Shown: positions 1 to 64,000 of the stretch, one piece after another
Layout of the letters: each line of letters starts with the position of its first letter
Position numbering within the stretch: position 1 is the stretch's first letter
NCBI RefSeq assembly: GCF_023015865.1
Contig: NZ_JALKBC010000001.1
Coordinates: 558,001-622,000, forward strand
DNA: 64,000 nt
Origin: Arenibacter sp. F26102
Lineage (GTDB): Bacteria > Bacteroidota > Bacteroidia > Flavobacteriales > Flavobacteriaceae
Direction: 5' to 3'
The notes under the pieces: generated by a model
What the model was told of the DNA's origin: nothing
The model's database searches: none
Seen by the model: only the letters and a program-made list of their open reading frames with translations
Program-made: the position numbers and the translations under genes

Positions 1-3000
1 TCTAGCGTGTTTAACAAAGATATTAGTTCATGGAATGTGGCCAATGTGGCCAACATGGCCACTATGTTTTCTAGAGCTTGGGCATTTAATCAGAATATAG
101 GAACTTGGAAAGTAGGCAATGTAACCGATATGAGTAGCATGTTCTCTTATGCATTCTCTTTCAATAAGAGCCTGAGTACTTGGAACGTGGGTAAGGTTAC
201 AAACATGTCCAATACCTTCCAATATGCCACATCTTTTAATCAGGACCTGGCCAATTGGAATGTTGCTAATGTGACTAGTATGTCTGTGATGTTTTCAGGG
301 GCATCTTCTTTCAATCAGGATATCAGCAATTGGGATGTAAGCAAGGTAACTGATATGACCGCTATGTTTCAAAATACCGGCAATTTTAATCAGGATATTG
401 GTGATTGGGACGTAAACAACGTAACCAATATGCAATTTATGTTTTTAAGTGCTAAAGCCTTTAATCAGGATATCAGCAGATGGAATGTAGGTAAGGTAAC
501 GGATATGAATAGCATGTTCCTAAATGCATCGGTCTTCGATCAGAATATTGGGACGTGGAATGTGAGCAATGTTACCGATATGACGGATATGTTTAAGGAT
601 ATTAAACTATCCACAGAAAATTATGATGGCCTATTAAGCGGTTGGAGTGCTTTAGCCTTACAGAATGGGGTTGCTTTTGGTGGTGGAAACAGTACGCATT
701 GTGCTAGCACCACCGAGCGTCAGAAGTTAATCGATGATTTTGGCTGGACCATTACTGACGGAGGCGAGGATTGTTCGGAAACCTATTTTATCACCACTTG
801 GGAAACCACAGCCAGTAATGAGTCCATTACCATCCCCACCGGAGATGGTGCCTTTTCATATACCGTGGATTGGGGAGATGGTACAACGGACAATACCGTA
901 TATACCGGGAATGCGAGCCATACCTATGTTGTTCCTGGGATACATACCGTAAAAATCAGTGGTCAATTCCCACATTTGAAATTTACATGGATACCATATG
1001 CAAAGTATCTACGGTCAGTAGAACAATGGGGAGACCAAGTTTGGGGCTCTATGGAAAGTAGTTTTGCTTATTGTGAGAATTTGGTTTTCAATGCAATGGA
1101 TACCCCAGATCTTTCTCAGGTAACCAGCATGCATAGGATGTTCAGTGGTGCTATTTCCTTCAACGAAGACCTTAGTGGCTGGGATGTCAGCAATGTGACC
1201 GATATGTCCTCTATGTTCACAAGGGCAGCCTCCTTTAACCAAGATATTGGTAATTGGAATGTGAGTAAGGTGACCGATATGAGTAGTATGTTTAGTGATG
1301 CTTCTTCCTTCAATCAGGATATTGGTGGATGGGATGTGTCCAATGTCACCAATATGATAGGGATGTTTTCTTCAGCAGAATCTTTTAATGGGGATATTGG
1401 AAATTGGGATATGTCCAATGTCACCAATATGAGAGTGATGTTTTATGGTGCAACAGCATTCAATCAGGATATTGGTGGATTGGATGTGTCCAATGTTACC
1501 AATATGCAAGCGATGTTTTTTTCAGCAGAATCTTTTAATGGGGATATTGGAAATTGGGATGTGTCCAATGTCATCAATATGAGAGAGATGTTTTATGGTG
1601 CAACAGCATTCAATCAGGATATTGGTGGATGGGATGTGTCCAATGTAACTGATATGAGATCGATGTTCTATGAGGCAACTTCCTTTGATCAAAACATAGG
1701 TTCTTGGGATGTTAGTAATGTTGGTATATACAATGATCCTATGATGGGATATACAATCAGCTATATGGATGATATGTTTAAAAACGCGGGATTGTCCATA
1801 GCTAATTATGATAAGCTATTGCAAGGTTGGAGTGGTTTGTCCCTACAGTCTGGGGTTACTTTTGATGCAGGCAGCAGCAAGTACTGCGACGGCAGCACTG
1901 CACGACAAAAAATTATTGATGATTTTGGCTGGACCATTACTGACGGAGGAGAGGATTGTTCGGAAGCCTATTTTATCACCACCTGGCAAACGGAAGCCAA
2001 TGATGAGGAAATTACCATCCCTTCTGGGTCTGGTGCTTTTAGCTATACGGTAGACTGGGGAGATGGGACTACGGATACTACCGTATATACGGGTCCAGCC
2101 AGCCATACTTTTAGTACTCCTAGTGTCTACGCAATAAAAATCAACGGGGACTTTCCACATTTTAGAATGGCAAGTGGCCCAATGAAGGACAAGTTGCTTT
2201 CTGTAGAGCAATGGGGATCTCAGGTCTGGGGGGCTATGGAAAGTAGTTTTGCCGGTTGTACTAATTTGGTGATCAATGCTACGGATGTGCCAGACCTGTC
2301 GCAAGTAACCAGTATGAAAGGGATGTTTTCCGGGGCGTCTTCCTTCAATCAAGATATTAATAATTGGAATGTCAGTAATGTAACGGATATGTCCAATTTG
2401 TTTGATGGTGCCACTGCATTTAACCTGGATCTTAGTGCGTGGCAGATAGGTAATGTGACCAATATGTTTCAGATGTATAGAAATACCAATTTTAATCAGG
2501 ACATCGGTGGTTGGGATGTTGCTAATGTGAGCAATATGTCCAGAATGTTTGAGGATGCAAAGGTATTTAATCAGGATATCGGTCTATGGGCGGTAAGCAA
2601 GGTCACCAATATGGAAGGCATGTTTCTTAACGCTACCACATTTAATCAGGATATCAGTGGTTGGGATGTTGCTCAGGTGACTGATATGAGCTCTATGTTT
2701 TATGAGGCCAAAGCGTTTAATCAGAATATCGGATTGTGGAAAGTTGGAAACGTTACTAATATGAAGTTAATGTTTTATGGTGCCAACTCCTTCAATATGG
2801 ATATAAGCACGTGGGAGGTATATAATGTAACCGATATGTCAAATATGTTCAGAAACGCAAGGTCCTTTAATCAGGATATTAGTGTATGGGATGTTAGTAG
2901 TGTAATGAATATGTCCGATATGTTCAATGGTGCAACAGCATTCGATCAGCCTATCGGAAATTGGAATGTAAGTAATGTGACCAATATGTTTCAGATGTTT

Positions 3001-5607
3001 AGAGATACCAATTTTAATCAGGACATCGGTGGTTGGGATGTAAGCAATGTGACCAATATGCAATATATGTTTATGAGGGCTGGAGATTTTAATCAGGACG
3101 TCAGCGAATGGGATGTAGCGAACGTTACCACTATGACGGGTATTTTTTATAGCGCATTGGCATTCGATCAGAATATTGGGGCGTGGAATGTGAGCAGTGT
3201 TACCGATATGACGGATATGTTTAAGGATATTAAACTATCCACAGAAAATTATGATGGTCTATTAAGCGGTTGGAGTGCTTTAAACTTACAGAATGGGGTT
3301 GTTTTTGGTGGAGGAAACAGTACGTATTGCGCCAGTACCATAGCGCGTCAGAAGTTGATCGATGATTTTGGCTGGACCATTACCGATGGAGGGGAAGAAT
3401 GCCCATTACTTCCATTTGTCACTACCTGGAAAACAGATAATACGGGGAAGACGGATGTCAATAGCATTGAAATTCCCACCGGTGATGGAACCTTTGCCTA
3501 TACCGTGGATTGGGGCGACGGTTCTACGGACAACACAATATACACCGGGAACGCAGCCCATACCTATGCTGCGCCAGGTACTTATACGGTAAGCATCAGT
3601 GGCGATTTTCCACACTTTAAATTTTCTACTAGTCAAGAAGATAATAAAAAGCTATTGTCCGTGGAACAGTGGGGAAGCCAAGTATGGGAATCTATGGATA
3701 GTAGTTTCAATGCCTGTAGCAATCTAGTTATCAATGCTACTGATGTCCCTGATCTTTCACAGGTGCAAAGTATGTCAAAAATGTTCTCGTCAGCACTTAC
3801 TTTTAATCAGGACATTAGTGGTTGGGACGTATCCAATGTAACCAATATGGATTCAATGTTCGCAACCGCAAGAAGTTTTAATCAAGATATAAGTGTTTGG
3901 GATGTTAGTAATGTAACCAATATGGACAGGTTGTTTTATTCTGCCCGTGTTTTTAACCAAGATATTGGTGTGTGGAACACAAGTAATGTCACTACTATGA
4001 AAGCTATGTTCGAAGGAGCCTACATTTTTAATCAGGATATAGGTGATTGGGATGTAAGTAGCGTGACCGACATGCGTTGGATGTTTCAAGCAGCTCTTGA
4101 CTTTGATCAAGATATTAGTAGGTGGAATGTAGAGCAAGTAACCTCTATGTTATCAATGTTTCAACAGGCAAGAAGTTTTAATCAAGATATTAGCGGTTGG
4201 GATCTTTCCAATGTTACCGATACAAGAAATATGTTTCTTTCTGCTTCTACATTTAACCAAGATTTGAGTACTTGGGATGTAAGTAAGGTAACGGATATGG
4301 ATAGGATGTTTCAAGAAGCAAGTTCTTTTAATCAAGATATTAGTGGTTGGGACGTTTCTAAGGTTACCGATACATATGGCATGTTTTTTCTTGCTACATC
4401 TTTTGACCAAGATTTAGGAAATTGGGATGTCAGTAATGTAAAAGAAATGTCAAGAATGTTCGAAGATGCTGGATTATCAACAGAAAATTATGACAAAACA
4501 TTGATTGGTTGGAGTGGGTTAGGTTTACAGAACAATGTTTCATTTCACGCGGGTAATAGTAGCTACTGTGATGGAGCAATCGCACGACAGAAAATTATAG
4601 ATGATTTCGGGTGGACCATTACCGATGCCGGACTGTTTTGTAATGCTGATGCTGACAATGATGGTGTGAACGATAATGTAGATGCCTGTCCTAACACTCC
4701 AACTGGGGAAGCGGTAGATGCCAACGGTTGTTCCGATAGTCAAAAAGACAGCGACGGAGACGGGGTTATGGATGATAAGGACCAATGTCCCAACACCCCT
4801 GCAGGAGAAACCGTAGATGCCAACGGTTGTTCCGATAGTCAAAAAGACAGCGACGGAGACGGGGTTATGGATGATAAGGACCAATGTCCCAACACCCCTG
4901 CAGGAGAAACCGTAGATGCCAACGGTTGTTCGGATAGCCAAAAGGATGCCGATGAAGATGGGGTTGTCAATGATCTAGACCTTTGTCCAAAAACTCCTGC
5001 CGGGGAAGCCGTGGATGCGGAAGGCTGTTCCGATAGCCAGAAGGACAGTGATTTTGACGGAGTAAACGATGCCCAGGACCTATGTCCGGATTCTCCGGAA
5101 GACGAGTCCGTGGATGATAATGGATGTGCCGATAGTCAAAAAGATACCGATAATGATGGTGTCATGGACAATGTGGATACTTGTTCCAATACCCCTGCCG
5201 GGGAAACGGCCGATGCCAATGGTTGTTCCGATAGCCAAAAAGATGGTGATGATTCTGGCGATGATTCTGGAGATGGAACGGATAACGGCGACGGTGATGG
5301 TGAGACTGGCGGAGAAGATGATGCCAATACATTAAAAGTGTCCCAAGCCTTTACGCCAAACGGCGATGGGGTAAACGATACCTGGACGATCTACGGTATA
5401 GAGAATTATCCCAATTCCATAGTGCGTGTCTTTAACAGCTGGGGCAAAGAGGTGTTCGCTGCCAAGAACTACCAGAACAATTGGGACGGACACTACAAAG
5501 ACCTGAGCAGTGGACTTCCAGATGGAGGTTCCTATTACTACCAGGTAGACCTTGAAGGAGACGGCCGCGTTGATATGGACGGATGGCTATTTTTGGCCAA
5601 ACAATAA
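1..5607 (+). CDS. Giant BspA/DUF285-repeat surface protein with T9SS type B sorting domain (5' end outside window)
   Basis: The frame is open from base 1, so the start and signal peptide lie upstream; 1868 codons are visible. Four blocks of about 25-residue repeats of the DUF285/BspA type (pattern [20 protein letters not shown]) lie near bases 1-600, 1100-1790, 2290-3230 and 3750-4480. Each block ends in a conserved linker (ENYDxxLxGWSxL, then [14 protein letters not shown]). The first three linkers lead into a PKD-like module ([12 protein letters not shown]). Six 33-residue acidic thrombospondin type 3-like calcium-binding repeats follow (bases about 4640-5260). The last ~90 residues match the gliding-motility-associated C-terminal domain ([12 protein letters not shown]), the T9SS type B signal. 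I infer an exported adhesin-like cell-surface protein; its ligand is unknown. The PorP/SprF-family gene 31 bp downstream is its likely secretion partner. Confidence 0.9.
1321..1620 (+). repeat. 150-bp tandem duplication inside the DUF285 repeats
   Basis: Bases 1321-1470 and 1471-1620 are near-identical in register, each covering two 25-residue repeats, with a few substitutions. This is a recent in-frame expansion of two repeat units, much closer to each other than to the rest of the array. Confidence 0.85.
4714..4931 (+). repeat. 99-bp tandem repeat in the thrombospondin type 3 region
   Basis: Bases 4714-4832 reappear identically at 4813-4931, a 99-bp (33-codon) period. The repeat encodes one calcium-binding unit beginning [10 protein letters not shown]. 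Slippage or recombination here would change unit number in frame. Confidence 0.9.
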
Positions 5608-5638
5608 TCACAATACCTAAGAAATACAATAAAATACC

Positions 5639-6526
5639 ATGCAGAATATAAAACATATAGTATCCATAGCCCTCTTCCTCATCTTTGGTGCGTTAAGTGC
5701 ACAGCAGGAAGGGCTGTTGACCAACTACCGCTACCATATGAACGCCTATAACCCTGCCTATGTTTCCCCTGGGGGGGCGACGGCCATTACTTCCAGCTTC
5801 CGCCAGCAATGGACGGGAGTGGAAGAGGCACCAAGAACTATGGTGGTCTCCTTTGGCACCCGATTGGGCGAAAAGATGGGCCTTGGGGTGTCCGTGATGA
5901 ACGACAAGACCTTTATAGAGAGCCAGACCTTTATTGGTATAGACTACTCCTATAAGCTTCAGTTGTCCGAAAAAATGGAACTGTACCTGGGGCTCAAGGC
6001 GGGCGGCAATTCCTATTCGGTGAACACTGCCGGGCTGGAGACCTATAACATACAGTCGGACCCAAGTATAGCATCGATCTCCGATTTTAACCCCAATATA
6101 GGGGCGGGGATACTTCTTAAAAGGGAGGCGCTGTTCCTTTCCCTGGCCATGCCCAGGATATTGACCACGGACCGGGCAGAGAACAGCAACGGTACGGCCA
6201 CGGCCACCGTAGCCAAGCCCCATCTTTACGCCACGGTGGGCTATGATCTGCCGCTTGGGAACAACGGCAACCTAATGTTGAAACCTTCGGCCATGATGCG
6301 TCAAGTGAGCGGGGCACCACTGTCGGTCGATTTCAATACCATGCTCTCCTTTAACAACGACTTTGAACTGGGAGCCAGTTATAGGACCGACTCGGCCTTT
6401 GCAGGCTTGGTAAACCTAAGTATCCAGAAACGGCTTACCCTGGGCTTCGCCTATGAGGTGAGTACCAGAAGTGAACTGGCCAGTGCCAAGAACACCAATG
6501 AGCTGTTCTTAAGGTTTGTGTTTTAA
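5639..6526 (+). CDS. PorP/SprF family type IX secretion system membrane protein
   Basis: A 295-residue protein with a signal peptide (about residues 1-20, ending ALSAQ) followed by the family opening (LLTNYRYHMNAYNPAYVSPGG) and an outer-membrane beta-barrel pattern ending in a C-terminal Phe (LFLRFVF). PorP/SprF proteins are needed for secretion or surface attachment of T9SS substrates and are commonly encoded next to a large substrate with a type B sorting domain, which is the arrangement here. It begins 31 bp after the giant surface protein, so the two are probably co-transcribed, and a strong terminator follows. Base composition is more GC-rich than the neighbours. The family call is firm; the specific substrate is inferred from position. 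Confidence 0.9.
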   Translation: MQNIKHIVSIALFLIFGALSAQQEGLLTNYRYHMNAYNPAYVSPGGATAITSSFRQQWTGVEEAPRTMVVSFGTRLGEKMGLGVSVMNDKTFIESQTFIGIDYSYKLQLSEKMELYLGLKAGGNSYSVNTAGLETYNIQSDPSIASISDFNPNIGAGILLKREALFLSLAMPRILTTDRAENSNGTATATVAKPHLYATVGYDLPLGNNGNLMLKPSAMMRQVSGAPLSVDFNTMLSFNNDFELGASYRTDSAFAGLVNLSIQKRLTLGFAYEVSTRSELASAKNTNELFLRFVF

Positions 6527-6561
6527 AAAGAAGCGGGGCCTTTTCCCTAAACAATACGTGT

Positions 6562-6597
6562 AAAAAATGAGGTGCCCAAGGGTGCCTCATTTTTTTT
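6562..6597 (+). terminator. Rho-independent terminator after the PorP/SprF gene
   Basis: An A-run, a GC-rich stem (ATGAGGTGCCC against GGGTGCCTCAT, two wobble pairs) and a T8 run. It closes the surface-protein operon; the flanking A-run makes it possibly bidirectional. Confidence 0.9.
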
Positions 6598-6925
6598 GGG
6601 GTTAACGGAAGAAGCAGGTGGTAAACCTAAGCTGTTCTCGATACAAAATGGCATGCGCCATTTCACTGGAACCGACCGCTGCCCGTACCATCATAATTGT
6701 ATGATAATTGAACAATGAACCATAGGCCGTGTTAGGTGGGGCCTATTTAACGGTAGGCAGGCTTGCCGGTCGGCAGAATTGCGTAGACGAGACTTCAGTT
6801 TTCCCAGTTCGGGAGACTGTGCGAATAGTTGTAACGTTCAGGATTTTGTCAACCTTAATTTTTTAAAAAAAACTTAGATTATCCTTTTTCTAAAGGTTGG
6901 GTGTGATTTAAAAAATCTATTTAGT
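6598..6925. other. Intergenic stretch with two hairpins between convergent operons
   Basis: No coding potential seen. It holds a perfect 7-bp hairpin (AAATGGC/GCCATTT, 6646-6663), a second perfect 7-bp hairpin (ATAGGCC/GGCCTAT, 6722-6746), and a GC-rich GGCAGGC/GGTCGGCAG patch at about 6755-6775 that resembles the palindrome in the GIY-YIG cassettes near 21.6-21.9 kb. It is probably intergenic repeat material. Confidence 0.5.
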
Positions 6926-7630
6926 CTAATTCACCAATTCAATGATTTTGGATACAGTTTCCTTATTGTTAACTCCCAAGCCTTCTTGTTGATAGGCCAA
7001 TTCCCCTTCCTGGTCAAAAACGCTGATGATGTTGGAATGCGAGAAATCCATAGGGGATATTTTTTTGTAGTTGACCGCCAGTACTGCTGAAAATTCACGG
7101 GTGTCCCCTTCGGAACCTCTTAGAAATACCCATTTTTCTGAGTCCATTTGATTTTCCTTTGCAAATTCTTTTAAACGCTGTGGCGTATCTGTTTCAGGGT
7201 CTATGCTGACAAAAACAAGGGTAACCTTGTCCTTTTTATCCGCGGGGATTTGCTCTTCTATACCTCGCATATCAGCGACCAATCTAGGGCAAGCGGTTTG
7301 ACAGGAAGTATAGATCATGACCATAACCAATACATCTCCTTTCAGCGCCTTCAACTGTATTTCCTCATTGTTCTGATTGGTCCATTTGGATGGAAGGTTA
7401 TAAATAGATAGATCAGAAATTTCACCCTCCTTTTTGGTGTTCATGGCCAGTAGCTGCAGATCCATTTTACAAACGCTGCATTTGTCGGGATGGTCATAGG
7501 TCTTGTCTCCCTCGCAATGCATGGGGCATTGGTATTTTTGTGCTGTTGTTTTGGTTGAATTTTTTGTATTGCACCCTATAAGATTGATGACCAAAAAGCA
7601 TAACAATCCAGCATTGAGAATTTTTTTCAT
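6926..7630 (-). CDS. SCO1/SenC family copper chaperone lipoprotein with heavy-metal-binding domain
   Basis: A 234-residue predicted lipoprotein (lipobox Cys20, LIGC). Residues about 33-60 form a heavy-metal-binding domain with CPMHC and CSVCKMDL. The rest is a thioredoxin-fold SCO1 domain with the copper-binding CxxxC (Cys110, Cys114) and distal His (about 198, in DFSHSN). SCO proteins deliver copper or reduce cysteines for copper enzymes, classically the CuA site of cytochrome oxidase. As the last gene of the nirK operon, 4 bp after the NirV-like gene, it most likely serves copper loading of NirK; this role is inferred from position. The family call is firm. Confidence 0.9.
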   Translation of the reverse strand: MKKILNAGLLCFLVINLIGCNTKNSTKTTAQKYQCPMHCEGDKTYDHPDKCSVCKMDLQLLAMNTKKEGEISDLSIYNLPSKWTNQNNEEIQLKALKGDVLVMVMIYTSCQTACPRLVADMRGIEEQIPADKKDKVTLVFVSIDPETDTPQRLKEFAKENQMDSEKWVFLRGSEGDTREFSAVLAVNYKKISPMDFSHSNIISVFDQEGELAYQQEGLGVNNKETVSKIIELVN

Positions 7631-7634
7631 TTCC

Positions 7635-8438
7635 TTAATAAGTTAGGTTTTTATTGTTCGGTCCTTTTGTCTGTACACATCGGAATCCCAAATTTCTTAT
7701 GGCATAATTCGCTTTAAGGCTTCCTCTAAAAGCGTAGCGCATAAAAGCGGCATAGTTCATTAAGTCCGATGCTCCTACCGCGGCGCTCCCACAAAAAAGA
7801 TTACTGTCCTTGTCTACATCCTTTCTGGATTCACCGGAAATTAAAACGGAATTAAAATCCATCGTCCACTCCCATACAAGGCCGTGAAGGTCATAAATTC
7901 CCCAATAATTCTTAAAAGTGGAGCCTATGGAATTGTTAAATGTTTTTGGAGCCTCGTACCAGTCCAGAATAAGCTGATTGTAGGATTCCTTTTTACGGGC
8001 ATCTGGATTGCTTTTATCGGCCATAGCGGCATATTCCCACTCATCAACGGTTGGCAACCTTTTTCCTTGGCATTCGCAATATTTCTTGGCTGCAAACCAA
8101 GAAACGTTGGTTATCGCTGCATCGTCCGCTAATTGATCTCCAAAGAATTCATCACTCTCCCAATTAACTAAATAATTACCGTCGGCAAATAATCGCTTGA
8201 CCTTACTTTTTTTCCATTCAGGATGTTCTTGTACAAACTTTAAATATTCCTTGTTGGTTACGGGGTATACGTCCATTGTAAAGGCATCCACCGTGACCGC
8301 TGTTGAATCTACACCATAAAGTGGAATATAAGTCCCTCCTTTAACCATAACCATATTCTCTGATTGGGCAGAAGCAATATTTACTACTATGATTCCAATC
8401 ATTGTTAATGCTACTCTAAAAAAGGGACTCAATATCAT
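7635..8438 (-). CDS. NirV-like protein, formylglycine-generating-enzyme (FGE-sulfatase) fold
   Basis: A 267-residue protein with a signal peptide (about 1-24, ending NIASA) and the FGE-sulfatase pattern: MVMVKGGTY near the start, VTNKEYLKFV, VSWFAAKKYCECQGKRLPT, WEYAAM, and the terminal NLGFRC. In true formylglycine-generating enzymes a catalytic Cys pair precedes the GFRC motif; here the equivalent stretch (FRGSLKANYAIRN) has no Cys, so a non-catalytic role is likely. Proteins of this fold (NirV) are commonly encoded beside nirK. It lies 20 bp after nirK and 4 bp before the SCO1-like gene, clearly one operon. Its function in nitrite reduction is not established. Confidence 0.85.
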   Translation of the reverse strand: MILSPFFRVALTMIGIIVVNIASAQSENMVMVKGGTYIPLYGVDSTAVTVDAFTMDVYPVTNKEYLKFVQEHPEWKKSKVKRLFADGNYLVNWESDEFFGDQLADDAAITNVSWFAAKKYCECQGKRLPTVDEWEYAAMADKSNPDARKKESYNQLILDWYEAPKTFNNSIGSTFKNYWGIYDLHGLVWEWTMDFNSVLISGESRKDVDKDSNLFCGSAAVGASDLMNYAAFMRYAFRGSLKANYAIRNLGFRCVQTKGPNNKNLTY

Positions 8439-8458
8439 TTTTTTGATTTGGATTGATT

Positions 8459-9919
8459 CTATCTATTTCTTACACTTTTAACCATAGTAGGAGTTACGTC
8501 CTTTTTGGAATTGCCCCAACTATTGTACACATAGGTTAGTACATTTGCCACCTCTTCGTCGGATAAGGTTTGCGCGGTCATAACACTATTGTATTTTTGT
8601 CCATTTACGGTTATTTCACCTGTTTTTCCGTGCAGTATAATGTCTATGGCTCGATTGACATCGGCATTTAAGTAATCAGATTTGGCCAGTGGGGGAAAAG
8701 CATTGGCAATTCCTTGGCCTTCCCCTTGGTGACAGGCAAAACAGGTTTGCATATAAGCGGCCTTACCAAATTTCATCTTTTCCTCCATGGATTTGGCGGG
8801 TATTTCAGATTCTGCTACACTATTGGTCGAAGGCATTTTTTGAATACCACCACCTTCAGGCTGATAAATACCGTCTTCAAGTTCTCCGGAATAGATTGTC
8901 ATGTTTTTCTCGCCTCCTACTTTTAGCATACCTAATGCTCCCTTGTTAAAAGCCCTGAAAATGGAATGGTCTACCAGTATAAAAGTTCCCGGAACATCTA
9001 CCTTGAATTCTACTATGGCGGCTCCGCCAGCTGGGATTAGGGTAGTTTGCACATTTTCATTGATCATATCGCCACCTTCAACATGCACCTTGTCGAAAAT
9101 TTCACCAATAACATGAAAGGAAGATACCAGGTTTGGTCCACCGTTCCCAACGAACAATCGTACTGTTTCGCCTACGTTTGCGGTAATGGCATTATCCCCG
9201 GTCAAGGCTCCCATCTTACCATTGAAAACTACATAATCTGCCTTTTCATCAACTGCTTTTTGCATATCAAAAGGTTGTAAGCCTCGCTCCCCATTGGCAC
9301 CTTTGGTGTAAAAGTCACCCTGCATGATGTAATATTCCTTATCCACCAATGGCAATCCTCCTTCGGGTTCTACCAAAATTAAACCGTACATTCCGTTTGC
9401 AATATGCATACCAACTGGCGCAGTAGCGCAATGGTAAACATACAACCCGGGATTTAGGGTTTTAAAAGAGAATACTTTCTCGTGTCCAGGAGCTACAAAA
9501 GAGGACTCTGCACCTCCTCCCGGACCGGTAACGGCATGTAGATCAATATTATGGGGCAATTTGTTTTCAGGGTGATTTTTTAGGTGAAATTCAACTTCAT
9601 CGCCCACCCTTGTTCTTATGAAACTTCCAGGTACTGTGCCTCCAAAAGTCCAATATACATATCGCACCCCGTTGGTCATTTCTCCCTCCTGCTCCAGGAT
9701 TTCCATGTCTACCTTTAGTAATTTAGCCTTTCTTTTGCCGACAGGAGTGGGTACGTTGGGAGGGGATGTTAATTCTGCAATCATTTCACGATTCGCAGGA
9801 ATATCCGCTGTGCTTTCATAAACGATCTTTTCCTTTTTTGCACATGAGAGGATAAGAGTGCCAATTCCTGCCGCCATCATAATGGAGAGGAATATTTTTT
9901 TTGTCAATTGTGTATTCAT
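8459..9919 (-). CDS. nirK: Copper-containing nitrite reductase NirK with fused C-terminal cytochrome c
   Basis: A 486-residue predicted lipoprotein (lipobox LILSC, Cys26) reducing nitrite to nitric oxide in the periplasm. Two cupredoxin domains carry the expected ligands: type 1 copper His123, Cys164, His172, Met177 (LPHNIDLH and [11 protein letters not shown]); type 2 copper His128, His163 and His318 (LVDHSIF); active-site Asp126 and His269 (SSFHVIGE). Residues about 380-475 are a class I cytochrome c domain with CFACH (Cys393, Cys396, His397), an internal electron donor, giving a longer protein than two-domain NirK. First gene of an operon with the NirV-like and SCO1-like genes. A CRP/FNR-type site and -7 box lie upstream. 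No NO or N2O reductase is in the window. Confidence 0.95.
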
Positions 9920-9979
9920 AAAAATATATTTAGGTTGCTTATTTAAAATAATAAAGGATATTTTAGTCTTTTATTGAGG

Positions 9980-9987
9980 CAAAAATA
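9980..9987 (-). promoter_or_regulatory. Bacteroidota -7 promoter box of nirK
   Basis: On the minus strand TATTTTTG fits TAnnTTTG exactly, about 60 nt before the nirK ATG. Its upstream edge is 29 nt from the centre of the palindrome at 10010-10023, placing that site near -41, as in class II CRP/FNR-activated promoters. Confidence 0.65.
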
Positions 9988-10009
9988 GTTTTGAAAATCC
10001 TATAAAAAC

Positions 10010-10023
10010 ATGACAACTGTCAT
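10010..10023. promoter_or_regulatory. CRP/FNR-type operator upstream of nirK
   Basis: A perfect palindrome ATGACAACTGTCAT with the TGA-N6-TCA core of the CRP/FNR superfamily. It matches the form and promoter spacing of the site upstream of the porin (11416-11429). I infer an oxygen- or nitric-oxide-responsive CRP/FNR-family activator, which is not encoded in this window. Confidence 0.7.
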
Positions 10024-10095
10024 ATTTCAGAACTTGTTTTAAATGGAGTCAATTTTGCTGGGAATCCTATTTCTTTGGTCAAGATTTCCTTAGGA

Positions 10096-11358
10096 TTAAT
10101 TATTGGAGGTAAACAATGCGGGGTTTATAGTGAGCATTATCCATCCCCAATTGTTGGTATTCCCATCGGAGTTTCCTTTGATGGTTTCCATGCCCTGAGA
10201 GACAAAAAGATGTGAATATCCGGCGCTGATACCAATTTCTTTTTGAAGTTTATAGGCATAAACGATATCCAGTTCAGTCCCCAATTGTTTTTCGCTGTTC
10301 GGGCTTATTTCTGCTGCAGCCGAGAAGTTGTGTACTGCAAAATTTAAATTGGATTTTTCATTTAACACCACCTTGGCATTGGCATAAATATCCAAAAGCC
10401 CTACGTTGTTTGTGTGGTTGCCCACATAGAAATAATCCATGAGGCCGTTAAACTTATGATTGGTTCCATAAAGGGGGGTAAAAGCGTAGTTTTCCTGGTT
10501 GGAAGGTAATCCACTGTCATTGCCACTTATTAGTTCTGCTCCTAGTCCCAAATTGGTTTTTGGGGTTATTTTATAGTTCCCCTCTATGGATAGTAGATAT
10601 GAATTTAAATCATTATTGGCAATATCTTTTCCAAATTGGTAATAAAGGTTTGATGTCAATTTTAAATTATTCGCTTTAAAATTTAAATGGGTTCCAAGGG
10701 TTTGGCTATACCTGGTTTCATTTTTGTTGGAATTGATATCATCAATAAATTGCAAACCATTATTTAAGAAAAGAAGGCTTGCTGAGAATTTGTTCCATTC
10801 ATCATGCGCCCATAAATATTGAATGCTTTTATAAGTACCTGGGGTGGTCAAGGTAGTTCCAGTTAAATTTTCATCACTTTGGTTAAATGCAAAGCCCAAA
10901 TCAATTTTGAAGCCGGAATTGTTATATTCCAGACGGGCGGCGTCGTGACTTCTAGCCTGTTGGGCCCAACCCACATCACCAAAAATTCGGTGGTCGTCAT
11001 AAATAATTTCTTGTCGGCCCACCTTTAGGGAAAAATTTGGAGCTAGCTGAATTTTCCCCCAAGCCTGATGTAATCCAACCCCATTTTTATCCGAGCTGTT
11101 AAGTTGAGGTACATCTCCCCAAATCCGGACATCCTGTAGACTTAGGTAGAAGGATAGTTTGTCAATTTCATAATTGGTATTCAGTCTGGTCCGTTGTGAA
11201 ACAAAGGAGGCTGGGTCTTCATTGTCAGGGAACAGGGTTTTAAAGCCATGTCTATATTCGAACCTGGGGCGTAATTCGGCATCTATTGTCAACTGTGCCT
11301 GGGCTTGACAGGATAAAAGGATAAAAAAAAGAACTTTAAGAGATTTCTTTAGTTTCAT
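10096..11358 (-). CDS. Alginate-export-family outer-membrane porin
   Basis: A 420-residue beta-barrel protein with a signal peptide (MKLKKSLK..., cleavage near SCQAQA) and the opening typical of the alginate export family (LTIDAELRPRFEYRHGF, QRTRLNTNYEI, QDVRIWGD, KVGRQEIIYDDHRIFG). Such porins are frequent beside respiratory nitrogen loci in Bacteroidota; the substrate is unknown. An ATG at 11388 is in frame, but the -7-like box covers it (11386-11393) and the signal peptide begins at 11358, so I chose 11358. Its promoter copies the nirK arrangement, so the two are probably co-regulated though separately transcribed. Confidence 0.85.
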   Translation of the reverse strand: MKLKKSLKVLFFILLSCQAQAQLTIDAELRPRFEYRHGFKTLFPDNEDPASFVSQRTRLNTNYEIDKLSFYLSLQDVRIWGDVPQLNSSDKNGVGLHQAWGKIQLAPNFSLKVGRQEIIYDDHRIFGDVGWAQQARSHDAARLEYNNSGFKIDLGFAFNQSDENLTGTTLTTPGTYKSIQYLWAHDEWNKFSASLLFLNNGLQFIDDINSNKNETRYSQTLGTHLNFKANNLKLTSNLYYQFGKDIANNDLNSYLLSIEGNYKITPKTNLGLGAELISGNDSGLPSNQENYAFTPLYGTNHKFNGLMDYFYVGNHTNNVGLLDIYANAKVVLNEKSNLNFAVHNFSAAAEISPNSEKQLGTELDIVYAYKLQKEIGISAGYSHLFVSQGMETIKGNSDGNTNNWGWIMLTINPALFTSNN

Positions 11359-11385
11359 AATTGCTATGGTTGATTTTTTCCGAGG

Positions 11386-11393
11386 CAAAATTC
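11386..11393 (-). promoter_or_regulatory. Probable -7 box of the porin gene
   Basis: Minus-strand GAATTTTG differs from TAnnTTTG only at the first base. Its upstream edge is 29 nt from the centre of the palindrome at 11416-11429, the same distance as at nirK, and both boxes are followed by GCCTC. It overlaps the upstream in-frame ATG and so argues against that start. Confidence 0.5.
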
Positions 11394-11415
11394 ATACGGT
11401 TATCTTTAGTAGAAT

Positions 11416-11429
11416 ATGATATGTATCAT
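11416..11429. promoter_or_regulatory. CRP/FNR-type operator upstream of the porin
   Basis: A perfect palindrome ATGATATGTATCAT, extending to 18 bp (11414-11431), with a TGA-N6-TCA core. It shares the pattern ATGAYA-N2-TRTCAT with the nirK site. Confidence 0.7.
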
Positions 11430-11779
11430 ATGGAATAAGTTGAAATACATTCTGGGCCTTTTGAAACATGCCCTTGCATATTTAGGCTCTTTCCTGGGGA
11501 TACATATATTTATAATCTTGCAATTCTGAATTTACTTGTATCCAATTTTAAATTCCTTAAAAAACGACCTATTTATATCGGAAAAGTTCACGATATTGAA
11601 GCCTGCAAATAAGGATTGAGTGAAATACTCACAATAAAATGAAGATTTATAAAAATGAATTCCGCCAAAAAATCATTAGGGAGGAACCAAAGTTTTGTAG
11701 ATTCTTTAGAAAACGAAAAAATACGGTTTAGTGCTGTGGTTTAACAACTCCGAACTCATTTGTATAACTAGAATTCACG

Positions 11780-13504
11780 ATGGAAAAAGATGACAAGAAA
11801 AAGCTGCGTAGCAGCAATTGGTTCGGCCGTACGGGTAAAGACGGATTTATCTACAGGGCCTGGATGAAGAACCAAGGGATTCCGGATTATGAATTTAACG
11901 ATAAACCGGTAATAGGCATCTGTAACACTTGGTCCGAGCTAACTCCTTGTAATGGTCACTTCCGTGAGCTTGCAGAATCGGTGAAAAAGGGAATTTGGGA
12001 GGCAGGTGGATTTCCTGTAGAATTTCCGGTAATGTCGTTGGGAGAAACCATCATGAAGCCAACGGCCATGCTCTATAGAAATTTGGCCAGTATGGATGTA
12101 GAGGAAAGTATTCGCGCAAATCCGTTGGACGGCGTGGTACTGTTATGTGGGTGCGATAAGACTACCCCCTCTTTGGTCATGGGGGCCTGTAGTGTGGATA
12201 TCCCCACCATTGTGGTGTCCGGGGGTCCAATGCTAACGGGAAAATACAGAGGTAAAAATATTGGTACCAGCGATATTTGGCGTTATCATGATGATGTAAG
12301 GGAAGGTAAATTGGCCAATGCGGAACTTCGTAATATTGAGGCCGCCATGTGCCGTAGTGACGGACATTGTGCCGTTATGGGGACGGCTTCTTCCATGGCA
12401 TGTATGGTAGAGGCGTTGGGCCTGAGTTTGCCGGAAAATGCGGCCATCCCTGCCGCCGACGCCAGAAGAAAAGTACTGGCGCAGCTCAGTGGCCTTAGAA
12501 TAGTGGAAATGGTTAAAGAAGATTTAAAACTATCCAATATACTTACCATAAAAGCCTTTGAAAATGCTATCAAGGTCAATGCAGCAATTGGAGGATCTAC
12601 CAATTTTGTAATCCATCTTTTGGCTATTGCCGGAAGGATTGGGGTGCCTTTAAAGTTGGAGGATTTTAATAAACTTTCGGCCAATATTCCGCTTATCGCC
12701 AATCTGCAGCCATCTGGCAAGCATTTTATGGAGGATTTATTTTATGCTGGGGGACTGCCGGCCGTTCTAAAGGAACTAAAAGGTATATTGAACAATGATG
12801 TCATTACGGTAAATGGTAAGACCGTTGCGGAGAATTATGAGAACGCACAGAATTATGATAATGATGTAATAGGAAGCGTGGTGAAACCCTTTAATGACGC
12901 AACAGGCTTGGCCATACTTAGGGGCAACCTCTCCGAAAATGGTGCCGTTATAAAACCATCGGCTGCCAGTGCCCATTTAATGAAACACACCGGGAAGGCA
13001 GTGGTCTTTGAGAATATTGAAGATTATAAGGCTAGGATAGATACCGATGAATTGGAGGTTGATGAAAGCTGTATTCTTGTGCTTAAAAATGTTGGGCCCA
13101 AAGGATATCCCGGAATGCCGGAAGTAGGTAATATGGGATTGCCCAAAAAACTTTTGGAAAAAGGAGTTAAGGATATGGTCCGTATTTCGGATGGTCGTAT
13201 GAGTGGAACCGGTTTTGGGACGGTAGTGCTGCATGTTTCCCCGGAGGCCGCCATGGGCGGTAATTTTTCGGTAATTGAAAATGGGGATCTGATAACCCTT
13301 GATGTTCACAATCGAAGCCTGGCCTTAGCAGTCGGCGATGAGGAATTGGAAAGACGTAAGAAAAAGAGGGCAGTGCCTCCACCAATAGTGGACAGGGGTT
13401 ATGTGAATTTATATGTCAACCATGTGCAACAGGCACATTTGGGAGCTGATATGGACTTTTTACAGGGAAAATCGGGAAGTGAAGTCCCTAGGGATTCCCA
13501 TTAA
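11780..13504 (+). CDS. IlvD/Edd family sugar-acid dehydratase (L-arabinonate dehydratase-like)
   Basis: A 574-residue Fe-S dehydratase that removes water from a sugar acid to give a 2-keto-3-deoxy acid. The [2Fe-2S] cysteine motifs are present: Cys57 (SELTPCNGH), Cys125 (LLCGCDKTTPS) and Cys197 (CRSDGHCAVMGTASS). The C-terminal Ser motif GRMSGTGFG supplies the expected catalytic base. Length and Cys spacing match L-arabinonate/xylonate dehydratases better than branched-chain IlvD, and no other ilv gene is nearby. It leads a four-gene operon with an SDR (15 bp on), an SMP-30 lactonase and a sodium symporter, which supports sugar-acid breakdown. The exact sugar (pentose, fucose or galactose type) cannot be read from sequence. 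Confidence 0.88.
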   Translation: MEKDDKKKLRSSNWFGRTGKDGFIYRAWMKNQGIPDYEFNDKPVIGICNTWSELTPCNGHFRELAESVKKGIWEAGGFPVEFPVMSLGETIMKPTAMLYRNLASMDVEESIRANPLDGVVLLCGCDKTTPSLVMGACSVDIPTIVVSGGPMLTGKYRGKNIGTSDIWRYHDDVREGKLANAELRNIEAAMCRSDGHCAVMGTASSMACMVEALGLSLPENAAIPAADARRKVLAQLSGLRIVEMVKEDLKLSNILTIKAFENAIKVNAAIGGSTNFVIHLLAIAGRIGVPLKLEDFNKLSANIPLIANLQPSGKHFMEDLFYAGGLPAVLKELKGILNNDVITVNGKTVAENYENAQNYDNDVIGSVVKPFNDATGLAILRGNLSENGAVIKPSAASAHLMKHTGKAVVFENIEDYKARIDTDELEVDESCILVLKNVGPKGYPGMPEVGNMGLPKKLLEKGVKDMVRISDGRMSGTGFGTVVLHVSPEAAMGGNFSVIENGDLITLDVHNRSLALAVGDEELERRKKKRAVPPPIVDRGYVNLYVNHVQQAHLGADMDFLQGKSGSEVPRDSH

Positions 13505-13519
13505 TACTATTGATCGATC

Positions 13520-14284
13520 ATGGATTTTAAGGGTAAAGTAGCCATTGTTACAGGAGCTGGACAGGGAATAGGCTTGGAAATATGCAAACAATTGGTGGCC
13601 AACGGTGCCAATGTTATTCTGAACGACTTGGATGCCACTTTGACGGAGGAAGCAGTGGTGGAAATAGATAATAAAAATGGAAAATGTATTGGTCTTGCAG
13701 GGGATTCCAGTGATATGCAGCTTATACAAAAAATGGTGGATACGGCAGTTGCAGAATTCGGGAAACTGGATGTGGTGGTCGCCAATGCCGGTATTACCCT
13801 TTTTGGGGAATTCCTTACCTATACTCCGGAATCTTTCTTTGAGGTTATGAAAGTAAATTTGGGAGGGAGTTTTTTTCTGGCCCAGGCCGCAGCCAATCTA
13901 ATGAAAAAACAAGGTTATGGCGGATCTATTCTTTTTATGTCTTCGGTTACAGGGCATCAGGCACATGAAAATTTAGCGGCTTATGGCATGAGTAAGGCGG
14001 CCTTGGAAATGCTGGCCAAAAATTTGGTCATAGAGTTATCGCCCTATAAAATAAACGTCAATACCGTAGCACCCGGGGCCACCTTGACCGAAAGGACAAT
14101 GAGTGACAAGGACTATTTTGGAACCTGGGAAGAAATCACCCCATTGGGCAGTCCGGCAACGGTAAATGACATTGCCCAGGCAGTATTGTTTATGGTTTCC
14201 GATAATGCCAAGCACATTACGGGTCAGAGTTTGGTAATCGATGGAGGTTGGACCTCGGTGAGTCCGTCTCCTTATAAGAAATAG
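13520..14284 (+). CDS. SDR family oxidoreductase (probable sugar or 2-keto-3-deoxy-acid dehydrogenase)
   Basis: A 254-residue classical short-chain dehydrogenase. The cofactor motif TGAGQGIG is at residues 11-18; an acidic residue after the second strand (LND, 35-37) suggests NAD(H). NAG is at 89-91. The catalytic Ser about 141/142, Tyr155 and Lys159 (YGMSK) are intact, and the family C-terminal LVIDGGW is present. Second gene of the sugar-acid operon, 15 bp after the dehydratase. It could oxidise the free sugar to its lactone or act later on the keto-deoxy acid; sequence alone cannot decide. Confidence 0.88.
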   Translation: MDFKGKVAIVTGAGQGIGLEICKQLVANGANVILNDLDATLTEEAVVEIDNKNGKCIGLAGDSSDMQLIQKMVDTAVAEFGKLDVVVANAGITLFGEFLTYTPESFFEVMKVNLGGSFFLAQAAANLMKKQGYGGSILFMSSVTGHQAHENLAAYGMSKAALEMLAKNLVIELSPYKINVNTVAPGATLTERTMSDKDYFGTWEEITPLGSPATVNDIAQAVLFMVSDNAKHITGQSLVIDGGWTSVSPSPYKK

Positions 14285-14339
14285 GCGTTTCCCTAATGTT
14301 TAATAAATTTAATATGACCTTAATAGGTCTAGCAATAAA

Positions 14340-15230
14340 ATGACAATTCTTACTATGAATCCAGAAGTTGTATGTGAAAAAATATGCGAATTGGGGGAGG
14401 GTCCGTTCTGGAATCCTTCTGGAAAATTAATATGTTGGGTAGATATCCTAAATGGCCATATTCATGAATGGTCACCCGCATCCAAAACCCTTCATACCCT
14501 TCATGTAGGTCAAATGATCGGGGCTATGGCATTTTGTAACGATGGAAATTATATTGCTGCTATGAAGGATGGTTTTGGATTTGTGAATCGTAAAACTGGC
14601 AAAGTCGACATGATTGCAAACCCAGAGAAACATTTGCCGGAAAATAGGTTTAACGATGGCAAATGTGACCCCGCGGGGCGTTTTTGGGCAGGTACTATGC
14701 CAATTTCCGAGGATAAAGATTCTGGCAGTCTTTATGTGCTGAGCACGGGAAATAAAGTAGAAAAAAAAGAAAGCAATATTAGTATTTCCAATGGCTTGGC
14801 CTGGAGTCTGGACCACAGGGTTTTATATTATATAGATACGCCCACCCTAAAGGTGGTAGGATATGATTTTGATATTGAAACTGGAAATATTTCCAACAAA
14901 AGAACCATAATCAATGTTCCCAAGGAAGAGGGATTCCCAGATGGAATGACCATTGATAATGAGGGAATGCTGTGGATAGCCCATTGGGGTGGATGGCAGG
15001 TTACCCGCTGGAACCCTTTGACCGGGAAAAAATTATCTGCCATTAAATTGCCGGTTTCCAACGTTACCTCCTGTGCTTTTGGTGGCGAATCCATGGAGGA
15101 TATTTACATTACTTCGGCAAAGAAGGGGCTCAGTAAGGCGGAATTGGAAAAGCAACCCCTGGCCGGGTCGTTATTTGTTATCAGGCAATCTGGTTTTACC
15201 GGTGTGGAGGCCAATATGTTTAAGAATTAG
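14340..15230 (+). CDS. SMP-30/gluconolactonase family lactonase
   Basis: A 296-residue six-bladed propeller lactonase (CELGEGPFWNP near the N-terminus, RFNDGKCDPAGRFWAGTM, SNGLAWS, FPDGMTIDNEG, FGG). These hold the metal-binding Glu, Asn and Asp of the SMP-30 family, which hydrolyses sugar lactones to sugar acids. In this operon it would supply the substrate of the IlvD/Edd dehydratase. An alternative ATG five codons in (14355) is possible; no signal peptide is seen, so the enzyme is cytoplasmic. The gap to the SDR (55 bp) shows no terminator. Confidence 0.88.
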   Translation: MTILTMNPEVVCEKICELGEGPFWNPSGKLICWVDILNGHIHEWSPASKTLHTLHVGQMIGAMAFCNDGNYIAAMKDGFGFVNRKTGKVDMIANPEKHLPENRFNDGKCDPAGRFWAGTMPISEDKDSGSLYVLSTGNKVEKKESNISISNGLAWSLDHRVLYYIDTPTLKVVGYDFDIETGNISNKRTIINVPKEEGFPDGMTIDNEGMLWIAHWGGWQVTRWNPLTGKKLSAIKLPVSNVTSCAFGGESMEDIYITSAKKGLSKAELEKQPLAGSLFVIRQSGFTGVEANMFKN

Positions 15231-15299
15231 AATTTGGAAATTTCAAGCCATACCTAATTATTACAGTTTATATAGTAAAACCAACTAAACCAAATTAAA

Positions 15300-16925
15300 A
15301 TGAAGGAATTGGACGCACTCGATTGGGTTGTGATCACCGCCTATTTCGTTATACTGCTCGGTGTTGCCTGGTGGGTAATAAAACAAAAGCAAAAGAATAC
15401 GGAGGACTATTTTTTGGCCGGGCGAAACATTGGGTGGTTTATGGTAGGGGCCTCTATTTTTGCTTCCAACATTGGGTCCGAACATGTGGTTGGACTGGCA
15501 GGTAATGGGGCAGGCGATAAAATGCCATTATTGATTTATGAAATGCATGCCTGGATTGTTTTAATGCTGGGTTGGGTGTTTTTACCTTTCTATGCCAGAA
15601 GTGGGGTTTTTACTATGCCCGAATTTTTGGAAAAGAGGTTTGATGCCCGTTCACGTTGGGTCCTTTCCATAGTATCTCTGATTGCCTATATCCTTACCAA
15701 GGTGTCCGTGACCGTATACGCAGGTGGGATAGTGGTTTCGGCTTTATTGGGAATACCTTTTTGGATTGGTGCGGTAGCTACAGTGGCGCTTACGGGTTTG
15801 TACACCATTTTGGGTGGAATGCGGGCTGTTGTATATACAGAGACCATACAGGCCATTGTATTAGTACTCGGGGCAGGAATTCTGAGTTTTATGGGACTTG
15901 AAGCCGTAGGGGGCTGGGGAGAGTTAAAGGAAACCATTGGCGTGGATTATTTTAATATGTGGCGGCCCAACTCGGATCCAGACTATCCATGGCTTCCATT
16001 ATTTCTTACCAGTACCATCGTAGGAATCTGGTATTGGTGTACCGATCAAGTTATTGTACAAAGGGTGCTTACGGCTAAAAGTATTAAAGCTGGGAGAAGG
16101 GGTAGTATCTTTGGGGCACTTTTAAAACTAATGCCGGTTTTTCTTTTTCTTATTCCCGGAGTTGTGGCTTTGGGACTTAAAATGCAGGGAAAATTGCATT
16201 GGGACAATCCAGATGAGGCCTTTCCGGTATTAATGAGCAATCTTTTGCCTTCTGGTCTCCGTGGGTTGGTAGCGGCGGGATTATTGGCAGCCTTGATGAG
16301 CTCCCTTGCTTCCGTATTTAATTCCTGCTCCACTTTGTTTACCTTGGATATCTACAAAAAATTAAAGCCTGAAAAGCCAGAGGAAGAATTGGTGAAAACA
16401 GGTAGGGTTGCCACTTTTTTTGTAGTAGGCCTTGGGCTGTTGTGGATACCTGTCATTACAAGGCTCTCGGACGGACTATATGAATACTTGCAAAACGTAC
16501 AGGCCTATATTTCGCCTCCGATTACGGCGGTATTCCTGTTGGGGATTTTTTACAAACGCATTAATGCCAACGGAGCCATAGCTACCTTGGTAGGTGGATT
16601 GATCATTGGATTTTCCAAACTGACTTTGGAAATCATGAAATCCAGTTTTTCAGAGGGTAGTTTTCTGTTCAATCTGGCAGACATTAACTGGTTGGTATTT
16701 GCAGCTTATTTCTTTGCTCTATGTGTAGCCATTGCAGTTATAGTGAGTATGTTTTATCCGGCCCCGTCAGCAGCACAATTGTCCGGTCTCACTTTTGGTA
16801 CGGTTACGGATAAACAGAAGGATGAAAATAAGGCTAGCTATAATATTTGGGATATTATGGCCTCGGTACTGGTAGTGGTCATAGTGGTGTACATTATGAT
16901 ATCTTTCAGTACGCTTTCCCTGTAA
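15300..16925 (+). CDS. Sodium:solute (sugar) symporter, SSS/SGLT family
   Basis: A 541-residue integral membrane protein with about 14 hydrophobic segments. SSS hallmarks include DYFLAGRNIGWFMVGASIFASNIGSEH, GGMRAVVYTET, and GLRGLVAAGLLAALMSSLASVFNS, close to the vSGLT-type sugar transporters. It probably imports the sugar or sugar acid processed by the three preceding gene products; it is the last gene of the operon, 69 bp after the lactonase. The exact substrate is not readable. A long stem-loop follows. Confidence 0.9.
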   Translation: MKELDALDWVVITAYFVILLGVAWWVIKQKQKNTEDYFLAGRNIGWFMVGASIFASNIGSEHVVGLAGNGAGDKMPLLIYEMHAWIVLMLGWVFLPFYARSGVFTMPEFLEKRFDARSRWVLSIVSLIAYILTKVSVTVYAGGIVVSALLGIPFWIGAVATVALTGLYTILGGMRAVVYTETIQAIVLVLGAGILSFMGLEAVGGWGELKETIGVDYFNMWRPNSDPDYPWLPLFLTSTIVGIWYWCTDQVIVQRVLTAKSIKAGRRGSIFGALLKLMPVFLFLIPGVVALGLKMQGKLHWDNPDEAFPVLMSNLLPSGLRGLVAAGLLAALMSSLASVFNSCSTLFTLDIYKKLKPEKPEEELVKTGRVATFFVVGLGLLWIPVITRLSDGLYEYLQNVQAYISPPITAVFLLGIFYKRINANGAIATLVGGLIIGFSKLTLEIMKSSFSEGSFLFNLADINWLVFAAYFFALCVAIAVIVSMFYPAPSAAQLSGLTFGTVTDKQKDENKASYNIWDIMASVLVVVIVVYIMISFSTLSL

Positions 16926-16938
16926 GGTCAGTTATAAA

Positions 16939-16979
16939 CCAAGCGATCAATTATTTGCAAATTGTTATTGATCGCTTGG
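16939..16979 (+). terminator. Long perfect stem-loop after the symporter gene
   Basis: A 13-bp perfect stem (CCAAGCGATCAAT/ATTGATCGCTTGG) with a 15-nt loop, 13 bp after the stop. It has no T-run, so it is either a weak terminator or a 3' mRNA-stabilising hairpin. Confidence 0.5.
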
Positions 16980-17058
16980 ATGAATGAAGAGGTATGAAAA
17001 GAATTTTGACGAATCAGAAGTTTTGAGTCTTATTTATAAGCTTTCGTTATGATTGGCC

Positions 17059-17958
17059 CTATCCTAGTTTTTCTTTAAAAAAATCAATTGTCCGTCCCCA
17101 GGCCAATTCAGCCGCCTCCCTGTCATACCTAGGTGTGGTATCATTGTGAAAACCGTGGTTTGCATTAGGGTAGATAAAGGCCTTATATTCTTTAAGGTGT
17201 TTCTTTAAAGCTTCCTCGTAGGCTGGCCAACCTTCATTGACGCGTTTGTCCAATTCGCCGAAATGGAGTAGCAGGGGGGCGTTTATTTTTTCAATATCTT
17301 CAGTAGGTTGTCCCCCGTAAAAAGGGACGGCAGCTCCTAAATCCGTAACCTTTACCGCCATCATATTGGAAATCCAACCTCCAAAACAGAATCCTACAAC
17401 ACCAACTTTGCCGGAGCATTCCGGGTGGTTTTTCAAATGTTCGAAGGCAGCGATAAAATCTTCCAACATCTCATTGCGATCTCGCTTGCCCTGTAGTTCG
17501 CGGCCGTCATCGTCGTTACCGGGATAACCACCCAAGGGTGTCAAGGCATCGGGAGCCAATGAAATAAACCCGGCAAGGCCGGCCCTTCGACCAACATCTT
17601 CGATATGCGGATTTAATCCACGGTTTTCGTGGACAACTATTATTCCTGGAAGTTTTGCCTTGGCATCGGCCGGTCTTGAAAGCAAACCTTTTATAGAACC
17701 TCCTCCCTTAGGGGAATTATAGTAAATATATTCCGATTTTAATTGCGGGTCACTTGGCTTAATCTGGATCTTTTTTACGTAATCTGGAGAGATAAAGCTA
17801 AGAAGCGACGCTACCGTGAGCCCTCCGACCGCATAGGTGGATAATTTATCCATAAACAATCTCCTGCTTACCCTATCGTGGGCATAATCGTCATAGAGGT
17901 CGAAAACCTCTTGTTTAATGTCCTCTTGTTTAATGTCCTCTTTTTTTAATGGTTTCAT
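17059..17958 (-). CDS. Dienelactone hydrolase family protein with Tat-like leader
   Basis: A 299-residue alpha/beta hydrolase. The nucleophile elbow GFCFGG gives Cys191, with Asp237 (FGELDKRV), His268 (NANHGFH) and Glu111 (HENRG) completing the usual dienelactone hydrolase set. Residues 30-60 carry SRRLFMDKL and a hydrophobic stretch, resembling a Tat signal preceded by an unusually long N-region. Codons near the start hold a 15-bp tandem repeat giving EDIKQ twice. Dienelactone hydrolases open lactone rings in aromatic catabolism, but no such pathway is here, so the substrate is unknown. Monocistronic. Confidence 0.85.
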
Positions 17959-18426
17959 GTGTATAGTTTTATAGTTGAATGTCTTTTTGGTCTTTTTGAA
18001 GTGTTAAGTATGGGTTCCGAGCCAAGGTTTTTGAGAAGAATTTAAAGTACTTAATTAATTCTTTAACACCATGGGAAAACTTTGTAATTGGAAGGTCGCC
18101 ATTAACCTGAACTTATTAAAAGTATAAAAATAGTTTCAACTTTGGATGAAAAAAATGACTGTATTGAACATTAATCTGTCTTTATTTTATTCGGAGACTT
18201 TTCAAAAAGTGAATTTTGGAAGGTCAAATTTAAACTGGGATTTGCAGGCATTTCCATTATAATAATTAAAATTAAAAAATGATTCATGAGATTTAATTTT
18301 AATTATATTTGAACTTCAGTTTATATTTAAACTGGACCATTAAAACTTCCCCCCCCAAATAGATTTATTGCGTATTGAGCTGTGCTTCCATTCTAGCGCA
18401 TGCCTTAACTATTAATAGCTTTTAAT
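17959..18426. other. Regulatory gap upstream of the histidine kinase
   Basis: A 468-bp AT-rich divergent gap with no convincing gene. It has a TAnnTTTG match (TATATTTG, 18304-18311), a 7-bp inverted repeat (CAGTTTA/TAAACTG, 18317-18334) just after it, and a run of eight C (18349-18356). A further copy of TTTAAACTGG lies near 18229. Confidence 0.5.
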
Positions 18427-20235
18427 TTGCTTAAACGATTACTTTTAAAATTTGTCAAATACTACCTCCCAATACTTATATTGAGTGTTTTTGCAGTTTT
18501 ATGGATTTATCAAAAGGAGCACAACAATTTAACTTCCTTACAGCAAAAAGAACTTTCCAACAAGAAACAACTGATCGTTGAACTTTTAAAACCCATGATA
18601 GCCAACCTCTATTATTGGGAGCAGTACAATTTTAGCAAGAACGATTTTAGTCCGGATAAAAATGCCCATTTAGATAAAGATATAGGTGACTTTTTAATTG
18701 GAATGGACAGCTATAGTCAATTTAGGCTCATTAATTTAGACGGAAAGGAAGTATTTAGGCTTAATCGGAAACAGAACGGGCAAATAGTCAAAAGTATTGA
18801 GCTCCAAGACAAGGCCGATCGTGATTATTACCAGGTGACCAAGGATTTAGGAAAGAACCAAATCTATTTGTCCCCATTAAATCTAAATCAAGAAAATGGC
18901 ATACTGGAAGTGCCATATATACCCATGATCCGTGGGGTAGCCCCTATATTGGACACCTTAGGCAATAAACTGGGCATAGTTGTTATAAACTTTAGTGCAG
19001 TAAAACTCCTCGATTTGCTGAAAAAGGACAACCAATATCCTTTTATGTTGTTGGATCACGATGGAAATTATTTGGTAAGTAAAGACGGTGCAAAAGAGTT
19101 TGCCCATTTAATTCCCGACGGCCGAAAAATCACATTTAAAGAGGACCGTCCACAGGTATGGGATTCCCTGAATACCGAAGAATCCAAAACCCTGTTCGAT
19201 AACGGGGATTTGTGGGTAAAAACTGGACTGGATTTTCCTAACGAACTTTCCCAAACACCCTTGTTCCAACACAAGTTTGCGGACATCAAAACCAACAATA
19301 AATGGGTGCTGTTAAAACATATAGATTCCCAGCTTTTAAATGCTGGTATTAAAAGGGAAATTTTTTCAGTATTGCTGATCAATGCATTGGTCATATTGGC
19401 TATTTTTTGCATGTCCTTTCTTGAAACAAAAAGTGAAAATTCCGAAAGAGAATACTTAAAGGCACTGGAATTAATTAACAACGAGCTGGAGATTAAAAGC
19501 TCGGAATTGGAAAATAAAAACAATGCCTTGGCAAACATTCAGAATAAGCTGGAGGTGCGCAATGCCCAACTTTTGGCATATAACAATATTGTTGCCCATA
19601 ATTTAAGAGCCCCAACAACGAGTGTTTCTGCCCTGGTGTCCATGCTAACGGAATCTAAAAATTTCGACGAGGTTAAGGGTTATTTTCCCAAATTGCATAA
19701 GGTAACCCATGCTATTAACACTTTAGTGGATGATCTTTTGGTGTATGTTAGGATTCTCAACGATGACGATCAGATCAGATTGGAAAATATACAACTGGAT
19801 CCCCTTATAATGGCCTGCTTGGATTTGTATGTAGAAACCTTGGACAAAGAAACCATTGAGGTGAAGACTGATCTTAGTGGATGGAAAGAAATAAAGTTTT
19901 CTAAAATCTATTTGCAAAGCATAACTCAGAACCTAATATCGAATGCCATAAAATATAGAGATCCGAACAAAAAGTCCGTTATACATATCCGAACCTTATT
20001 GGAAAACAATAAGAAGGTATTGGTGTTTGAGGATAATGGCATTGGGGTGGACCTGAATCGATACGGAAGTGACATTTTTAAATTGTACAAAAGATTTCAT
20101 CGTGGACTTTCCGGAAAAGGTATGGGTTTGTTTTTGGTGAAAACGCAGTTGGAATCATTGAATGCGAGCATTGAAGTAAATAGTGAATTAGGGACTGGAA
20201 CCACGTTTAAAATTATATTTGACAACTATGAATGA
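18427..20235 (+). CDS. Membrane sensor histidine kinase with extracytoplasmic Cache-like domain
   Basis: A 602-residue kinase. One transmembrane segment lies at about 8-27, a periplasmic sensor region (probably Cache-like) at about 28-310, and a second transmembrane segment at about 313-335. A coiled-coil linker follows, then the phospho-acceptor His391 (IVAHNLRAP), the N box (NLISNAIKYR), DNGIGVDL and GKGMGLFLVK. The start is TTG at 18427: an in-frame stop lies 21 bp upstream and no ATG precedes the first membrane segment. The stop overlaps the response-regulator ATG by 8 nt, so the pair is co-translated. The signal sensed is unknown. Confidence 0.88.
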   Translation: MLKRLLLKFVKYYLPILILSVFAVLWIYQKEHNNLTSLQQKELSNKKQLIVELLKPMIANLYYWEQYNFSKNDFSPDKNAHLDKDIGDFLIGMDSYSQFRLINLDGKEVFRLNRKQNGQIVKSIELQDKADRDYYQVTKDLGKNQIYLSPLNLNQENGILEVPYIPMIRGVAPILDTLGNKLGIVVINFSAVKLLDLLKKDNQYPFMLLDHDGNYLVSKDGAKEFAHLIPDGRKITFKEDRPQVWDSLNTEESKTLFDNGDLWVKTGLDFPNELSQTPLFQHKFADIKTNNKWVLLKHIDSQLLNAGIKREIFSVLLINALVILAIFCMSFLETKSENSEREYLKALELINNELEIKSSELENKNNALANIQNKLEVRNAQLLAYNNIVAHNLRAPTTSVSALVSMLTESKNFDEVKGYFPKLHKVTHAINTLVDDLLVYVRILNDDDQIRLENIQLDPLIMACLDLYVETLDKETIEVKTDLSGWKEIKFSKIYLQSITQNLISNAIKYRDPNKKSVIHIRTLLENNKKVLVFEDNGIGVDLNRYGSDIFKLYKRFHRGLSGKGMGLFLVKTQLESLNASIEVNSELGTGTTFKIIFDNYE

Positions 20236-20653
20236 ATTACATTTTTTTCTGATCGATGACGATGAGATTTTTCAGTTTATCATGAAGAATACAATCGCAG
20301 AAGTCAACCCGGATATTAAAATTCAATTTTTTTCCGACGGGGAAAAGGGAATCGATTTCTTAAAGCAGAATCTAGGAGCTGCCAATAATCTTCCGGACAT
20401 TATCTTATTGGATGTAAACATGCCCTTTATGGATGGATGGGAGTTTCTCAGTGAGTACAAGTCGTTTCAAACCGACATAAAGAAGGATATAAATATTTAT
20501 CTTCTTACGTCTTCCAATAATCCACAGGATATAGCCAAGGCACAGGAAATTAGCACTCTTTCCGGTTATTTGGTTAAGCCGATATCCAAAGATGGAATTA
20601 AAAACCTAATTAGTCATTTTCCAACAACCGAGTGGTATCAAAATGAATTATAG
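20228..20653 (+). CDS. Single-domain response regulator (CheY-like)
   Basis: A 141-residue receiver domain with the acidic pocket (IDDDE, Asp10-12), phospho-acceptor Asp62 (LLDVNMPFMDGW), switch Thr94 (LLTSS) and Lys117 (VKPIS). No output domain follows, so it acts by protein contact or phosphotransfer. The upstream TTG at 20219 gives three extra residues; ATG 20228, in an 8-nt overlap with the kinase stop, is the more likely start. It is surely the partner of the preceding kinase. Confidence 0.9.
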   Translation: MNELHFFLIDDDEIFQFIMKNTIAEVNPDIKIQFFSDGEKGIDFLKQNLGAANNLPDIILLDVNMPFMDGWEFLSEYKSFQTDIKKDINIYLLTSSNNPQDIAKAQEISTLSGYLVKPISKDGIKNLISHFPTTEWYQNEL

Positions 20654-20836
20654 TTTATAGGCATTATAGCTGCTTATTTGGATTTGGGTCACAATGTACT
20701 AAGTGCATTAATCAAAAGGCCGTACTTGCTGCCCTATGCATGTTGTTGGTATAACCTAAATGTTTCTCTAAAGGCATTGTATTACATCTGCCTGCCAATC
20801 GCTAATGTTAAATAAGCGGTTGTAAACGTGTGAGGG

Positions 20837-21190
20837 TTGTATGATAATTTTTTTGGTATGAACAAATTCTTCCTTAATAGTTTAGTGGTTTTATTAAACC
20901 TTGGAGGCGTTTCTTTTTGGTCCTGGTACAGGTCTAATAATCTAAATTCTGATATTGAACGGCTTGTAGAAAATACGGAATTTAGAACGTTCAATACCAT
21001 TGCAAACACGATATCGCTCAACTATATATCTATTCTGAACTATTTTATAAACAGGAGTACAAATGCATCGGCGGAATCATTCAATGCAAAAATAAAAGCA
21101 TTCAGGGCACAGTTCAGAGGTATGAAGAATGTAGAATTCTTCCTTAATAGATTGACGACAATATTTGCAAAACGTAACAATTGTTCTTGA
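20837..21190 (+). pseudogene. C-terminal remnant of an ISL3/IS1001-type DDE transposase
   Basis: The open frame encodes the end of an ISL3-like transposase (NYFINRSTNASAESFNAK, IKAFRAQFRG, FFLNRLTTIFA), with the last catalytic Glu in SAESFN. The real homology runs only from about 20950 to 21180; upstream residues do not look like transposase, and the catalytic core and N-terminus are missing. A 16-bp direct repeat (AATTCTTCCTTAATAG) occurs at 20865-20880 and 21135-21150. This is a decayed insertion-sequence fragment beside the tRNA/GIY-YIG locus. Confidence 0.75.
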
Positions 21191-21215
21191 TCCGTTATTT
21201 AGAATAAGGTTGAAA

Positions 21216-21250
21216 TAAAAAACCCTGCGAACGTAGATTCACAGGGTTTA
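21216..21250 (-). terminator. Terminator of the tRNA-Leu transcript
   Basis: On the minus strand a perfect 8-bp stem (AAACCCTG/CAGGGTTT) is followed by a T-rich tail, 8 nt beyond the tRNA 3' end. It closes the minus-strand cassette-tRNA transcript. Confidence 0.85.
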
Positions 21251-21257
21251 TTTGTTG

Positions 21258-21338
21258 TACTCGAGGTGGGAATCGAACCCACACTCCAAAGGAACTGGAT
21301 TTTGAATCCAGCGCGTCTACCAATTCCGCCACTCGAGC
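21258..21338 (-). tRNA. tRNA-Leu (anticodon CAA)
   Basis: An 81-nt cloverleaf. The acceptor stem is GCTCGAG/CTCGAGT with one G-T pair, the D-arm includes GGTAGAC, and the anticodon arm CTGGA-TTCAAAA-TCCAG presents CAA, reading UUG codons. It has a class II variable arm and the T-arm GTGGG-TTCGATT-CCCAC. CCA is not encoded. The apparent promoter lies 660 bp upstream, beyond two GIY-YIG cassettes, each followed by a copy of the first 24 nt of this gene. Confidence 0.95.
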
Positions 21339-21339
21339 A
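21315..21339 (-). repeat. 25-bp direct repeat, copy 1 (5' end of the intact tRNA-Leu)
   Basis: Minus strand T plus the first 24 nt of tRNA-Leu (ending GGAATTGGTAGAC). The same 25 bp recur exactly at 21636-21660 and 21957-21981, at a constant 321-bp period. Confidence 0.95.
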
Positions 21340-21348
21340 AGGTAACTA

Positions 21349-21594
21349 TTAATTATTTTTCAATTTTCTCAGTTGTTCTTTTCCAACACCTGATTTCCAA
21401 TATTTTTCTCTTTTCCTACCTTCGGCCCAATTCTCACAACGTTCTGTGAAGATCAATTCGAAGGGTCGGTATGGTTTGGTCGTTTTTTCTCTGCCACTAT
21501 TATGTCTTGCTACCCTTGCCTCCAAATCCGTCGTCATTCCTACGTAAATGTAGTTGTTAGTCAAGCTAGATAAGGCGTAAACCCAAACCATCAT
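21349..21594 (-). CDS. GIY-YIG nuclease family protein, cassette copy proximal to the tRNA
   Basis: An 81-residue UPF0213-type GIY-YIG domain. WVYALSS and YIYVGMTTDL are the two core motifs, followed by Arg (EARVARHNSG) and the presumed metal-binding Glu in EGRKREKYWK. There is no DNA-recognition domain. It differs from the second copy by V28 instead of I and E58 instead of K. The start ATG follows directly on a tRNA-like leader. In the 321-bp repeat this gene fills most of a 296-bp cassette. Catalytic activity and any homing role are inference. Confidence 0.85.
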   Translation of the reverse strand: MMVWVYALSSLTNNYIYVGMTTDLEARVARHNSGREKTTKPYRPFELIFTERCENWAEGRKREKYWKSGVGKEQLRKLKNN

Positions 21595-21616
21595 TCAAAA
21601 TTTCAATCCGAGCGCG

Positions 21617-21636
21617 CCTGCCTCTCGGCAGACAGG
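21617..21636. repeat. REP-like palindrome in cassette 1 (one arm mutated)
   Basis: A hairpin of 8-bp arms around TCGG (plus strand CCTGCCTC/CAGACAGG). The G-to-C change at 21624 breaks the innermost pair compared with the second copy. It sits exactly between the tRNA-derived 24 nt and the GCGC sequence that would continue the tRNA. Confidence 0.75.
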
Positions 21637-21660
21637 TCTACCAATTCCGCCACTCGAGCA
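21636..21660 (-). repeat. 25-bp direct repeat, copy 2 (isolated tRNA-Leu 5' fragment)
   Basis: Identical to the 5' end of the intact tRNA-Leu, then running into the REP-like palindrome instead of the anticodon arm. It separates the two GIY-YIG cassettes and cannot form a tRNA. Confidence 0.95.
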
Positions 21661-21669
21661 AGGTAACTA

Positions 21670-21915
21670 TTAATTATTTTTCAATTTTCTCAGTTGTTCT
21701 TTTCCAACACCTGATTTCCAATATTTTTCTCTTTTCCTACCTTTGGCCCAATTCTCACAACGTTCTGTGAAGATCAATTCGAAGGGTCGGTATGGTTTGG
21801 TCGTTTTTTCTCTGCCACTATTATGTCTTGCTATCCTTGCCTCCAAATCCGTCGTCATTCCTACGTATATGTAGTTGTTAGTCAAGCTAGATAAGGCGTA
21901 AACCCAAACCATCAT
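21670..21915 (-). CDS. GIY-YIG nuclease family protein, cassette copy proximal to the promoter
   Basis: An 81-residue near-duplicate of the neighbouring GIY-YIG gene, exactly 321 bp away. Four bases differ across the 321-bp unit, two of them changing residues (I28, K58). The GIY-YIG core is intact (VYALSS, YIYVG, conserved Arg, and Glu in KGRKREKYWK). On its transcript it follows a tRNA-Leu 5' fragment, a hairpin and a short tRNA-like stretch. Both copies remaining open argues for recent duplication, selection, or both. Confidence 0.85.
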   Translation of the reverse strand: MMVWVYALSSLTNNYIYVGMTTDLEARIARHNSGREKTTKPYRPFELIFTERCENWAKGRKREKYWKSGVGKEQLRKLKNN

Positions 21916-21937
21916 TCAAAATTTCAATCCGAGCGCG

Positions 21938-21957
21938 CCTGCCTGTCGGCAGACAGG
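21938..21957. repeat. REP-like palindrome in cassette 2
   Basis: A 20-bp hairpin with arms CCTGCCTG and CAGACAGG (one G-T pair) around TCGG. It lies between the tRNA-derived 24 nt and a GCGC sequence resembling the next part of tRNA-Leu. Confidence 0.8.
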
Positions 21958-21981
21958 TCTACCAATTCCGCCACTCGAGCA
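21957..21981 (-). repeat. 25-bp direct repeat, copy 3 (outer tRNA-Leu 5' fragment next to the promoter)
   Basis: A third exact copy of the tRNA-Leu 5' end. Homology to the array stops immediately upstream, so this is the outer boundary. The promoter lies 17 nt further upstream, where a tRNA promoter is expected. Confidence 0.95.
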
Positions 21982-21997
21982 TTTTTGATTGCGACTG

Positions 21998-22030
21998 CAA
22001 AATTAAAGAATATTTTCTTTACTTCAGCAA
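21998..22030 (-). promoter_or_regulatory. Promoter of the tRNA-Leu/GIY-YIG array
   Basis: On the minus strand TTG (22028-22030) and TAATTTTG (21998-22005) are separated by 22 nt, a full match to the Bacteroidota TTG / TAnnTTTG promoter. It lies 17 nt before the outer tRNA 5' fragment. I see no other TAnnTTTG box between here and the intact tRNA. Confidence 0.75.
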
Positions 22031-22072
22031 AAAAATAACAACATTATTACTTTAGCAACCCAAATTAATTTC

Positions 22073-22080
22073 TAAATTTG
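22073..22080 (+). promoter_or_regulatory. -7 box of the prs-rplY operon
   Basis: TAAATTTG matches TAnnTTTG exactly, 51 bp before the prs ATG, and lies over the upstream non-ATG start that would otherwise extend the frame. Confidence 0.6.
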
Positions 22081-22131
22081 CACCTCCTTATAAAAAGGAG
22101 TTCCAATAAACTAATAAACAATACGTTAACA

Positions 22132-23073
22132 ATGCCATATCAAGTACCGGAGCCTAAAATTTTTACCTGTACCCAAAGTACAAAGCTATCTGAAAAAATA
22201 GCGGAGTCTTTTGGTTCTAACTTAGGCAATGTTATTTTTTCTAGATACAGCGATGGGGAGTTTCAGCCTTCCTTTGAAGAATCTATACGTGGAATGCGCG
22301 TGTTTATTATTGGTTCTACCAATCCTAGTTCGGAGAATTTGATGGAAATGCTGTTGATGTTGGATGCTGCAAAAAGGGCGTCTGCAAGGCACATAACCGC
22401 AGTAATGCCGTATTTTGGATGGGCCAGACAGGATAGAAAGGACAAACCTAGGGTTCCAATTGCAGCTAAGTTAGTAGCCAAAATGTTGGAAGCTGCAGGT
22501 GCCACCCGAATCATTACTATGGATCTGCATGCCGATCAAATTCAAGGATTTTTTGAAAAGCCGGTAGATCATTTGTTCGCTTCCACTTTGTTTTTGCCCT
22601 ATTTGAATAGCCTTAATTTAAGCAACCTTACCATAGCCTCACCGGATATGGGAGGATCTAAAAGGGCCTATGCCTATTCCAAGGCACTTAGTTGCGATGT
22701 AGTTATATGTTACAAACAAAGAGCACAAGCCAATGTAATTTCGCACATGGAACTTATAGGTGACGTACAAGGGAAGAATGTGGTTCTGGTAGATGATATG
22801 GTGGATACGGCAGGGACTTTGACAAAAGCGGCCGATTTAATGATGGAGAGGGGAGCCTTAAGTGTTAGGGCAATTACTACCCACGCACTTCTTTCAGGGG
22901 ATGCATATGAGAAAATTGAAAAATCTCAATTATCCGAGCTTATTGTAACAGATTCCATACCTCTAAAAAAGGAAGGCAAAAAAATAAGGGTTATAAGCTG
23001 TGCGGAGTTGTTTGCCGATGTAATGCACAGAGTGCATCACAATACTTCCATTAGTTCCAAGTTTCTAATGTAG
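22132..23073 (+). CDS. prs: Ribose-phosphate pyrophosphokinase
   Basis: A 313-residue enzyme making PRPP from ribose 5-phosphate and ATP for nucleotide, His and Trp synthesis. Family motifs: SRYSDGEFQP, GSTNPSSENLMEML, the ATP-binding FGWARQDRK (about 95-103), the metal-binding DLHADQIQGFF (131-141) and the PRPP loop VLVDDMVDTAGT (about 215-226). The frame could extend upstream to 22078, but the conserved sequence starts at ATG 22132 and a -7 box covers the upstream start. rplY follows 46 bp on, probably co-transcribed. Confidence 0.96.
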   Translation: MPYQVPEPKIFTCTQSTKLSEKIAESFGSNLGNVIFSRYSDGEFQPSFEESIRGMRVFIIGSTNPSSENLMEMLLMLDAAKRASARHITAVMPYFGWARQDRKDKPRVPIAAKLVAKMLEAAGATRIITMDLHADQIQGFFEKPVDHLFASTLFLPYLNSLNLSNLTIASPDMGGSKRAYAYSKALSCDVVICYKQRAQANVISHMELIGDVQGKNVVLVDDMVDTAGTLTKAADLMMERGALSVRAITTHALLSGDAYEKIEKSQLSELIVTDSIPLKKEGKKIRVISCAELFADVMHRVHHNTSISSKFLM

Positions 23074-23119
23074 GTAATTCAGAAAAAGAGAGTGAATTAA
23101 TTAATATTTAATAAATAAA

Positions 23120-23752
23120 ATGAAGTCAATTACAATTAAAGGATCAGAAAGAGAAAGCGTAGGCAAAAAAGCAACAAAGGCCTTACGTAATGCTGGAAAG
23201 GTTCCTTGCGTTATTTACGGAGGGGAAAAACCATTACACTTTTCAGCTGAGGAACTATCGTTCAAAGATTTAGTGTACACTCCAAACGCCCATACTGTTG
23301 TGGTTGAATTGGAAGGCAATAAAAAGTACGATGCGGTTATGCAGGACATACAATTTCACCCTGTAACCGATAGCATTTTACATGTAGACTTTTATCAGTT
23401 GTTCAAGGACAAGGAAGTTACTATGGACATTCCTGTAAGGTTGTTGGGTAATTCGCCAGGAGTTAGAAATGGTGGTAGATTGTTATTTAGAAAAAGAAAG
23501 CTATCAATTAAGGCATTGCCTGATAATTTGCCAGATTTCTTTGATATTGATCTCTCTAAATTAAAAATTGGCGGTAATATTTCTGTAGCCACATTATTGA
23601 AAGATGAGTTCACCATACTTCATCCAGAAAACACTGTAGTTGTTCAGGTTAAAGCTGCACGTAATGCTATCTTGATCGATGAGGAGGATGAAGAAGGAGA
23701 AGAAGGAGCAGAAGCTACTGCAGAAGCATCAGCTGAAGGCGGTAACGAATAG
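23120..23752 (+). CDS. rplY: Large-subunit ribosomal protein bL25 (long Ctc form)
   Basis: A 210-residue bL25/Ctc protein binding 5S rRNA. The N-terminal L25 domain ([48 protein letters not shown]) is followed by the TL5/Ctc C-terminal domain ([14 protein letters not shown]) and an acidic, Ala/Glu-rich tail typical of Bacteroidota. It follows prs as in many bacteria. A strong terminator sits just after. Confidence 0.96.
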
Positions 23753-23773
23753 ATTTTATCTAAATTAAATGTA

Positions 23774-23810
23774 AAGGCATCCCGTAACTGCGGGATGCTT
23801 TTGTATTTTT
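23774..23810 (+). terminator. Rho-independent terminator after rplY
   Basis: An 11-bp stem (AAGGCATCCCG/CGGGATGCTTT, one wobble) with loop TAACTG, followed by a T-rich tail. It separates prs-rplY from pth. Confidence 0.9.
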
Positions 23811-23832
23811 ATGAATTCCTAAAAAGAGAATA

Positions 23833-24462
23833 ATGTTCCATATTTTTGAGTCACTTTTTAAAAGGAGCAGGTCATTGTTGGACGAATCGGATAGTATGAA
23901 GAAATTTATGGTTGTTGGTCTTGGAAATATCGGAGAAGAATACTCCGAAACCCGTCATAACATTGGTTTTAAAATTTTGGATTCCCTGTCCAGAAAGGAA
24001 GGTTTTAGCTTTGAAACAGCTAAGTTGGGTGATGTAGGTACATTTAAGGTCAAGGGCAGGAGTATATTGTGCCTAAAACCATCTACCTATATGAACAGAA
24101 GTGGAAAAGCTGTGAAATATTGGATGGAAAAGGAAAATATTCCCCATGAGAATCTGTTGGTTATTACAGATGATATTAATCTTTCTTTTGGTACAATACG
24201 TTTAAAGACAAAAGGAAGCGATGGTGGTCATAATGGATTGAAGGATATTCAAGAGCATTTACTTACTACCAATTACAATAGATTGAGGTTTGGTGTTGGA
24301 TCGGATTTTGGAAAGGGAAAACAAATAGACTATGTCCTGGGGGAATGGAACGAAGAAGAAAAGGAAGCACTTGTTAATCGATATGAGCGCATCAACGAGC
24401 TTGTCCGTTCGTTTGTATTGTCTGGGGTAAATAGAACAATGAACGAGTTTAACGGCACCTAG
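23833..24462 (+). CDS. pth: Peptidyl-tRNA hydrolase
   Basis: A 209-residue Pth that releases peptides from peptidyl-tRNA during translation rescue. Catalytic residues are present: Asn32 (GLGNIG), His42 (ETRHNIGF) and Asp113/114 (VITDDINLSFG); also KPSTYMNRSG and GSDGGHNGL. The ~21-residue extension before MKKFMVVGLGN is hydrophobic/basic and, as I recall, common in flavobacterial Pth; ATG 23896 is an alternative start. It converges on the next gene with 8 bp between. Confidence 0.95.
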   Translation: MFHIFESLFKRSRSLLDESDSMKKFMVVGLGNIGEEYSETRHNIGFKILDSLSRKEGFSFETAKLGDVGTFKVKGRSILCLKPSTYMNRSGKAVKYWMEKENIPHENLLVITDDINLSFGTIRLKTKGSDGGHNGLKDIQEHLLTTNYNRLRFGVGSDFGKGKQIDYVLGEWNEEEKEALVNRYERINELVRSFVLSGVNRTMNEFNGT

Positions 24463-24470
24463 TCAAGGTT

Positions 24471-25154
24471 TTAGCGTACTTTAAATTCGGAAATGCTGTT
24501 CGTTGCCGTGTTTCCCTCGCGGTCCATGGTGACTACTCTCCAATAATAGACGGTATTTGCCAATACACTAACCTTAAAATCCGATTTTCCGGAAGTAAGA
24601 GTTGTGATTAATGTGGTTGGTGGGGTTTCAGTTGAAAAATATACCTCATATCCTTCCATGTCATTATCCACATCTGCACCTTCCCAATCCAAAAGTACTT
24701 CATTGTTCAGATCCTTTGATATGTTAGACCCTGTTTTGGGAGATATAACCTCTGCAGGAAAGGGTGCATGGGTGGTTTCAACACCCGCATTAAAAAACCG
24801 CCATGTTTCGCTACGTGCCGTTTCGGATACTTCCGTATTTTTTGAAACTACCAACCAAGAATAAGGGGCTCCTCTTTCAATATTCAAATTTGCCGAAGTA
24901 CCACCTACAACAATGGTTTGGGTAGTGTTGGTATTTAAATTGGTGGCTCTTAATTCATAAGATTCCGTATGGTCCGAAGTTTGCCATCTAAACTGCACCG
25001 TAGAATTATTGGTTCCTGTAACATTTATGCCGGTTGTGCATTCGGAGTTTTTTTGAGGAAAAACCAAAAGTGCTGGTAATGGTGGTTTTGGCGAATCTTT
25101 ACCTCCGCATCCCGCTAAGGCCAAAAAACATAAAAATATGGCTATTGGTTTCAT
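24471..25154 (-). CDS. Lipoprotein with two fibronectin type III-like domains
   Basis: A 227-residue predicted lipoprotein (lipobox ALAGCGG). Two beta-sandwich modules resemble fibronectin type III repeats: about 45-110 (VQFRWQTSDHTESYELRA, YSWLVVSKN) and about 130-225 (VLLDWEGADVDNDMEGYEVYFST, YYWRVVTMDREGN). No catalytic motif is seen. It lies 4 bp after the secreted metalloprotease gene on the same strand, so the two probably form an operon; an accessory or surface-binding role is inference. Confidence 0.8.
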   Translation of the reverse strand: MKPIAIFLCFLALAGCGGKDSPKPPLPALLVFPQKNSECTTGINVTGTNNSTVQFRWQTSDHTESYELRATNLNTNTTQTIVVGGTSANLNIERGAPYSWLVVSKNTEVSETARSETWRFFNAGVETTHAPFPAEVISPKTGSNISKDLNNEVLLDWEGADVDNDMEGYEVYFSTETPPTTLITTLTSGKSDFKVSVLANTVYYWRVVTMDREGNTATNSISEFKVR

Positions 25155-25158
25155 CCGT

Positions 25159-28100
25159 TTATTTCTTTACAACCTTAAAAGTACTATTTATCCCCTCACC
25201 CTTAACCTTAAGAATATAAATTCCTGAGGGTAATCCCAAGAAATCAATCCTTAGTTCATTGTTATAAAGGGTGTAATCTTTATTACTGATCAATTGGCCA
25301 TTATAATTAAAAATTTTAGTATTTACGCCATCCGGAGCATTGTTGAACAACAGGGTTACTTCCTCATCAAATGGGTTGGGGAACACCAAAGGCTCGTCTA
25401 TGAGCAACAATTGTTCTTCAAATACACCTTGACAAGGTAGGTCGGTGGTTACTTTAATTTGGTTGATTCCCTTTTTTAGGTCCAATATAATGCTCGAAGC
25501 TTTGGTTTGAGTTGCAATACCATTTAATTCAACATAGTACAAATTGCCTCCATCCAGATTTAGTAGGGTTTGATTTCCGTCTGCAACAAGTTTGGATGTC
25601 ACGCTCAAAGGAGGGGGTTGGGTAACGATTACCTGAAAACAATAGGGTTCGTATACTTTATCGTCTTCTGTGCCTATAATGCATATTTCATAAGTGCCGG
25701 CCATAAGGCCTTGTTCAAAATAGAAATTGGTAAAATTACTACTCTTATTGATTCCAGTACCAGTGAGAGTAACTTCGTAATCCATATTTATACCAGCTAC
25801 GATGCGTATGGATCCATTATTTTGATTGCTACAGGACTCACTGTTTATTTCCACCTCAAAATTATCCGCAGGTAAAATATAAACGGCACATCCGCTTAAA
25901 TCCACCGTGGCCCCCATGGGGGTATTTAGGCACAGGTCATCCCCATCATCAAAGACGCCATCTTTATCCTCATCTGCCCTAAAGGTACCTTCTACACAGA
26001 TGTCCAAAGAAAAGGCATTTATGGATCCTCCATCAGATGCGGCTATGTCCTTTACCTCCAATATCCAATCGCCATAGGTTGATTCCCCATTAAACGCTCC
26101 CAGAGATCCGAGTGGCCTTACAACACCCTGTATTGCCGGGCTTGTTCCGCAAATAAAGCTATTTCCGGTATCGTCAAATGTCGCTAGTATATCCTGATTT
26201 CCCCCGCAGGAATTGGACACGAGTATTACTCGGGTGCCAGCAGGCGAAATAAGGCTTATTTCCAAATCGGCCAGAAACGTATGGGTTAGGTCCAAATTAA
26301 CATTTACATCTGCAATGGGCAGGTCGTTCAAGAGTGTGATTACAGATGTTACCGTCGGCGCCCCGTTTGTTGCTATAGTTAGAGGCAAGTCCTTGGCGAT
26401 TTCCAAGGCGCAATTCAGCTCTAAAGTGGTAAAGCTAAATGCAGGGCCAAAGGACCCTTCTCCACAACTATTTTTGGGTTTAACACGCCAATAATAAGTA
26501 GTTTCCTCTGCCAAATTGGTAGTTAAGTAGGAATTAAAAATAACACTTGCCGTCTCAATAATATTGGTGAATCCCGGGTCATCTGCAATCTCAATATCAA
26601 AGGCAGTATGTGAAGTATTGGATTCCCACTCCAATAATGATGCTATACGGGCATTAGTAGCTCCATCGGTGGGTAATTGTAGCACTACATCGGAAAGTAC
26701 GGTATCCAGTATTTTTACATCTATAACAACCTCTTTGCTTACTGTTGCCGAAGTGGCCACTATGGTTATGGGGTAATTTCCAGGAGTTGCCAAGTCGGTA
26801 TTGGAAAAGGTAATGTCCACTAGAGTGTCGTTCTCTATTGCGGATGTAGGGGAGAAATCTATGGACAATCCCGGTGGCATTCCAGTAGCGGAAAATGTGG
26901 CTTCTTCAGAGAAGCCGTTAAACGTTTGGTAGGTAAAAGGCGCAATCAAGTCATTGCCTTGACAAACCTCGTGTTGCAATTGGGCAAAATTCAATACAAT
27001 ATCTGATGCGGTAACCGTAAAATTGGAGGAATTTAACGCTAAAAAAATATTATCGTGTGCACTTACCATTATCCTGCCAGAGGGTGTGGCAAACCCCGGA
27101 ATTAATATATCCTGTTGTCCATCATTGGGGACACTATCGGCCAATTTTATCGGAAACGAGGCGCCTCCATTGGCAGAGTAGTAGATATCTACTTTTTGTG
27201 CGTTCACCGGGCCTTGATCGGTATTGGCTACATCCCATTGGACCTCTTGTCTGGTACCCGCTGTATAAATTTCATTGGTTGATTGGGAGGTTACAACAAA
27301 TGGCCCGGCCTTGTCTATTACCGTCACCTTTACAAGGTCCGATGCTACCTGTCCTCCCCCTAAGGAATTGTCCCTTACCGTAAGCGCAAAATCCAGTTCC
27401 CTTTCTACATTGGAAACCGTTTCCCATGTGGTATTTACATTGGGATTGGTTTGGGTAAGATTGCCGGATACGATACTACTAAGTTTAGGAAAATATCTTG
27501 AAGGTTTTACCGTGGGTTTTAGAGATCTAAAGTTGGCACCACTAAGGTTGGTTGGTCCAAAGGTATTGTGGGTAACTATTCCGTCATTGATCTGCTCCCA
27601 ATTGTAGGTAAGGATATCGTCCATATCCAAATCCGTGGCATTCCCCGTTAACATAAAGGCGGTAGATTTTGGTATAGTAAAGTTTCCAGAAGACACTATA
27701 GTGGGTGGGGAGTTTAAAATAGGAATTTCTTGTCCGCAACCGGTAGTCTTAATGTATTCCTGGATTTGAAAAATACTGTAATAATGAAAATAGTCGTCTC
27801 CGCTTAAGGCAACATTATTGCTGCCGGAGATTCCTGCATAGCCCATAATGGTTGTTCCGCTTCCAGGCTCTGCCTGGACCAAGGTGCCTTCGGATTCAAA
27901 GGACCAAGTGTGGTTTGCACCAAACTGATGTCCAATTTCATGGGCAACAAAATCCAGGTCAAAAATATCACCTTGTGGAATTAATGCAGATGAATATGCG
28001 CTACCTTTTCGGGAATCTATGCATACCGAGGCTATAAAGCCGGCATTTCCGCCGTTTTCGTCCTTTTGAAACAAATGTCCTACATCGTAATTCTCAGGGC

Positions 28101-28932
28101 CAATAACCGTATTTAAGGTGTTCTGTACTTCTGAATTAAGATTAGATCCATAGGGGTCTGTCTCCTTGTTGGTATAAATAACCTGGTCGGTATTGGCAAC
28201 AATTTCCAAACTGATTCCCAAATCGGTTTCAAAAATTTCATTAATCCTCGTAATGGTCGCATTTATGGCAGCTAAGGCGTTTGGTATTGTGCCTCCGTGA
28301 AACTCAGTGTATTCTCCCGTGGCCGAGATGGCCAACCTATATTTTCTTAGGACCTGACCGTCTACCAATTTTAAGGCAGATGGTCCTTTTTCCTTTTCAA
28401 TTAGCGATTGGGTTTCACAAATGAAATTGGTATTCATCATATAGGCATCCTTCCTGCTGTACACCAAATATTCTTCGTCGGAATTGGATATTTTTTGCAT
28501 GAAAGTGGCACTTTTGCTATCCCCGTAGACAATCATGCTTTGTATGCCATTTTGGGATACACTAAATCGCACCCTATCCTTGGCATTGTTTAAACCCCTG
28601 CCGATATATGATTTTATTTGAGGGTATTTTTCGGAAAGTTCTGGTGAAAGAACAGAGGATTCTTGGACAACAAACGGAATCATTTCCCCGTCTTCGTCAG
28701 GAAAACTCAGTATTTTGGAAGCCTTATTAACATGGGTTGACTTAAGTTCATTGACAAAAATATCTTTCTGCAATGAAAATGTGGTGCCGTGTTTAACCTC
28801 CAACACTTTCGTTTGATTTTGCGACCGGTTACTTCTAGAATCGGTTTTTTGCCAATATTTAGTTTGCCCAAATCCGCAATAGCTAAGAAAAAATATGGAT
28901 ATTGAAAAAACAAGACGTAATTTTACAACCAT
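25159..28932 (-). CDS. Secreted reprolysin-like zinc metalloprotease with P-domain and T9SS sorting domain
   Basis: A 1257-residue exported protease. A signal peptide (about 1-24, ending GFGQ) is followed by a propeptide-like region and the zinc motif HEIGHQFGANH (about 330-340, metzincin HExxHxxGxxH). Fibronectin-like modules follow, then a proprotein-convertase P-domain (about 850-985, LTHTFLADLEISLISPAGT), a thrombospondin type 3-like segment (DEDKDGVFDDGDD) and a C-terminal type A T9SS sorting domain (VFPNPFDEEVTL to the terminal FKVVKK). ATG 28932 is preferred over the in-frame TTG one codon upstream. A -7 box lies 16-23 bp beyond. Likely a cell-surface or secreted protein-degrading enzyme. 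Confidence 0.9.
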   Translation of the reverse strand: MVVKLRLVFSISIFFLSYCGFGQTKYWQKTDSRSNRSQNQTKVLEVKHGTTFSLQKDIFVNELKSTHVNKASKILSFPDEDGEMIPFVVQESSVLSPELSEKYPQIKSYIGRGLNNAKDRVRFSVSQNGIQSMIVYGDSKSATFMQKISNSDEEYLVYSRKDAYMMNTNFICETQSLIEKEKGPSALKLVDGQVLRKYRLAISATGEYTEFHGGTIPNALAAINATITRINEIFETDLGISLEIVANTDQVIYTNKETDPYGSNLNSEVQNTLNTVIGPENYDVGHLFQKDENGGNAGFIASVCIDSRKGSAYSSALIPQGDIFDLDFVAHEIGHQFGANHTWSFESEGTLVQAEPGSGTTIMGYAGISGSNNVALSGDDYFHYYSIFQIQEYIKTTGCGQEIPILNSPPTIVSSGNFTIPKSTAFMLTGNATDLDMDDILTYNWEQINDGIVTHNTFGPTNLSGANFRSLKPTVKPSRYFPKLSSIVSGNLTQTNPNVNTTWETVSNVERELDFALTVRDNSLGGGQVASDLVKVTVIDKAGPFVVTSQSTNEIYTAGTRQEVQWDVANTDQGPVNAQKVDIYYSANGGASFPIKLADSVPNDGQQDILIPGFATPSGRIMVSAHDNIFLALNSSNFTVTASDIVLNFAQLQHEVCQGNDLIAPFTYQTFNGFSEEATFSATGMPPGLSIDFSPTSAIENDTLVDITFSNTDLATPGNYPITIVATSATVSKEVVIDVKILDTVLSDVVLQLPTDGATNARIASLLEWESNTSHTAFDIEIADDPGFTNIIETASVIFNSYLTTNLAEETTYYWRVKPKNSCGEGSFGPAFSFTTLELNCALEIAKDLPLTIATNGAPTVTSVITLLNDLPIADVNVNLDLTHTFLADLEISLISPAGTRVILVSNSCGGNQDILATFDDTGNSFICGTSPAIQGVVRPLGSLGAFNGESTYGDWILEVKDIAASDGGSINAFSLDICVEGTFRADEDKDGVFDDGDDLCLNTPMGATVDLSGCAVYILPADNFEVEINSESCSNQNNGSIRIVAGINMDYEVTLTGTGINKSSNFTNFYFEQGLMAGTYEICIIGTEDDKVYEPYCFQVIVTQPPPLSVTSKLVADGNQTLLNLDGGNLYYVELNGIATQTKASSIILDLKKGINQIKVTTDLPCQGVFEEQLLLIDEPLVFPNPFDEEVTLLFNNAPDGVNTKIFNYNGQLISNKDYTLYNNELRIDFLGLPSGIYILKVKGEGINSTFKVVKK

Positions 28933-28954
28933 CAAGCGGGTTTTTGTACAAACT

Positions 28955-28962
28955 CAAAGATA
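28955..28962 (-). promoter_or_regulatory. -7 box of the metalloprotease operon
   Basis: Minus-strand TATCTTTG (TAnnTTTG), with a TTG 16 nt upstream. It implies a very short leader before ATG 28932. Confidence 0.55.
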
Positions 28963-28984
28963 AGTTTTTTTATTATTCCAATTT

Positions 28985-29911
28985 GTGATAACAGTTCAAA
29001 GCATCTCCAATTACGACAAAGCGCACCCCACTGCCATTACTATAGGCACTTTTGATGGTGTGCATATCGGCCACCGTAAAATATTGGAACGTCTCATAAA
29101 TAATGCCAAAGTGCTGGAGCTGAAATCTACAGTGCTTACTTTTTTTCCCCATCCCAGAATGGTCCTTCAAAAGGATGTGTCTATTCGGCTTTTGAATACC
29201 ATAGATGAGAAGATCAAAATTTTGGAGGAAATAGGTATAGATTATTTAATTGTTCACCCATTTACCAAAGAGTTTTCCCGATTATCGGCTACCCAATTTG
29301 TCCGGGATATTTTGGTCAATGATTTAAAGACAAAGAAAATCATTATAGGTTACGATCATAGATTTGGCAGAAATAGGAATGCCAATATAAATGATTTGAT
29401 GGCTTTTGGGAATGCCTTGGATTTTGAGGTAGAGGAAATATCGGCCCAAGAAGTGGATGATGTTTCCGTAAGTTCCACAAAAATCAGGAGAGCATTGGAG
29501 GAGGGAGATATGAAAACGGCCAATCTGTATTTGGGATATAAATATATGCTGACGGGTACCATTGTAAAAGGAAAAGGTTTGGGGCGTAAATTAGACTTTC
29601 CCACGGCCAACTTATCCATTCCAGAGGAGTACAAGCTAATACCAAAGAATGGGGTCTATGTGGTGAGCAGTATTATGGACAATAAAACCGTTTATGGAAT
29701 GATGAACATCGGTTTTAACCCAACGGTGGATGGCAAGGCGAAAAGCATCGAAATTAATTTCTTCGATTTTGATCGGGATCTATATGGAAAAAAAATTCAA
29801 ATAGATATTATAGACCGCATAAGGGATGAGCAGAAGTTCGCTTCCGTTGATGCACTAAAGATACAGTTGAAAAAGGATCGGGAGACCTCCCTTTCCATAA
29901 TCTCCAAGTAA
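28985..29911 (+). CDS. ribF: Bifunctional riboflavin kinase / FAD synthetase
   Basis: A 308-residue enzyme making FMN then FAD. The N-terminal nucleotidyltransferase domain has GTFDGVHIGH (about 18-27) and FxFFPHPR; the C-terminal flavokinase domain has GRKLDFPTANL (about 200-210), PKNGVYVV, and MNIGFNPTVDG. The start is GTG at 28985; no ATG is available before the conserved motif. The next gene's ATG follows the stop directly. Confidence 0.95.
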   Translation: MITVQSISNYDKAHPTAITIGTFDGVHIGHRKILERLINNAKVLELKSTVLTFFPHPRMVLQKDVSIRLLNTIDEKIKILEEIGIDYLIVHPFTKEFSRLSATQFVRDILVNDLKTKKIIIGYDHRFGRNRNANINDLMAFGNALDFEVEEISAQEVDDVSVSSTKIRRALEEGDMKTANLYLGYKYMLTGTIVKGKGLGRKLDFPTANLSIPEEYKLIPKNGVYVVSSIMDNKTVYGMMNIGFNPTVDGKAKSIEINFFDFDRDLYGKKIQIDIIDRIRDEQKFASVDALKIQLKKDRETSLSIISK

Positions 29912-31261
29912 ATGTTGGATCGATTTCTTTTTAAGCAAATCGATAATAGTCCCCTCCTTATTTTTAGGATATTTTTTGGCATTTTGGTCAGTTTGGAATG
30001 CTACGGGGCCATTGCTACGGGTTGGGTCAAAAGAACCTTGATAGACCCGCAATTTACCTTCACTTTTATCGGCTTTGAATGGTTACAGCCACTACCTGGG
30101 CTAGGTATGTATTATTATTTTTTTGTGATGGGAACCCTTGGAGTTTGCATTGCTTTGGGGTATAAGTACCGTTATAGTATAATTGCTTTTACGCTGCTTT
30201 GGACAGGAGTTTATCTTATGCAAAAAACAGCTTATAACAATCACTATTATCTGTTGATACTGATTGCCGCTATAATGGCCTTTTTACCGGCTAATCGGAA
30301 TTATTCCCTAGACGCCAGGAGTAATCCTAACCTTATGACCAATAAGATGCCGGCGTTTGTGAAATGGGTAATTGTTTTACAACTTTTAATCGTTTACACC
30401 TACGCCTCCTTTGCAAAGTTGTACGGCGACTGGCTGGATTTCAGTATTATAGAGATACTTTTTAAAAACAAAAGGGGCTACCCGGTAATTGGTGGACTCC
30501 TACAGCAACCTTTGCTTCATAGGATAGTAGGAATTTCAGGTATTCTTTTCGATTTATTAATAGTTCCTGCTCTTTTATGGAAGCCCACTAGAAAATTGGC
30601 TTTTGTGGTTTCAATTTTCTTTCACTTATTTAATTCCATCGTTTTTCAAATAGGTATTTTCCCGTATTTGGCACTGGCATTCTCCGTATTCTTTTTTGAA
30701 CCGGAGGTGATTCGGAAAATATTTTTTAAACATAAGGAACCTTATAAGGAGGGTCAAGTTATTGTTCCTCCGAATAGAAAGTTCGTTTTAGCCATTATGT
30801 TCATTTATTTTCTAGTTCAATTGGGGCTGCCTATACGGCATTATTTTATAAAGGATGATGTTTTATGGACAGAGGAAGGGCACCGTATGAGTTGGAGAAT
30901 GATGTTACGGAGTCGCACTGGAATTACGACGTTTAAAGTAGTGAGCAGTACAACCAAAAATTCGTTTTTGGTAAATTTGGACGATTATCTAACGAAAGCA
31001 CAAAAAAATAAAATATCCTGTTATCCGGATTTTATGTGGCAATTTGCCCAACGCTTAAAACAGGAATACAAGGAAAAGGGCGAGGAAATTTCTATCTATG
31101 TTAATTCAAGGGTGAGCGTTAATGGCAAACCTTACCAGCAATTTATTGATCCAGATATAGATCTGGGCGAGGTAACCTGGAGCCATTTTAAACATAACGA
31201 TTGGATATTGCCATCACCACCACAAGAATCGCAAAAAGGATCAAATGTATTGTTTTATTAG
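29912..31261 (+). CDS. HTTM domain membrane protein (vitamin K-dependent carboxylase-like)
   Basis: A 449-residue protein whose first ~270 residues hold about eight hydrophobic segments of the HTTM family, found in vitamin K-dependent gamma-carboxylase and many bacterial homologues (LLIFRIFFGILVSLECYG; YNNHYYLLILIAAIMAFLPANR; VYTYASFAKLYGDWL; LWKPTRKLAFVVSIFFHLFNSI). The C-terminal ~150 residues are soluble. Its reaction in bacteria is unknown. The ATG abuts the ribF stop, so they are co-transcribed, and the stop overlaps the convergent VOC gene by 4 nt. Confidence 0.8.
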   Translation: MLDRFLFKQIDNSPLLIFRIFFGILVSLECYGAIATGWVKRTLIDPQFTFTFIGFEWLQPLPGLGMYYYFFVMGTLGVCIALGYKYRYSIIAFTLLWTGVYLMQKTAYNNHYYLLILIAAIMAFLPANRNYSLDARSNPNLMTNKMPAFVKWVIVLQLLIVYTYASFAKLYGDWLDFSIIEILFKNKRGYPVIGGLLQQPLLHRIVGISGILFDLLIVPALLWKPTRKLAFVVSIFFHLFNSIVFQIGIFPYLALAFSVFFFEPEVIRKIFFKHKEPYKEGQVIVPPNRKFVLAIMFIYFLVQLGLPIRHYFIKDDVLWTEEGHRMSWRMMLRSRTGITTFKVVSSTTKNSFLVNLDDYLTKAQKNKISCYPDFMWQFAQRLKQEYKEKGEEISIYVNSRVSVNGKPYQQFIDPDIDLGEVTWSHFKHNDWILPSPPQESQKGSNVLFY

Positions 31262-31638
31262 AATGGTTTGGCTCTATGGCATAATTGTAGGGGCATACCC
31301 CATGGGTCGCGAAGCATCACCAAATGGCTTCCATCTGCCTTTTTAATTTCCTCTACAAAACTGGCCCCTTTATCCAATAGCCTAATTTTATCTTTTTCAG
31401 CATTTTTGGACACAAATGCCATATGAAAGGTAAGCGGGTGCTTTGCCTTAAAATTTGTAATTTCTTCATCAGGTCTATGGTAAAGTTCCAGAATTACACG
31501 TCCGGAAGAATCTTCCAAAAAAGTCATGAAAGGAGCTTCAGTTTGTTCGCTCACCACTTTGAGTCCCACATTGGAAACGTACCAATCTTTAATATCCCTG
31601 ATGTTTTTTACATTTAAGGCTAGGTGTTCAAAAACCAT
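31258..31638 (-). CDS. VOC (glyoxalase/bleomycin-resistance) family protein
   Basis: A 126-residue single VOC-fold protein: FEHLALNVKNIRDIKDWYVSNVGLKV at the N-terminus and LRDPWGMPLQLCHR at the C-terminus, with candidate metal ligands His4 and Glu50 (VILELYH). The reaction cannot be predicted. It is monocistronic and converges on the HTTM gene with stops overlapping by 4 nt. Confidence 0.8.
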   Translation of the reverse strand: MVFEHLALNVKNIRDIKDWYVSNVGLKVVSEQTEAPFMTFLEDSSGRVILELYHRPDEEITNFKAKHPLTFHMAFVSKNAEKDKIRLLDKGASFVEEIKKADGSHLVMLRDPWGMPLQLCHRAKPF

Positions 31639-31699
31639 AATTTTTAGAATTGCATATTATATCTAGGCTAAAATTATGCCTAAAATCCGAAGATTAGGT

Positions 31700-31707
31700 T
31701 AAATTTG
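31700..31707 (+). promoter_or_regulatory. -7 box of serS
   Basis: TAAATTTG matches TAnnTTTG, 20 bp before the serS ATG, giving a short leader. It is the same octamer and following GCAC as at prs. Confidence 0.6.
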
Positions 31708-31727
31708 CACGATAAAATTTTAAAAAA

Positions 31728-32999
31728 ATGTTGCAGTTACAGGCTATCCGTGAAGACAAAGTACAAATTGTAGAAGCTTTAAAAAAGCGTAATATTGACG
31801 CTCTTCCACTTATTGAAAATGTACTTCAATTGGATGAAAAACGACGATCACTGCAAGCTCGCCTAGACAATACCTTAGCAGAATCCAATAGTATATCCAA
31901 GGAAATAGGCGCCCTTTACAAAAGTGGTAAGGCGGCAGAAGCCAATGTTTTAAAGGAGCGTACAGGCAGTTTAAAGGAGGAGTCAAAAGAACTGAACGAG
32001 GAATTGACATCAACAGCTGCTGAACTTCAAACCCTGTTATACCAAATTCCAAATGTTCCCCATACGTCAGTTCCAGCGGGAAGCACAGAGGAGGATAATG
32101 AGGAGGTGTTTAGGGAAGGGGATATTCCTACTCTAAAAGAGGGCGCAATTCCCCACTGGGAATTGGCCAAGAAATATGATATCATAGATTTTGAATTGGG
32201 GGTTAAGATAGCCGGTGCTGGATTTCCCGTTTATAAAGGCAAAGGAGCCCGATTGCAAAGGGCACTCATTTCTTATTTTTTAGATAAGAATGCCGCGGCG
32301 GGATATAATGAAATTCAGGTACCACATTTGGTAAATGAAGCCTCTGGTTACGGTACCGGTCAATTGCCCGATAAAGAAGGTCAGATGTATCATGTTGGGG
32401 AAGATGACCTTTATCTTATCCCAACTGCAGAGGTGCCGGTAACCAATATCTTTAGGGATGTTATTTTGAACGAAAGTGACTTCCCGGTTACGCATACTGC
32501 CTATACCCCTTGTTTTAGAAGGGAGGCGGGGAGCTATGGTGCACATGTGCGCGGATTAAACCGCTTGCATCAATTTGATAAGGTAGAAATAGTACGTGTG
32601 GAGCATCCTTTAAAATCGTACGAGGCTTTGGACGGTATGGTAGAGCATGTTAAGAATATCCTACGTGAATTGAAATTGCCGTACAGGATCTTACGCCTTT
32701 GCGGAGGGGACTTAGGATTCACAGCCGCACTTACGTTTGATTTTGAGGTTTTTTCCACAGCTCAAGATCGTTGGTTGGAAATTAGCTCCGTTTCCAATTT
32801 TGAAACTTACCAGGCAAATAGGTTGAAATTGCGATACAAGGACGATAACGGTAAAAGTCAATTGGCACATACCTTAAATGGCAGCTCTTTGGCATTACCA
32901 CGGGTTCTAGCTGGAATATTGGAAAATTACCAGACGGCAGATGGAATACAAATTCCTGAAGTTCTTGTTCCTTATACCGGTTTTGATAAAATAGATTAG
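31728..32999 (+). CDS. serS: Seryl-tRNA synthetase
   Basis: A 423-residue class II aminoacyl-tRNA synthetase charging tRNA-Ser. The N-terminal tRNA-binding coiled coil (about 1-105) is followed by the catalytic domain with TAEVPVTN, motif 2 (TPCFRREAGSYG, about 262-273) and motif 3 (NGSSLALPRVLAGILENYQ). Length is standard. Transcribed alone from its own promoter. Confidence 0.97.
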   Translation: MLQLQAIREDKVQIVEALKKRNIDALPLIENVLQLDEKRRSLQARLDNTLAESNSISKEIGALYKSGKAAEANVLKERTGSLKEESKELNEELTSTAAELQTLLYQIPNVPHTSVPAGSTEEDNEEVFREGDIPTLKEGAIPHWELAKKYDIIDFELGVKIAGAGFPVYKGKGARLQRALISYFLDKNAAAGYNEIQVPHLVNEASGYGTGQLPDKEGQMYHVGEDDLYLIPTAEVPVTNIFRDVILNESDFPVTHTAYTPCFRREAGSYGAHVRGLNRLHQFDKVEIVRVEHPLKSYEALDGMVEHVKNILRELKLPYRILRLCGGDLGFTAALTFDFEVFSTAQDRWLEISSVSNFETYQANRLKLRYKDDNGKSQLAHTLNGSSLALPRVLAGILENYQTADGIQIPEVLVPYTGFDKID

Positions 33000-33010
33000 G
33001 AATAAAAGGT

Positions 33011-33266
33011 TTAAAATGTGTAAGAATGGCCTAAAAGATAGTTGCCATTGGTGCTGTTATAGGTAATTCCCTTGTGTTTTTTGATAAAGGATAGTAGAAT
33101 TATAGGAGCTGCCAACTCCGATAATGCATCTGCCAAGACACTCCATCCGTCATGTATATCCCCCTGCAGTCCGGTGTCGCCTGTAAACGCGCAAGGGCGC
33201 ATTTTCCAATTAGGTAACTATGGATTGTTGTAAAGAAAGTTCGTCCTCTGCAATTAATAGTTTCAT
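33011..33266 (-). pseudogene. Response-regulator 5' fragment with in-frame stop, joined to an unrelated remnant
   Basis: On the minus strand from ATG 33266, 18 codons read MKLLIAEDELSLQQSIVT, a typical OmpR-type receiver start, then a TAA stop (33208-33210). The same frame continues LENA, as expected for an intact regulator, before homology is lost. In another frame a 63-codon stretch (33202-33011; begins MRPCAFTGD, ends LLGHSYTF) could be the tail of a different protein. I read this as a deletion scar: receiver N-terminus fused to foreign or decayed sequence. Confidence 0.6.
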
Positions 33267-33375
33267 CAAAAAATAATAATATACAAAGTTAGATCTTAAA
33301 TCTAAGGTGAATTTAAAGTTTTGGATTCTGATAATTCTTTGTATTGCCCTTAACACACACTTTATACATTCTACG

Positions 33376-33383
33376 TATCTTTG
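33376..33383 (+). promoter_or_regulatory. -7 box of the TPR-protein gene
   Basis: TATCTTTG, an exact TAnnTTTG match, only 13 bp before the TTG start, so the leader is very short. Confidence 0.55.
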
Positions 33384-33396
33384 AAAAAAAGATCCC

Positions 33397-35181
33397 TTGC
33401 GACTACTTCATTATATTCTTTTATTAATCTGTTCCCAATCGCTGTTTTCTCAGGAAGACTTCTTGGCAAAACAGTATTTTGAGGATGGCGCCTATGATAA
33501 GGCAGTAGTGTTCTATGAGAAGTTGGTAGCCAAAAATCCAATGCGGACCGATTATGGGGAAGGCTTAATTGCCTGCTACCAACAATTGGAGCAGTATGAT
33601 AAGGCAGAACAATTCTTGTTGAAGGCCGTGGATGGTCAAAATATTTATCCCACTATGCTCATAGAGTTGGGCTACAATTATACCTTGCAGGATTTGCCAG
33701 AAAAGGCAACTGAGTATTACAATGCCGCACTTCAAAAAATAAATGAAAATCCAAATTTTGGCTATGGTCTTGGATATAGATTTCAAAAATACGCTTTGTT
33801 GGATTATGCCATTAAGGCATATTCCCTCGCCATGGAGTTAAACCCGAAATTGGATTATAATTTTCAAAAGGCAAGAATCTATGGGGAGAAGGGGGACATA
33901 GAGCAAATGTATGATTCCTACCTAAAATTAATTAGTGAAGGAAAGGCTTCCCAGGCTAATGTACTTCGAAATATAAACGATTTTATTAGTTCTGATTCCG
34001 AAAATCCCAATAACATAAAATTTAAAAAAGTAGTACTCCAGAATGCCCAAAAAAACCCGGATATTCTGTGGAACGAATTGTTGAGTTGGCTTTTTGTTCA
34101 GCAAAAACAATATAAAAGTGCCTTTAGTCAAGAAAAAGCCATTTACAAAAGGGGAGGTGAAAATTCTTTACAACGACTACAGGGTTTGGGAAAAATAGCA
34201 TTGGAAGAGCAGGAGATAGAAACTGCAAAGGAAATATTTGAATATATTTCACAAAATAGTGCAGATGCCGTGATGGCCTTGGATGCCCAACTAAGTCTAA
34301 TAGATATAGATTTACTGGATGCTGATGATAAAGTACTGGAAAAGGTCCAAGGGAAATTTGATGCCTTACTGGGAATTCATGGTTATGAAATGGAAACCTT
34401 GCAGCTGCAAATTGCATACGCCAAATTTTTAACCTTTAATAAAAATACCGCGGAACCGGCCATTGAAATCCTACGACAGAGCTTGGAGCTGCCTTTGAAT
34501 AATTATGGCAAATCCTATATTAAAAGCACTTTGGGCGATATTTTGGTATATGATCAAAAATTTAATCAGGCATTGATCTATTTTTCCCAAATACAGAAAG
34601 ATTTAAAAAACGATGTCTTGGGCCAAGAGGCCCGTTTTAAGGTGGCACAAACCAGTTTCTACAAAGGGGATTTCGATTGGGCGCTGACTCAATTAAAGGT
34701 GCTTAGAGGTTCTACCTCCCAATTAATTGCCAATGATGCCATGCAATTGAGCTTGTTAATTTCCGATAACTCCTTGGAAGATTCTACCCAAACGGCTTTA
34801 AAAAAATATGCACGGGCCGACTTTTTGGCGTATCAAAATAAAAAGAAGGATGCCATTGGACTTTTAGAGGATATCCTCCAAAATCATAAAGGGGAGAAAA
34901 TTGAGGATGAGGCGCTTATGAAACAGGCCCAAATTTTAACCGAATTGAAGGATTATGAAAAGGCAGAATTTAACTATCTTAAAATAGTGGAATTTTACGC
35001 TAACGATATTTTAGCGGATGATGCCAATTTCGCCTTGGCTGAATTGTATCGCAATATCTTGGACCTACCTGAAAAGGCAAAGGCTCATTATGAGAAAATT
35101 ATCTATAATTATCAGGATAGTTACTATTTTCCACAAGCAAGAAAAAATTTTAGGATGCTGCGGGGAGACAGTATTAATTAG
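33397..35181 (+). CDS. Secreted or periplasmic tetratricopeptide-repeat protein
   Basis: A 594-residue protein with a signal peptide (about 1-18, MRLLHYILLLICSQSLFSQ) and TPR units along its length (AYDKAVVFYEKLVAKNP, QYDKAEQFLLKAV, LPEKATEYYNAAL, and near the end DYEKAEFNYLKIVEFY and LPEKAKAHYEKII). No enzymatic motif. The start is TTG at 33397; there is no nearby in-frame ATG and the signal peptide begins exactly there. It probably scaffolds envelope complexes; the partner is unknown. Confidence 0.8.
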   Translation: MRLLHYILLLICSQSLFSQEDFLAKQYFEDGAYDKAVVFYEKLVAKNPMRTDYGEGLIACYQQLEQYDKAEQFLLKAVDGQNIYPTMLIELGYNYTLQDLPEKATEYYNAALQKINENPNFGYGLGYRFQKYALLDYAIKAYSLAMELNPKLDYNFQKARIYGEKGDIEQMYDSYLKLISEGKASQANVLRNINDFISSDSENPNNIKFKKVVLQNAQKNPDILWNELLSWLFVQQKQYKSAFSQEKAIYKRGGENSLQRLQGLGKIALEEQEIETAKEIFEYISQNSADAVMALDAQLSLIDIDLLDADDKVLEKVQGKFDALLGIHGYEMETLQLQIAYAKFLTFNKNTAEPAIEILRQSLELPLNNYGKSYIKSTLGDILVYDQKFNQALIYFSQIQKDLKNDVLGQEARFKVAQTSFYKGDFDWALTQLKVLRGSTSQLIANDAMQLSLLISDNSLEDSTQTALKKYARADFLAYQNKKKDAIGLLEDILQNHKGEKIEDEALMKQAQILTELKDYEKAEFNYLKIVEFYANDILADDANFALAELYRNILDLPEKAKAHYEKIIYNYQDSYYFPQARKNFRMLRGDSIN

Positions 35182-35250
35182 TTGTCCAAAAATCCTGACT
35201 TATTCTTAAACTAATATAAATATTCCCTCTCGGGAAAGTAAAGAAATAGC

Positions 35251-35562
35251 ATGTATATATACAATGTTACTATTAATATTGAAGAATCGATCCAGAAGGA
35301 TTGGTTGTCCTGGATGAAGGAAGTGCATATACCTGAGATGTTGGACACCGGAAAGTTTTCCAAGGCTCTGATGACCAAAGTGCTGGTGGAGGAGGAGATG
35401 GGGGGAATTACCTATTCCGTTCAATATACTACCGATTCCAAAGAAACGCTTCAAAAATATTACGAGGAAGATGCAGAAAGACTGCGTAAAAAAGTGATGG
35501 AACTCTTTGCAGGCAAGTTTGTTGCCTTTAGGACAGAGTTGGCAATCATAAGCGAACACTAA
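35251..35562 (+). CDS. DUF4286 family protein
   Basis: A 103-residue small protein starting [14 protein letters not shown], matching the DUF4286 pattern ([37 protein letters not shown]). This small cytoplasmic family of Bacteroidota has no established function. It sits 25 bp before rsmA, suggesting co-transcription with the rRNA methylase. Confidence 0.8.
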
Positions 35563-35587
35563 TTGTATTACTTTATTACGCAGCACC

Positions 35588-36460
35588 ATGAGCAAAAAAG
35601 GGAAAAAAGCATTTCATTCCAAAAAAGAGAAGTTTAATAGACCTTGGAAGGAGGAAAGCCCCGTAAAGGCTAAAAAGCATTTAGGCCAGCACTTTTTAAA
35701 AGATGAGTCTGTTGCCCGGCAGATTGGGGATACCCTAACCTTGAACGGATACCGAAATGTCATAGAAATAGGGCCTGGTACCGGGGTGCTTACCAAATAC
35801 TTGTTGGAAAAGGATATCGATTTGGTGGCGATGGATCTGGATGAGGAATCCATAATTTACCTAAACCACAGTTTCCCTTTGGAACACAATAAGGTAATGC
35901 AACGCAAGGGGGAGTTTAAGGTTTTGGAGGCCGACTTTTTAAAATACGACCTATGGACCCTTTTTGGGGAAGAACAGTTTGCCATAACCGGTAATTTCCC
36001 GTACAATATTTCCACGCAGATTGTTTTTAAGATGTTGGAATTTAAAGATCAGATTCCGGAGTTTACTGGGATGTTTCAAAAGGAGGTGGCAGAAAGGATT
36101 TGTGAAAAGGAGGGAAGTAAGGCCTATGGCATACTTTCCGTATTGGTACAGGCCTTTTACGATGCGGAATATTTATTTACGGTATCTCCACAAGTTTTTG
36201 ATCCTCCCCCTAAAGTTCAGTCGGGAGTGTTAAGACTCGTCAGGAAGTCCAATTTCCATTTGGAAGTGGATGAAAGACTGTTCAAACAGGTGGTGAAAGC
36301 GGCATTTAACCAACGTAGGAAGACGATTCGTAACAGTTTAAAAACTTTCAATCTTTCAGATGTTCTCAAAGAAGATGCTATATTTGGCCTTCGTCCGGAA
36401 CAATTGAGCGTTGTGGACTTTATTTCGTTGACACAGAAGATAGCAAATGATACCATTTAA
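35588..36460 (+). CDS. rsmA: 16S rRNA (adenine1518-N6/adenine1519-N6)-dimethyltransferase
   Basis: A 290-residue KsgA/RsmA enzyme that dimethylates two adenines near the 3' end of 16S rRNA. The SAM-binding motif [13 protein letters not shown], the catalytic NFPYNIST, and LGQHFLKD are present. A ~30-residue Lys-rich N-terminal extension precedes LGQHFL and may bind RNA. The 3' end overlaps mgtE by 14 nt, so translation is coupled. Confidence 0.96.
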
Positions 36461-37799
36461 ACTCACTGAGGATTATTTAGCTGAAATAGAGCAGCTAATA
36501 GACAGCAAGCAGGACGTGCAATTGGCCGCCCTGTTGGCTGAGGTGCATTATGCGGATGTGGCGGAAATCATCAATGAATTGGACGAGGATCATGCTACCT
36601 ATCTAATTAAACTTCTCGATAGCGAAAAAACCTCGGAAACCCTTACAGAGTTGGATGTTGATGTGAGGGAAGCCATCCTTGCCAACCTTTCAGCAAAGGA
36701 AATTGCGGGAGAACTGGATGAGTTGGATACGGATGATGCCGCGGATATCATAGGAGAGCTGCCCAAAGCAATGGTCCAGGAAGTAATTTCCGAATTGGAG
36801 GACAGGGAGCATGCCAAGGATATTGTTGACCTGTTACGCTATGATGAAAATTCCGCTGGGGGACTTATGGCCAAAGAGCTGGTTAAAGTCAATGAGAATT
36901 GGAACGTACTTACCTGTGTAAAGGAAATGCGGGCACAGGCAGAAAATGTAACTAGGGTACATTCCATTTATGTGGTGGATGATGAAGGTAAACTTAAAGG
37001 CCGACTTTCTTTAAAGGATTTGCTGACTACGTCTACTAAGACCCATATCAGCGAAGTATATATTCCCAAGGTAGATGCCGTTAACGTAAATGAAAAACCG
37101 GAGGAAGTTGCCAAAATAATGTCTAAGTACGATTTGGAAGCCATTCCCGTTGTAGATGAAATTGGGAGGTTAGTGGGTCGTATTACGATAGATGATATTG
37201 TGGATGTTATTAGGGAAGAAGCGGAAAAAGATTATCAGCTGGCAGCTGGTATTTCTCAAGACGTGGAGGCGGATGACAGTATTTGGGACCTGACCCGTGC
37301 CAGATTACCATGGTTGTTTCTAGGCCTTTTGGGAGGTGTAGGAGCAGCAGCCATTATGGGGGGCTTTGAGACCCTGATGAGCGATTACGGTGTGCTTTTC
37401 TTTTTTACCCCGTTAATAGCTGCAATGGCCGGTAACGTTGGGGTGCAATCCAGCGCCATTATGGTCCAGGGTTTGGCCAATGACGATTTAAAAGGGAGTA
37501 TTGCCGGTAGACTACTAAAAGAAATGTTGTTGGCACTGCTGAACGGAGCTGTATTGGCGACTATACTATTGTTTTTTACATGGATTTGGAAAGGTAGTTT
37601 TCTTACCTCCTTGGCCATTTCCATTTCCTTGATAACGGTAACCGTAGTGGCTGGGATCATTGGGACTTTTATACCCATATTTTTGCACAAAAGGGGCATA
37701 GATCCCGCCATTGCAACAGGCCCATTTATTACCACCAGCAACGATATATTCGGGATTTTGATATATTTTTCCATCGCCAAGGTAATATTGGGTATTTAG
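36447..37799 (+). CDS. mgtE: Magnesium transporter MgtE
   Basis: A 450-residue magnesium channel. An N-terminal superhelical domain (about 10-125) is followed by two CBS domains (about 135-260; [20 protein letters not shown] and [23 protein letters not shown]) and five C-terminal membrane segments ([30 protein letters not shown]). Overlaps rsmA by 14 nt. The CBS pair and N domain act as the intracellular Mg sensor in the family. Confidence 0.95.
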
Positions 37800-37805
37800 G
37801 GCACT

Positions 37806-37849
37806 CCACCTTCTTCGTCGGTGGCGGGCTTTCCGCGCTACATGGTAGC
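37806..37849. other. Three back-to-back small hairpins in a GC-rich patch
   Basis: Consecutive inverted repeats CCACC/GGTGG (37806-37824), GCGG/CCGC (37824-37836) and GCTAC/GTAGC (37837-37849), in a patch much richer in GC than its surroundings. No T-run follows. Function unknown; a structured RNA or repeat fragment is possible. Confidence 0.45.
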
Positions 37850-37941
37850 CAGCTTCAATCCCTAGTGCAAATACGTCCTGGAATTTATATTTAAACCTGA
37901 AAATAGTCCAGTTTCTTGTTTCCAGTAGCCATGCGGTCTTG

Positions 37942-37949
37942 TATCTTTG
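37942..37949 (+). promoter_or_regulatory. -7 box of the hydroxyacid dehydrogenase gene
   Basis: TATCTTTG matches TAnnTTTG, with TTG 23 nt upstream and the ATG 19 nt downstream. Confidence 0.65.
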
Positions 37950-37967
37950 CCGTATAATATTTAGTTT

Positions 37968-38924
37968 ATGAAAGTTCTCCACTTAGATGTAAATCACCCA
38001 CTGATCATTGAGCAATTTAATGCCTTAGGGTTTCAAAATGATGAAGATTATACCTCCTCCAAAGAGCAGATTGAAAATAAAATCGGTGAATATGATGGTC
38101 TCATCATTAGGAGCAGATTCACTATTGATGAAGCTTTCTTGGATAAGGCCACCAACCTAAAGTTTATTGGTCGTTTGGGAGCTGGACTGGAAAATATAGA
38201 CACTGAACATGCCAAACGATTGGGAATCTTTCTTGCAGCTGCGCCAGAGGGTAACAGAAATGCCGTAGGGGAACACGCTTTGGGCATGTTATTATCTCTA
38301 TTCAACAAACTTAATAAGGCCGACAAAGAGGTTAGAAATGGCAAATGGGACCGGGAAGGTAACCGTGGTATTGAATTGGACGGTAGAACGGTAGGGATTA
38401 TTGGCTATGGCAATATGGGCAAGGCCTTCGCCAAAAAGCTAAAGGGCTTTGATGTAGAAGTTATCTGTTACGATATTGTTGGGGGTGTAGGCGATGACAA
38501 TGCCAGACAGGTTGGGATTATGGAATTAAGACAAAGGGCGGAGATACTAAGCCTCCATGTACCGCAGACCGACGCTACCAAGAATATGGTCAACGCCGAG
38601 TTTTTGAAAGATTTCAAAAACCCTTTGTGGTTGATAAATACAGCTAGGGGCAAATGTGTGGTAACAGAGGATCTTGTTGCCGCAATGAAAGAGGGCAAGG
38701 TACTTGGAGCCGGTTTGGACGTTCTTGAATATGAAAAGAAGTCTTTTGAAGATATGTTCAGTGAGTCGGAGCTGCCAGAGGCCTTTACCTATTTGGTCAA
38801 TGCCGAAAATGTGCTGCTTACGCCACATGTAGCAGGTTGGACTGTAGAGAGTAAAATTAAATTGGCACAGACGGTGGTAGATAAGATAAAAGAAAAATTT
38901 TGTCAGGTTAGTGGTGTAAGGTAG
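37968..38924 (+). CDS. D-2-hydroxyacid dehydrogenase (phosphoglycerate dehydrogenase-like)
   Basis: A 318-residue NAD-dependent D-2-hydroxyacid dehydrogenase. Substrate-side motifs IGRLGAGLENID and GNRNAVGEHALGM, the dinucleotide-binding GIIGYGNMGKAF (about 143-154), Arg in NTARGKCVV, and the catalytic His in LTPHVAGWT are present. It resembles SerA (first step of serine synthesis) but lacks the ACT domain; the short form occurs in Bacteroidota. No serC or serB is adjacent, so the substrate is not certain. Confidence 0.85.
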   Translation: MKVLHLDVNHPLIIEQFNALGFQNDEDYTSSKEQIENKIGEYDGLIIRSRFTIDEAFLDKATNLKFIGRLGAGLENIDTEHAKRLGIFLAAAPEGNRNAVGEHALGMLLSLFNKLNKADKEVRNGKWDREGNRGIELDGRTVGIIGYGNMGKAFAKKLKGFDVEVICYDIVGGVGDDNARQVGIMELRQRAEILSLHVPQTDATKNMVNAEFLKDFKNPLWLINTARGKCVVTEDLVAAMKEGKVLGAGLDVLEYEKKSFEDMFSESELPEAFTYLVNAENVLLTPHVAGWTVESKIKLAQTVVDKIKEKFCQVSGVR

Positions 38925-39013
38925 CTTTTAAGTTTTTTCGGTCCATATGGATTGCCCTATATTTATGGAATTGTCGTAAATTCTAAAATTCTGGTAATTA
39001 AAATTGGACTATT

Positions 39014-39400
39014 ATGAAAAATAGAGTTACAGGATTGGGCGGTTTTTTCTTTAAAACCAAAGACCCAAATGGTATTAAGCAATGGTACAATAAACACCTT
39101 GGACTTAATACCGATCAATATGGATGTACTTTTTGGTGGAAAGACAAGAAAGGTAACGATTGTTCTACCCAATGGAGTCCCATGAAAGAGGATACACCGT
39201 ATTTCAAGCCTAGTGAATCCACATTTATGATGAACTTCAGGGTAGAGAATTTGGTGGAGCTGCTTAAGGTTTTGAAGGAAGAAGGAGTTACCGTAGTTGG
39301 TGAAATTAAGGAATACAATTATGGCAAATTTGGTTGGATTTTAGACCCTGATGGCAATAAATTGGAATTGTGGGAGCCCAATGATAAAGCGTTTCTTTGA
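39014..39400 (+). CDS. VOC family protein
   Basis: A 128-residue VOC-fold protein: VTGLGGFFFKTKDPNGIKQWYNKHLGL at the N-terminus and YGKFGWILDPDGNKLELWEP at the C-terminus. The C-terminal Glu (LELWEP) is a conserved metal ligand position; the N-terminal His is replaced (GLGGFFF), so metal binding may be altered. No reaction can be assigned. Confidence 0.8.
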   Translation: MKNRVTGLGGFFFKTKDPNGIKQWYNKHLGLNTDQYGCTFWWKDKKGNDCSTQWSPMKEDTPYFKPSESTFMMNFRVENLVELLKVLKEEGVTVVGEIKEYNYGKFGWILDPDGNKLELWEPNDKAFL

Positions 39401-39453
39401 TTGGGAAATAATTGTTACATTTAGTACTATTATTAATCAACTTAAATACTACC

Positions 39454-39906
39454 ATGTCAGAAGAAAAGAAGGATTTAGGAGATAAAGCCGAGGATGCTGC
39501 AAAAGGTGCTAAGGAATCGGCCAAGGAGTTTGCAAAAGACGCAAAAGAGTCTGCAAAGGAATTTGCAGAGGACACTAAGGACGCTGCCAAGGATTTTGGA
39601 CAGGAAGCCAAGAAAACAGCAAATGAATTCAAGGAAGGTTTGGCAAGTGCAGGAGGGGATAATAAAAAACTGTTGGCCGGAATCCTGGCAATCTTGTTTG
39701 GATGGTTGGGAGTTCACAAGTTTATATTGGGATATCAAAAAGAAGGAATCATTATGGCTGCAGTCGGTGTGCTAGGCTGGTTTCTTTGTGGAATACCAAC
39801 CATGTTGGTTTCTATAGTTGGTTTAATTGAAGGTATTATGTACCTGACAAAGTCGGATGAGGAATTCTATAATATCTATCAGGTGGGTAAGAAACCTTGG
39901 TTTTAA
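39454..39906 (+). CDS. TM2 domain membrane protein with Lys/Ala/Glu-rich amphipathic N-terminus
   Basis: A 150-residue protein. Residues 1-62 are an 11-residue-period, charged Ala/Lys/Glu repeat (AKESAKEFAKDAKESAKEFAEDTKDAAKDF) like LEA or apolipoprotein helices. Residues about 70-135 are a TM2 domain: two membrane helices around GWLGVHKFILGYQKEG and a short loop. An upstream in-frame start (39412) would add a hydrophobic stretch, but ATG 39454 fits the domain better. Function unknown; a stress-related membrane-associated role is inferred only from the LEA-like segment. Confidence 0.8.
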   Translation: MSEEKKDLGDKAEDAAKGAKESAKEFAKDAKESAKEFAEDTKDAAKDFGQEAKKTANEFKEGLASAGGDNKKLLAGILAILFGWLGVHKFILGYQKEGIIMAAVGVLGWFLCGIPTMLVSIVGLIEGIMYLTKSDEEFYNIYQVGKKPWF

Positions 39907-39913
39907 GAATAGT

Positions 39914-39948
39914 ATAAAGTCGGATTTATTTGGTCTGACTTTATTTTT
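39914..39948 (+). terminator. Rho-independent terminator after the TM2 gene
   Basis: An 11-bp stem (ATAAAGTCGGA/TCTGACTTTAT, one G-T pair) with a 9-nt loop and a short T-run, 8 bp after the stop. Confidence 0.85.
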
Positions 39949-39954
39949 GTCCAT

Positions 39955-39978
39955 ATTTATCGTAATATTACGATAAAT
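39955..39978. promoter_or_regulatory. 24-bp perfect palindrome, probable repressor operator for the acetyltransferase
   Basis: Two perfect 12-bp half-sites (ATTTATCGTAAT and its complement), 42 bp before the GNAT start and just after the terminator. Length, symmetry and AT-rich centre suit an ArsR/SmtB-type winged-helix repressor; the assignment is inference, helped by the arsN-like gene it precedes. Confidence 0.7.
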
Positions 39979-40020
39979 CGGATAGATCAGTTGTATGGTC
40001 TTGTCCTTATTGGTAATTTA

Positions 40021-40512
40021 ATGGAAATACGAAAAATGACAAATAGTGATTGGCCGCGGGTAGCCCAAATATATCAGGAGGGCATGGATACGGGTTTTGC
40101 TACTTTTGAGAAAGAAGTACCCACCTTTCATATGTGGGACGCAGCACATTTAAAGATAGGTAGATTGGTGGCTGCCAGCGGGGAAACCATATTGGGATGG
40201 GCGGCACTTTCTCCTGTGTCAAGCAGATGCGTTTACGGGGGTGTGGCAGAAGTGAGTATCTATATAGCTCAGGAAAACAGAGGGCAAGGATTAGGGAAAT
40301 TGCTTATGCAACAGCTAATTGTTGAAAGCGAAAAAGCGGGATTTTGGACCCTGCAATCGGGAATATTCCCAGAGAATAAAGGAAGTGTGGAATTACATCT
40401 CAAGATGGGATTTCGCTTTATTGGTAAAAGGGAACGCATAGGTAAGCGTGATAATGTCTGGAAGGATAATCTGCTGTTCGAAAGGAGAAGTGCCCTTGTA
40501 GGGCTTCATTAA
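40021..40512 (+). CDS. GNAT acetyltransferase of the phosphinothricin/ArsN type
   Basis: A 163-residue N-acetyltransferase of the phosphinothricin acetyltransferase / ArsN1 group: MEIRKMTNSDWPRVAQIYQEG, GWAALSPVSSRCVYGGVAEVS, the acetyl-CoA loop RGQGLGKLL, and SGIFPENKGSVELHLKMGF with RERIGKRDNVWKD. Members acetylate phosphinothricin, methionine sulfoximine or organoarsenicals such as arsinothricin. ATG 40021 fits the family start; an upstream start (39991) adds non-conserved residues. No arsR, arsC or arsB is nearby, but the 24-bp palindrome suggests repressor control. The exact substrate is not readable. Confidence 0.85.
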   Translation: MEIRKMTNSDWPRVAQIYQEGMDTGFATFEKEVPTFHMWDAAHLKIGRLVAASGETILGWAALSPVSSRCVYGGVAEVSIYIAQENRGQGLGKLLMQQLIVESEKAGFWTLQSGIFPENKGSVELHLKMGFRFIGKRERIGKRDNVWKDNLLFERRSALVGLH

Positions 40513-40553
40513 GTCATTTTGGGCGGCAAAAAGCTCGCCTATTGGACAAAACT

Positions 40554-42377
40554 CTAGACTGGGCCTTCATCATCTTGTTGCCCCTCGGCCAACTTTCGCT
40601 CCAATTCAGCCTGAAACTCCTCCATAACAGGCTTTACGGTACTTTCAGGTAAATCGGCAATTTTAATATACATTAATCCGTCTACCGAATTGTTAAACAG
40701 TGGGTCTACGTTAAAGGCCACCACCTTGGCGTTTTGTTTAATGTATTTTTTGATCAAAACAGGAAGTCTTAAACTTCCCGGTTCCACTTCTTCAATCAGC
40801 CTGTCAAACTTATTAAGATCGGCTTCGCTTTCATCAAATATAAAATCCTTGTCGGCATCGTTGAGCTTAACCTTAAATTCCTTTTTGGGCCTAATATATT
40901 GCGCTACATAGGGATCCCAATAATTACTTTTCATAAACTCTATCATCAAGGACTTTGAAAAGTTGGAAAACTGATTGCTTATACTTACACCGCCAATTAA
41001 AAACTGATGGTCCGGAAAACGCAGGGTGGTATGTACAATACCTTTCCATAAAAGGAAAAGGGGCATTGGTTTTTGTTGATATTCCTTTATGATGTAGGCC
41101 CTGCCCATTTCTATGGATTTGGACATCATCCCATATAGTTCAGGCTCAAATCGAAATAGATCTTGTAAATAAAATCCGTCTATTCCGTGTTCCTCAAATA
41201 TCTCGGAACCCATTCCCATTCGGTATGCTCCCACTATTACCTTTTCCTCATCGTCCCAAAGAAAGAGATGACGATAATAATTATCAAATTTATCCAGGTC
41301 AATGGAATTGTTTGTGCCTTCGCCTATGGCTCTAAAAGTAACTTCCCGTTGCCTGCCTATTTCTTTTAAAATAAAGGGCATATCAATTGCCTTGGCCAAG
41401 AAAACCTCGTAATTTTTGCTTTGTAACAGCCTGCAATCTTTTTCCCTTAAACGTTCAATTTCTTCTTGAATAACCTCCGTACGCACTGCTGTGGCAATCT
41501 TTCTTGGAGCTTTAGATATTTTTAAACTGGTAGGGATCTGGTCCAACAACCTTTCCTTTTCATAGGCATTGGAAAGCATATAGGTTTTACGGCGCAATAG
41601 ATCGGCGAACTCGGCCAGATTTTCCTGTTCGTTCTGTGTCTGTACAGAAATGGGTTGCCCAATACGCACTTTTATGATCCTGTTTTTCTGGGTAGTAACT
41701 TCGGAAGGTAATTTAGCCGTCCGGAATACATCACTTATCTTGGACAAGCGATAAAATAACCTACTGTTTTTTGCATGAAAATAGATGGGGACCACGGGTA
41801 CTTCGGCCCTGCGTATCAGTTTTAAGGCAGCTTCCTCCCAAGGCTTATCCACAATTAATTTCCCATCTTTATAGGTAGATACTTCTCCAGCAGGAAAAAT
41901 TCCCAAAGGATGGCCGTCCCTCAAATGTTGCATCGCGTTCTTAAATCCTGAAATACTGCTTTTGGCATCCTTATGGTTCTCAAAAGGGTTAACAGGGAGA
42001 ATATAGGGAGACATAGGCTCTATCCTATTCAATAAAAAGTTGGCAACAATCTTGAAATCCGATCTGTGGTTTAAAAGTAATTTTAGGAGCAGTACCCCGT
42101 CTATGCCGCCAAGGGGATGATTTGAGATGGTAATATAACAACCCTGTTTGGGCAATCGTTTAAAATCTTCCTCGGGAATCTCAAATTTTATTTGATAATG
42201 ATCCAAAATTGCATCCAGAAAGGCAAGTCCTTCCAAATGTTTGTGGTCATCATAAAACCGGTTAATACTGGAAATTTTGGTTATCTTCATGAGCAACCAT
42301 CCAATAAACGTTCCCAGAAAGCCGTATTTATCCAGATTAATAGCCTTGGCTACTTCCTTTGCGGTAACTAAACCCAT
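40554..42377 (-). CDS. olsF: OlsF-like bifunctional acyltransferase (ornithine/amino lipid synthesis)
   Basis: A 607-residue two-domain protein. The N-terminal half is a PlsC-type acyltransferase (SNHPLGGIDGVLLL, GIFPAGEVS, VPVVPIYFHAKNS). The C-terminal half (about 330-500) is a GNAT/haemolysin-type N-acyltransferase (FRAIGEGTNNSIDLDKFDNYYRHLFLWDD, YRMGMGSEIFEEHG, ELYGMMSKSIEMGRAYI). This order matches OlsF, which forms ornithine lipid by N-acylation and then O-acylation; flavobacteria carry such a protein. The product would be a phosphate-free membrane lipid. Transcribed alone, minus strand. Confidence 0.75.
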   Translation of the reverse strand: MGLVTAKEVAKAINLDKYGFLGTFIGWLLMKITKISSINRFYDDHKHLEGLAFLDAILDHYQIKFEIPEEDFKRLPKQGCYITISNHPLGGIDGVLLLKLLLNHRSDFKIVANFLLNRIEPMSPYILPVNPFENHKDAKSSISGFKNAMQHLRDGHPLGIFPAGEVSTYKDGKLIVDKPWEEAALKLIRRAEVPVVPIYFHAKNSRLFYRLSKISDVFRTAKLPSEVTTQKNRIIKVRIGQPISVQTQNEQENLAEFADLLRRKTYMLSNAYEKERLLDQIPTSLKISKAPRKIATAVRTEVIQEEIERLREKDCRLLQSKNYEVFLAKAIDMPFILKEIGRQREVTFRAIGEGTNNSIDLDKFDNYYRHLFLWDDEEKVIVGAYRMGMGSEIFEEHGIDGFYLQDLFRFEPELYGMMSKSIEMGRAYIIKEYQQKPMPLFLLWKGIVHTTLRFPDHQFLIGGVSISNQFSNFSKSLMIEFMKSNYWDPYVAQYIRPKKEFKVKLNDADKDFIFDESEADLNKFDRLIEEVEPGSLRLPVLIKKYIKQNAKVVAFNVDPLFNNSVDGLMYIKIADLPESTVKPVMEEFQAELERKLAEGQQDDEGPV

Positions 42378-42463
42378 GCCTTAGTGTAATTTGGTAGGGG
42401 CTAAGATAGGAAAATCGCTACAGCTATCCCGAAAATAACGCACCAACAAATTATTTCATTGCC

Positions 42464-43714
42464 TTATTGGACTACCAATTGTACTGTTTCCTTTCCTCGT
42501 TGTTCCAATAATATTTCTTTCCCTTTTTGGAGCGATGTTATGGCTTCAATATCAAAATGTCTTATGGTATATAAGGAAACACCTTCGTGGTGCACCACCT
42601 TAAACCTTCTTTTTAGGAGGTTCAACAGCTCCTCCAATTTACCAAATTTATTATCTACACATACCGAAAAGCTAATGGCCGAATTCTGGATCAGATCTAC
42701 TTTCATCTGATGATCGTGGAGCATTTTAAAAAGTTCACTTATACTATCTTCCACAATAAATGAGAAATCCAAGGAGGATAGTTTCATTAGCACCTGGTTT
42801 TTCTTAACTATGAAACAGGGTACCTTAGGTTCTATTCCTATTCCTTTTCCTACGGTTGTGCCCTTGTCCCTAGGATTGATAAAGGATTTTACATGTAAAG
42901 GAATTTCCTTCCTCTGTAGGGGTTGTAAGGTTTTAGGGTGAATTACCGAAGCACCATAAAAAGCAAGTTCAATTGCTTCGCGGTAAGATATGTTGTTCAA
43001 CAATTCTGTTTTTTCAAAATATCTGGGATCGGCGTTCAGCACCCCGGGGACGTCCTTCCAAATGGTGACCTCCTCCGCATTTAGGCAATAGGCCAATATA
43101 GCGGCGGTATAGTCGGAGCCTTCCCTTCCCAAGGTAGTGGTAAAGTTATTGTCATCACTACCCAAAAAGCCCTGGGTTATATTTAATTTACGCTTATCTA
43201 TCTTTTCGGTAACATTTAATTGGGTTTTCTCCCAATTTACTATGGCATCGCGATAATCGTCATTGGTCTTGATCAAGGTCCTTACGTCCAACCATTGATT
43301 GGTGATACCAATTTCATTTAAATAGGCACTGAGAATGGTAGTGGATACCAATTCGCCATAACCTACAACCTGATCATAAATAAAACCATATTTAGGAGAT
43401 TTATTCCAGACCAAAAATCCCTGTACTTCATCAAAAAGAGTTTTGACACTGGCAAAAACTGGGTGCTTGTCATTGGGAAATAGGTCATGCAGAATTGAAT
43501 CGTGGTATTGAATAACGTCATGTACGGCCGAGGATAATTTCGATTTATCCTTGTAGTATGCGTTTACAACATCTTCCATTGCGTTTGTGGTCTTGCCCAT
43601 TGCAGAAACTACCAACAAGGTATTTTCATGACCAACCTCCTTTAAAACTTTAACAACATTCTTTATACTGTCCGCATCTTTGACCGATGCTCCTCCAAAT
43701 TTAAAAACCCTCAT
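42464..43714 (-). CDS. lysC: Aspartate kinase (monofunctional)
   Basis: A 416-residue enzyme phosphorylating aspartate, the entry to lysine, threonine and methionine synthesis. VFKFGGASV (about 3-11), VSAMGKTTNAM, TLGREGSDYTAAILA, VTIWKDVPGVLNADPR and YREAIELAFYGASVIHPKT are conserved kinase motifs. The C-terminal ~130 residues form the ACT regulatory region. The start overlaps the end of the upstream GNAT gene by 4 nt (ATGA), so translation is coupled. Confidence 0.93.
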   Translation of the reverse strand: MRVFKFGGASVKDADSIKNVVKVLKEVGHENTLLVVSAMGKTTNAMEDVVNAYYKDKSKLSSAVHDVIQYHDSILHDLFPNDKHPVFASVKTLFDEVQGFLVWNKSPKYGFIYDQVVGYGELVSTTILSAYLNEIGITNQWLDVRTLIKTNDDYRDAIVNWEKTQLNVTEKIDKRKLNITQGFLGSDDNNFTTTLGREGSDYTAAILAYCLNAEEVTIWKDVPGVLNADPRYFEKTELLNNISYREAIELAFYGASVIHPKTLQPLQRKEIPLHVKSFINPRDKGTTVGKGIGIEPKVPCFIVKKNQVLMKLSSLDFSFIVEDSISELFKMLHDHQMKVDLIQNSAISFSVCVDNKFGKLEELLNLLKRRFKVVHHEGVSLYTIRHFDIEAITSLQKGKEILLEQRGKETVQLVVQ

Positions 43715-44190
43715 AGTTTATTTAAAAATTTTTGAATTCCTTTTTCGTCCAAATGAACTACATTCCAATCCCGCATAACCTTGGCACCTCTACTTTCGTA
43801 AAAGGCAATAGCTGGGTCGTTCCAGTCCAAGACCTCCCAATTAATGCGTTTAACGCCGAGATTATATCCGTGTTCCACTACCTTGGTCAACAAGGCGGCG
43901 CCTAATCCACTTCCTCTCATAGATTCGGTAACGATCAAATCTTCCAAATGAATAATTGGACCTTTCCAAGTGGAGTACCTGTTAAACAACAGGGCCATCC
44001 CTACCACATCCCCATCAGCTTCCGCTACATAGCAATGAAATAATTTGATGGTTCCAAATCCATCCCTCTGTAAATCTTCAACACTTACCTCCACGGCCAT
44101 ATCTTCCTTTTCGAAAACGGCCAACTCCTTGATCAATTTGTGCACTTGGGCCATATCCTTGGCTGCGGCATCTCGAATGATATACTTCAT
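43711..44190 (-). CDS. GNAT family N-acetyltransferase
   Basis: A 159-residue GNAT protein: YIIRDAAAKDMAQVHKLIKELAVFEK, LFNRYSTWKGPIIHLEDLIVTESMRGSGLGAALL (acetyl-CoA loop RGSGLGA) and WEVLDWNDPAIAFYESRGA. It resembles the spermidine/spermine N1-acetyltransferase (SSAT)-type group, but the substrate is not assignable. First gene of a two-gene operon with aspartate kinase (4-nt overlap), divergent from fbp. Confidence 0.85.
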   Translation of the reverse strand: MKYIIRDAAAKDMAQVHKLIKELAVFEKEDMAVEVSVEDLQRDGFGTIKLFHCYVAEADGDVVGMALLFNRYSTWKGPIIHLEDLIVTESMRGSGLGAALLTKVVEHGYNLGVKRINWEVLDWNDPAIAFYESRGAKVMRDWNVVHLDEKGIQKFLNKL

Positions 44191-44303
44191 AATTGTTACA
44201 AATAAAACACAAAGTTATAAATTTAAAAAATCAATATATTACGAAAACGTTGTAGTTTCACAAATTAACCGATATTTGTGCTCAAATAAACAAAGCTTTC
44301 GTA

Positions 44304-45311
44304 ATGCACAGAAAAAATACCACCCTGGGGGAATTCATTATTGAAAACCAATCCTCTTTCCAATATTCCTCAGGGGAGCTTTCAAAACTTATAAACGCTA
44401 TTAGATTGGCGGCAAAAGTTGTAAACCACGAAGTTAATAAGGCAGGATTGGTAGATATCATTGGAGCTGCCGGGGATACCAATATCCAGGGAGAAGATCA
44501 ACAAAAGTTGGACGTTTTGGCCAACGAAAAATTTATTCAGACTTTAATAAATCGGGAAATTGTGTGTGGGATCGCTTCTGAAGAGGAAGATGATTTTATT
44601 AGTATCAACAGTAGTGATAATAAACATCAAAATAAATATATTGTTCTGATTGATCCCTTGGATGGATCATCCAATATAGATGTGAATGTTTCCGTGGGAA
44701 CTATATTCTCCATTTATAGAAGGGTTACGCCTATTGGCGCCCCTGTAGGCTTGGAAGATTTTTTACAACCAGGGAGGGCTCAGATTGCAGCTGGTTATAT
44801 TGTATATGGAACTTCTACCATGTTGGTGTACACTACAGGTGATGGTGTAAATGGATTTACTTTAAACCCTGCCTTGGGAACTTTTTATCTTTCCCATCCC
44901 AATATGGAGTTTCCGGAAACGGGTAAAATTTACTCGGTAAACGAAGGTAATTATGTGCATTTTCACCAAGGTGTTAAGGATTATATTAAATATTGTCAGA
45001 AGGAGGAGGGAGATAGGCCCTATACTTCAAGATATATAGGTTCTTTAGTATCCGATTTTCATAGAAATATGATCAAGGGCGGAATCTATTTATATCCAAA
45101 GAGCAGTGTTGCGGCGGAAGGGAAATTGCGGCTACTCTATGAGTGCAACCCTATGGCATTCATTGCCGAACAAGCCAAGGGAAAGGCAAGTAATGGATTT
45201 GACCCAATAATGGATATAAAGCCCACGGAATTGCACCAAAGAGTGCCTTTCTTTTGTGGAAGCAGAAAAATGGTAGAAAAGGCGGAGGAGTTTATGCGGG
45301 CCTCAAAATAA
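44304..45311 (+). CDS. fbp: Fructose-1,6-bisphosphatase, class I
   Basis: A 335-residue gluconeogenic phosphatase. The metal-site motif [23 protein letters not shown] (about 114-136), the conserved acidic [10 protein letters not shown] before it, [13 protein letters not shown], and [22 protein letters not shown] are characteristic of class I FBPase. Transcribed alone; a strong hairpin overlaps and follows the stop codon. Confidence 0.96.
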
Positions 45312-45342
45312 GAAAAGGAGCTGCAGGCTCCTTTTCTTATTT
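45306..45342. terminator. Bidirectional terminator between fbp and the TerB-like gene
   Basis: A 16-bp perfect stem containing AGAAAAGGAGC/GCTCCTTTTCT with loop CTGCAG-like centre, A-rich on the left and T-rich on the right. It covers the fbp stop and lies 18 bp from the end of the convergent gene. Confidence 0.85.
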
Positions 45343-45360
45343 AATAGTTAGAATATTGAC

Positions 45361-45789
45361 CTAGTTTTTTAAAAGATATAAATAATCCTCAAAATCTATT
45401 TTTCCAGTAAAAATATCTATTGATCTTTTAATGATCAGATTGGCACTTTCAGACCTATATCCCAAACCAATGGCGTATTTGGTTATTAAGGCTCGCTCCT
45501 CCTCATCAATAACATTATCCACGAAAATAATTCTGAACAGATCGAACAATCTTTCCAGACGTTCTTCAGAACTGGCAGGTGGGTTAATGGGATATTTGTT
45601 GTCCGAATTCATAACCTCTTGGTATTCGGCTTCCGTAATATCTAGTTTATTGGCAAAACGGTCCAGTAATTCTTTTTCCTTGGTGTTTATTGCACCGTCA
45701 ATAGCGGCTAAAGTGGCAATGGACGCAAAATGCGCTAAATTTCTTCTGTGCGTTCCTGTACTATATAAATCAACATAAGACATATTCAT
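45361..45789 (-). CDS. TerB-like (tellurite-resistance TerB fold) protein
   Basis: A 142-residue helical protein: NLAHFASIATLAAIDGAINTKEKELLDRFANKLDI and IIFVDNVIDEEERALITKYAIGLG, the two acidic-helix motifs of TerB/DUF533-like proteins. ATG 45783 (MSYVDLY) is an equally good start. TerB-fold proteins bind calcium and associate with membrane stress systems; no other ter gene is nearby, so the role is unknown. Monocistronic. Confidence 0.75.
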   Translation of the reverse strand: MNMSYVDLYSTGTHRRNLAHFASIATLAAIDGAINTKEKELLDRFANKLDITEAEYQEVMNSDNKYPINPPASSEERLERLFDLFRIIFVDNVIDEEERALITKYAIGLGYRSESANLIIKRSIDIFTGKIDFEDYLYLLKN

Positions 45790-46188
45790 AAATTTTATTT
45801 ATAACAAAGATAAATTTTTTAGAAAAGTTAAATTAGAAATTTCTTTAAATATTTCGTCGTCATTTCATTCCGATTCTAAAAAGGTACTAGCAATTCTATA
45901 TGGGTAATCCGCAAATCACAATTTTTCTTTATCGCTTAATTTTTAATTTACACTACTTTATTGTTTTCTAGGGCATTATCATAAATAAAGTGCCATAATC
46001 AATTAGTTAAGATCTACTCAACTCTAATCCGTCCAATTTCACATATAAACTCTAAGATTAGGTCTGTAGTTGGTAAATTGCTTAAATATTATAAGGTTTT
46101 GAAAAGGATATTTTTTATTAATTGTGATATCTTTGGACTTATGCACAACATGATGGATTTTATTTTACCCCACTAGCCAAGCCAAAAG
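45790..46188. other. Divergent regulatory gap with -7 box for the hybrid kinase
   Basis: An AT-rich 399-bp gap. The only clear signal is TATCTTTG at 46128-46135 (TAnnTTTG), 53 bp before the kinase ATG. No gene or structured RNA is recognised. Confidence 0.5.
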
Positions 46189-48231
46189 ATGCCCTTAAAA
46201 TTCTCCAAGAAAGTACTTGTTCTGCCCATATCCGTTTTTGTTGTCTTAATGACCGTGGTTTCCATTCTATGGAATAATTCTGTACAGGAGCAAAAAGGGC
46301 TTCTTATGGATGAAATTCAGCATACGGGATATTTGCGATTTAAGGAGTTTGTCTATACTGGGCAAAGTAGTGTTGTGGCACTAGAGAATTTAATGAGGCG
46401 TATTCAAATGTCCAAGGGGGAATATTTTAAGCATTGGGACAACGAAGCCGAACTCATTTTAAAACAAAATAATTCCTTTAAATTTATAGAATGGATCGAT
46501 AGCTCTATGGTGATTAGAAAAATTACACCAATGGAGGGCAATGAGGCGGCTATTGGCCTAGACCTTTCAAAACATCCCAGGAGGGAGGAGTGGCTCCGAC
46601 ATGTGAAGGATTCGTCTACCAATATAACCTCTTGGGTCAAGTTGACCCAAAAAGGAGAGGCTTTTTTGTTGGATGTGCCGGTTTATTACGATGGTACTTT
46701 CCATGGTACCGTTACTGCAGGAATCGATTTTACGGATACGTTTGATCACTTGATGTCAGGAATGGATATGTATGCCATTGAACTCACTGACGATAAGGGA
46801 AAGGTGTTTTATTCCTTTAATACTCCCAATCCCAATAGTAGTAAGGATGGCTTGGTTTATAGTCAATCCTACTCCGTGGATGATGTTGATCAACAAATTT
46901 GGAATTTTACGATGACACCGAGTATAGTTGACCTTTATTCAGAGAAGAGGGAAACTATGATGATATTTTTTATTTTCGGTTTGGTATTGTCTCTGTTGAC
47001 CAGTTCATTAATTTATTTCTATCAATCGTCAAGAAAAGAAAACATACGCTTTAGGGAATTAAATATTAAACTTAGGGATGCCAATGCCAGTTTAAAGACA
47101 GAGCGAATAAAAGCTGAAAAATCCTCCAAAGCAAAAACCGAGTTTGTGTCCAACATGAGTCATGAGATCAGGACCCCTTTGAATGCCATTTTAGGTTTTA
47201 TAGAGGTTTTAAAAGAGTCTAAAATTGATAGTTCCCTAAAGGAATATCTCTCCTTGATGGATGTCTCTTCCAAAAAATTACTTTTGCTGGTGAACGATAT
47301 TTTGGAGATTGATAAAATAGAATCTGGTCAGATAACCTTTAAAAAGGATGTCTTTTCCCCTTCTGAAGAACTTAGGAATATTATCAGTATCTATAAGCCC
47401 AGTATTGAGGCAAAAGGGCTTTATGTGCGTTCGGAAATCGATTCGGATACCAAAACCCACGTTATTGGCGACATTGGGAAGTTTGGCCAGATTCTCACCA
47501 ATCTTTTAAGGAATGCCCTTAAATTTACCGAAGAGGGTGGAATAGATATTACGTACGAAGAACAAATATCAAACAACTACCTGAATATTAGCATCGGTTT
47601 AAAGGATACCGGAATAGGAATACCTAAAAGTAAACTCAAAACCATTTTTGACAGGTTTACCCAAATAGATTCCGGTATAACGAAAAGACATGAAGGTAGT
47701 GGTCTTGGGTTGTACATTACCTATCTTCTCATAGAATTGTTGGAAGGTCATATTGAGGTGGATAGTACGGAAAATGTAGGTTCGGAATTTATGATCTCTC
47801 TCAAATTCCCAATTACCGAGGTGCAACCGGAAATTAATGTTCCTGTTGCCAACGATATAGACTTAAGTGGTTTTAAGGTATTGATCGTGGACGATAATAA
47901 GATAAATGTGGTAGTCCTTAAAAAGACCTTGGATACCTTTGGAATTAACACCTATTGGGTTGGCAATGGAAAAGAGGCTGTAACGGCCGTGGCCGAAAAC
48001 GAATACGATTTGGTCTTTATGGATATCCATATGCCGGAAATGGATGGTTTTGAGGCTACCGTGGAAATAAGAGAAACCAATAAGGACATTATTATTATTG
48101 GTTTCTCCGCAGATGTTACCAAGGAAACGATCCAAGGGGCCAAAGAGGTTGGAATGAACGACTATTTTACAAAACCTATTTCGTTTGATAAGCTTAGGCA
48201 GAATCTATCTAATTATCTGGTGCGGGTATAG
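46189..48231 (+). CDS. CHASE-domain hybrid sensor histidine kinase with C-terminal receiver
   Basis: A 680-residue hybrid kinase. A transmembrane segment (about 10-28) is followed by an extracytoplasmic CHASE-like sensor (about 30-250; FKFIEWIDSSMVIRKITPMEGNEAA, VPVYYDGTFHGTVTAGIDF) and a second transmembrane segment (about 255-278). HisKA has His325 (NMSHEIRTPLNAILGF), HATPase has NLLRNALKFTEEGG, DTGIGIPKSKL and GSGLGLYITYLL, and the C-terminal receiver has phospho-acceptor Asp612 (VFMDIHMPEMDGF) and FTKPIS. No partner regulator is adjacent. The ligand is unknown. Confidence 0.9.
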   Translation: MPLKFSKKVLVLPISVFVVLMTVVSILWNNSVQEQKGLLMDEIQHTGYLRFKEFVYTGQSSVVALENLMRRIQMSKGEYFKHWDNEAELILKQNNSFKFIEWIDSSMVIRKITPMEGNEAAIGLDLSKHPRREEWLRHVKDSSTNITSWVKLTQKGEAFLLDVPVYYDGTFHGTVTAGIDFTDTFDHLMSGMDMYAIELTDDKGKVFYSFNTPNPNSSKDGLVYSQSYSVDDVDQQIWNFTMTPSIVDLYSEKRETMMIFFIFGLVLSLLTSSLIYFYQSSRKENIRFRELNIKLRDANASLKTERIKAEKSSKAKTEFVSNMSHEIRTPLNAILGFIEVLKESKIDSSLKEYLSLMDVSSKKLLLLVNDILEIDKIESGQITFKKDVFSPSEELRNIISIYKPSIEAKGLYVRSEIDSDTKTHVIGDIGKFGQILTNLLRNALKFTEEGGIDITYEEQISNNYLNISIGLKDTGIGIPKSKLKTIFDRFTQIDSGITKRHEGSGLGLYITYLLIELLEGHIEVDSTENVGSEFMISLKFPITEVQPEINVPVANDIDLSGFKVLIVDDNKINVVVLKKTLDTFGINTYWVGNGKEAVTAVAENEYDLVFMDIHMPEMDGFEATVEIRETNKDIIIIGFSADVTKETIQGAKEVGMNDYFTKPISFDKLRQNLSNYLVRV

Positions 48232-48572
48232 TATGGTTCAATCGAGGTACTTTACCTATTTAGCAACCTTAGGGATTGAAACTTTTTTACCTTGGATCAA
48301 ATTCTGAAATTTCTTCAAATATCACAGCGCCTAAACAGACTTTCCGCACCTTGGAAGAACAGACTGTTAACAATCTTATAACCTAATTTTAAAGTCATAT
48401 CTAGCTAAAAATCAGCCTTAAATAGTAATCTTTGAATTTATTTTGATTTTCGCTGCATGAAAATTAGTTTTAGTTCAATTTCGATCTCGATGGTCAAATT
48501 CTTAATTCCTGGATCATGGTCCTTCATCTCTCCTGTTAAGTTTCAAATAATAAATCAACCAATTATTACTTT
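48232..48572. other. Intergenic gap before the PlcP-like gene
   Basis: A 341-bp AT-rich gap. I see no gene, no convincing hairpin and no clear promoter box. Confidence 0.4.
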
Positions 48573-49433
48573 ATGAAAAAAAGACCTGTGGAATTACTGG
48601 TTTTGTCCGATGTGCATTTGGGTACCTACGGATGCCAGGCCAAAGAATTGGTCAAGTATCTAAAATCGATAAAACCCAAAGAGGTGGTTCTAAATGGGGA
48701 TATTATAGATATATGGCAATTTAGTAAACGCTATTGGCCAAAATCACATATGAAGGTGGTAAAGATTATCATGCAATGGGTTGCCGAAGGGATACAAGTG
48801 CATTATGTTGTTGGTAATCATGACGAAATGTTGAGGAAATTCCTGGGATTTAAGTTAGGCTCATTTAGTGTTGTAAACAAGGTGCTACTTGATGTCAATG
48901 GTCAGAAAGCATGGATGTTTCACGGAGACGTTTTTGATCTTACCATGCAGCATTCCAAATGGATTGCAAAATTGGGAGCTACAGGTTATGATATGTTGAT
49001 TTTGCTTAATAGTGCAATTAACTTTTGTAGCAAGAAAATGGGAAAAGGCCCGGTTTCTATGTCCAAGAAGATAAAAAACAGTGTTAAATCTGCCGTCAAT
49101 TTTATTAATGATTTTGAACAAATAGCGGCCGATATCGCAATTGAGAATAAATATGATTACGTGGTTTGTGGGCATATTCACCAACCCGAAATGAGAGAAA
49201 TATCCACCCCCAAGGGTTCGGTTATGTATTTAAATTCAGGCGATTGGATCGAGAATTTAACTAGTTTGGAGTTTAATAATGGGGAGTGGAAATTGTACCA
49301 TTATATGGATGATGTTTTGGTCATAAACAATGATGAAAATCTTATGGAGCACACGGAAATCCTGGATAAAAACCAGCTTTTTCAAAATTTGATGAAAGAA
49401 TTCAAAATTCTGGCCGCAGGCGGGCATAAATGA
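48573..49433 (+). CDS. Calcineurin-like metallophosphoesterase (PlcP / LpxH-like)
   Basis: A 286-residue binuclear metallophosphoesterase. Metal motifs in order: LSDVHLGT (Asp, His), NGDIIDIW, VGNHDEMLR, MFHGDVFD and CGHIHQPE, then SGDWIENLTSLEF. The pattern LGTYGCQAKELVKYL and RYWPKSHMKV resembles the phospholipase PlcP of Sinorhizobium more than LpxH. PlcP degrades phospholipids to diacylglycerol under phosphate limitation. A glycosyltransferase follows 40 bp on, the expected partner. LpxH (UDP-diacylglucosamine hydrolase) is the main alternative. Confidence 0.82.
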   Translation: MKKRPVELLVLSDVHLGTYGCQAKELVKYLKSIKPKEVVLNGDIIDIWQFSKRYWPKSHMKVVKIIMQWVAEGIQVHYVVGNHDEMLRKFLGFKLGSFSVVNKVLLDVNGQKAWMFHGDVFDLTMQHSKWIAKLGATGYDMLILLNSAINFCSKKMGKGPVSMSKKIKNSVKSAVNFINDFEQIAADIAIENKYDYVVCGHIHQPEMREISTPKGSVMYLNSGDWIENLTSLEFNNGEWKLYHYMDDVLVINNDENLMEHTEILDKNQLFQNLMKEFKILAAGGHK

Positions 49434-49473
49434 TTTTGTTACCTATGTCTTCCTACATAATAATAAGTATGCT

Positions 49474-50469
49474 ATGAAAGTTCTATATGCCATACAGGGT
49501 ACCGGAAATGGTCATTTAAGTAGGGCGCGCGATGTTATACCTGCACTACAGAGAAGAGGGTTGGAACTGGATATCCTCGTCAGTGGTATCCAAGCGGATA
49601 TTCACATTCCCAACCCTATTAAATATCAGCTTAAAGGCCTTAGTTTTATTTTTGGAAAACAAGGCAATGTTAACTTATGGAGGACCTATATCAAGTCCAA
49701 TGCTGCAAGACTGCAGAAGGAGATAAGGAGTATTCCAATAGAAGATTATGATTTGGTCATAAATGATTTTGAACCAGTGTCGGCCTGGGCCTGCAAATTA
49801 AAGAACAAGCCGTGCATAAGTTTTAGCCATCAGGCTGCTGTGCTTTCCCCAATGGCGCCCAAGCCGGAAAAAAATGATCTTATGGGAAAATTTATCCTAA
49901 AAAACTATGCACCCACAACCCAACAGTTCGGTCTACATTTTCAAGCTTACGAGGATAAAGTATACACTCCTATTATAAGACAGGATATTAGAAAAGCAGA
50001 TGTTAAAGATGGAAATCATTATACCGTGTATTTGCCCTCTTATAGTGATGGCAGGATACTGAAAACCCTTTCCGAGATTCCCAATGTAAAATGGGAGGTA
50101 TTTTCAAAGCATAACAAAGTAGAATTTTTTGGCAAGAATATTAGCATTCGACCCATAACCAATGAAGCTTTTGTTGGGAGTATGGTAGGTTCCAAGGGGG
50201 TATTGTGCGGTGCCGGTTTCGAAACACCGGCCGAAGCCCTGTACCTTGGAAAAAAAATAATGGTGATCCCCATGAAAGGCCAATATGAACAACAATGTAA
50301 CTCTGCGGCATTGAAAGAAATGGGGGTTCCGGTTATTAAATCCCTTAAGAATAAACATTTGAATAAAATTAGGCATTGGATAGAAAGTGATGACAAAACA
50401 GAGGTAGATTATCCGGATATTACGGAACAGATTGTCCGCCAGATCCTCGAGGAAGTCGTTCTCGGATAA
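49474..50469 (+). CDS. GT-B glycosyltransferase (MurG-like fold)
   Basis: A 331-residue glycosyltransferase: an N-terminal Rossmann domain with KVLYAIQGTGNGHLSRARDVIPAL, LVINDFEPVSAWACKL and ISFSHQAAVL, and a C-terminal donor domain with VLCGAGFETPAEALYLGKKIMVIPMKGQYEQQCNSAAL. The fold is that of MurG/GT28-type and related diacylglycerol glycosyltransferases. Between a PlcP-like phosphoesterase (40 bp) and a GH1 glycosidase (22 bp), it is likely to glycosylate diacylglycerol for phosphate-free lipid synthesis; that is inference. The acceptor cannot be read from sequence. Confidence 0.82.
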   Translation: MKVLYAIQGTGNGHLSRARDVIPALQRRGLELDILVSGIQADIHIPNPIKYQLKGLSFIFGKQGNVNLWRTYIKSNAARLQKEIRSIPIEDYDLVINDFEPVSAWACKLKNKPCISFSHQAAVLSPMAPKPEKNDLMGKFILKNYAPTTQQFGLHFQAYEDKVYTPIIRQDIRKADVKDGNHYTVYLPSYSDGRILKTLSEIPNVKWEVFSKHNKVEFFGKNISIRPITNEAFVGSMVGSKGVLCGAGFETPAEALYLGKKIMVIPMKGQYEQQCNSAALKEMGVPVIKSLKNKHLNKIRHWIESDDKTEVDYPDITEQIVRQILEEVVLG

Positions 50470-50491
50470 ATCCGCCTTAGTTAGTAATTCT

Positions 50492-51865
50492 ATGTCCAAC
50501 ATTTCAGACCATTTTAATTTGCAAGCAGGGGACTTTGGGGACAGTTTCGTTTGGGGCGTGTCTACAGCGGCTTACCAGATAGAGGGTGCCCATGATATAC
50601 ATGACAAAGGACCATCCATTTGGGACGAGTTTAGTTCGAAAAAAGGGAATACCTACAAAAATCAGAACGGTAAGGAGGCTTGCGAATTTTATCACAAATA
50701 TCAGGAGGATATCCTTTTGATGAAAAAGATGAACATTAAACATTTTAGATTCTCACTGTCGTGGTCCCGGATACTACCAAAGGGAATTGGGACCATAAGT
50801 ACACAGGGGATTGAATTTTATAATAATGTTATCAATTTTTGCCTGAAAAGTGGCCTGACGCCTTGGGTCACATTATATCATTGGGATCTTCCACATGCCC
50901 TTGAGGAAAAAGGAGGCTGGACCAATCGAGATATTTTAGGATGGTTTGAAGATTATGTAACAATTTGTGCCAAAAATTTTGGAGATAGGGTTAAAAATTG
51001 GATGGTTTTAAACGAACCAATGGTTTTTACCGGGGCAGGTTATTTTCTTGGGGTTCATGCCCCGGGGAAAAAGGGACTAAGAAATTTTTTGCCATCTGTA
51101 CACCATGCCGTATTGTGCCAAGCAGCAGGAGGTAGGATTTTACGTAATTTGGTGTCAAGCGCCAATATTGGTACTACCTTCTCCTGTTCGCAAATTACCC
51201 CGTACCGAAATAATCGTCGAGATCATAGGGCAGCAGACAAGGCAGACGCCATGCTTAACCGACTTTTTATAGAGCCTTCACTAGGGATGGGATACCCTTG
51301 GGAGACCATCCCAGTATTGAAACAAATTAAACCCTATATAATGCCTGAGGATGCTAAACGTTCCGTTTTCGAATTCGATTTTATTGGGATTCAAAATTAT
51401 ACACGCGAAAAAGTAAGACACTCTTTTTTTGTTCCATACATAAAGGCCAGAATTATAAAAGCAAGTCGGCGGAAAGTGAGAACTACTGTAATGGACTGGG
51501 AGGTATATCCGCCCTGTATTTACAATATGATAAAAAGATTTAATGGCTACCCGGGGGTAAAAAAAATTATTATTACTGAAAATGGATCGGCTTTTATCGA
51601 TAAAATAGAGGAGGGCACAGTGTACGATAAAGAAAGGCTTTCCTATTTACAGGCTTATCTTAAACAGGTACATAAAGCGAAGAGGGAAGGATTGAAAGTT
51701 GATGGGTATTTTGTGTGGACATTTACCGACAATTTTGAATGGGCAGATGGATATTTCCCCAGGTTCGGATTGGTATATGTCGATTTTAAAAATCAACAAA
51801 GAATAGTAAAATCGTCAGGAAAATGGTTTAGTGCATTTCTGGGCTGCAAAAAGATATATTTGTAA
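50492..51865 (+). CDS. GH1 family beta-glycosidase
   Basis: A 457-residue TIM-barrel glycoside hydrolase of family 1. The acid/base Glu is in VLNEPMVF (about 175-182) and the nucleophile Glu in IITENGSAF (about 363-371); FVWGVSTAAYQIEGA, WDLPHALEEKGGW and YFVWTFTDNFEWADGY are GH1 hallmarks. No signal peptide, so cytoplasmic. The frame reaches back to 50432, inside the preceding gene, but ATG 50492 gives the usual GH1 start. Possibly turns over a glycolipid headgroup or oligosaccharide; the substrate is unknown. Confidence 0.9.
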   Translation: MSNISDHFNLQAGDFGDSFVWGVSTAAYQIEGAHDIHDKGPSIWDEFSSKKGNTYKNQNGKEACEFYHKYQEDILLMKKMNIKHFRFSLSWSRILPKGIGTISTQGIEFYNNVINFCLKSGLTPWVTLYHWDLPHALEEKGGWTNRDILGWFEDYVTICAKNFGDRVKNWMVLNEPMVFTGAGYFLGVHAPGKKGLRNFLPSVHHAVLCQAAGGRILRNLVSSANIGTTFSCSQITPYRNNRRDHRAADKADAMLNRLFIEPSLGMGYPWETIPVLKQIKPYIMPEDAKRSVFEFDFIGIQNYTREKVRHSFFVPYIKARIIKASRRKVRTTVMDWEVYPPCIYNMIKRFNGYPGVKKIIITENGSAFIDKIEEGTVYDKERLSYLQAYLKQVHKAKREGLKVDGYFVWTFTDNFEWADGYFPRFGLVYVDFKNQQRIVKSSGKWFSAFLGCKKIYL

Positions 51866-52213
51866 TAGGGCTATCTGTAAGGTCCGGTTAGTTTGCTATT
51901 GTTTTTTATGGTAAGCTTATCGCCCTGCACCAAAACATGCATCAAAATACTGCATATAAAAAAACCGATGCGAACATCGGTTTGGAGTTGCTAACTCAAA
52001 TCAAAAAATAAGAACGTATCCTGTATTAGGTTGCTGTAAAAATAGGGCTACAAGGTCATTGTTGGCGTTAAGGTAAGATAGTCAATTAGTTAGGTTAGTA
52101 TTAATTATTAAACCATTTGCCATAAAGCAAGTCTAATTAAAAAATATATTACTTTAGTAGAGTGACAAGGATGAGTAATTCATGGTATATATCATTAAAA
52201 AACACTTTTTATT
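51866..52213. other. Gap with a tetraloop hairpin; terminator on the minus strand
   Basis: A 348-bp gap. A perfect 9-bp hairpin AAACCGATG/CATCGGTTT with loop CGAA (51963-51984) is preceded by an A-run; on the minus strand this is a stem with a TTCG loop and T-tail, a good rho-independent terminator. A second hairpin GAGTT/AACTC follows at 51986-51998. No minus-strand gene lies upstream of it, so a small RNA or a bidirectional terminator is possible. Confidence 0.55.
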
Positions 52214-52726
52214 ATGCTTAAAAAGATATTAATAGGCCTAGCCGTAATATTGGTTTTGATTCAATTTGTCCGCCCAGATAAAAATATTTCAGATGATAAT
52301 ACCTACGGGATATCTACTAAGTATAAAGTTCCTGAAGATGTTAATTATATCTTGGATGTCTCCTGTATGGATTGTCATTCCAATAAAACAGAATATCCAT
52401 GGTATTCCAATGTTCAGCCGGTGGCCTGGTTTTTAAATGATCATGTGGTAGATGGCAAAAAACATTTAAATTTTTCAAACTTCACAAAGTTACCTTTGGC
52501 TATTCAGTATCACAAATTTGAAGAGATTGTGGAAATGGTGGAAGAGAAGGAAATGCCAATACCTTCATATACCTATTTTGGACTTCATCCTGAAGCCAAT
52601 CTTACCCAAGGTCAACAGGACAAAATTATGGATTGGTCCAAGGCCCAAATGGCATATTTAAAGGCTACTTACCCTGCAGATAGTTTGGTCCGTAAACGTC
52701 GTACAAAAGCTGCTCCATCCAAATAA
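52214..52726 (+). CDS. Haem-binding domain protein (CxxCH)
   Basis: A 170-residue membrane-anchored protein: an N-terminal hydrophobic segment (about 5-19), then a haem-binding motif CMDCH (Cys51, Cys54, His55) followed by NKTEYPWYSNVQPVAWFLNDHV, typical of the haem-binding domain family of Bacteroidota. The conserved MPIPSYTYFGLHPEANLT also fits. Likely a periplasm-facing c-type haem protein; its redox partner is unknown. Monocistronic as seen. Confidence 0.85.
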   Translation: MLKKILIGLAVILVLIQFVRPDKNISDDNTYGISTKYKVPEDVNYILDVSCMDCHSNKTEYPWYSNVQPVAWFLNDHVVDGKKHLNFSNFTKLPLAIQYHKFEEIVEMVEEKEMPIPSYTYFGLHPEANLTQGQQDKIMDWSKAQMAYLKATYPADSLVRKRRTKAAPSK

Positions 52727-52833
52727 ATTAGTTCATTAAGAATTAAAAGGCAACTATTGCCTGGCGTGCAGATGCAGGCCAACCTCTACTATAGAAAATA
52801 TTTTTTCAAAAACACCTAGGGTATTCCATTTAG

Positions 52834-52861
52834 GCTACGTCGTACTATTATAACACGTAGC
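52834..52861 (+). promoter_or_regulatory. Hairpin abutting the fecR start codon
   Basis: A perfect 7-bp inverted repeat (GCTACGT/ACGTAGC) whose right arm ends one base before the fecR ATG. In mRNA it would occupy the ribosome-binding region and could limit translation. It may also be an operator. Confidence 0.5.
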
Positions 52862-54013
52862 ATGATTCCATCCAATATAGAAATAGGTATACTTAAATAC
52901 CTCGATAAAACGGCCACGGCTAAACAACTACAAGAGTTGGAAGAATGGCTGGAAGATCCTTTGAACAAGGAACGCTTCAATGACTATGTGCTCATGCACT
53001 ATGCAATCAATATGGGACTCAATAAAGTGGATGATAAACCGATGAAGGAAGAATTGATTCGTAAAATCCAGAAAGAGAAACCCGGCATTACCAGATTGCA
53101 CCCGAAAATTCTTCTTAAAATTGCTGCAGTATTACTTTTACTGCTTGGATTTGGTTATTTTTTTAATCAAAAATTCAATGAAGTCAATGTAGAGCAACTA
53201 ATAGACCCCAACCAGATTACACTACAATTGGACAATGGAGACATAGAGGTCATTAGTGAAGATGGTACGCGAAAGATAATCGATGCTGAGGGAAATGAGG
53301 TTGGAGTACAAAAAGGAAATACTCTTAACTACAATGAAGGCAGTGATCCGGAAAAACTAATCCATAATCAGCTAAATATCCCAAATGGCAAACAATTTGA
53401 ACTGGTACTGTCCGATGGCAGTAGTGTATTTCTTAATTCAGGTTCTTCTATTAAGTACCCAGTGAAATTTTTGCCCGGGAAGACCAGGGAGGTAGTCTTG
53501 AACGGTGAGGCCTATTTCAAAATAGCAAAAGACAGTATTAATCCATTTATTGTCAATATCGCCAATTTAAAAGTGCGCGTCCTAGGTACGGAATTCAATC
53601 TTACCTCCTATCCTGAAGATAGTCAGGTTACTACAGTTTTAGTCAATGGCTCCGTTGGCCTATACAGTGGCCATGTTTATAAGCCGGCAACTACAACTGT
53701 TATGAAGCCAGGTTTTAGGGGGGTGTATGATCACACCAGTGGTGACATAACTTTGGATGAAGTGGATACCTCTCTTTACACCAGTTGGAAAGCAGGAAAA
53801 CTGGTATTTAGAAGTATGCAGTTTAAAAATATAGTTAAAAAATTGGAACGTGCCTACAATGTCAAAATTGTAAACAATAATAAGGAACTGGGCGAACAAT
53901 ATTTTAGTGCCAGTTTTGATAAGGACGAGCTAATGGAGCAAATCTTCGCTTCCTTTAGGACAAGCTATAGGTTTACCTATACGATTGAAAATGGAAAAAT
54001 AATTATAAACTAA
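52862..54013 (+). CDS. FecR family anti-sigma factor
   Basis: A 383-residue inner-membrane regulator. Residues 1-75 are the cytoplasmic sigma-binding region (YLDKTATAKQLQELEEWLEDPLNKERFNDYV), one membrane segment lies at about 82-100 (ILLKIAAVLLLLLGFGYFF), the FecR domain follows (about 160-275; LVLSDGSSVFLNSGSSIKYPVKF, REVVLNGEAYFKI), and a C-terminal DUF4974 domain (about 310-383; FKNIVKKLERAYNVKI). It normally transmits a signal from an STN-carrying SusC to an ECF sigma factor. The SusC downstream has that STN domain, but no sigma gene lies upstream in the usual place. Confidence 0.9.
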   Translation: MIPSNIEIGILKYLDKTATAKQLQELEEWLEDPLNKERFNDYVLMHYAINMGLNKVDDKPMKEELIRKIQKEKPGITRLHPKILLKIAAVLLLLLGFGYFFNQKFNEVNVEQLIDPNQITLQLDNGDIEVISEDGTRKIIDAEGNEVGVQKGNTLNYNEGSDPEKLIHNQLNIPNGKQFELVLSDGSSVFLNSGSSIKYPVKFLPGKTREVVLNGEAYFKIAKDSINPFIVNIANLKVRVLGTEFNLTSYPEDSQVTTVLVNGSVGLYSGHVYKPATTTVMKPGFRGVYDHTSGDITLDEVDTSLYTSWKAGKLVFRSMQFKNIVKKLERAYNVKIVNNNKELGEQYFSASFDKDELMEQIFASFRTSYRFTYTIENGKIIIN

Positions 54014-54068
54014 AACCAGAACGAAGCATGAAATAAACGAAACAAACCAAAAATGAAGTTCGAAAAAA

Positions 54069-54098
54069 AACTGGAAGATGCGCGAACATCTCCCAGTT
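54069..54098 (+). ncRNA. Leader hairpin of the first susC (conserved CGCGAA loop)
   Basis: Twelve-nt arms (AACTGGAAGATG and CATCTCCCAGTT) pair with a single A-C mismatch around loop CGCGAA, 49 nt before the susC start. The same 12+6+12 design with the same loop but a different stem precedes the second susC (59898-59927). Likely a cis RNA element. Confidence 0.75.
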
Positions 54099-54147
54099 AA
54101 ATACCTATGAGCAAATAAATACTCATCTAAATAATCAATACAAAAAT

Positions 54148-57100
54148 ATGAAAATCCTTCTTAAAATTAGGAGTAGGCTTCTATGTCCTCCGGAATTAAG
54201 CTTAAAAATGAAATTAACCACCCTTTTGCTGTTCATTGCCTTGTTTAATATTAGGGCCAATAATTATGCACAAAACACGCGAATAAGCCTGGATCTTAAA
54301 GAGGTCTCTATTGAAAAGGTGCTAAATCAGATTGAATCCCATACAGAGTTTAAATTTCTGTACAATTTAAAAGATGTGGATATTAGTAAGATTGTTACCC
54401 TTAAGGTGAACAAAGAAAAAGTTAGGAGTATATTGAATACGCTTTTTCTCAATACTAAAGTGTCCTATGAGGTATTGGACAAACATATTATCCTAAAAAG
54501 AAACGAGAACAAAAACATTAAAAGTGTTCCCCTTAAAATCGATGATACTCCAATACAATCGGAAGTTCAAGGGATTGTTAAGGACAACGATGGGATGATT
54601 TTAGCTGGGGCCAATGTGGTTATAAAGGGAACTACCAAAGGTGTTGTTACAGACTTTGACGGTTATTTTAATATTGCCGTTCCTGGCGCAGAAACCGTTC
54701 TTGTCTTTTCTTATATAGGAATGGAGACCAAGGAGGTTGTAGTGGGCAATAGGACCAATATGGATGTTATTATGGACCCTTCCGCCGAAAAAATGGATGA
54801 AGTAGTGGTCACCGCTTTAGGAATGAAGCGAGAAAAGAGAGCCTTGGGATATTCCGTAGGAGAGGTTGATGGAGAAGAAATGAACTTGGTGCCTCAAGAA
54901 AATGCCTTAGGCGGATTGAGTAGTAGGGTATCTGGTTTGGATATTAGAAGGGCTGGAAACGACTTAAATGCGGAAACCTTTGTGTATATCAGGGGTAGAA
55001 CTTCTTTGTCTGGAAATGATGAGCCTTTGGTTGTTGTAGATGGTTCACCTGTTGGGAGTACTGCTGTATTGGGAAATATAAGCGCCATGAACATTCAGAG
55101 TGTATCCATATTAAAAGGAGCCAGTGCAGCTGCTCTTTACGGTTCCAGAGCAGGTAATGGGGTAATCCTTGTTACTACTAAATCTGGTGAGGGTCTTAAA
55201 AAAGGGATTGGGGTTTCATTTTCCTCTACCATCACTTTAAATACGCCTTATAAATATTTTGAAACTCAGGATAGATTTACCAACGGGCAAAGAGGGATTT
55301 TTGATGAAGCTACATGGCAACACTGGTACGGCCCTGAAGAGGGAGGCTCCGCAATACAGTGGAATAGCAATGGTGAAGCAGTGCCATTAAAGTTTTATAA
55401 GGACCCCCAGAAAGATTACTTTAGAACTGGGGTAACCACAATAAACGATGCTAGTATAAGTGGAAATTATGACAAGGGTAACTTTAGATTAGCTATATCC
55501 CATTTGAAAGGAGAGGGTTACTCCCCAGGCACCGAACTTCAAAAGCTTGGTTTCAGACTAAATACGGCCTATAAAATATCGGATAATGTAACCATTTCCA
55601 CCAATATCGACATTTCTAACCCCAATTCTGACAATAATCCAGTTAGATATCTAAGTGGTGATAATCAATATTTTGATTTATTCAATATCGCACCCCATAT
55701 AAATATCAATGACCTAAAAGGGGAATATTGGGAAACACCTAATGTACAGCAACGAAATGTTACTGATGGGTATAACAATCCTTGGTTTTCCGCCTATGAA
55801 CGGAAAAACAAATTTGACAAACTAAGTGGTTTTGGAAATATTAAGCTTGACTGGGAAATCACCTCAAATTTTAATGCTATGGCTCGTGTGGCTTATAGTG
55901 GTAATTACAATAAAGAGGAAACTTTAAAACCATGGTCTTTTCAAGGATTTGGTGGTGGTACTACAAAACCAACTGGGGCGTATAACCTAGATAATAGTAA
56001 TTCTAAGGAAACCAACGTAGATGTTTTGTTTTCCTATGATAAGAAATTTGGAGATTTCCGTATATCTCCTTCTGTGGGTGGAAATATATTGAATAATGAA
56101 GTAAACACCTATAGTTCAGGAGGTGACAATTTGGTGCTTCCAGGGTTGTTTACCTTATCCAATGTAACCCGAGGAGGATTGGAATACAGTAATGGAACTT
56201 TTAAAAAGGCGGTTTACAGTGTTTATGGAATGGCTACATTGAGCTATAAAAATATGCTCTTCTTGGATTTAACAGCACGTAACGATTGGTCCAGTACCCT
56301 TCCTAAGGAGAACAGTTCTTACTTTTACCCTTCCGCTTCGGGAAGTGTTCTGGTTTCTGAAATGATCCAAATGCCATCTTGGATTTCGTTACTTAAATTA
56401 CGCTCTGGATGGGCTCAGGTAGGAAAGGATACTGAACCTTATTTAATCCACCCTACTTTAACCCAGGGATTTTGGGGCGATGATTTTACCTATTCACTTC
56501 CAAGCAGCATGCCAAATACCAAGCTAAAGCCAGAGATAGCCACTTCTTATGAAGTAGGTGCTGATTTAGGTTTTTTTAAGGGTAGATTGGGACTGGAGGC
56601 TACCTATTACAAGACTCAAAACAAAAACCAAATCTTAAATGTGAATGTCTCTCCACTTACGGGGTATACCAGTACCACCATTAATGCAGGGAATGTGGAA
56701 AATTATGGGTTTGAATTTGGATTGAATATGGTTCCTATTAGAACTGAAGATCTTGAATGGAACATGAACTTTAATTTCACCACACAGGAAAGTAAACTTG
56801 TAGAATTGGTCGATGGTATTGACCGAGTGGATTTTGGTGGAGGAACAGATGGTGGTGCTTTTACCAGGGTAGGAGGAATCATAGGAGACATGTACTCTCC
56901 TTATATAAAGAAAGTAGAGGAAGGTGAGTATGCGGGATGGAATATACTGGATTCCAATGGTAGATGGGAAGTTGATAGAGCGCGGGAAAACCAAGTTAAG
57001 ATGGGGAATTTTAACAACGATTTTGCTGTTGGGATGAACACTTCCATTAGGTATAAAAACCTTACTTTATCCGCTAGTTTCGACTGGAGGCAAGGAGGGG

Positions 57101-57720
57101 ATTTCTACTCGGAATCTATGAAGAGAATGGCACGTTCCGGTAAAATCGAGGACTGGCAAAATGGAATCAGTTCAAGTACCTATTCAGGAATCTTAGATGC
57201 TAATTCTTTTGCGGATGGTGCCGCATTGGCGAATGAAATCAAATCAAATCCTATTTATAGAGACAATGATGTATGGGTTGGAGGAAGAAATGAAGAATTG
57301 GGTGGATTTGAATTTAACGGAAATTACAACGGAGCTTTCTTTCCGGGGGTAATAGACAATGGCGACGGTACTTATACCGAAAATTTTGGGGATGCCGGCA
57401 CAAAATTATTTGACGCCTATAGAGTGGTAGAGTCTAGCGGTAGTTATTGGAGAACTGGTTATGCATTTTTGTACGACGCATCCTTTGTTAAGTTAAGGGA
57501 CATTACCATGACCTATGCATTGCCTGCTCAAGTAGCTAAATTTATTGCCGCAGATAATGTGGCCATTTCCGTTTACGCTAAAAACATCATGCTTTGGACC
57601 AAAGCAGGAATCGGAATCGACCCTGAGCTTGCCTATGACCAAGGAGCTCAAGGGTTTGAAGAATGGAATGTGGCCCCTTGGACCGCCCCAGTTGGCCTTA
57701 GACTAAACATAAGTTTCTAA
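54148..57720 (+). CDS. SusC/RagA family TonB-linked outer-membrane transporter with STN signalling domain
   Basis: A 1190-residue TonB-dependent receptor. Residues about 40-115 are an STN domain (RISLDLKEVSIEKVLNQIE), which contacts FecR. A carboxypeptidase-D regulatory-like domain follows (about 138-220, GVVTDFDGYFNIAVPGAETVLVFSYIGME), then the TonB-box region (MDEVVVTALGMKREKRALGYSV), the plug (LKGASAAALYGSRAGNGVILVTTKSG) and the barrel. It forms the outer-membrane pore of a SusCD glycan importer with the SusD 11 bp downstream. The STN domain with the upstream fecR implies sigma/anti-sigma control. Confidence 0.95.
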   Translation: MKILLKIRSRLLCPPELSLKMKLTTLLLFIALFNIRANNYAQNTRISLDLKEVSIEKVLNQIESHTEFKFLYNLKDVDISKIVTLKVNKEKVRSILNTLFLNTKVSYEVLDKHIILKRNENKNIKSVPLKIDDTPIQSEVQGIVKDNDGMILAGANVVIKGTTKGVVTDFDGYFNIAVPGAETVLVFSYIGMETKEVVVGNRTNMDVIMDPSAEKMDEVVVTALGMKREKRALGYSVGEVDGEEMNLVPQENALGGLSSRVSGLDIRRAGNDLNAETFVYIRGRTSLSGNDEPLVVVDGSPVGSTAVLGNISAMNIQSVSILKGASAAALYGSRAGNGVILVTTKSGEGLKKGIGVSFSSTITLNTPYKYFETQDRFTNGQRGIFDEATWQHWYGPEEGGSAIQWNSNGEAVPLKFYKDPQKDYFRTGVTTINDASISGNYDKGNFRLAISHLKGEGYSPGTELQKLGFRLNTAYKISDNVTISTNIDISNPNSDNNPVRYLSGDNQYFDLFNIAPHININDLKGEYWETPNVQQRNVTDGYNNPWFSAYERKNKFDKLSGFGNIKLDWEITSNFNAMARVAYSGNYNKEETLKPWSFQGFGGGTTKPTGAYNLDNSNSKETNVDVLFSYDKKFGDFRISPSVGGNILNNEVNTYSSGGDNLVLPGLFTLSNVTRGGLEYSNGTFKKAVYSVYGMATLSYKNMLFLDLTARNDWSSTLPKENSSYFYPSASGSVLVSEMIQMPSWISLLKLRSGWAQVGKDTEPYLIHPTLTQGFWGDDFTYSLPSSMPNTKLKPEIATSYEVGADLGFFKGRLGLEATYYKTQNKNQILNVNVSPLTGYTSTTINAGNVENYGFEFGLNMVPIRTEDLEWNMNFNFTTQESKLVELVDGIDRVDFGGGTDGGAFTRVGGIIGDMYSPYIKKVEEGEYAGWNILDSNGRWEVDRARENQVKMGNFNNDFAVGMNTSIRYKNLTLSASFDWRQGGDFYSESMKRMARSGKIEDWQNGISSSTYSGILDANSFADGAALANEIKSNPIYRDNDVWVGGRNEELGGFEFNGNYNGAFFPGVIDNGDGTYTENFGDAGTKLFDAYRVVESSGSYWRTGYAFLYDASFVKLRDITMTYALPAQVAKFIAADNVAISVYAKNIMLWTKAGIGIDPELAYDQGAQGFEEWNVAPWTAPVGLRLNISF

Positions 57721-57731
57721 AAAATATAAAG

Positions 57732-59468
57732 ATGACTAGAATAAAGAATAATATAATTGCAATGTTACTGCCAATGGTAGTACTTTTTGCTACATCGTGC
57801 TCAGAATCTTTGGAGGAGATAAATGTAAGCCCCAATAGTTTACCAGATACGGAGATAGACATTAAATTTGTGCTGACAGGTATTTTGTCCCAATCTGCAA
57901 CGATGACTTCTGAACTGAATATGGGTGCTGCAGAGATTACTGCTACGACCCAATATTTGCAACGTGACTTTACCAGTTACGACCGATTTAATTTTAACTG
58001 GCAGGCTTCGAGTTATGCTGGCTATTACGAACCTTTAAAAGATAGTAAATATATCTTCGATCGGGCAGAGGAGGAAAAGACAGGGAAGGCAAAAGATTAC
58101 TATCAGGGGGTTGCACTAATTATGAAATCTTATTGGTATGGGGTGTTAACGTCTCTTTTTGGTGATTTGCCTTATACTAATGCCCTGCTGGCAGAAAATG
58201 GAGGGGACGAATTTTTTAAACCCGCATATGATGATCAACTGACCATTTTTAAGGGGATAATAAACGATTTGACACAGGCAAATTCCCTTCTAACGGGGGC
58301 TGGGGTCATACAAGAAGTTGCAGATGCCGACATTGTATATCAAGGGGATGCATTAAAGTGGCGTAAACTTGCGAATTCCTTACGACTGAGGTATTATATG
58401 CGTTTATCGGAAAAGGGAGGTATCGATATTAATCCAGCTGCAGAAATTTCAGCTATAGTAGGGAATAGTGCTGAGTATCCTATTTTAGTAAACAATGACG
58501 ACAATGCGGCCATTGCATTTGTGGGTACCAATAGCGACAATAGTTGGTATGGAGGCCCCTTAAGAAGTAGTAACCGCTCCGAATTTTATCGTAGAAAACC
58601 ATCAGCTACTATTGTTGATGATTTGACCGCCCTGGGAGATCCAAGACTAACGTCCTGGGTGCGACCTGTAGATGTTCAAATTTTTGAGGGAGCTACCGAT
58701 GAAATTGTACAGGAAGATGGTGTGTTAAAACGATATACCACTGAAGATATTAACGCAATAAATAATGATGAAAACAAGGAGAATGATTTGAATACCTCCC
58801 TTTTTGTTGGTTTGCCGGTTGCCTTAACGGATCCCAACCAATTTCAGAAATTTGCGGATGGTATCAATGCTAATGAAGAAATTGCGTCTCTGGATGGAAG
58901 CGTCTATCTTGCTGCGGCATCTAACCCTCATGCTTCGTATCTAACTGAAATGTACGCAGAGGATGCCAATCCATTGGTAAAGGCTGTACTAATGAATGCT
59001 GCTGAGGTGAGCTTTATTCTCGCTGAGGCAAGTGTCCGAGGGTGGATATCCAATAGCGCATTGGATTATTACAATAGTGGCATTCTATTGTCAATGGGGC
59101 AGTATGGAATTTCAGACGGAGATCAATCTGCGGTGTATGACAAAGCCAACAACACCCTGATTCCTTTTGATCAAGGGGTGTATATGGCACAGGCGCAACA
59201 GATCTTTAATGATGCCACAGATAAAATGGAGCCTATAATGCACCAAAAATGGATCTCTCAATGGCTTACTCCAGAATCGTGGTTCGATTGGCGTAGAACA
59301 GGACTTCCAAATTTGAATGTCAACATTATAGCAGGAACAAAGGGACAAGAGATACCAGTTAGGTTTTATTACGATGACCCCTTTAACGAAGAGAATATGT
59401 TGCAAGCCATTAGTAAACTACAGCCTGCTGAAAACGATCAGTGGTCTAAAATGTGGTTACTGCAATAG
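57732..59468 (+). CDS. SusD/RagB family nutrient-binding lipoprotein (SusD-like group 2)
   Basis: A 578-residue surface lipoprotein (lipobox ATSCSE). The SusD-like_2 opening (SLEEINVSPNSLPDTEIDIKFVLTGIL) is followed by TPR-like helices (YYQGVALIMKSYWYGVLTSLFGDLPY, KWRKLANSLRLRYYMRLS) and the C-terminal WISQWLTPESWFDWRRTGLPNL. It caps the SusC pore and binds substrate; the ligand is not predictable. It starts 11 bp after susC, a standard pair. A terminator hairpin follows. Confidence 0.93.
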   Translation: MTRIKNNIIAMLLPMVVLFATSCSESLEEINVSPNSLPDTEIDIKFVLTGILSQSATMTSELNMGAAEITATTQYLQRDFTSYDRFNFNWQASSYAGYYEPLKDSKYIFDRAEEEKTGKAKDYYQGVALIMKSYWYGVLTSLFGDLPYTNALLAENGGDEFFKPAYDDQLTIFKGIINDLTQANSLLTGAGVIQEVADADIVYQGDALKWRKLANSLRLRYYMRLSEKGGIDINPAAEISAIVGNSAEYPILVNNDDNAAIAFVGTNSDNSWYGGPLRSSNRSEFYRRKPSATIVDDLTALGDPRLTSWVRPVDVQIFEGATDEIVQEDGVLKRYTTEDINAINNDENKENDLNTSLFVGLPVALTDPNQFQKFADGINANEEIASLDGSVYLAAASNPHASYLTEMYAEDANPLVKAVLMNAAEVSFILAEASVRGWISNSALDYYNSGILLSMGQYGISDGDQSAVYDKANNTLIPFDQGVYMAQAQQIFNDATDKMEPIMHQKWISQWLTPESWFDWRRTGLPNLNVNIIAGTKGQEIPVRFYYDDPFNEENMLQAISKLQPAENDQWSKMWLLQ

Positions 59469-59494
59469 TATAGACTTATTGAACAATATTTTAC

Positions 59495-59535
59495 CCAGGC
59501 TTGGTTGCAAATTGCATCCAAGCCTGGATTGTTTT
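59495..59535 (+). terminator. Terminator after the first SusCD pair
   Basis: A perfect 10-bp stem (CCAGGCTTGG/CCAAGCCTGG) with a 13-nt loop, followed by ATTGTTTT; flanking AACAAT/ATTGTT can extend it. It separates the two SusCD units into different transcripts. Confidence 0.75.
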
Positions 59536-59630
59536 AGGGGGTTTTTGGCCTAAATATGCTGTTTTTTGAAGAGCCCGTAATTATTTATGAGTAAAATTTT
59601 TAAAAAAGTAAAAATTAATTGTTATTATTG

Positions 59631-59646
59631 CTTAATCGATAAAGCG
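59631..59646. promoter_or_regulatory. LacI-type operator 1 upstream of the second susC
   Basis: GCTTAATCGATAAAGC, an imperfect palindrome centred on CG as in LacI/GalR-family operators (one half-site mismatch). Nearly identical to the site 65 bp downstream. Confidence 0.65.
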
Positions 59647-59695
59647 ATTTTGTTTTGGATTGGGCCGTATTTAACAATAAGTTAATGTTAATTTG

Positions 59696-59711
59696 CTTAA
59701 TCGTTAAAGCT
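59696..59711. promoter_or_regulatory. LacI-type operator 2 upstream of the second susC
   Basis: GCTTAATCGTTAAAGC, differing from operator 1 by one base. Sixty-five bp spacing (about six helical turns) places the two on the same DNA face. No LacI gene is in the window. Confidence 0.65.
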
Positions 59712-59897
59712 ATTTGCTTCTGAAAGACTTAACATTGTATCGAAATTGGGAGAGGAAGGAAGGAGTAATAATATACTTATTCTGGAGTCAAAATCTAAGC
59801 TGATACTGAAAATCCGATTGCATAAAATAATATTAAAACCAACCTGTAAACTATAAAACATATGGAGGAAATAAACTGAAAATCAACATATTATGAT

Positions 59898-59927
59898 AAT
59901 CGGAAAATGCGCGAACACTTTCCGATT
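59898..59927 (+). ncRNA. Leader hairpin of the second susC (conserved CGCGAA loop)
   Basis: Arms AATCGGAAAATG and CACTTTCCGATT pair over 12 nt with one A-C mismatch around loop CGCGAA, 40 nt before the start codon. The outer stem differs from the hairpin at 54069-54098 but pairs equally well, while loop and closing TG/CA are constant. Downstream leader sequence (TAAATAC-CATCAAATAATC type) is also shared. Confidence 0.75.
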
Positions 59928-59967
59928 AAGAGCAATTAAATACCCATCAAATAATCCACACTAAATT

Positions 59968-62900
59968 ATGAAAAACCAACTTAATGTTAGGAGTAGGCGG
60001 TCTTGCCCTTCTAAAAACAATTTAAAAATTAAGCTAACCATCTTGCTATTCTACGGTGCTCTTTTCAATATCAGTGCACACGTGTATGAAAATAGCGAAT
60101 CCATACTTTTTGGACCTGATATGATTAGCAACGAATTAGGTGCCTTAGAAATTGCTGCGCAACAAATTGAAATATCTGGAACTGTAAAAGATGTTGACGG
60201 AGAGGTGTTGCCAGGAGCAAACATTGTTTTAAAAGGAACCTCCAAAGGGGTGGTATCCGATTTTGACGGAAACTTTACTATTGCTGTTCCTAATGCACAG
60301 GCCGTTCTTGTTGTTTCCTACATTGGTATGGAAACCAAGGAGGTAGAAGTGGGTAATCAAACTTCTTTGGAGGTGTTACTCGATTACGCCGCAGAAAAAA
60401 TGGACGAGGTCGTGGTTACCGCCCTTGGTATGAAACGGGAAAAAAAGGCTTTGGGCTATGCTGTAGCTGTAGTAGAAGCTGAAGCTTTAAATCAGCAGCC
60501 CAATACAAATGTATTGAGCGGACTTTCCGGTAAAATGTCGGGCGTGCAAATAAACGAAATGGGGGGTGACATTAATGCTAAAATGAATGTGATTATTAGA
60601 GGTCAGACCTCTTTGACCAGCAACAACGAGCCTCTGCTTGTTATTGATGGCTCACCTGTGGGTAATACGGATGCGATGCGCGATATAAGCTCTTTGGATA
60701 TTGCCAGTATTTCGGTTCTAAAAGGAGCGAGCGCTGCTGCTCTGTATGGGTCAAGAGCTGGTAACGGTGTAATCCTTATTACTACTAATTCTGGCGAGAG
60801 CGGTAAAAAAGGAATCGGAGTTTCATTCACACAGAGTACTACTCTTAGTGTACCCTATAATTATTTTGATTTACAAAATACCTTTACTACGGGTCAAAAG
60901 GGTCAGTTTAACGAATCATCCTGGCAGTATTGGTATGGTGCAAGAGCAGGTGTTGAGGCTGTGCAATGGAATACCAATGGGCAACCCCAACCTTTAGTAA
61001 TGTATGATAATAGTTTACAAGATTTCTTTCAAACAGGGCTCTCTACCCAGACAGATGCCAGTATAAGTGGAAATTATGACCGTGGTAGTTTTAATTTTTC
61101 CATTAACCATATGAAAAGTGACGGAATTACCCCCGGAATGGAGTTGAAAAGACTTGGGTTTTCGTTGGCGACTAGCTATAAGATAACCGACAAGGTAAAA
61201 CTCACTACCAATATTACTATTTCTAAACCTACATCAGATAATTTACCATTAACGAACAACGGAAGTGATGATATATATATGGATATTTTCGCCAACCCAC
61301 CGCATGTGAATATTAATGACCTTAAAGATTATTGGGAAGTGGAGGGTTCACAACAAAGAAGAGCTGGAGCTCTTCCTAATAATCCATGGTTCTCTGCCTA
61401 TGAAAGAGACAGAACCTTAGATCAGATCCGTGGCTTTGGAAATGTGCGATTGGATATTGATCTTTTGCCTGGTTTAACAGCTATGGGCCGGGTATCTTAT
61501 AGTGCCAATAATGAGAAGATTGAGTCAATTTATCCTTGGTCTTATGACGGATTTGGTAGTTCTGCCGTAAAACCATTTGGGGCATACGAACAAACGAAGC
61601 TCGATGAAAGAGAGGCCAATGTGGATTTCTTATTCTCTTACGATAAAAAAGTAGGTGACTTTAGAATTAACCCTTCTGTTGGTGGAAACTATTTGAATAG
61701 CAGAAATACAAGCCTTTATGGAGGTGGCGATGTTCTTACATTACCGGGCTTATATACCCTGTCCAATGTTGCCAGGCCGGGGCTGGGTTATAACTCAGGC
61801 GTATTCGAAAAGGAAATTTACAGTCTGTACGGATTGGCATCCTTAAGTTTTAAGGAAATGGTTTACCTAGATTTAACGGCACGTAATGATTGGTCGAGTA
61901 CACTACCAAAAGAAAATAGATCTTATTTCTATCCGTCTGCCTCGCTAAGTATGTTAATTTCAGAAATGACTCAGATGCCGAGTTGGGTATCCTTGGTCAA
62001 ATTTAGAACAGGTTGGGCCGAAGTTGGAAAGGATACTGATCCGTATTCAATAAATCCAGTATTGAACCAAACTTTTTGGGGTAACGATATTCAATACTCC
62101 GTGCCAGCGAGTTTGCCTAACACTGCGCTTAAGCCAGAAATAGCGACTTCTTATGAAGTTGGGGCCGACTTAGGTTTCTTTAATAACCGGATTGTCTTTG
62201 AAGGAACTTGGTATAAGGCACAAAATAGGAACCAAATTATTGGGGTAACAACATCGCCTATGTCTGGTTTCAGCAGTGCAACAATTAATGCGGGCAACGT
62301 TGAAAACACAGGCATAGAATTAGCTTTGAATACAGTGCCAGTGCGAACAGCGAATTTGGAATGGAACTTAGGGGTCAACTTTACCAAACAGGAAAGTAGA
62401 TTAGTAGAATTAGTAGAAGGTATTGATAGAATTGGTGTAGGTAACGCGGGAAGCTTAACACAACAGACCTTTGTTGGCGGTGTTATTGGCGACCTTTATT
62501 CAACCAGCGTGTTAAGAGTTGAATCTGGCGAATACGAGGGCTGGCCTATACTCAATAATAATGGGGGCTTAACATTTCAAAAAGACAACGCACTTAAACC
62601 CAAGGTAGGCAAGAGCACGAATGACTTTACCATGGGATTGAACACTTCTGTAAAGTACAAGAATTTTACATTGTCAGCTAATCTTGATTGGCGACAAGGG
62701 GGTAATTTCTACTCCGAAACCATGAAGAGAACAGCACGTTCTGGTTGGGTTGATAAATGGCAAGGTGATGCCGGTACTTTTAGCGGAATTTTGGGTTCCA
62801 ATTCTTTTAACGGTGATGGAACTGCTCTTGCAAATGAAATTAAATCCAATCCTACCAAATACCAAGCTGATAATGTTTGGGTAGGGGGAAGAGATGCTCA

Positions 62901-63336
62901 AACTGGTGGTTTTCCTTATAACGGATTTGACAATGGTTCTTTTTGGCCTGGGGTAGTGGATAATGGCGATGGTACTTATACCGAGAATTTTGGTGGTCCT
63001 GGAACCGTGTTGTTCGATGCTTATAAAGTCGTGGAACCAGGTGGTGGATTATGGGATGTGGGATCTTCCTTTATGTATGATCTCTCTTTTGTTAAGTTAA
63101 GAAATATTACGCTTACCTATGATCTGCCCCAAAAATTTGCCTCAAAAATTTCGGCTCAAAGGGTTTCATTCTCTGTTTTTACAAAGAATATTATGATATG
63201 GAATGCAGCTGATATCGGCATAGATCCTGAACTTGCCTATTATCAAAATGACGGTTCATACGACATAGGAAAAGAAAAATGGAACGCCCTCCCATGGGTT
63301 GCTCCCGTAGGATTTACAATTAATTTGACATTTTAA
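59968..63336 (+). CDS. SusC/RagA family TonB-linked outer-membrane transporter lacking STN
   Basis: A 1122-residue paralogue of the preceding SusC, with matching N-terminus (MKNQLNVRSRRSCPS), carboxypeptidase-D regulatory-like domain (about 68-150, GVVSDFDGNFTIAVPNAQAVLVVSYIGME), TonB-box region (MDEVVVTALGMKREKKALGYAV), plug (SVLKGASAAALYGSRAGNGVILITTNSG) and barrel. In place of the STN domain there is only a ~35-residue linker, so it cannot signal to FecR. Its SusD starts 11 bp downstream. Regulation more likely runs through the two LacI-type operators. Confidence 0.95.
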   Translation: MKNQLNVRSRRSCPSKNNLKIKLTILLFYGALFNISAHVYENSESILFGPDMISNELGALEIAAQQIEISGTVKDVDGEVLPGANIVLKGTSKGVVSDFDGNFTIAVPNAQAVLVVSYIGMETKEVEVGNQTSLEVLLDYAAEKMDEVVVTALGMKREKKALGYAVAVVEAEALNQQPNTNVLSGLSGKMSGVQINEMGGDINAKMNVIIRGQTSLTSNNEPLLVIDGSPVGNTDAMRDISSLDIASISVLKGASAAALYGSRAGNGVILITTNSGESGKKGIGVSFTQSTTLSVPYNYFDLQNTFTTGQKGQFNESSWQYWYGARAGVEAVQWNTNGQPQPLVMYDNSLQDFFQTGLSTQTDASISGNYDRGSFNFSINHMKSDGITPGMELKRLGFSLATSYKITDKVKLTTNITISKPTSDNLPLTNNGSDDIYMDIFANPPHVNINDLKDYWEVEGSQQRRAGALPNNPWFSAYERDRTLDQIRGFGNVRLDIDLLPGLTAMGRVSYSANNEKIESIYPWSYDGFGSSAVKPFGAYEQTKLDEREANVDFLFSYDKKVGDFRINPSVGGNYLNSRNTSLYGGGDVLTLPGLYTLSNVARPGLGYNSGVFEKEIYSLYGLASLSFKEMVYLDLTARNDWSSTLPKENRSYFYPSASLSMLISEMTQMPSWVSLVKFRTGWAEVGKDTDPYSINPVLNQTFWGNDIQYSVPASLPNTALKPEIATSYEVGADLGFFNNRIVFEGTWYKAQNRNQIIGVTTSPMSGFSSATINAGNVENTGIELALNTVPVRTANLEWNLGVNFTKQESRLVELVEGIDRIGVGNAGSLTQQTFVGGVIGDLYSTSVLRVESGEYEGWPILNNNGGLTFQKDNALKPKVGKSTNDFTMGLNTSVKYKNFTLSANLDWRQGGNFYSETMKRTARSGWVDKWQGDAGTFSGILGSNSFNGDGTALANEIKSNPTKYQADNVWVGGRDAQTGGFPYNGFDNGSFWPGVVDNGDGTYTENFGGPGTVLFDAYKVVEPGGGLWDVGSSFMYDLSFVKLRNITLTYDLPQKFASKISAQRVSFSVFTKNIMIWNAADIGIDPELAYYQNDGSYDIGKEKWNALPWVAPVGFTINLTF

Positions 63337-63347
63337 ATAGATAAAAA

Positions 63348-64000
63348 ATGAAAAAGATATATAAAACTTTAAGATGGTCCATTCTCTCAATGAGTATGCT
63401 TGCGGTGTGCTCTTGTAGTGATTCGCTGGACGAGACCAATATTAGCTCCAATACCCTTCCGGAGAATAAGATAGATATTAGATTTGTTCTGACGAATGTA
63501 CTAACCTCTACAGCTAAAAATGATGTTGACACCAATTATAAAGCAAGAGAGGTAAGTGCTGGTAGCCAATACCTTCAACGTGATAATGTTGACTTCTATA
63601 GTTTCTATTTTGTTTGGGATACCAAAAATTTTAATAGTTTCTTCCCAATCTTAACCAATAGTCAATATATTTATGACCGTGCGGAAACCGAGAAGGAAGG
63701 TGATGAAAAAAAGTATTACCAGGCGGTATCCCTTATTATGAAGTCATATACATATGGTTTTTTGACTTCAACATTTGGTGATATCCCGTACTCAGAAGCC
63801 ATAAAAGGTGAGGATAGAGGCGATGCTTTTGTGCCAAAATACGATGCGCAAGAAGATGTTTTCTTGGGCATATTATCAGACCTTTCAACAGCAAATGATA
63901 TGCTAAAAGGTGTTGGTACCATCGGTATTGCGTCCAATGCAGACGTGGTTTTTCAAGGTGACGGTCAAAAGTGGCGAAAATTTGCCAATTCATTGCGCTT
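63348..64000 (+). CDS. SusD/RagB family lipoprotein, second pair (3' end outside window)
   Basis: From ATG 63348 the frame is open to the window edge (217 full codons). It starts MKKIYKTLRWSILSM with lipobox VCSCSD and reads as a SusD-like group 2 protein similar to the first: SLDETNISSNTLPENKIDIRFVLTNVL, YYQAVSLIMKSYTYGFLTSTFGDIPYSEA and QKWRKFANSLRL at the edge. It starts 11 bp after the second susC, the same spacing as the first pair. Substrate unknown; CAZyme genes, if any, lie to the right. Confidence 0.92.
   Translation, partial: MKKIYKTLRWSILSMSMLAVCSCSDSLDETNISSNTLPENKIDIRFVLTNVLTSTAKNDVDTNYKAREVSAGSQYLQRDNVDFYSFYFVWDTKNFNSFFPILTNSQYIYDRAETEKEGDEKKYYQAVSLIMKSYTYGFLTSTFGDIPYSEAIKGEDRGDAFVPKYDAQEDVFLGILSDLSTANDMLKGVGTIGIASNADVVFQGDGQKWRKFANSLR

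Follow-up and report, generated by a model that had tools for sequence, protein, structure and literature searches.

Several described systems come close to the locus reported here. The mORFs of fungal mitochondria, found in atp6 of Allomyces macrogynus and in atp6, atp9, cox2 and nad3 of Glomus, are endonuclease ORFs that enter an essential gene and bring along a copy of the gene end, sometimes a foreign one; the resulting hybrid is expressed, and the native end is displaced (PMC3630166). SegB of T-even phages is a free-standing GIY-YIG homing endonuclease encoded beside tRNA genes. It cleaves sites inside tRNA genes, and escape mutants of T6 develop tandem repeats whose 718-bp unit is composed of tRNA-Tyr and segB, with microhomology between the tRNA 5' end and the segB 3' end (PMC13096335). 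Bacterial group I introns with homing endonucleases are mobile nuclease elements as well, and can lie in tRNA genes (PMC3984707), while the GIY-YIG gene of the Tsy transposon is dispensable for its transposition (PMC10293859). Here we describe a tRNA-Leu locus of Arenibacter sp. F26102, to which the first three systems are among the closest known, and which we interpret, with a probability of roughly 0.78 and mainly from sequence comparisons, as a minimal mobile cassette of the homing type, specialized on tRNA genes.

The analyzed stretch of 64,000 nucleotides (the window) contains at 21315–21981 two 321-bp units placed between three copies of the tRNA-Leu(CAA) 5' end (Table 1), detected as a tandem repeat with period 321, 2.1 copies and 98% match. 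The original prediction of two such units with 81-codon GIY-YIG genes and three tRNA 5' copies is confirmed, as are the four base differences between the units (exactly four out of 321), the two residue changes and the integrity of both genes: the two proteins, P0001 and P0002, differ by V28I and E58K. Each 25-bp copy comprises tRNA nucleotides 1–24 and one base upstream, and the three copies are identical. On the minus strand, the native upstream flank is followed by displaced tRNA-Leu nt 1–24, a palindrome and a GIY-YIG gene, then again by displaced nt 1–24, a palindrome, a GIY-YIG gene and a 10-bp gap, and finally by the intact tRNA-Leu(CAA) and a terminator-like hairpin. The palindrome after each displaced 24-nt tRNA start was absent from the original prediction.

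Table 1. Features of the tRNA-Leu(CAA) array and its flanks (window coordinates).
Feature	Position	Strand	Basis
Terminator-like hairpin after the tRNA	21220..21249	-	consensus scan; 1 found vs 0.8 expected in shuffles
Intact tRNA-Leu(CAA), rebuilt downstream of both cassettes	21257..21338	-	ARAGORN; Rfam RF00005, 61.5 bits
25-bp tRNA 5' copy 1 (intact tRNA start and one base)	21315..21339	-	sequence comparison
GIY-YIG gene, inner unit, 81 aa (P0001)	21349..21594	-	ORF list, Pfam, AlphaFold2 model
Inner-unit palindrome, one base off the outer copy, directly after displaced tRNA nt 24	21617..21636	.	sequence
25-bp tRNA 5' copy 2 (displaced 5' end)	21636..21660	-	sequence comparison
GIY-YIG gene, outer unit, 81 aa (P0002)	21670..21915	-	ORF list, Pfam
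Outer-unit palindrome CCTGTCTGCCGACAGGCAGG	21938..21957	.	sequence
25-bp tRNA 5' copy 3, the displaced 5' end farthest from the intact tRNA, adjoining the flank of empty sites	21957..21981	-	sequence comparison
TAATTTTG, upstream of the outermost displaced copy	21998..22005	-	sequence; found ahead of the empty gene in G005 as well

A pattern search for tRNA-Leu(CAA) gave one match in this genome (39 tRNA matches overall) and one in each of 17 searched congeners, and hence the gene looks single-copy. In the 5' form of the arrangement, seen here, expression of the tRNA seems to require read-through from its native promoter, as the upstream flank of the empty gene is now found ahead of the outermost displaced copy. 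The element TAATTTTG in this flank resembles the Bacteroidota –7 promoter element, and the sigma-70 promoter scan reported no promoter on the minus strand. A structured RNA leader is not supported for this window, as its displaced segment folds as RNA no better than shuffled sequences (z = –0.25). A group I intron was also considered and rejected, with no such Rfam match in 21000–22200 up to E = 1.

Both proteins match the PF01541 GIY-YIG domain (65.4 and 66.4 bits, cut-off 22.6). The AlphaFold2 model, built with 33 relatives, has mean pLDDT of 94.8 and a single visible domain. A PDB fold search with this model yielded one match at E ≤ 0.001, the UPF0213 protein BH0048 (1zg2, E = 1.7e-4), followed by SLX1 (E = 3e-3) and the I-TevI catalytic domain (E = 0.08, probability 0.98); sequence-profile search retrieved the same three kinds of proteins. 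The small GIY-YIG proteins of UPF0213 are the nearest solved relatives by sequence (1zg2, 1ywl) and by fold (1zg2). Among the 33 relatives Y6, Y17, G19 and R27 are invariant, and H31 and E63 nearly so; R27 and E63 would be the counterparts of the catalytic residues in I-TevI. The product has the catalytic domain and the predicted fold of the GIY-YIG superfamily, and is probably a DNA-cutting enzyme. The dN/dS ratio is 0.09–0.19 in six Leu-type pairs and 0.06–0.09 in nine Arg-type pairs (the tenth Arg pair yielded no value), and by this measure the nuclease is under purifying selection. An anti-phage defense system was rejected, as PADLOC matched zero families for both proteins and no known defense model.

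The genome carries similar units at further tRNA genes. In front of tRNA-Arg(TCG) are three tandem units with spacing of 317, and a single unit adjoins tRNA-Pro(TGG) where contig C83 ends; contig C6 starts with two units of the same type, which probably form one array with the latter. Hence, matching fragments at other tRNA genes, which the original prediction proposed to look for, do occur here. For two more distant GIY-YIG genes (L006 and L010), the 1.5 kb fetched to each side contain no tRNA.

Across genomes, the arrangement exists in two mirror forms, a displaced 5' half followed by the ORF and an intact tRNA, or an intact tRNA followed by the ORF and a displaced 3' half. The first search for relatives matched 32 of 60 genomes at E ≤ 1e-3, and the family search with alignment A1 of 14 tRNA-linked proteins matched 88 of 149 genomes at E ≤ 1e-12. 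Pooled with fetched stretches, these searches gave 188 distinct ORFs in 132 clusters, 113 of which, from 68 genomes, score at least 60. A tRNA gene lies within 260 bp on the same strand in 90 of these 113 clusters (57 genomes, 131 units), and on the opposite strand in none. Among the tRNA calls of these 90 clusters, four (two SeC, one Stop and one unnamed) look like displaced copies misread by ARAGORN. Nine of the other higher-scoring clusters are at contig edges, and 14 are neither tRNA-adjacent nor at an edge; in our reading, six of the 14 have tRNA pieces or a tRNA further off, four are in protein genes, and four are unlinked, the latter including L200 and L227, classed without inspection by eye. 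Only one of 19 lower-scoring clusters is tRNA-adjacent. Two or more units are found in 29 of the 90 adjacent clusters, with unit spacing of roughly 300–400 bp in most tandem arrays listed.

This linkage is reproduced in two further samples, both selected solely by protein similarity. The scan of named genomes with P0001 retained the 80 best out of 113 relatives; at 77 of these loci a tRNA on the same strand lies no more than 150 bp away, and in each of the 77 it is a tRNA-Leu (66 CAA, 5 TAA, 3 CAG and 3 GAG), 62 loci having the 5' form and 15 the 3' form. As for the other three, the tRNA of L235 was found by Rfam, L284 stops at a contig end, and L287 has, by eye, displaced tRNA pieces only. 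The 80 loci come mostly from Flavobacteriaceae, but also from Chitinophagaceae and Melioribacteraceae, and from metagenome-assembled genomes labelled Spechtbacteria, Buchananbacteria, Rhodobacteraceae and Saccharospirillaceae (labels as given, contig binning unchecked). Seven of the 80 (L229–L232, L269, L286 and L295) duplicate other genomes and were excluded from the tree and from the unit counts for displaced-copy boundaries, stems and acceptor comparison. In the phylum sample the protein profile matched 72 of 158 genomes at E ≤ 1e-15; of the 28 best-scoring newly fetched loci, a subset of these matches, 26 are tRNA-adjacent, all on the same strand (10 of the 5' and 16 of the 3' form); of the remaining two, one lies at a contig edge and the other lacks a tRNA. 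The Rfam tRNA search covered 15 of 20 selected loci. Thus, genes of about 80 codons encoding GIY-YIG proteins of this group are generally tied to tRNA genes, so that this check proposed in the original prediction comes out in its favor. A phage, plasmid or viral vehicle found no support: tblastn of one Arg-type protein against phages and plasmids gave no match, and no relative was confirmed when viral contigs were scanned with one protein of the Leu type and one of the Arg type. Neither was tmRNA accepted as a further target, since the array of L133 lies about 400 bp downstream of it with no displaced tmRNA piece seen.

We then consider the tree of 205 nuclease proteins, built by a single quick method (FastTree), in which 157 rows have an isotype label and 48 were not counted (SeC, Stop and unnamed calls were treated as no label, and L025 was manually labelled as Val, 3' form). 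The tRNA isotype changes 19 times on this tree, compared to the mean of 74.5 and minimum of 69 in 200 shuffles, and 18 times without Leu (48.5, minimum 43). The 5'/3' form changes 19 times (42.7, minimum 34), and 9 times among the Leu rows alone (13.9, minimum 10). The anticodon within the Leu rows is not tracked, with 10 changes (10.8, minimum 9). Therefore, lineages keep their isotype, the form flips repeatedly, and specificity stops above the level of the anticodon. Hence an enzyme lineage is specific for its insertion target, as in homing elements, at the isotype level. Most of the unlinked small GIY-YIG genes form one block of the tree, apart from the tRNA-linked ones. The original prediction named the tRNA 5' half as the target; a tRNA target is retained, but it is better described as a tRNA isotype, and a mirror 3' form exists. 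The predicted enzyme lacks a separate DNA-binding domain that could account for isotype specificity, and the anticodon is not tracked within Leu, both of which we count against a homing cassette.

Comparison with congeners revealed empty, occupied and scarred sites. The empty site of G005 is identical to the window at 286 of 300 upstream positions, with a jump after tRNA nt 24; relative to it, the distance between the first and the last 24-mer is 642 bp in the window and 321 bp in G003, that is, two units, one unit and none in the window, G003 and G005, respectively. Downstream of nt 24 the window and G005 align poorly (139/241 over 250 bp), and therefore the orthology with G005 rests on the upstream flank only. 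Junctions were also compared for Arg(TCG), twice (upstream 234/299 and 268/299, downstream 128/216 and 127/131), and for Pro(GGG) (upstream 218/291, downstream 154/240), so that an empty allele and a precise insertion point, expected for homing elements, are found at Leu, Arg(TCG) and Pro(GGG). Within Arenibacter, tRNA-Leu(CAA) is occupied in 4 of 18 genomes. ORF 3'-end remnants scoring above all 200 shuffles are present in six (G001, G002, G007, G013, G016 and G017), G001 passing narrowly (42 vs 40); the remnant score of G011 was reached by 9 of 200 shuffles, and its displaced half without ORF was judged by eye. No remnant was seen in another six genomes (G004, G005, G006, G008, G009 and G012), and the site of G010 ends at a contig edge. 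The empty sites and variable cassette number that the original prediction proposed to look for thus exist, and neither an array shared by all relatives with no empty site nor a general lack of linkage between GIY-YIG copies and tRNA fragments was observed. Together with the linkage, these site states support its central idea, a mobile nuclease cassette that would rebuild the tRNA.

The purifying selection, the strand shared with the tRNA in 90 out of 90 adjacent clusters and the isotype fidelity would also suit a host gene, encoding a GIY-YIG nuclease co-transcribed with the tRNA and involved in its maturation, its control or in defense. We consider such a role improbable, as the genes are patchy within one genus, with empty and scarred sites, come in tandem arrays with displaced tRNA halves and different complete tRNAs (see below), and are not matched by PADLOC.

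The displaced end was found by exact match in 166 of 268 units; the other 102 are outside the boundary counts below. In these counts, and in those of palindromic stems, an array may contribute several units. The outer end of the displaced copy mostly coincides with that of the tRNA: among 5'-type copies 103 of 119 start with nt 1, and among 3'-type copies 40 of 47 run to the tRNA 3' end. Outside Leu, Arg and Pro the 3' form is commoner (28 vs 8 labelled rows). The inner edges vary by isotype, so a strict anticodon-loop cut for all isotypes is not supported. In Leu, 44 of 61 5'-type copies end at nt 24, followed by the palindrome and GCGC (this pattern is present in 47 of the 80 named loci), and 8 of 17 3'-type copies start at nt 28–31, close to the 5'-type ends, as expected from one cut site. 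In Arg, all 24 5'-type copies end at nt 22 or 35–38, whereas the starts of 3'-type copies (n = 6) are spread from 15 to 33, and hence the agreement of edges is poorer. Displaced nt 1–24 are identical to the start of the own tRNA at 25 of 51 Leu(CAA) 5'-type loci (six of the seven duplicate loci, all but L295, included). When the own tRNA deviates from the consensus, the displaced copy follows the own tRNA in 76 cases, the consensus in 20 and neither in 16.

Many displaced segments contain palindromes. Perfect stems of at least 8 bp are present in 52 of 164 displaced segments, compared to 5.4 in dinucleotide shuffles and 2 of 164 paired intact tRNAs; for stems of at least 7 bp the respective numbers are 106, 22 and 52, the latter due to the seven pairs of the tRNA acceptor stem. 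The perfect stem of the Leu palindrome is only 6, and this palindrome has 11 matches at 9 places of the genome, two of them inside the array, with 0 for the reversed control. Some GIY-YIG genes away from tRNAs also adjoin palindromic repeats. These observations might suggest that the palindromes are the mobile part, REP-like or moved by another enzyme in trans, with the GIY-YIG gene being a passenger or helper. We assign this possibility a low probability, since the site isotype varies with the nuclease lineage, whereas the same kinds of palindromes occur across isotypes. The unit itself contains palindromes and no Y1 transposase of the kind that acts on them in REP/RAYT systems.

At four Leu loci only (L239, L252, L271 and L306) the displaced acceptor is clearly unlike that of the intact tRNA; other differences between acceptors are mostly palindromes in the acceptor region or neighboring tRNAs. 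Both native halves are present in L239. Its displaced 5' half, with the acceptor GCTCGAG, is at 2433, and the displaced 3' half, which starts at 2882 and ends with CACCTCGAGTAC, fits this 5' half; the ORF and a whole tRNA stand between GCTCGAG and its 3' partner CTCGAGTAC. This intact tRNA-Leu at 2752–2833 has the acceptor GCCTTGG/CCAAGG and is accompanied by a terminator-like run. In our own reading of the sequence, L239 would be a native gene split by a cassette carrying its own tRNA. The claim of the original prediction that the tRNA is rebuilt is thereby refined, as sometimes a complete, different tRNA is present. It is possible that the intact tRNA was altered after insertion, notably in L252, whose anticodon stem looks native.

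Another explanation ascribes target recognition to the displaced half itself: the D arm and palindrome ahead of the ORF would act as a nucleic-acid guide to the matching tRNA gene, by RNA pairing or as a hairpin. If so, the unit of about 300 bp would be a guided mobile element of exceptionally small size; we know of no smaller one. The RNA folding result given above and the displaced acceptors that no longer match the tRNA at several loci make this explanation unlikely. Still less likely is a standard integrase-type element with the tRNA gene as its attachment site; a tRNA target and a rebuilt tRNA are generally typical of such elements, but the 321-bp unit carries a single nuclease ORF and no recombinase, the six flanking ORFs contain, by Pfam, no recombinase and only an ISL3 transposase fragment, the split is inside the tRNA, and both 5' and 3' forms occur. 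Finally, a one-off local tandem duplication of the tRNA 5' end and the neighboring gene, which the small divergence of the two units in the window would fit if recent, is extremely unlikely, as many isotypes show the same arrangement (90 adjacent clusters, 77 of 80 named loci), some sites have a single unit or are empty, and no one array is common to relatives by descent.

Under the preferred interpretation of a homing-type cassette, the following mechanism may be proposed. The GIY-YIG enzyme, about 80 residues long and specific for a single tRNA isotype (tRNA-Leu in this case), would cleave the gene of that tRNA; for tRNA-Leu the cut would probably fall close to the junction of the D-stem and the anticodon-stem, at about nt 24–31. 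Repair would copy the cassette in, bringing the missing 5' or 3' half or a whole replacement tRNA; the essential tRNA would remain functional, and the displaced native half would persist as a remnant, often with palindromes. Since an intact tRNA is regenerated, the site would be reusable, and further rounds of homing or unequal exchange could yield tandem arrays, while recombination between units would delete them, leaving scars. The model would also involve transfer between cells. Points against this interpretation are that the intact tRNA should itself be a target, the 14 higher-scoring clusters neither tRNA-adjacent nor at a contig edge, the negative phage, plasmid and viral searches, the restriction of clearly unlike acceptors to four Leu loci, and the poor downstream alignment with G005.

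About 200 similar cassettes point to a widespread, apparently undescribed class of selfish elements in essential tRNA genes. If this is true, a large class of very small elements (321 bp per unit here) splits essential, here single-copy, tRNA genes, and, as a replacement is supplied, the host cannot lose the element together with the tRNA. In draft genomes, this would account for many GIY-YIG genes of some 80 codons as well as for truncated tRNA pieces and contig breaks. Such elements would provide a natural collection of nucleases with one tRNA isotype for each, and make testable both the route of a single catalytic domain to specificity and the replacement of essential tRNA genes.

Our full-text literature search (titles and starts of abstracts of the papers listed, often the top of longer lists, with no preprints and few subscription journals covered) found no description of such bacterial cassettes. 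Compared to mORFs, which reside in mitochondrial protein genes, replace C-terminal ends in the cases consulted and mostly encode LAGLIDADG enzymes (GIY-YIG in atp9) (PMC3630166), the cassettes occupy tRNA genes of bacterial chromosomes, involve the 5' half, the 3' half or the whole tRNA, and combine a bare GIY-YIG domain of about 80 aa with tandem arrays, palindromes and lineages that follow the isotype. SegB differs in being phage-borne, with 83 mapped cleavage sites, and the description consulted mentions no displaced tRNA half or rebuilt tRNA (PMC13096335). In contrast to group I introns, the tRNA of the cassette is rebuilt in DNA and not by splicing. Hence, the logic of gene rebuilding was already known from fungal mitochondria, and the cutting of tRNA genes from phage SegB, while the bacterial isotype-bound 5'/3' arrays appear to be new.

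One long array was found in a genome other than that of the window (G238:C34:6988-9772), with seven units among the matches listed and a spacing of mostly about 365 bp. As several cassettes are located at contig edges (G003:C5, G003:C45, G000:C6, G000:C83, G035:C4 and G035:C5, G000 being the genome of the window), the number of cassette copies counted in a draft genome is a minimum.

In the Arg-type lineage, named after the adjoining tRNA isotype, the 3' end of the ORF overlaps the next tRNA or tRNA copy, so that the last codons of the ORF (RPRGATE) are tRNA sequence (loci L003, L015-L019). At one such locus, L019/L128 (G035:C6), a single tRNA-Arg(TCG) has two 5'-type units upstream, each with a displaced 5' half before the ORF, and is itself immediately followed by a truncated GIY-YIG gene. 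A different arrangement is seen at L154, L176, L211, L215 and L287, where a displaced tRNA 3' piece precedes or follows the unit and the stretches fetched hold no intact tRNA upstream of it; we take these units to be either truncated or inserted elsewhere.

Palindromic repeats (GTCATTGCGAGG...GCAATCT; GGTCGAGCGCAGTCGAGACC) adjoin small GIY-YIG genes unlinked to tRNA at L006, L010, L027, L028 and L034, and at the last of these the genes and repeats together make up a tandem array with units of about 499 bp. At L133 (G024), a tmRNA gene is followed by palindromic repeats and then, some 400 bp downstream of the tmRNA, by two GIY-YIG genes. In the window itself, the tandem repeats listed below probably encode repeat proteins.

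Features located in the window and at two loci with GIY-YIG insertions in protein genes
Feature	Location	Orientation	Evidence	Remark
Related GIY-YIG insertion in putative dehydratase/epimerase gene	L208, about 2000-2400	ORF orientation	sequence pattern	
GIY-YIG insertion	L194, about 1971-2256	ORF orientation		inverted ends nearly as in dehydratase/epimerase clade
ISL3-type transposase fragment	window, 20837-21190		PF01610 match	adjoins tRNA array
Tandem repeats, 75-, 150- and 99-bp periods	window, 308-5048		tandem-repeat scan	at window start

A related GIY-YIG clade is inserted in protein genes at the motif GGAGF|IGS (L208, L020, L219, L207), the host genes presumably belonging to the sugar-nucleotide dehydratase/epimerase family. 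The insertion at L194, in what we take from its appearance to be a four-helix-bundle gene, has apparently occurred without rebuilding of the host gene. At the dehydratase/epimerase loci, a displaced gene start is followed by the inverted ends ACCCGTGAAAT/ATTTCACAGGT and then by a gene that is complete but has diverged at its start; the right inverted end at L020 did not match the pattern used in the search for such ends. This is the rebuilding logic of the tRNA cassettes, here in a protein gene.
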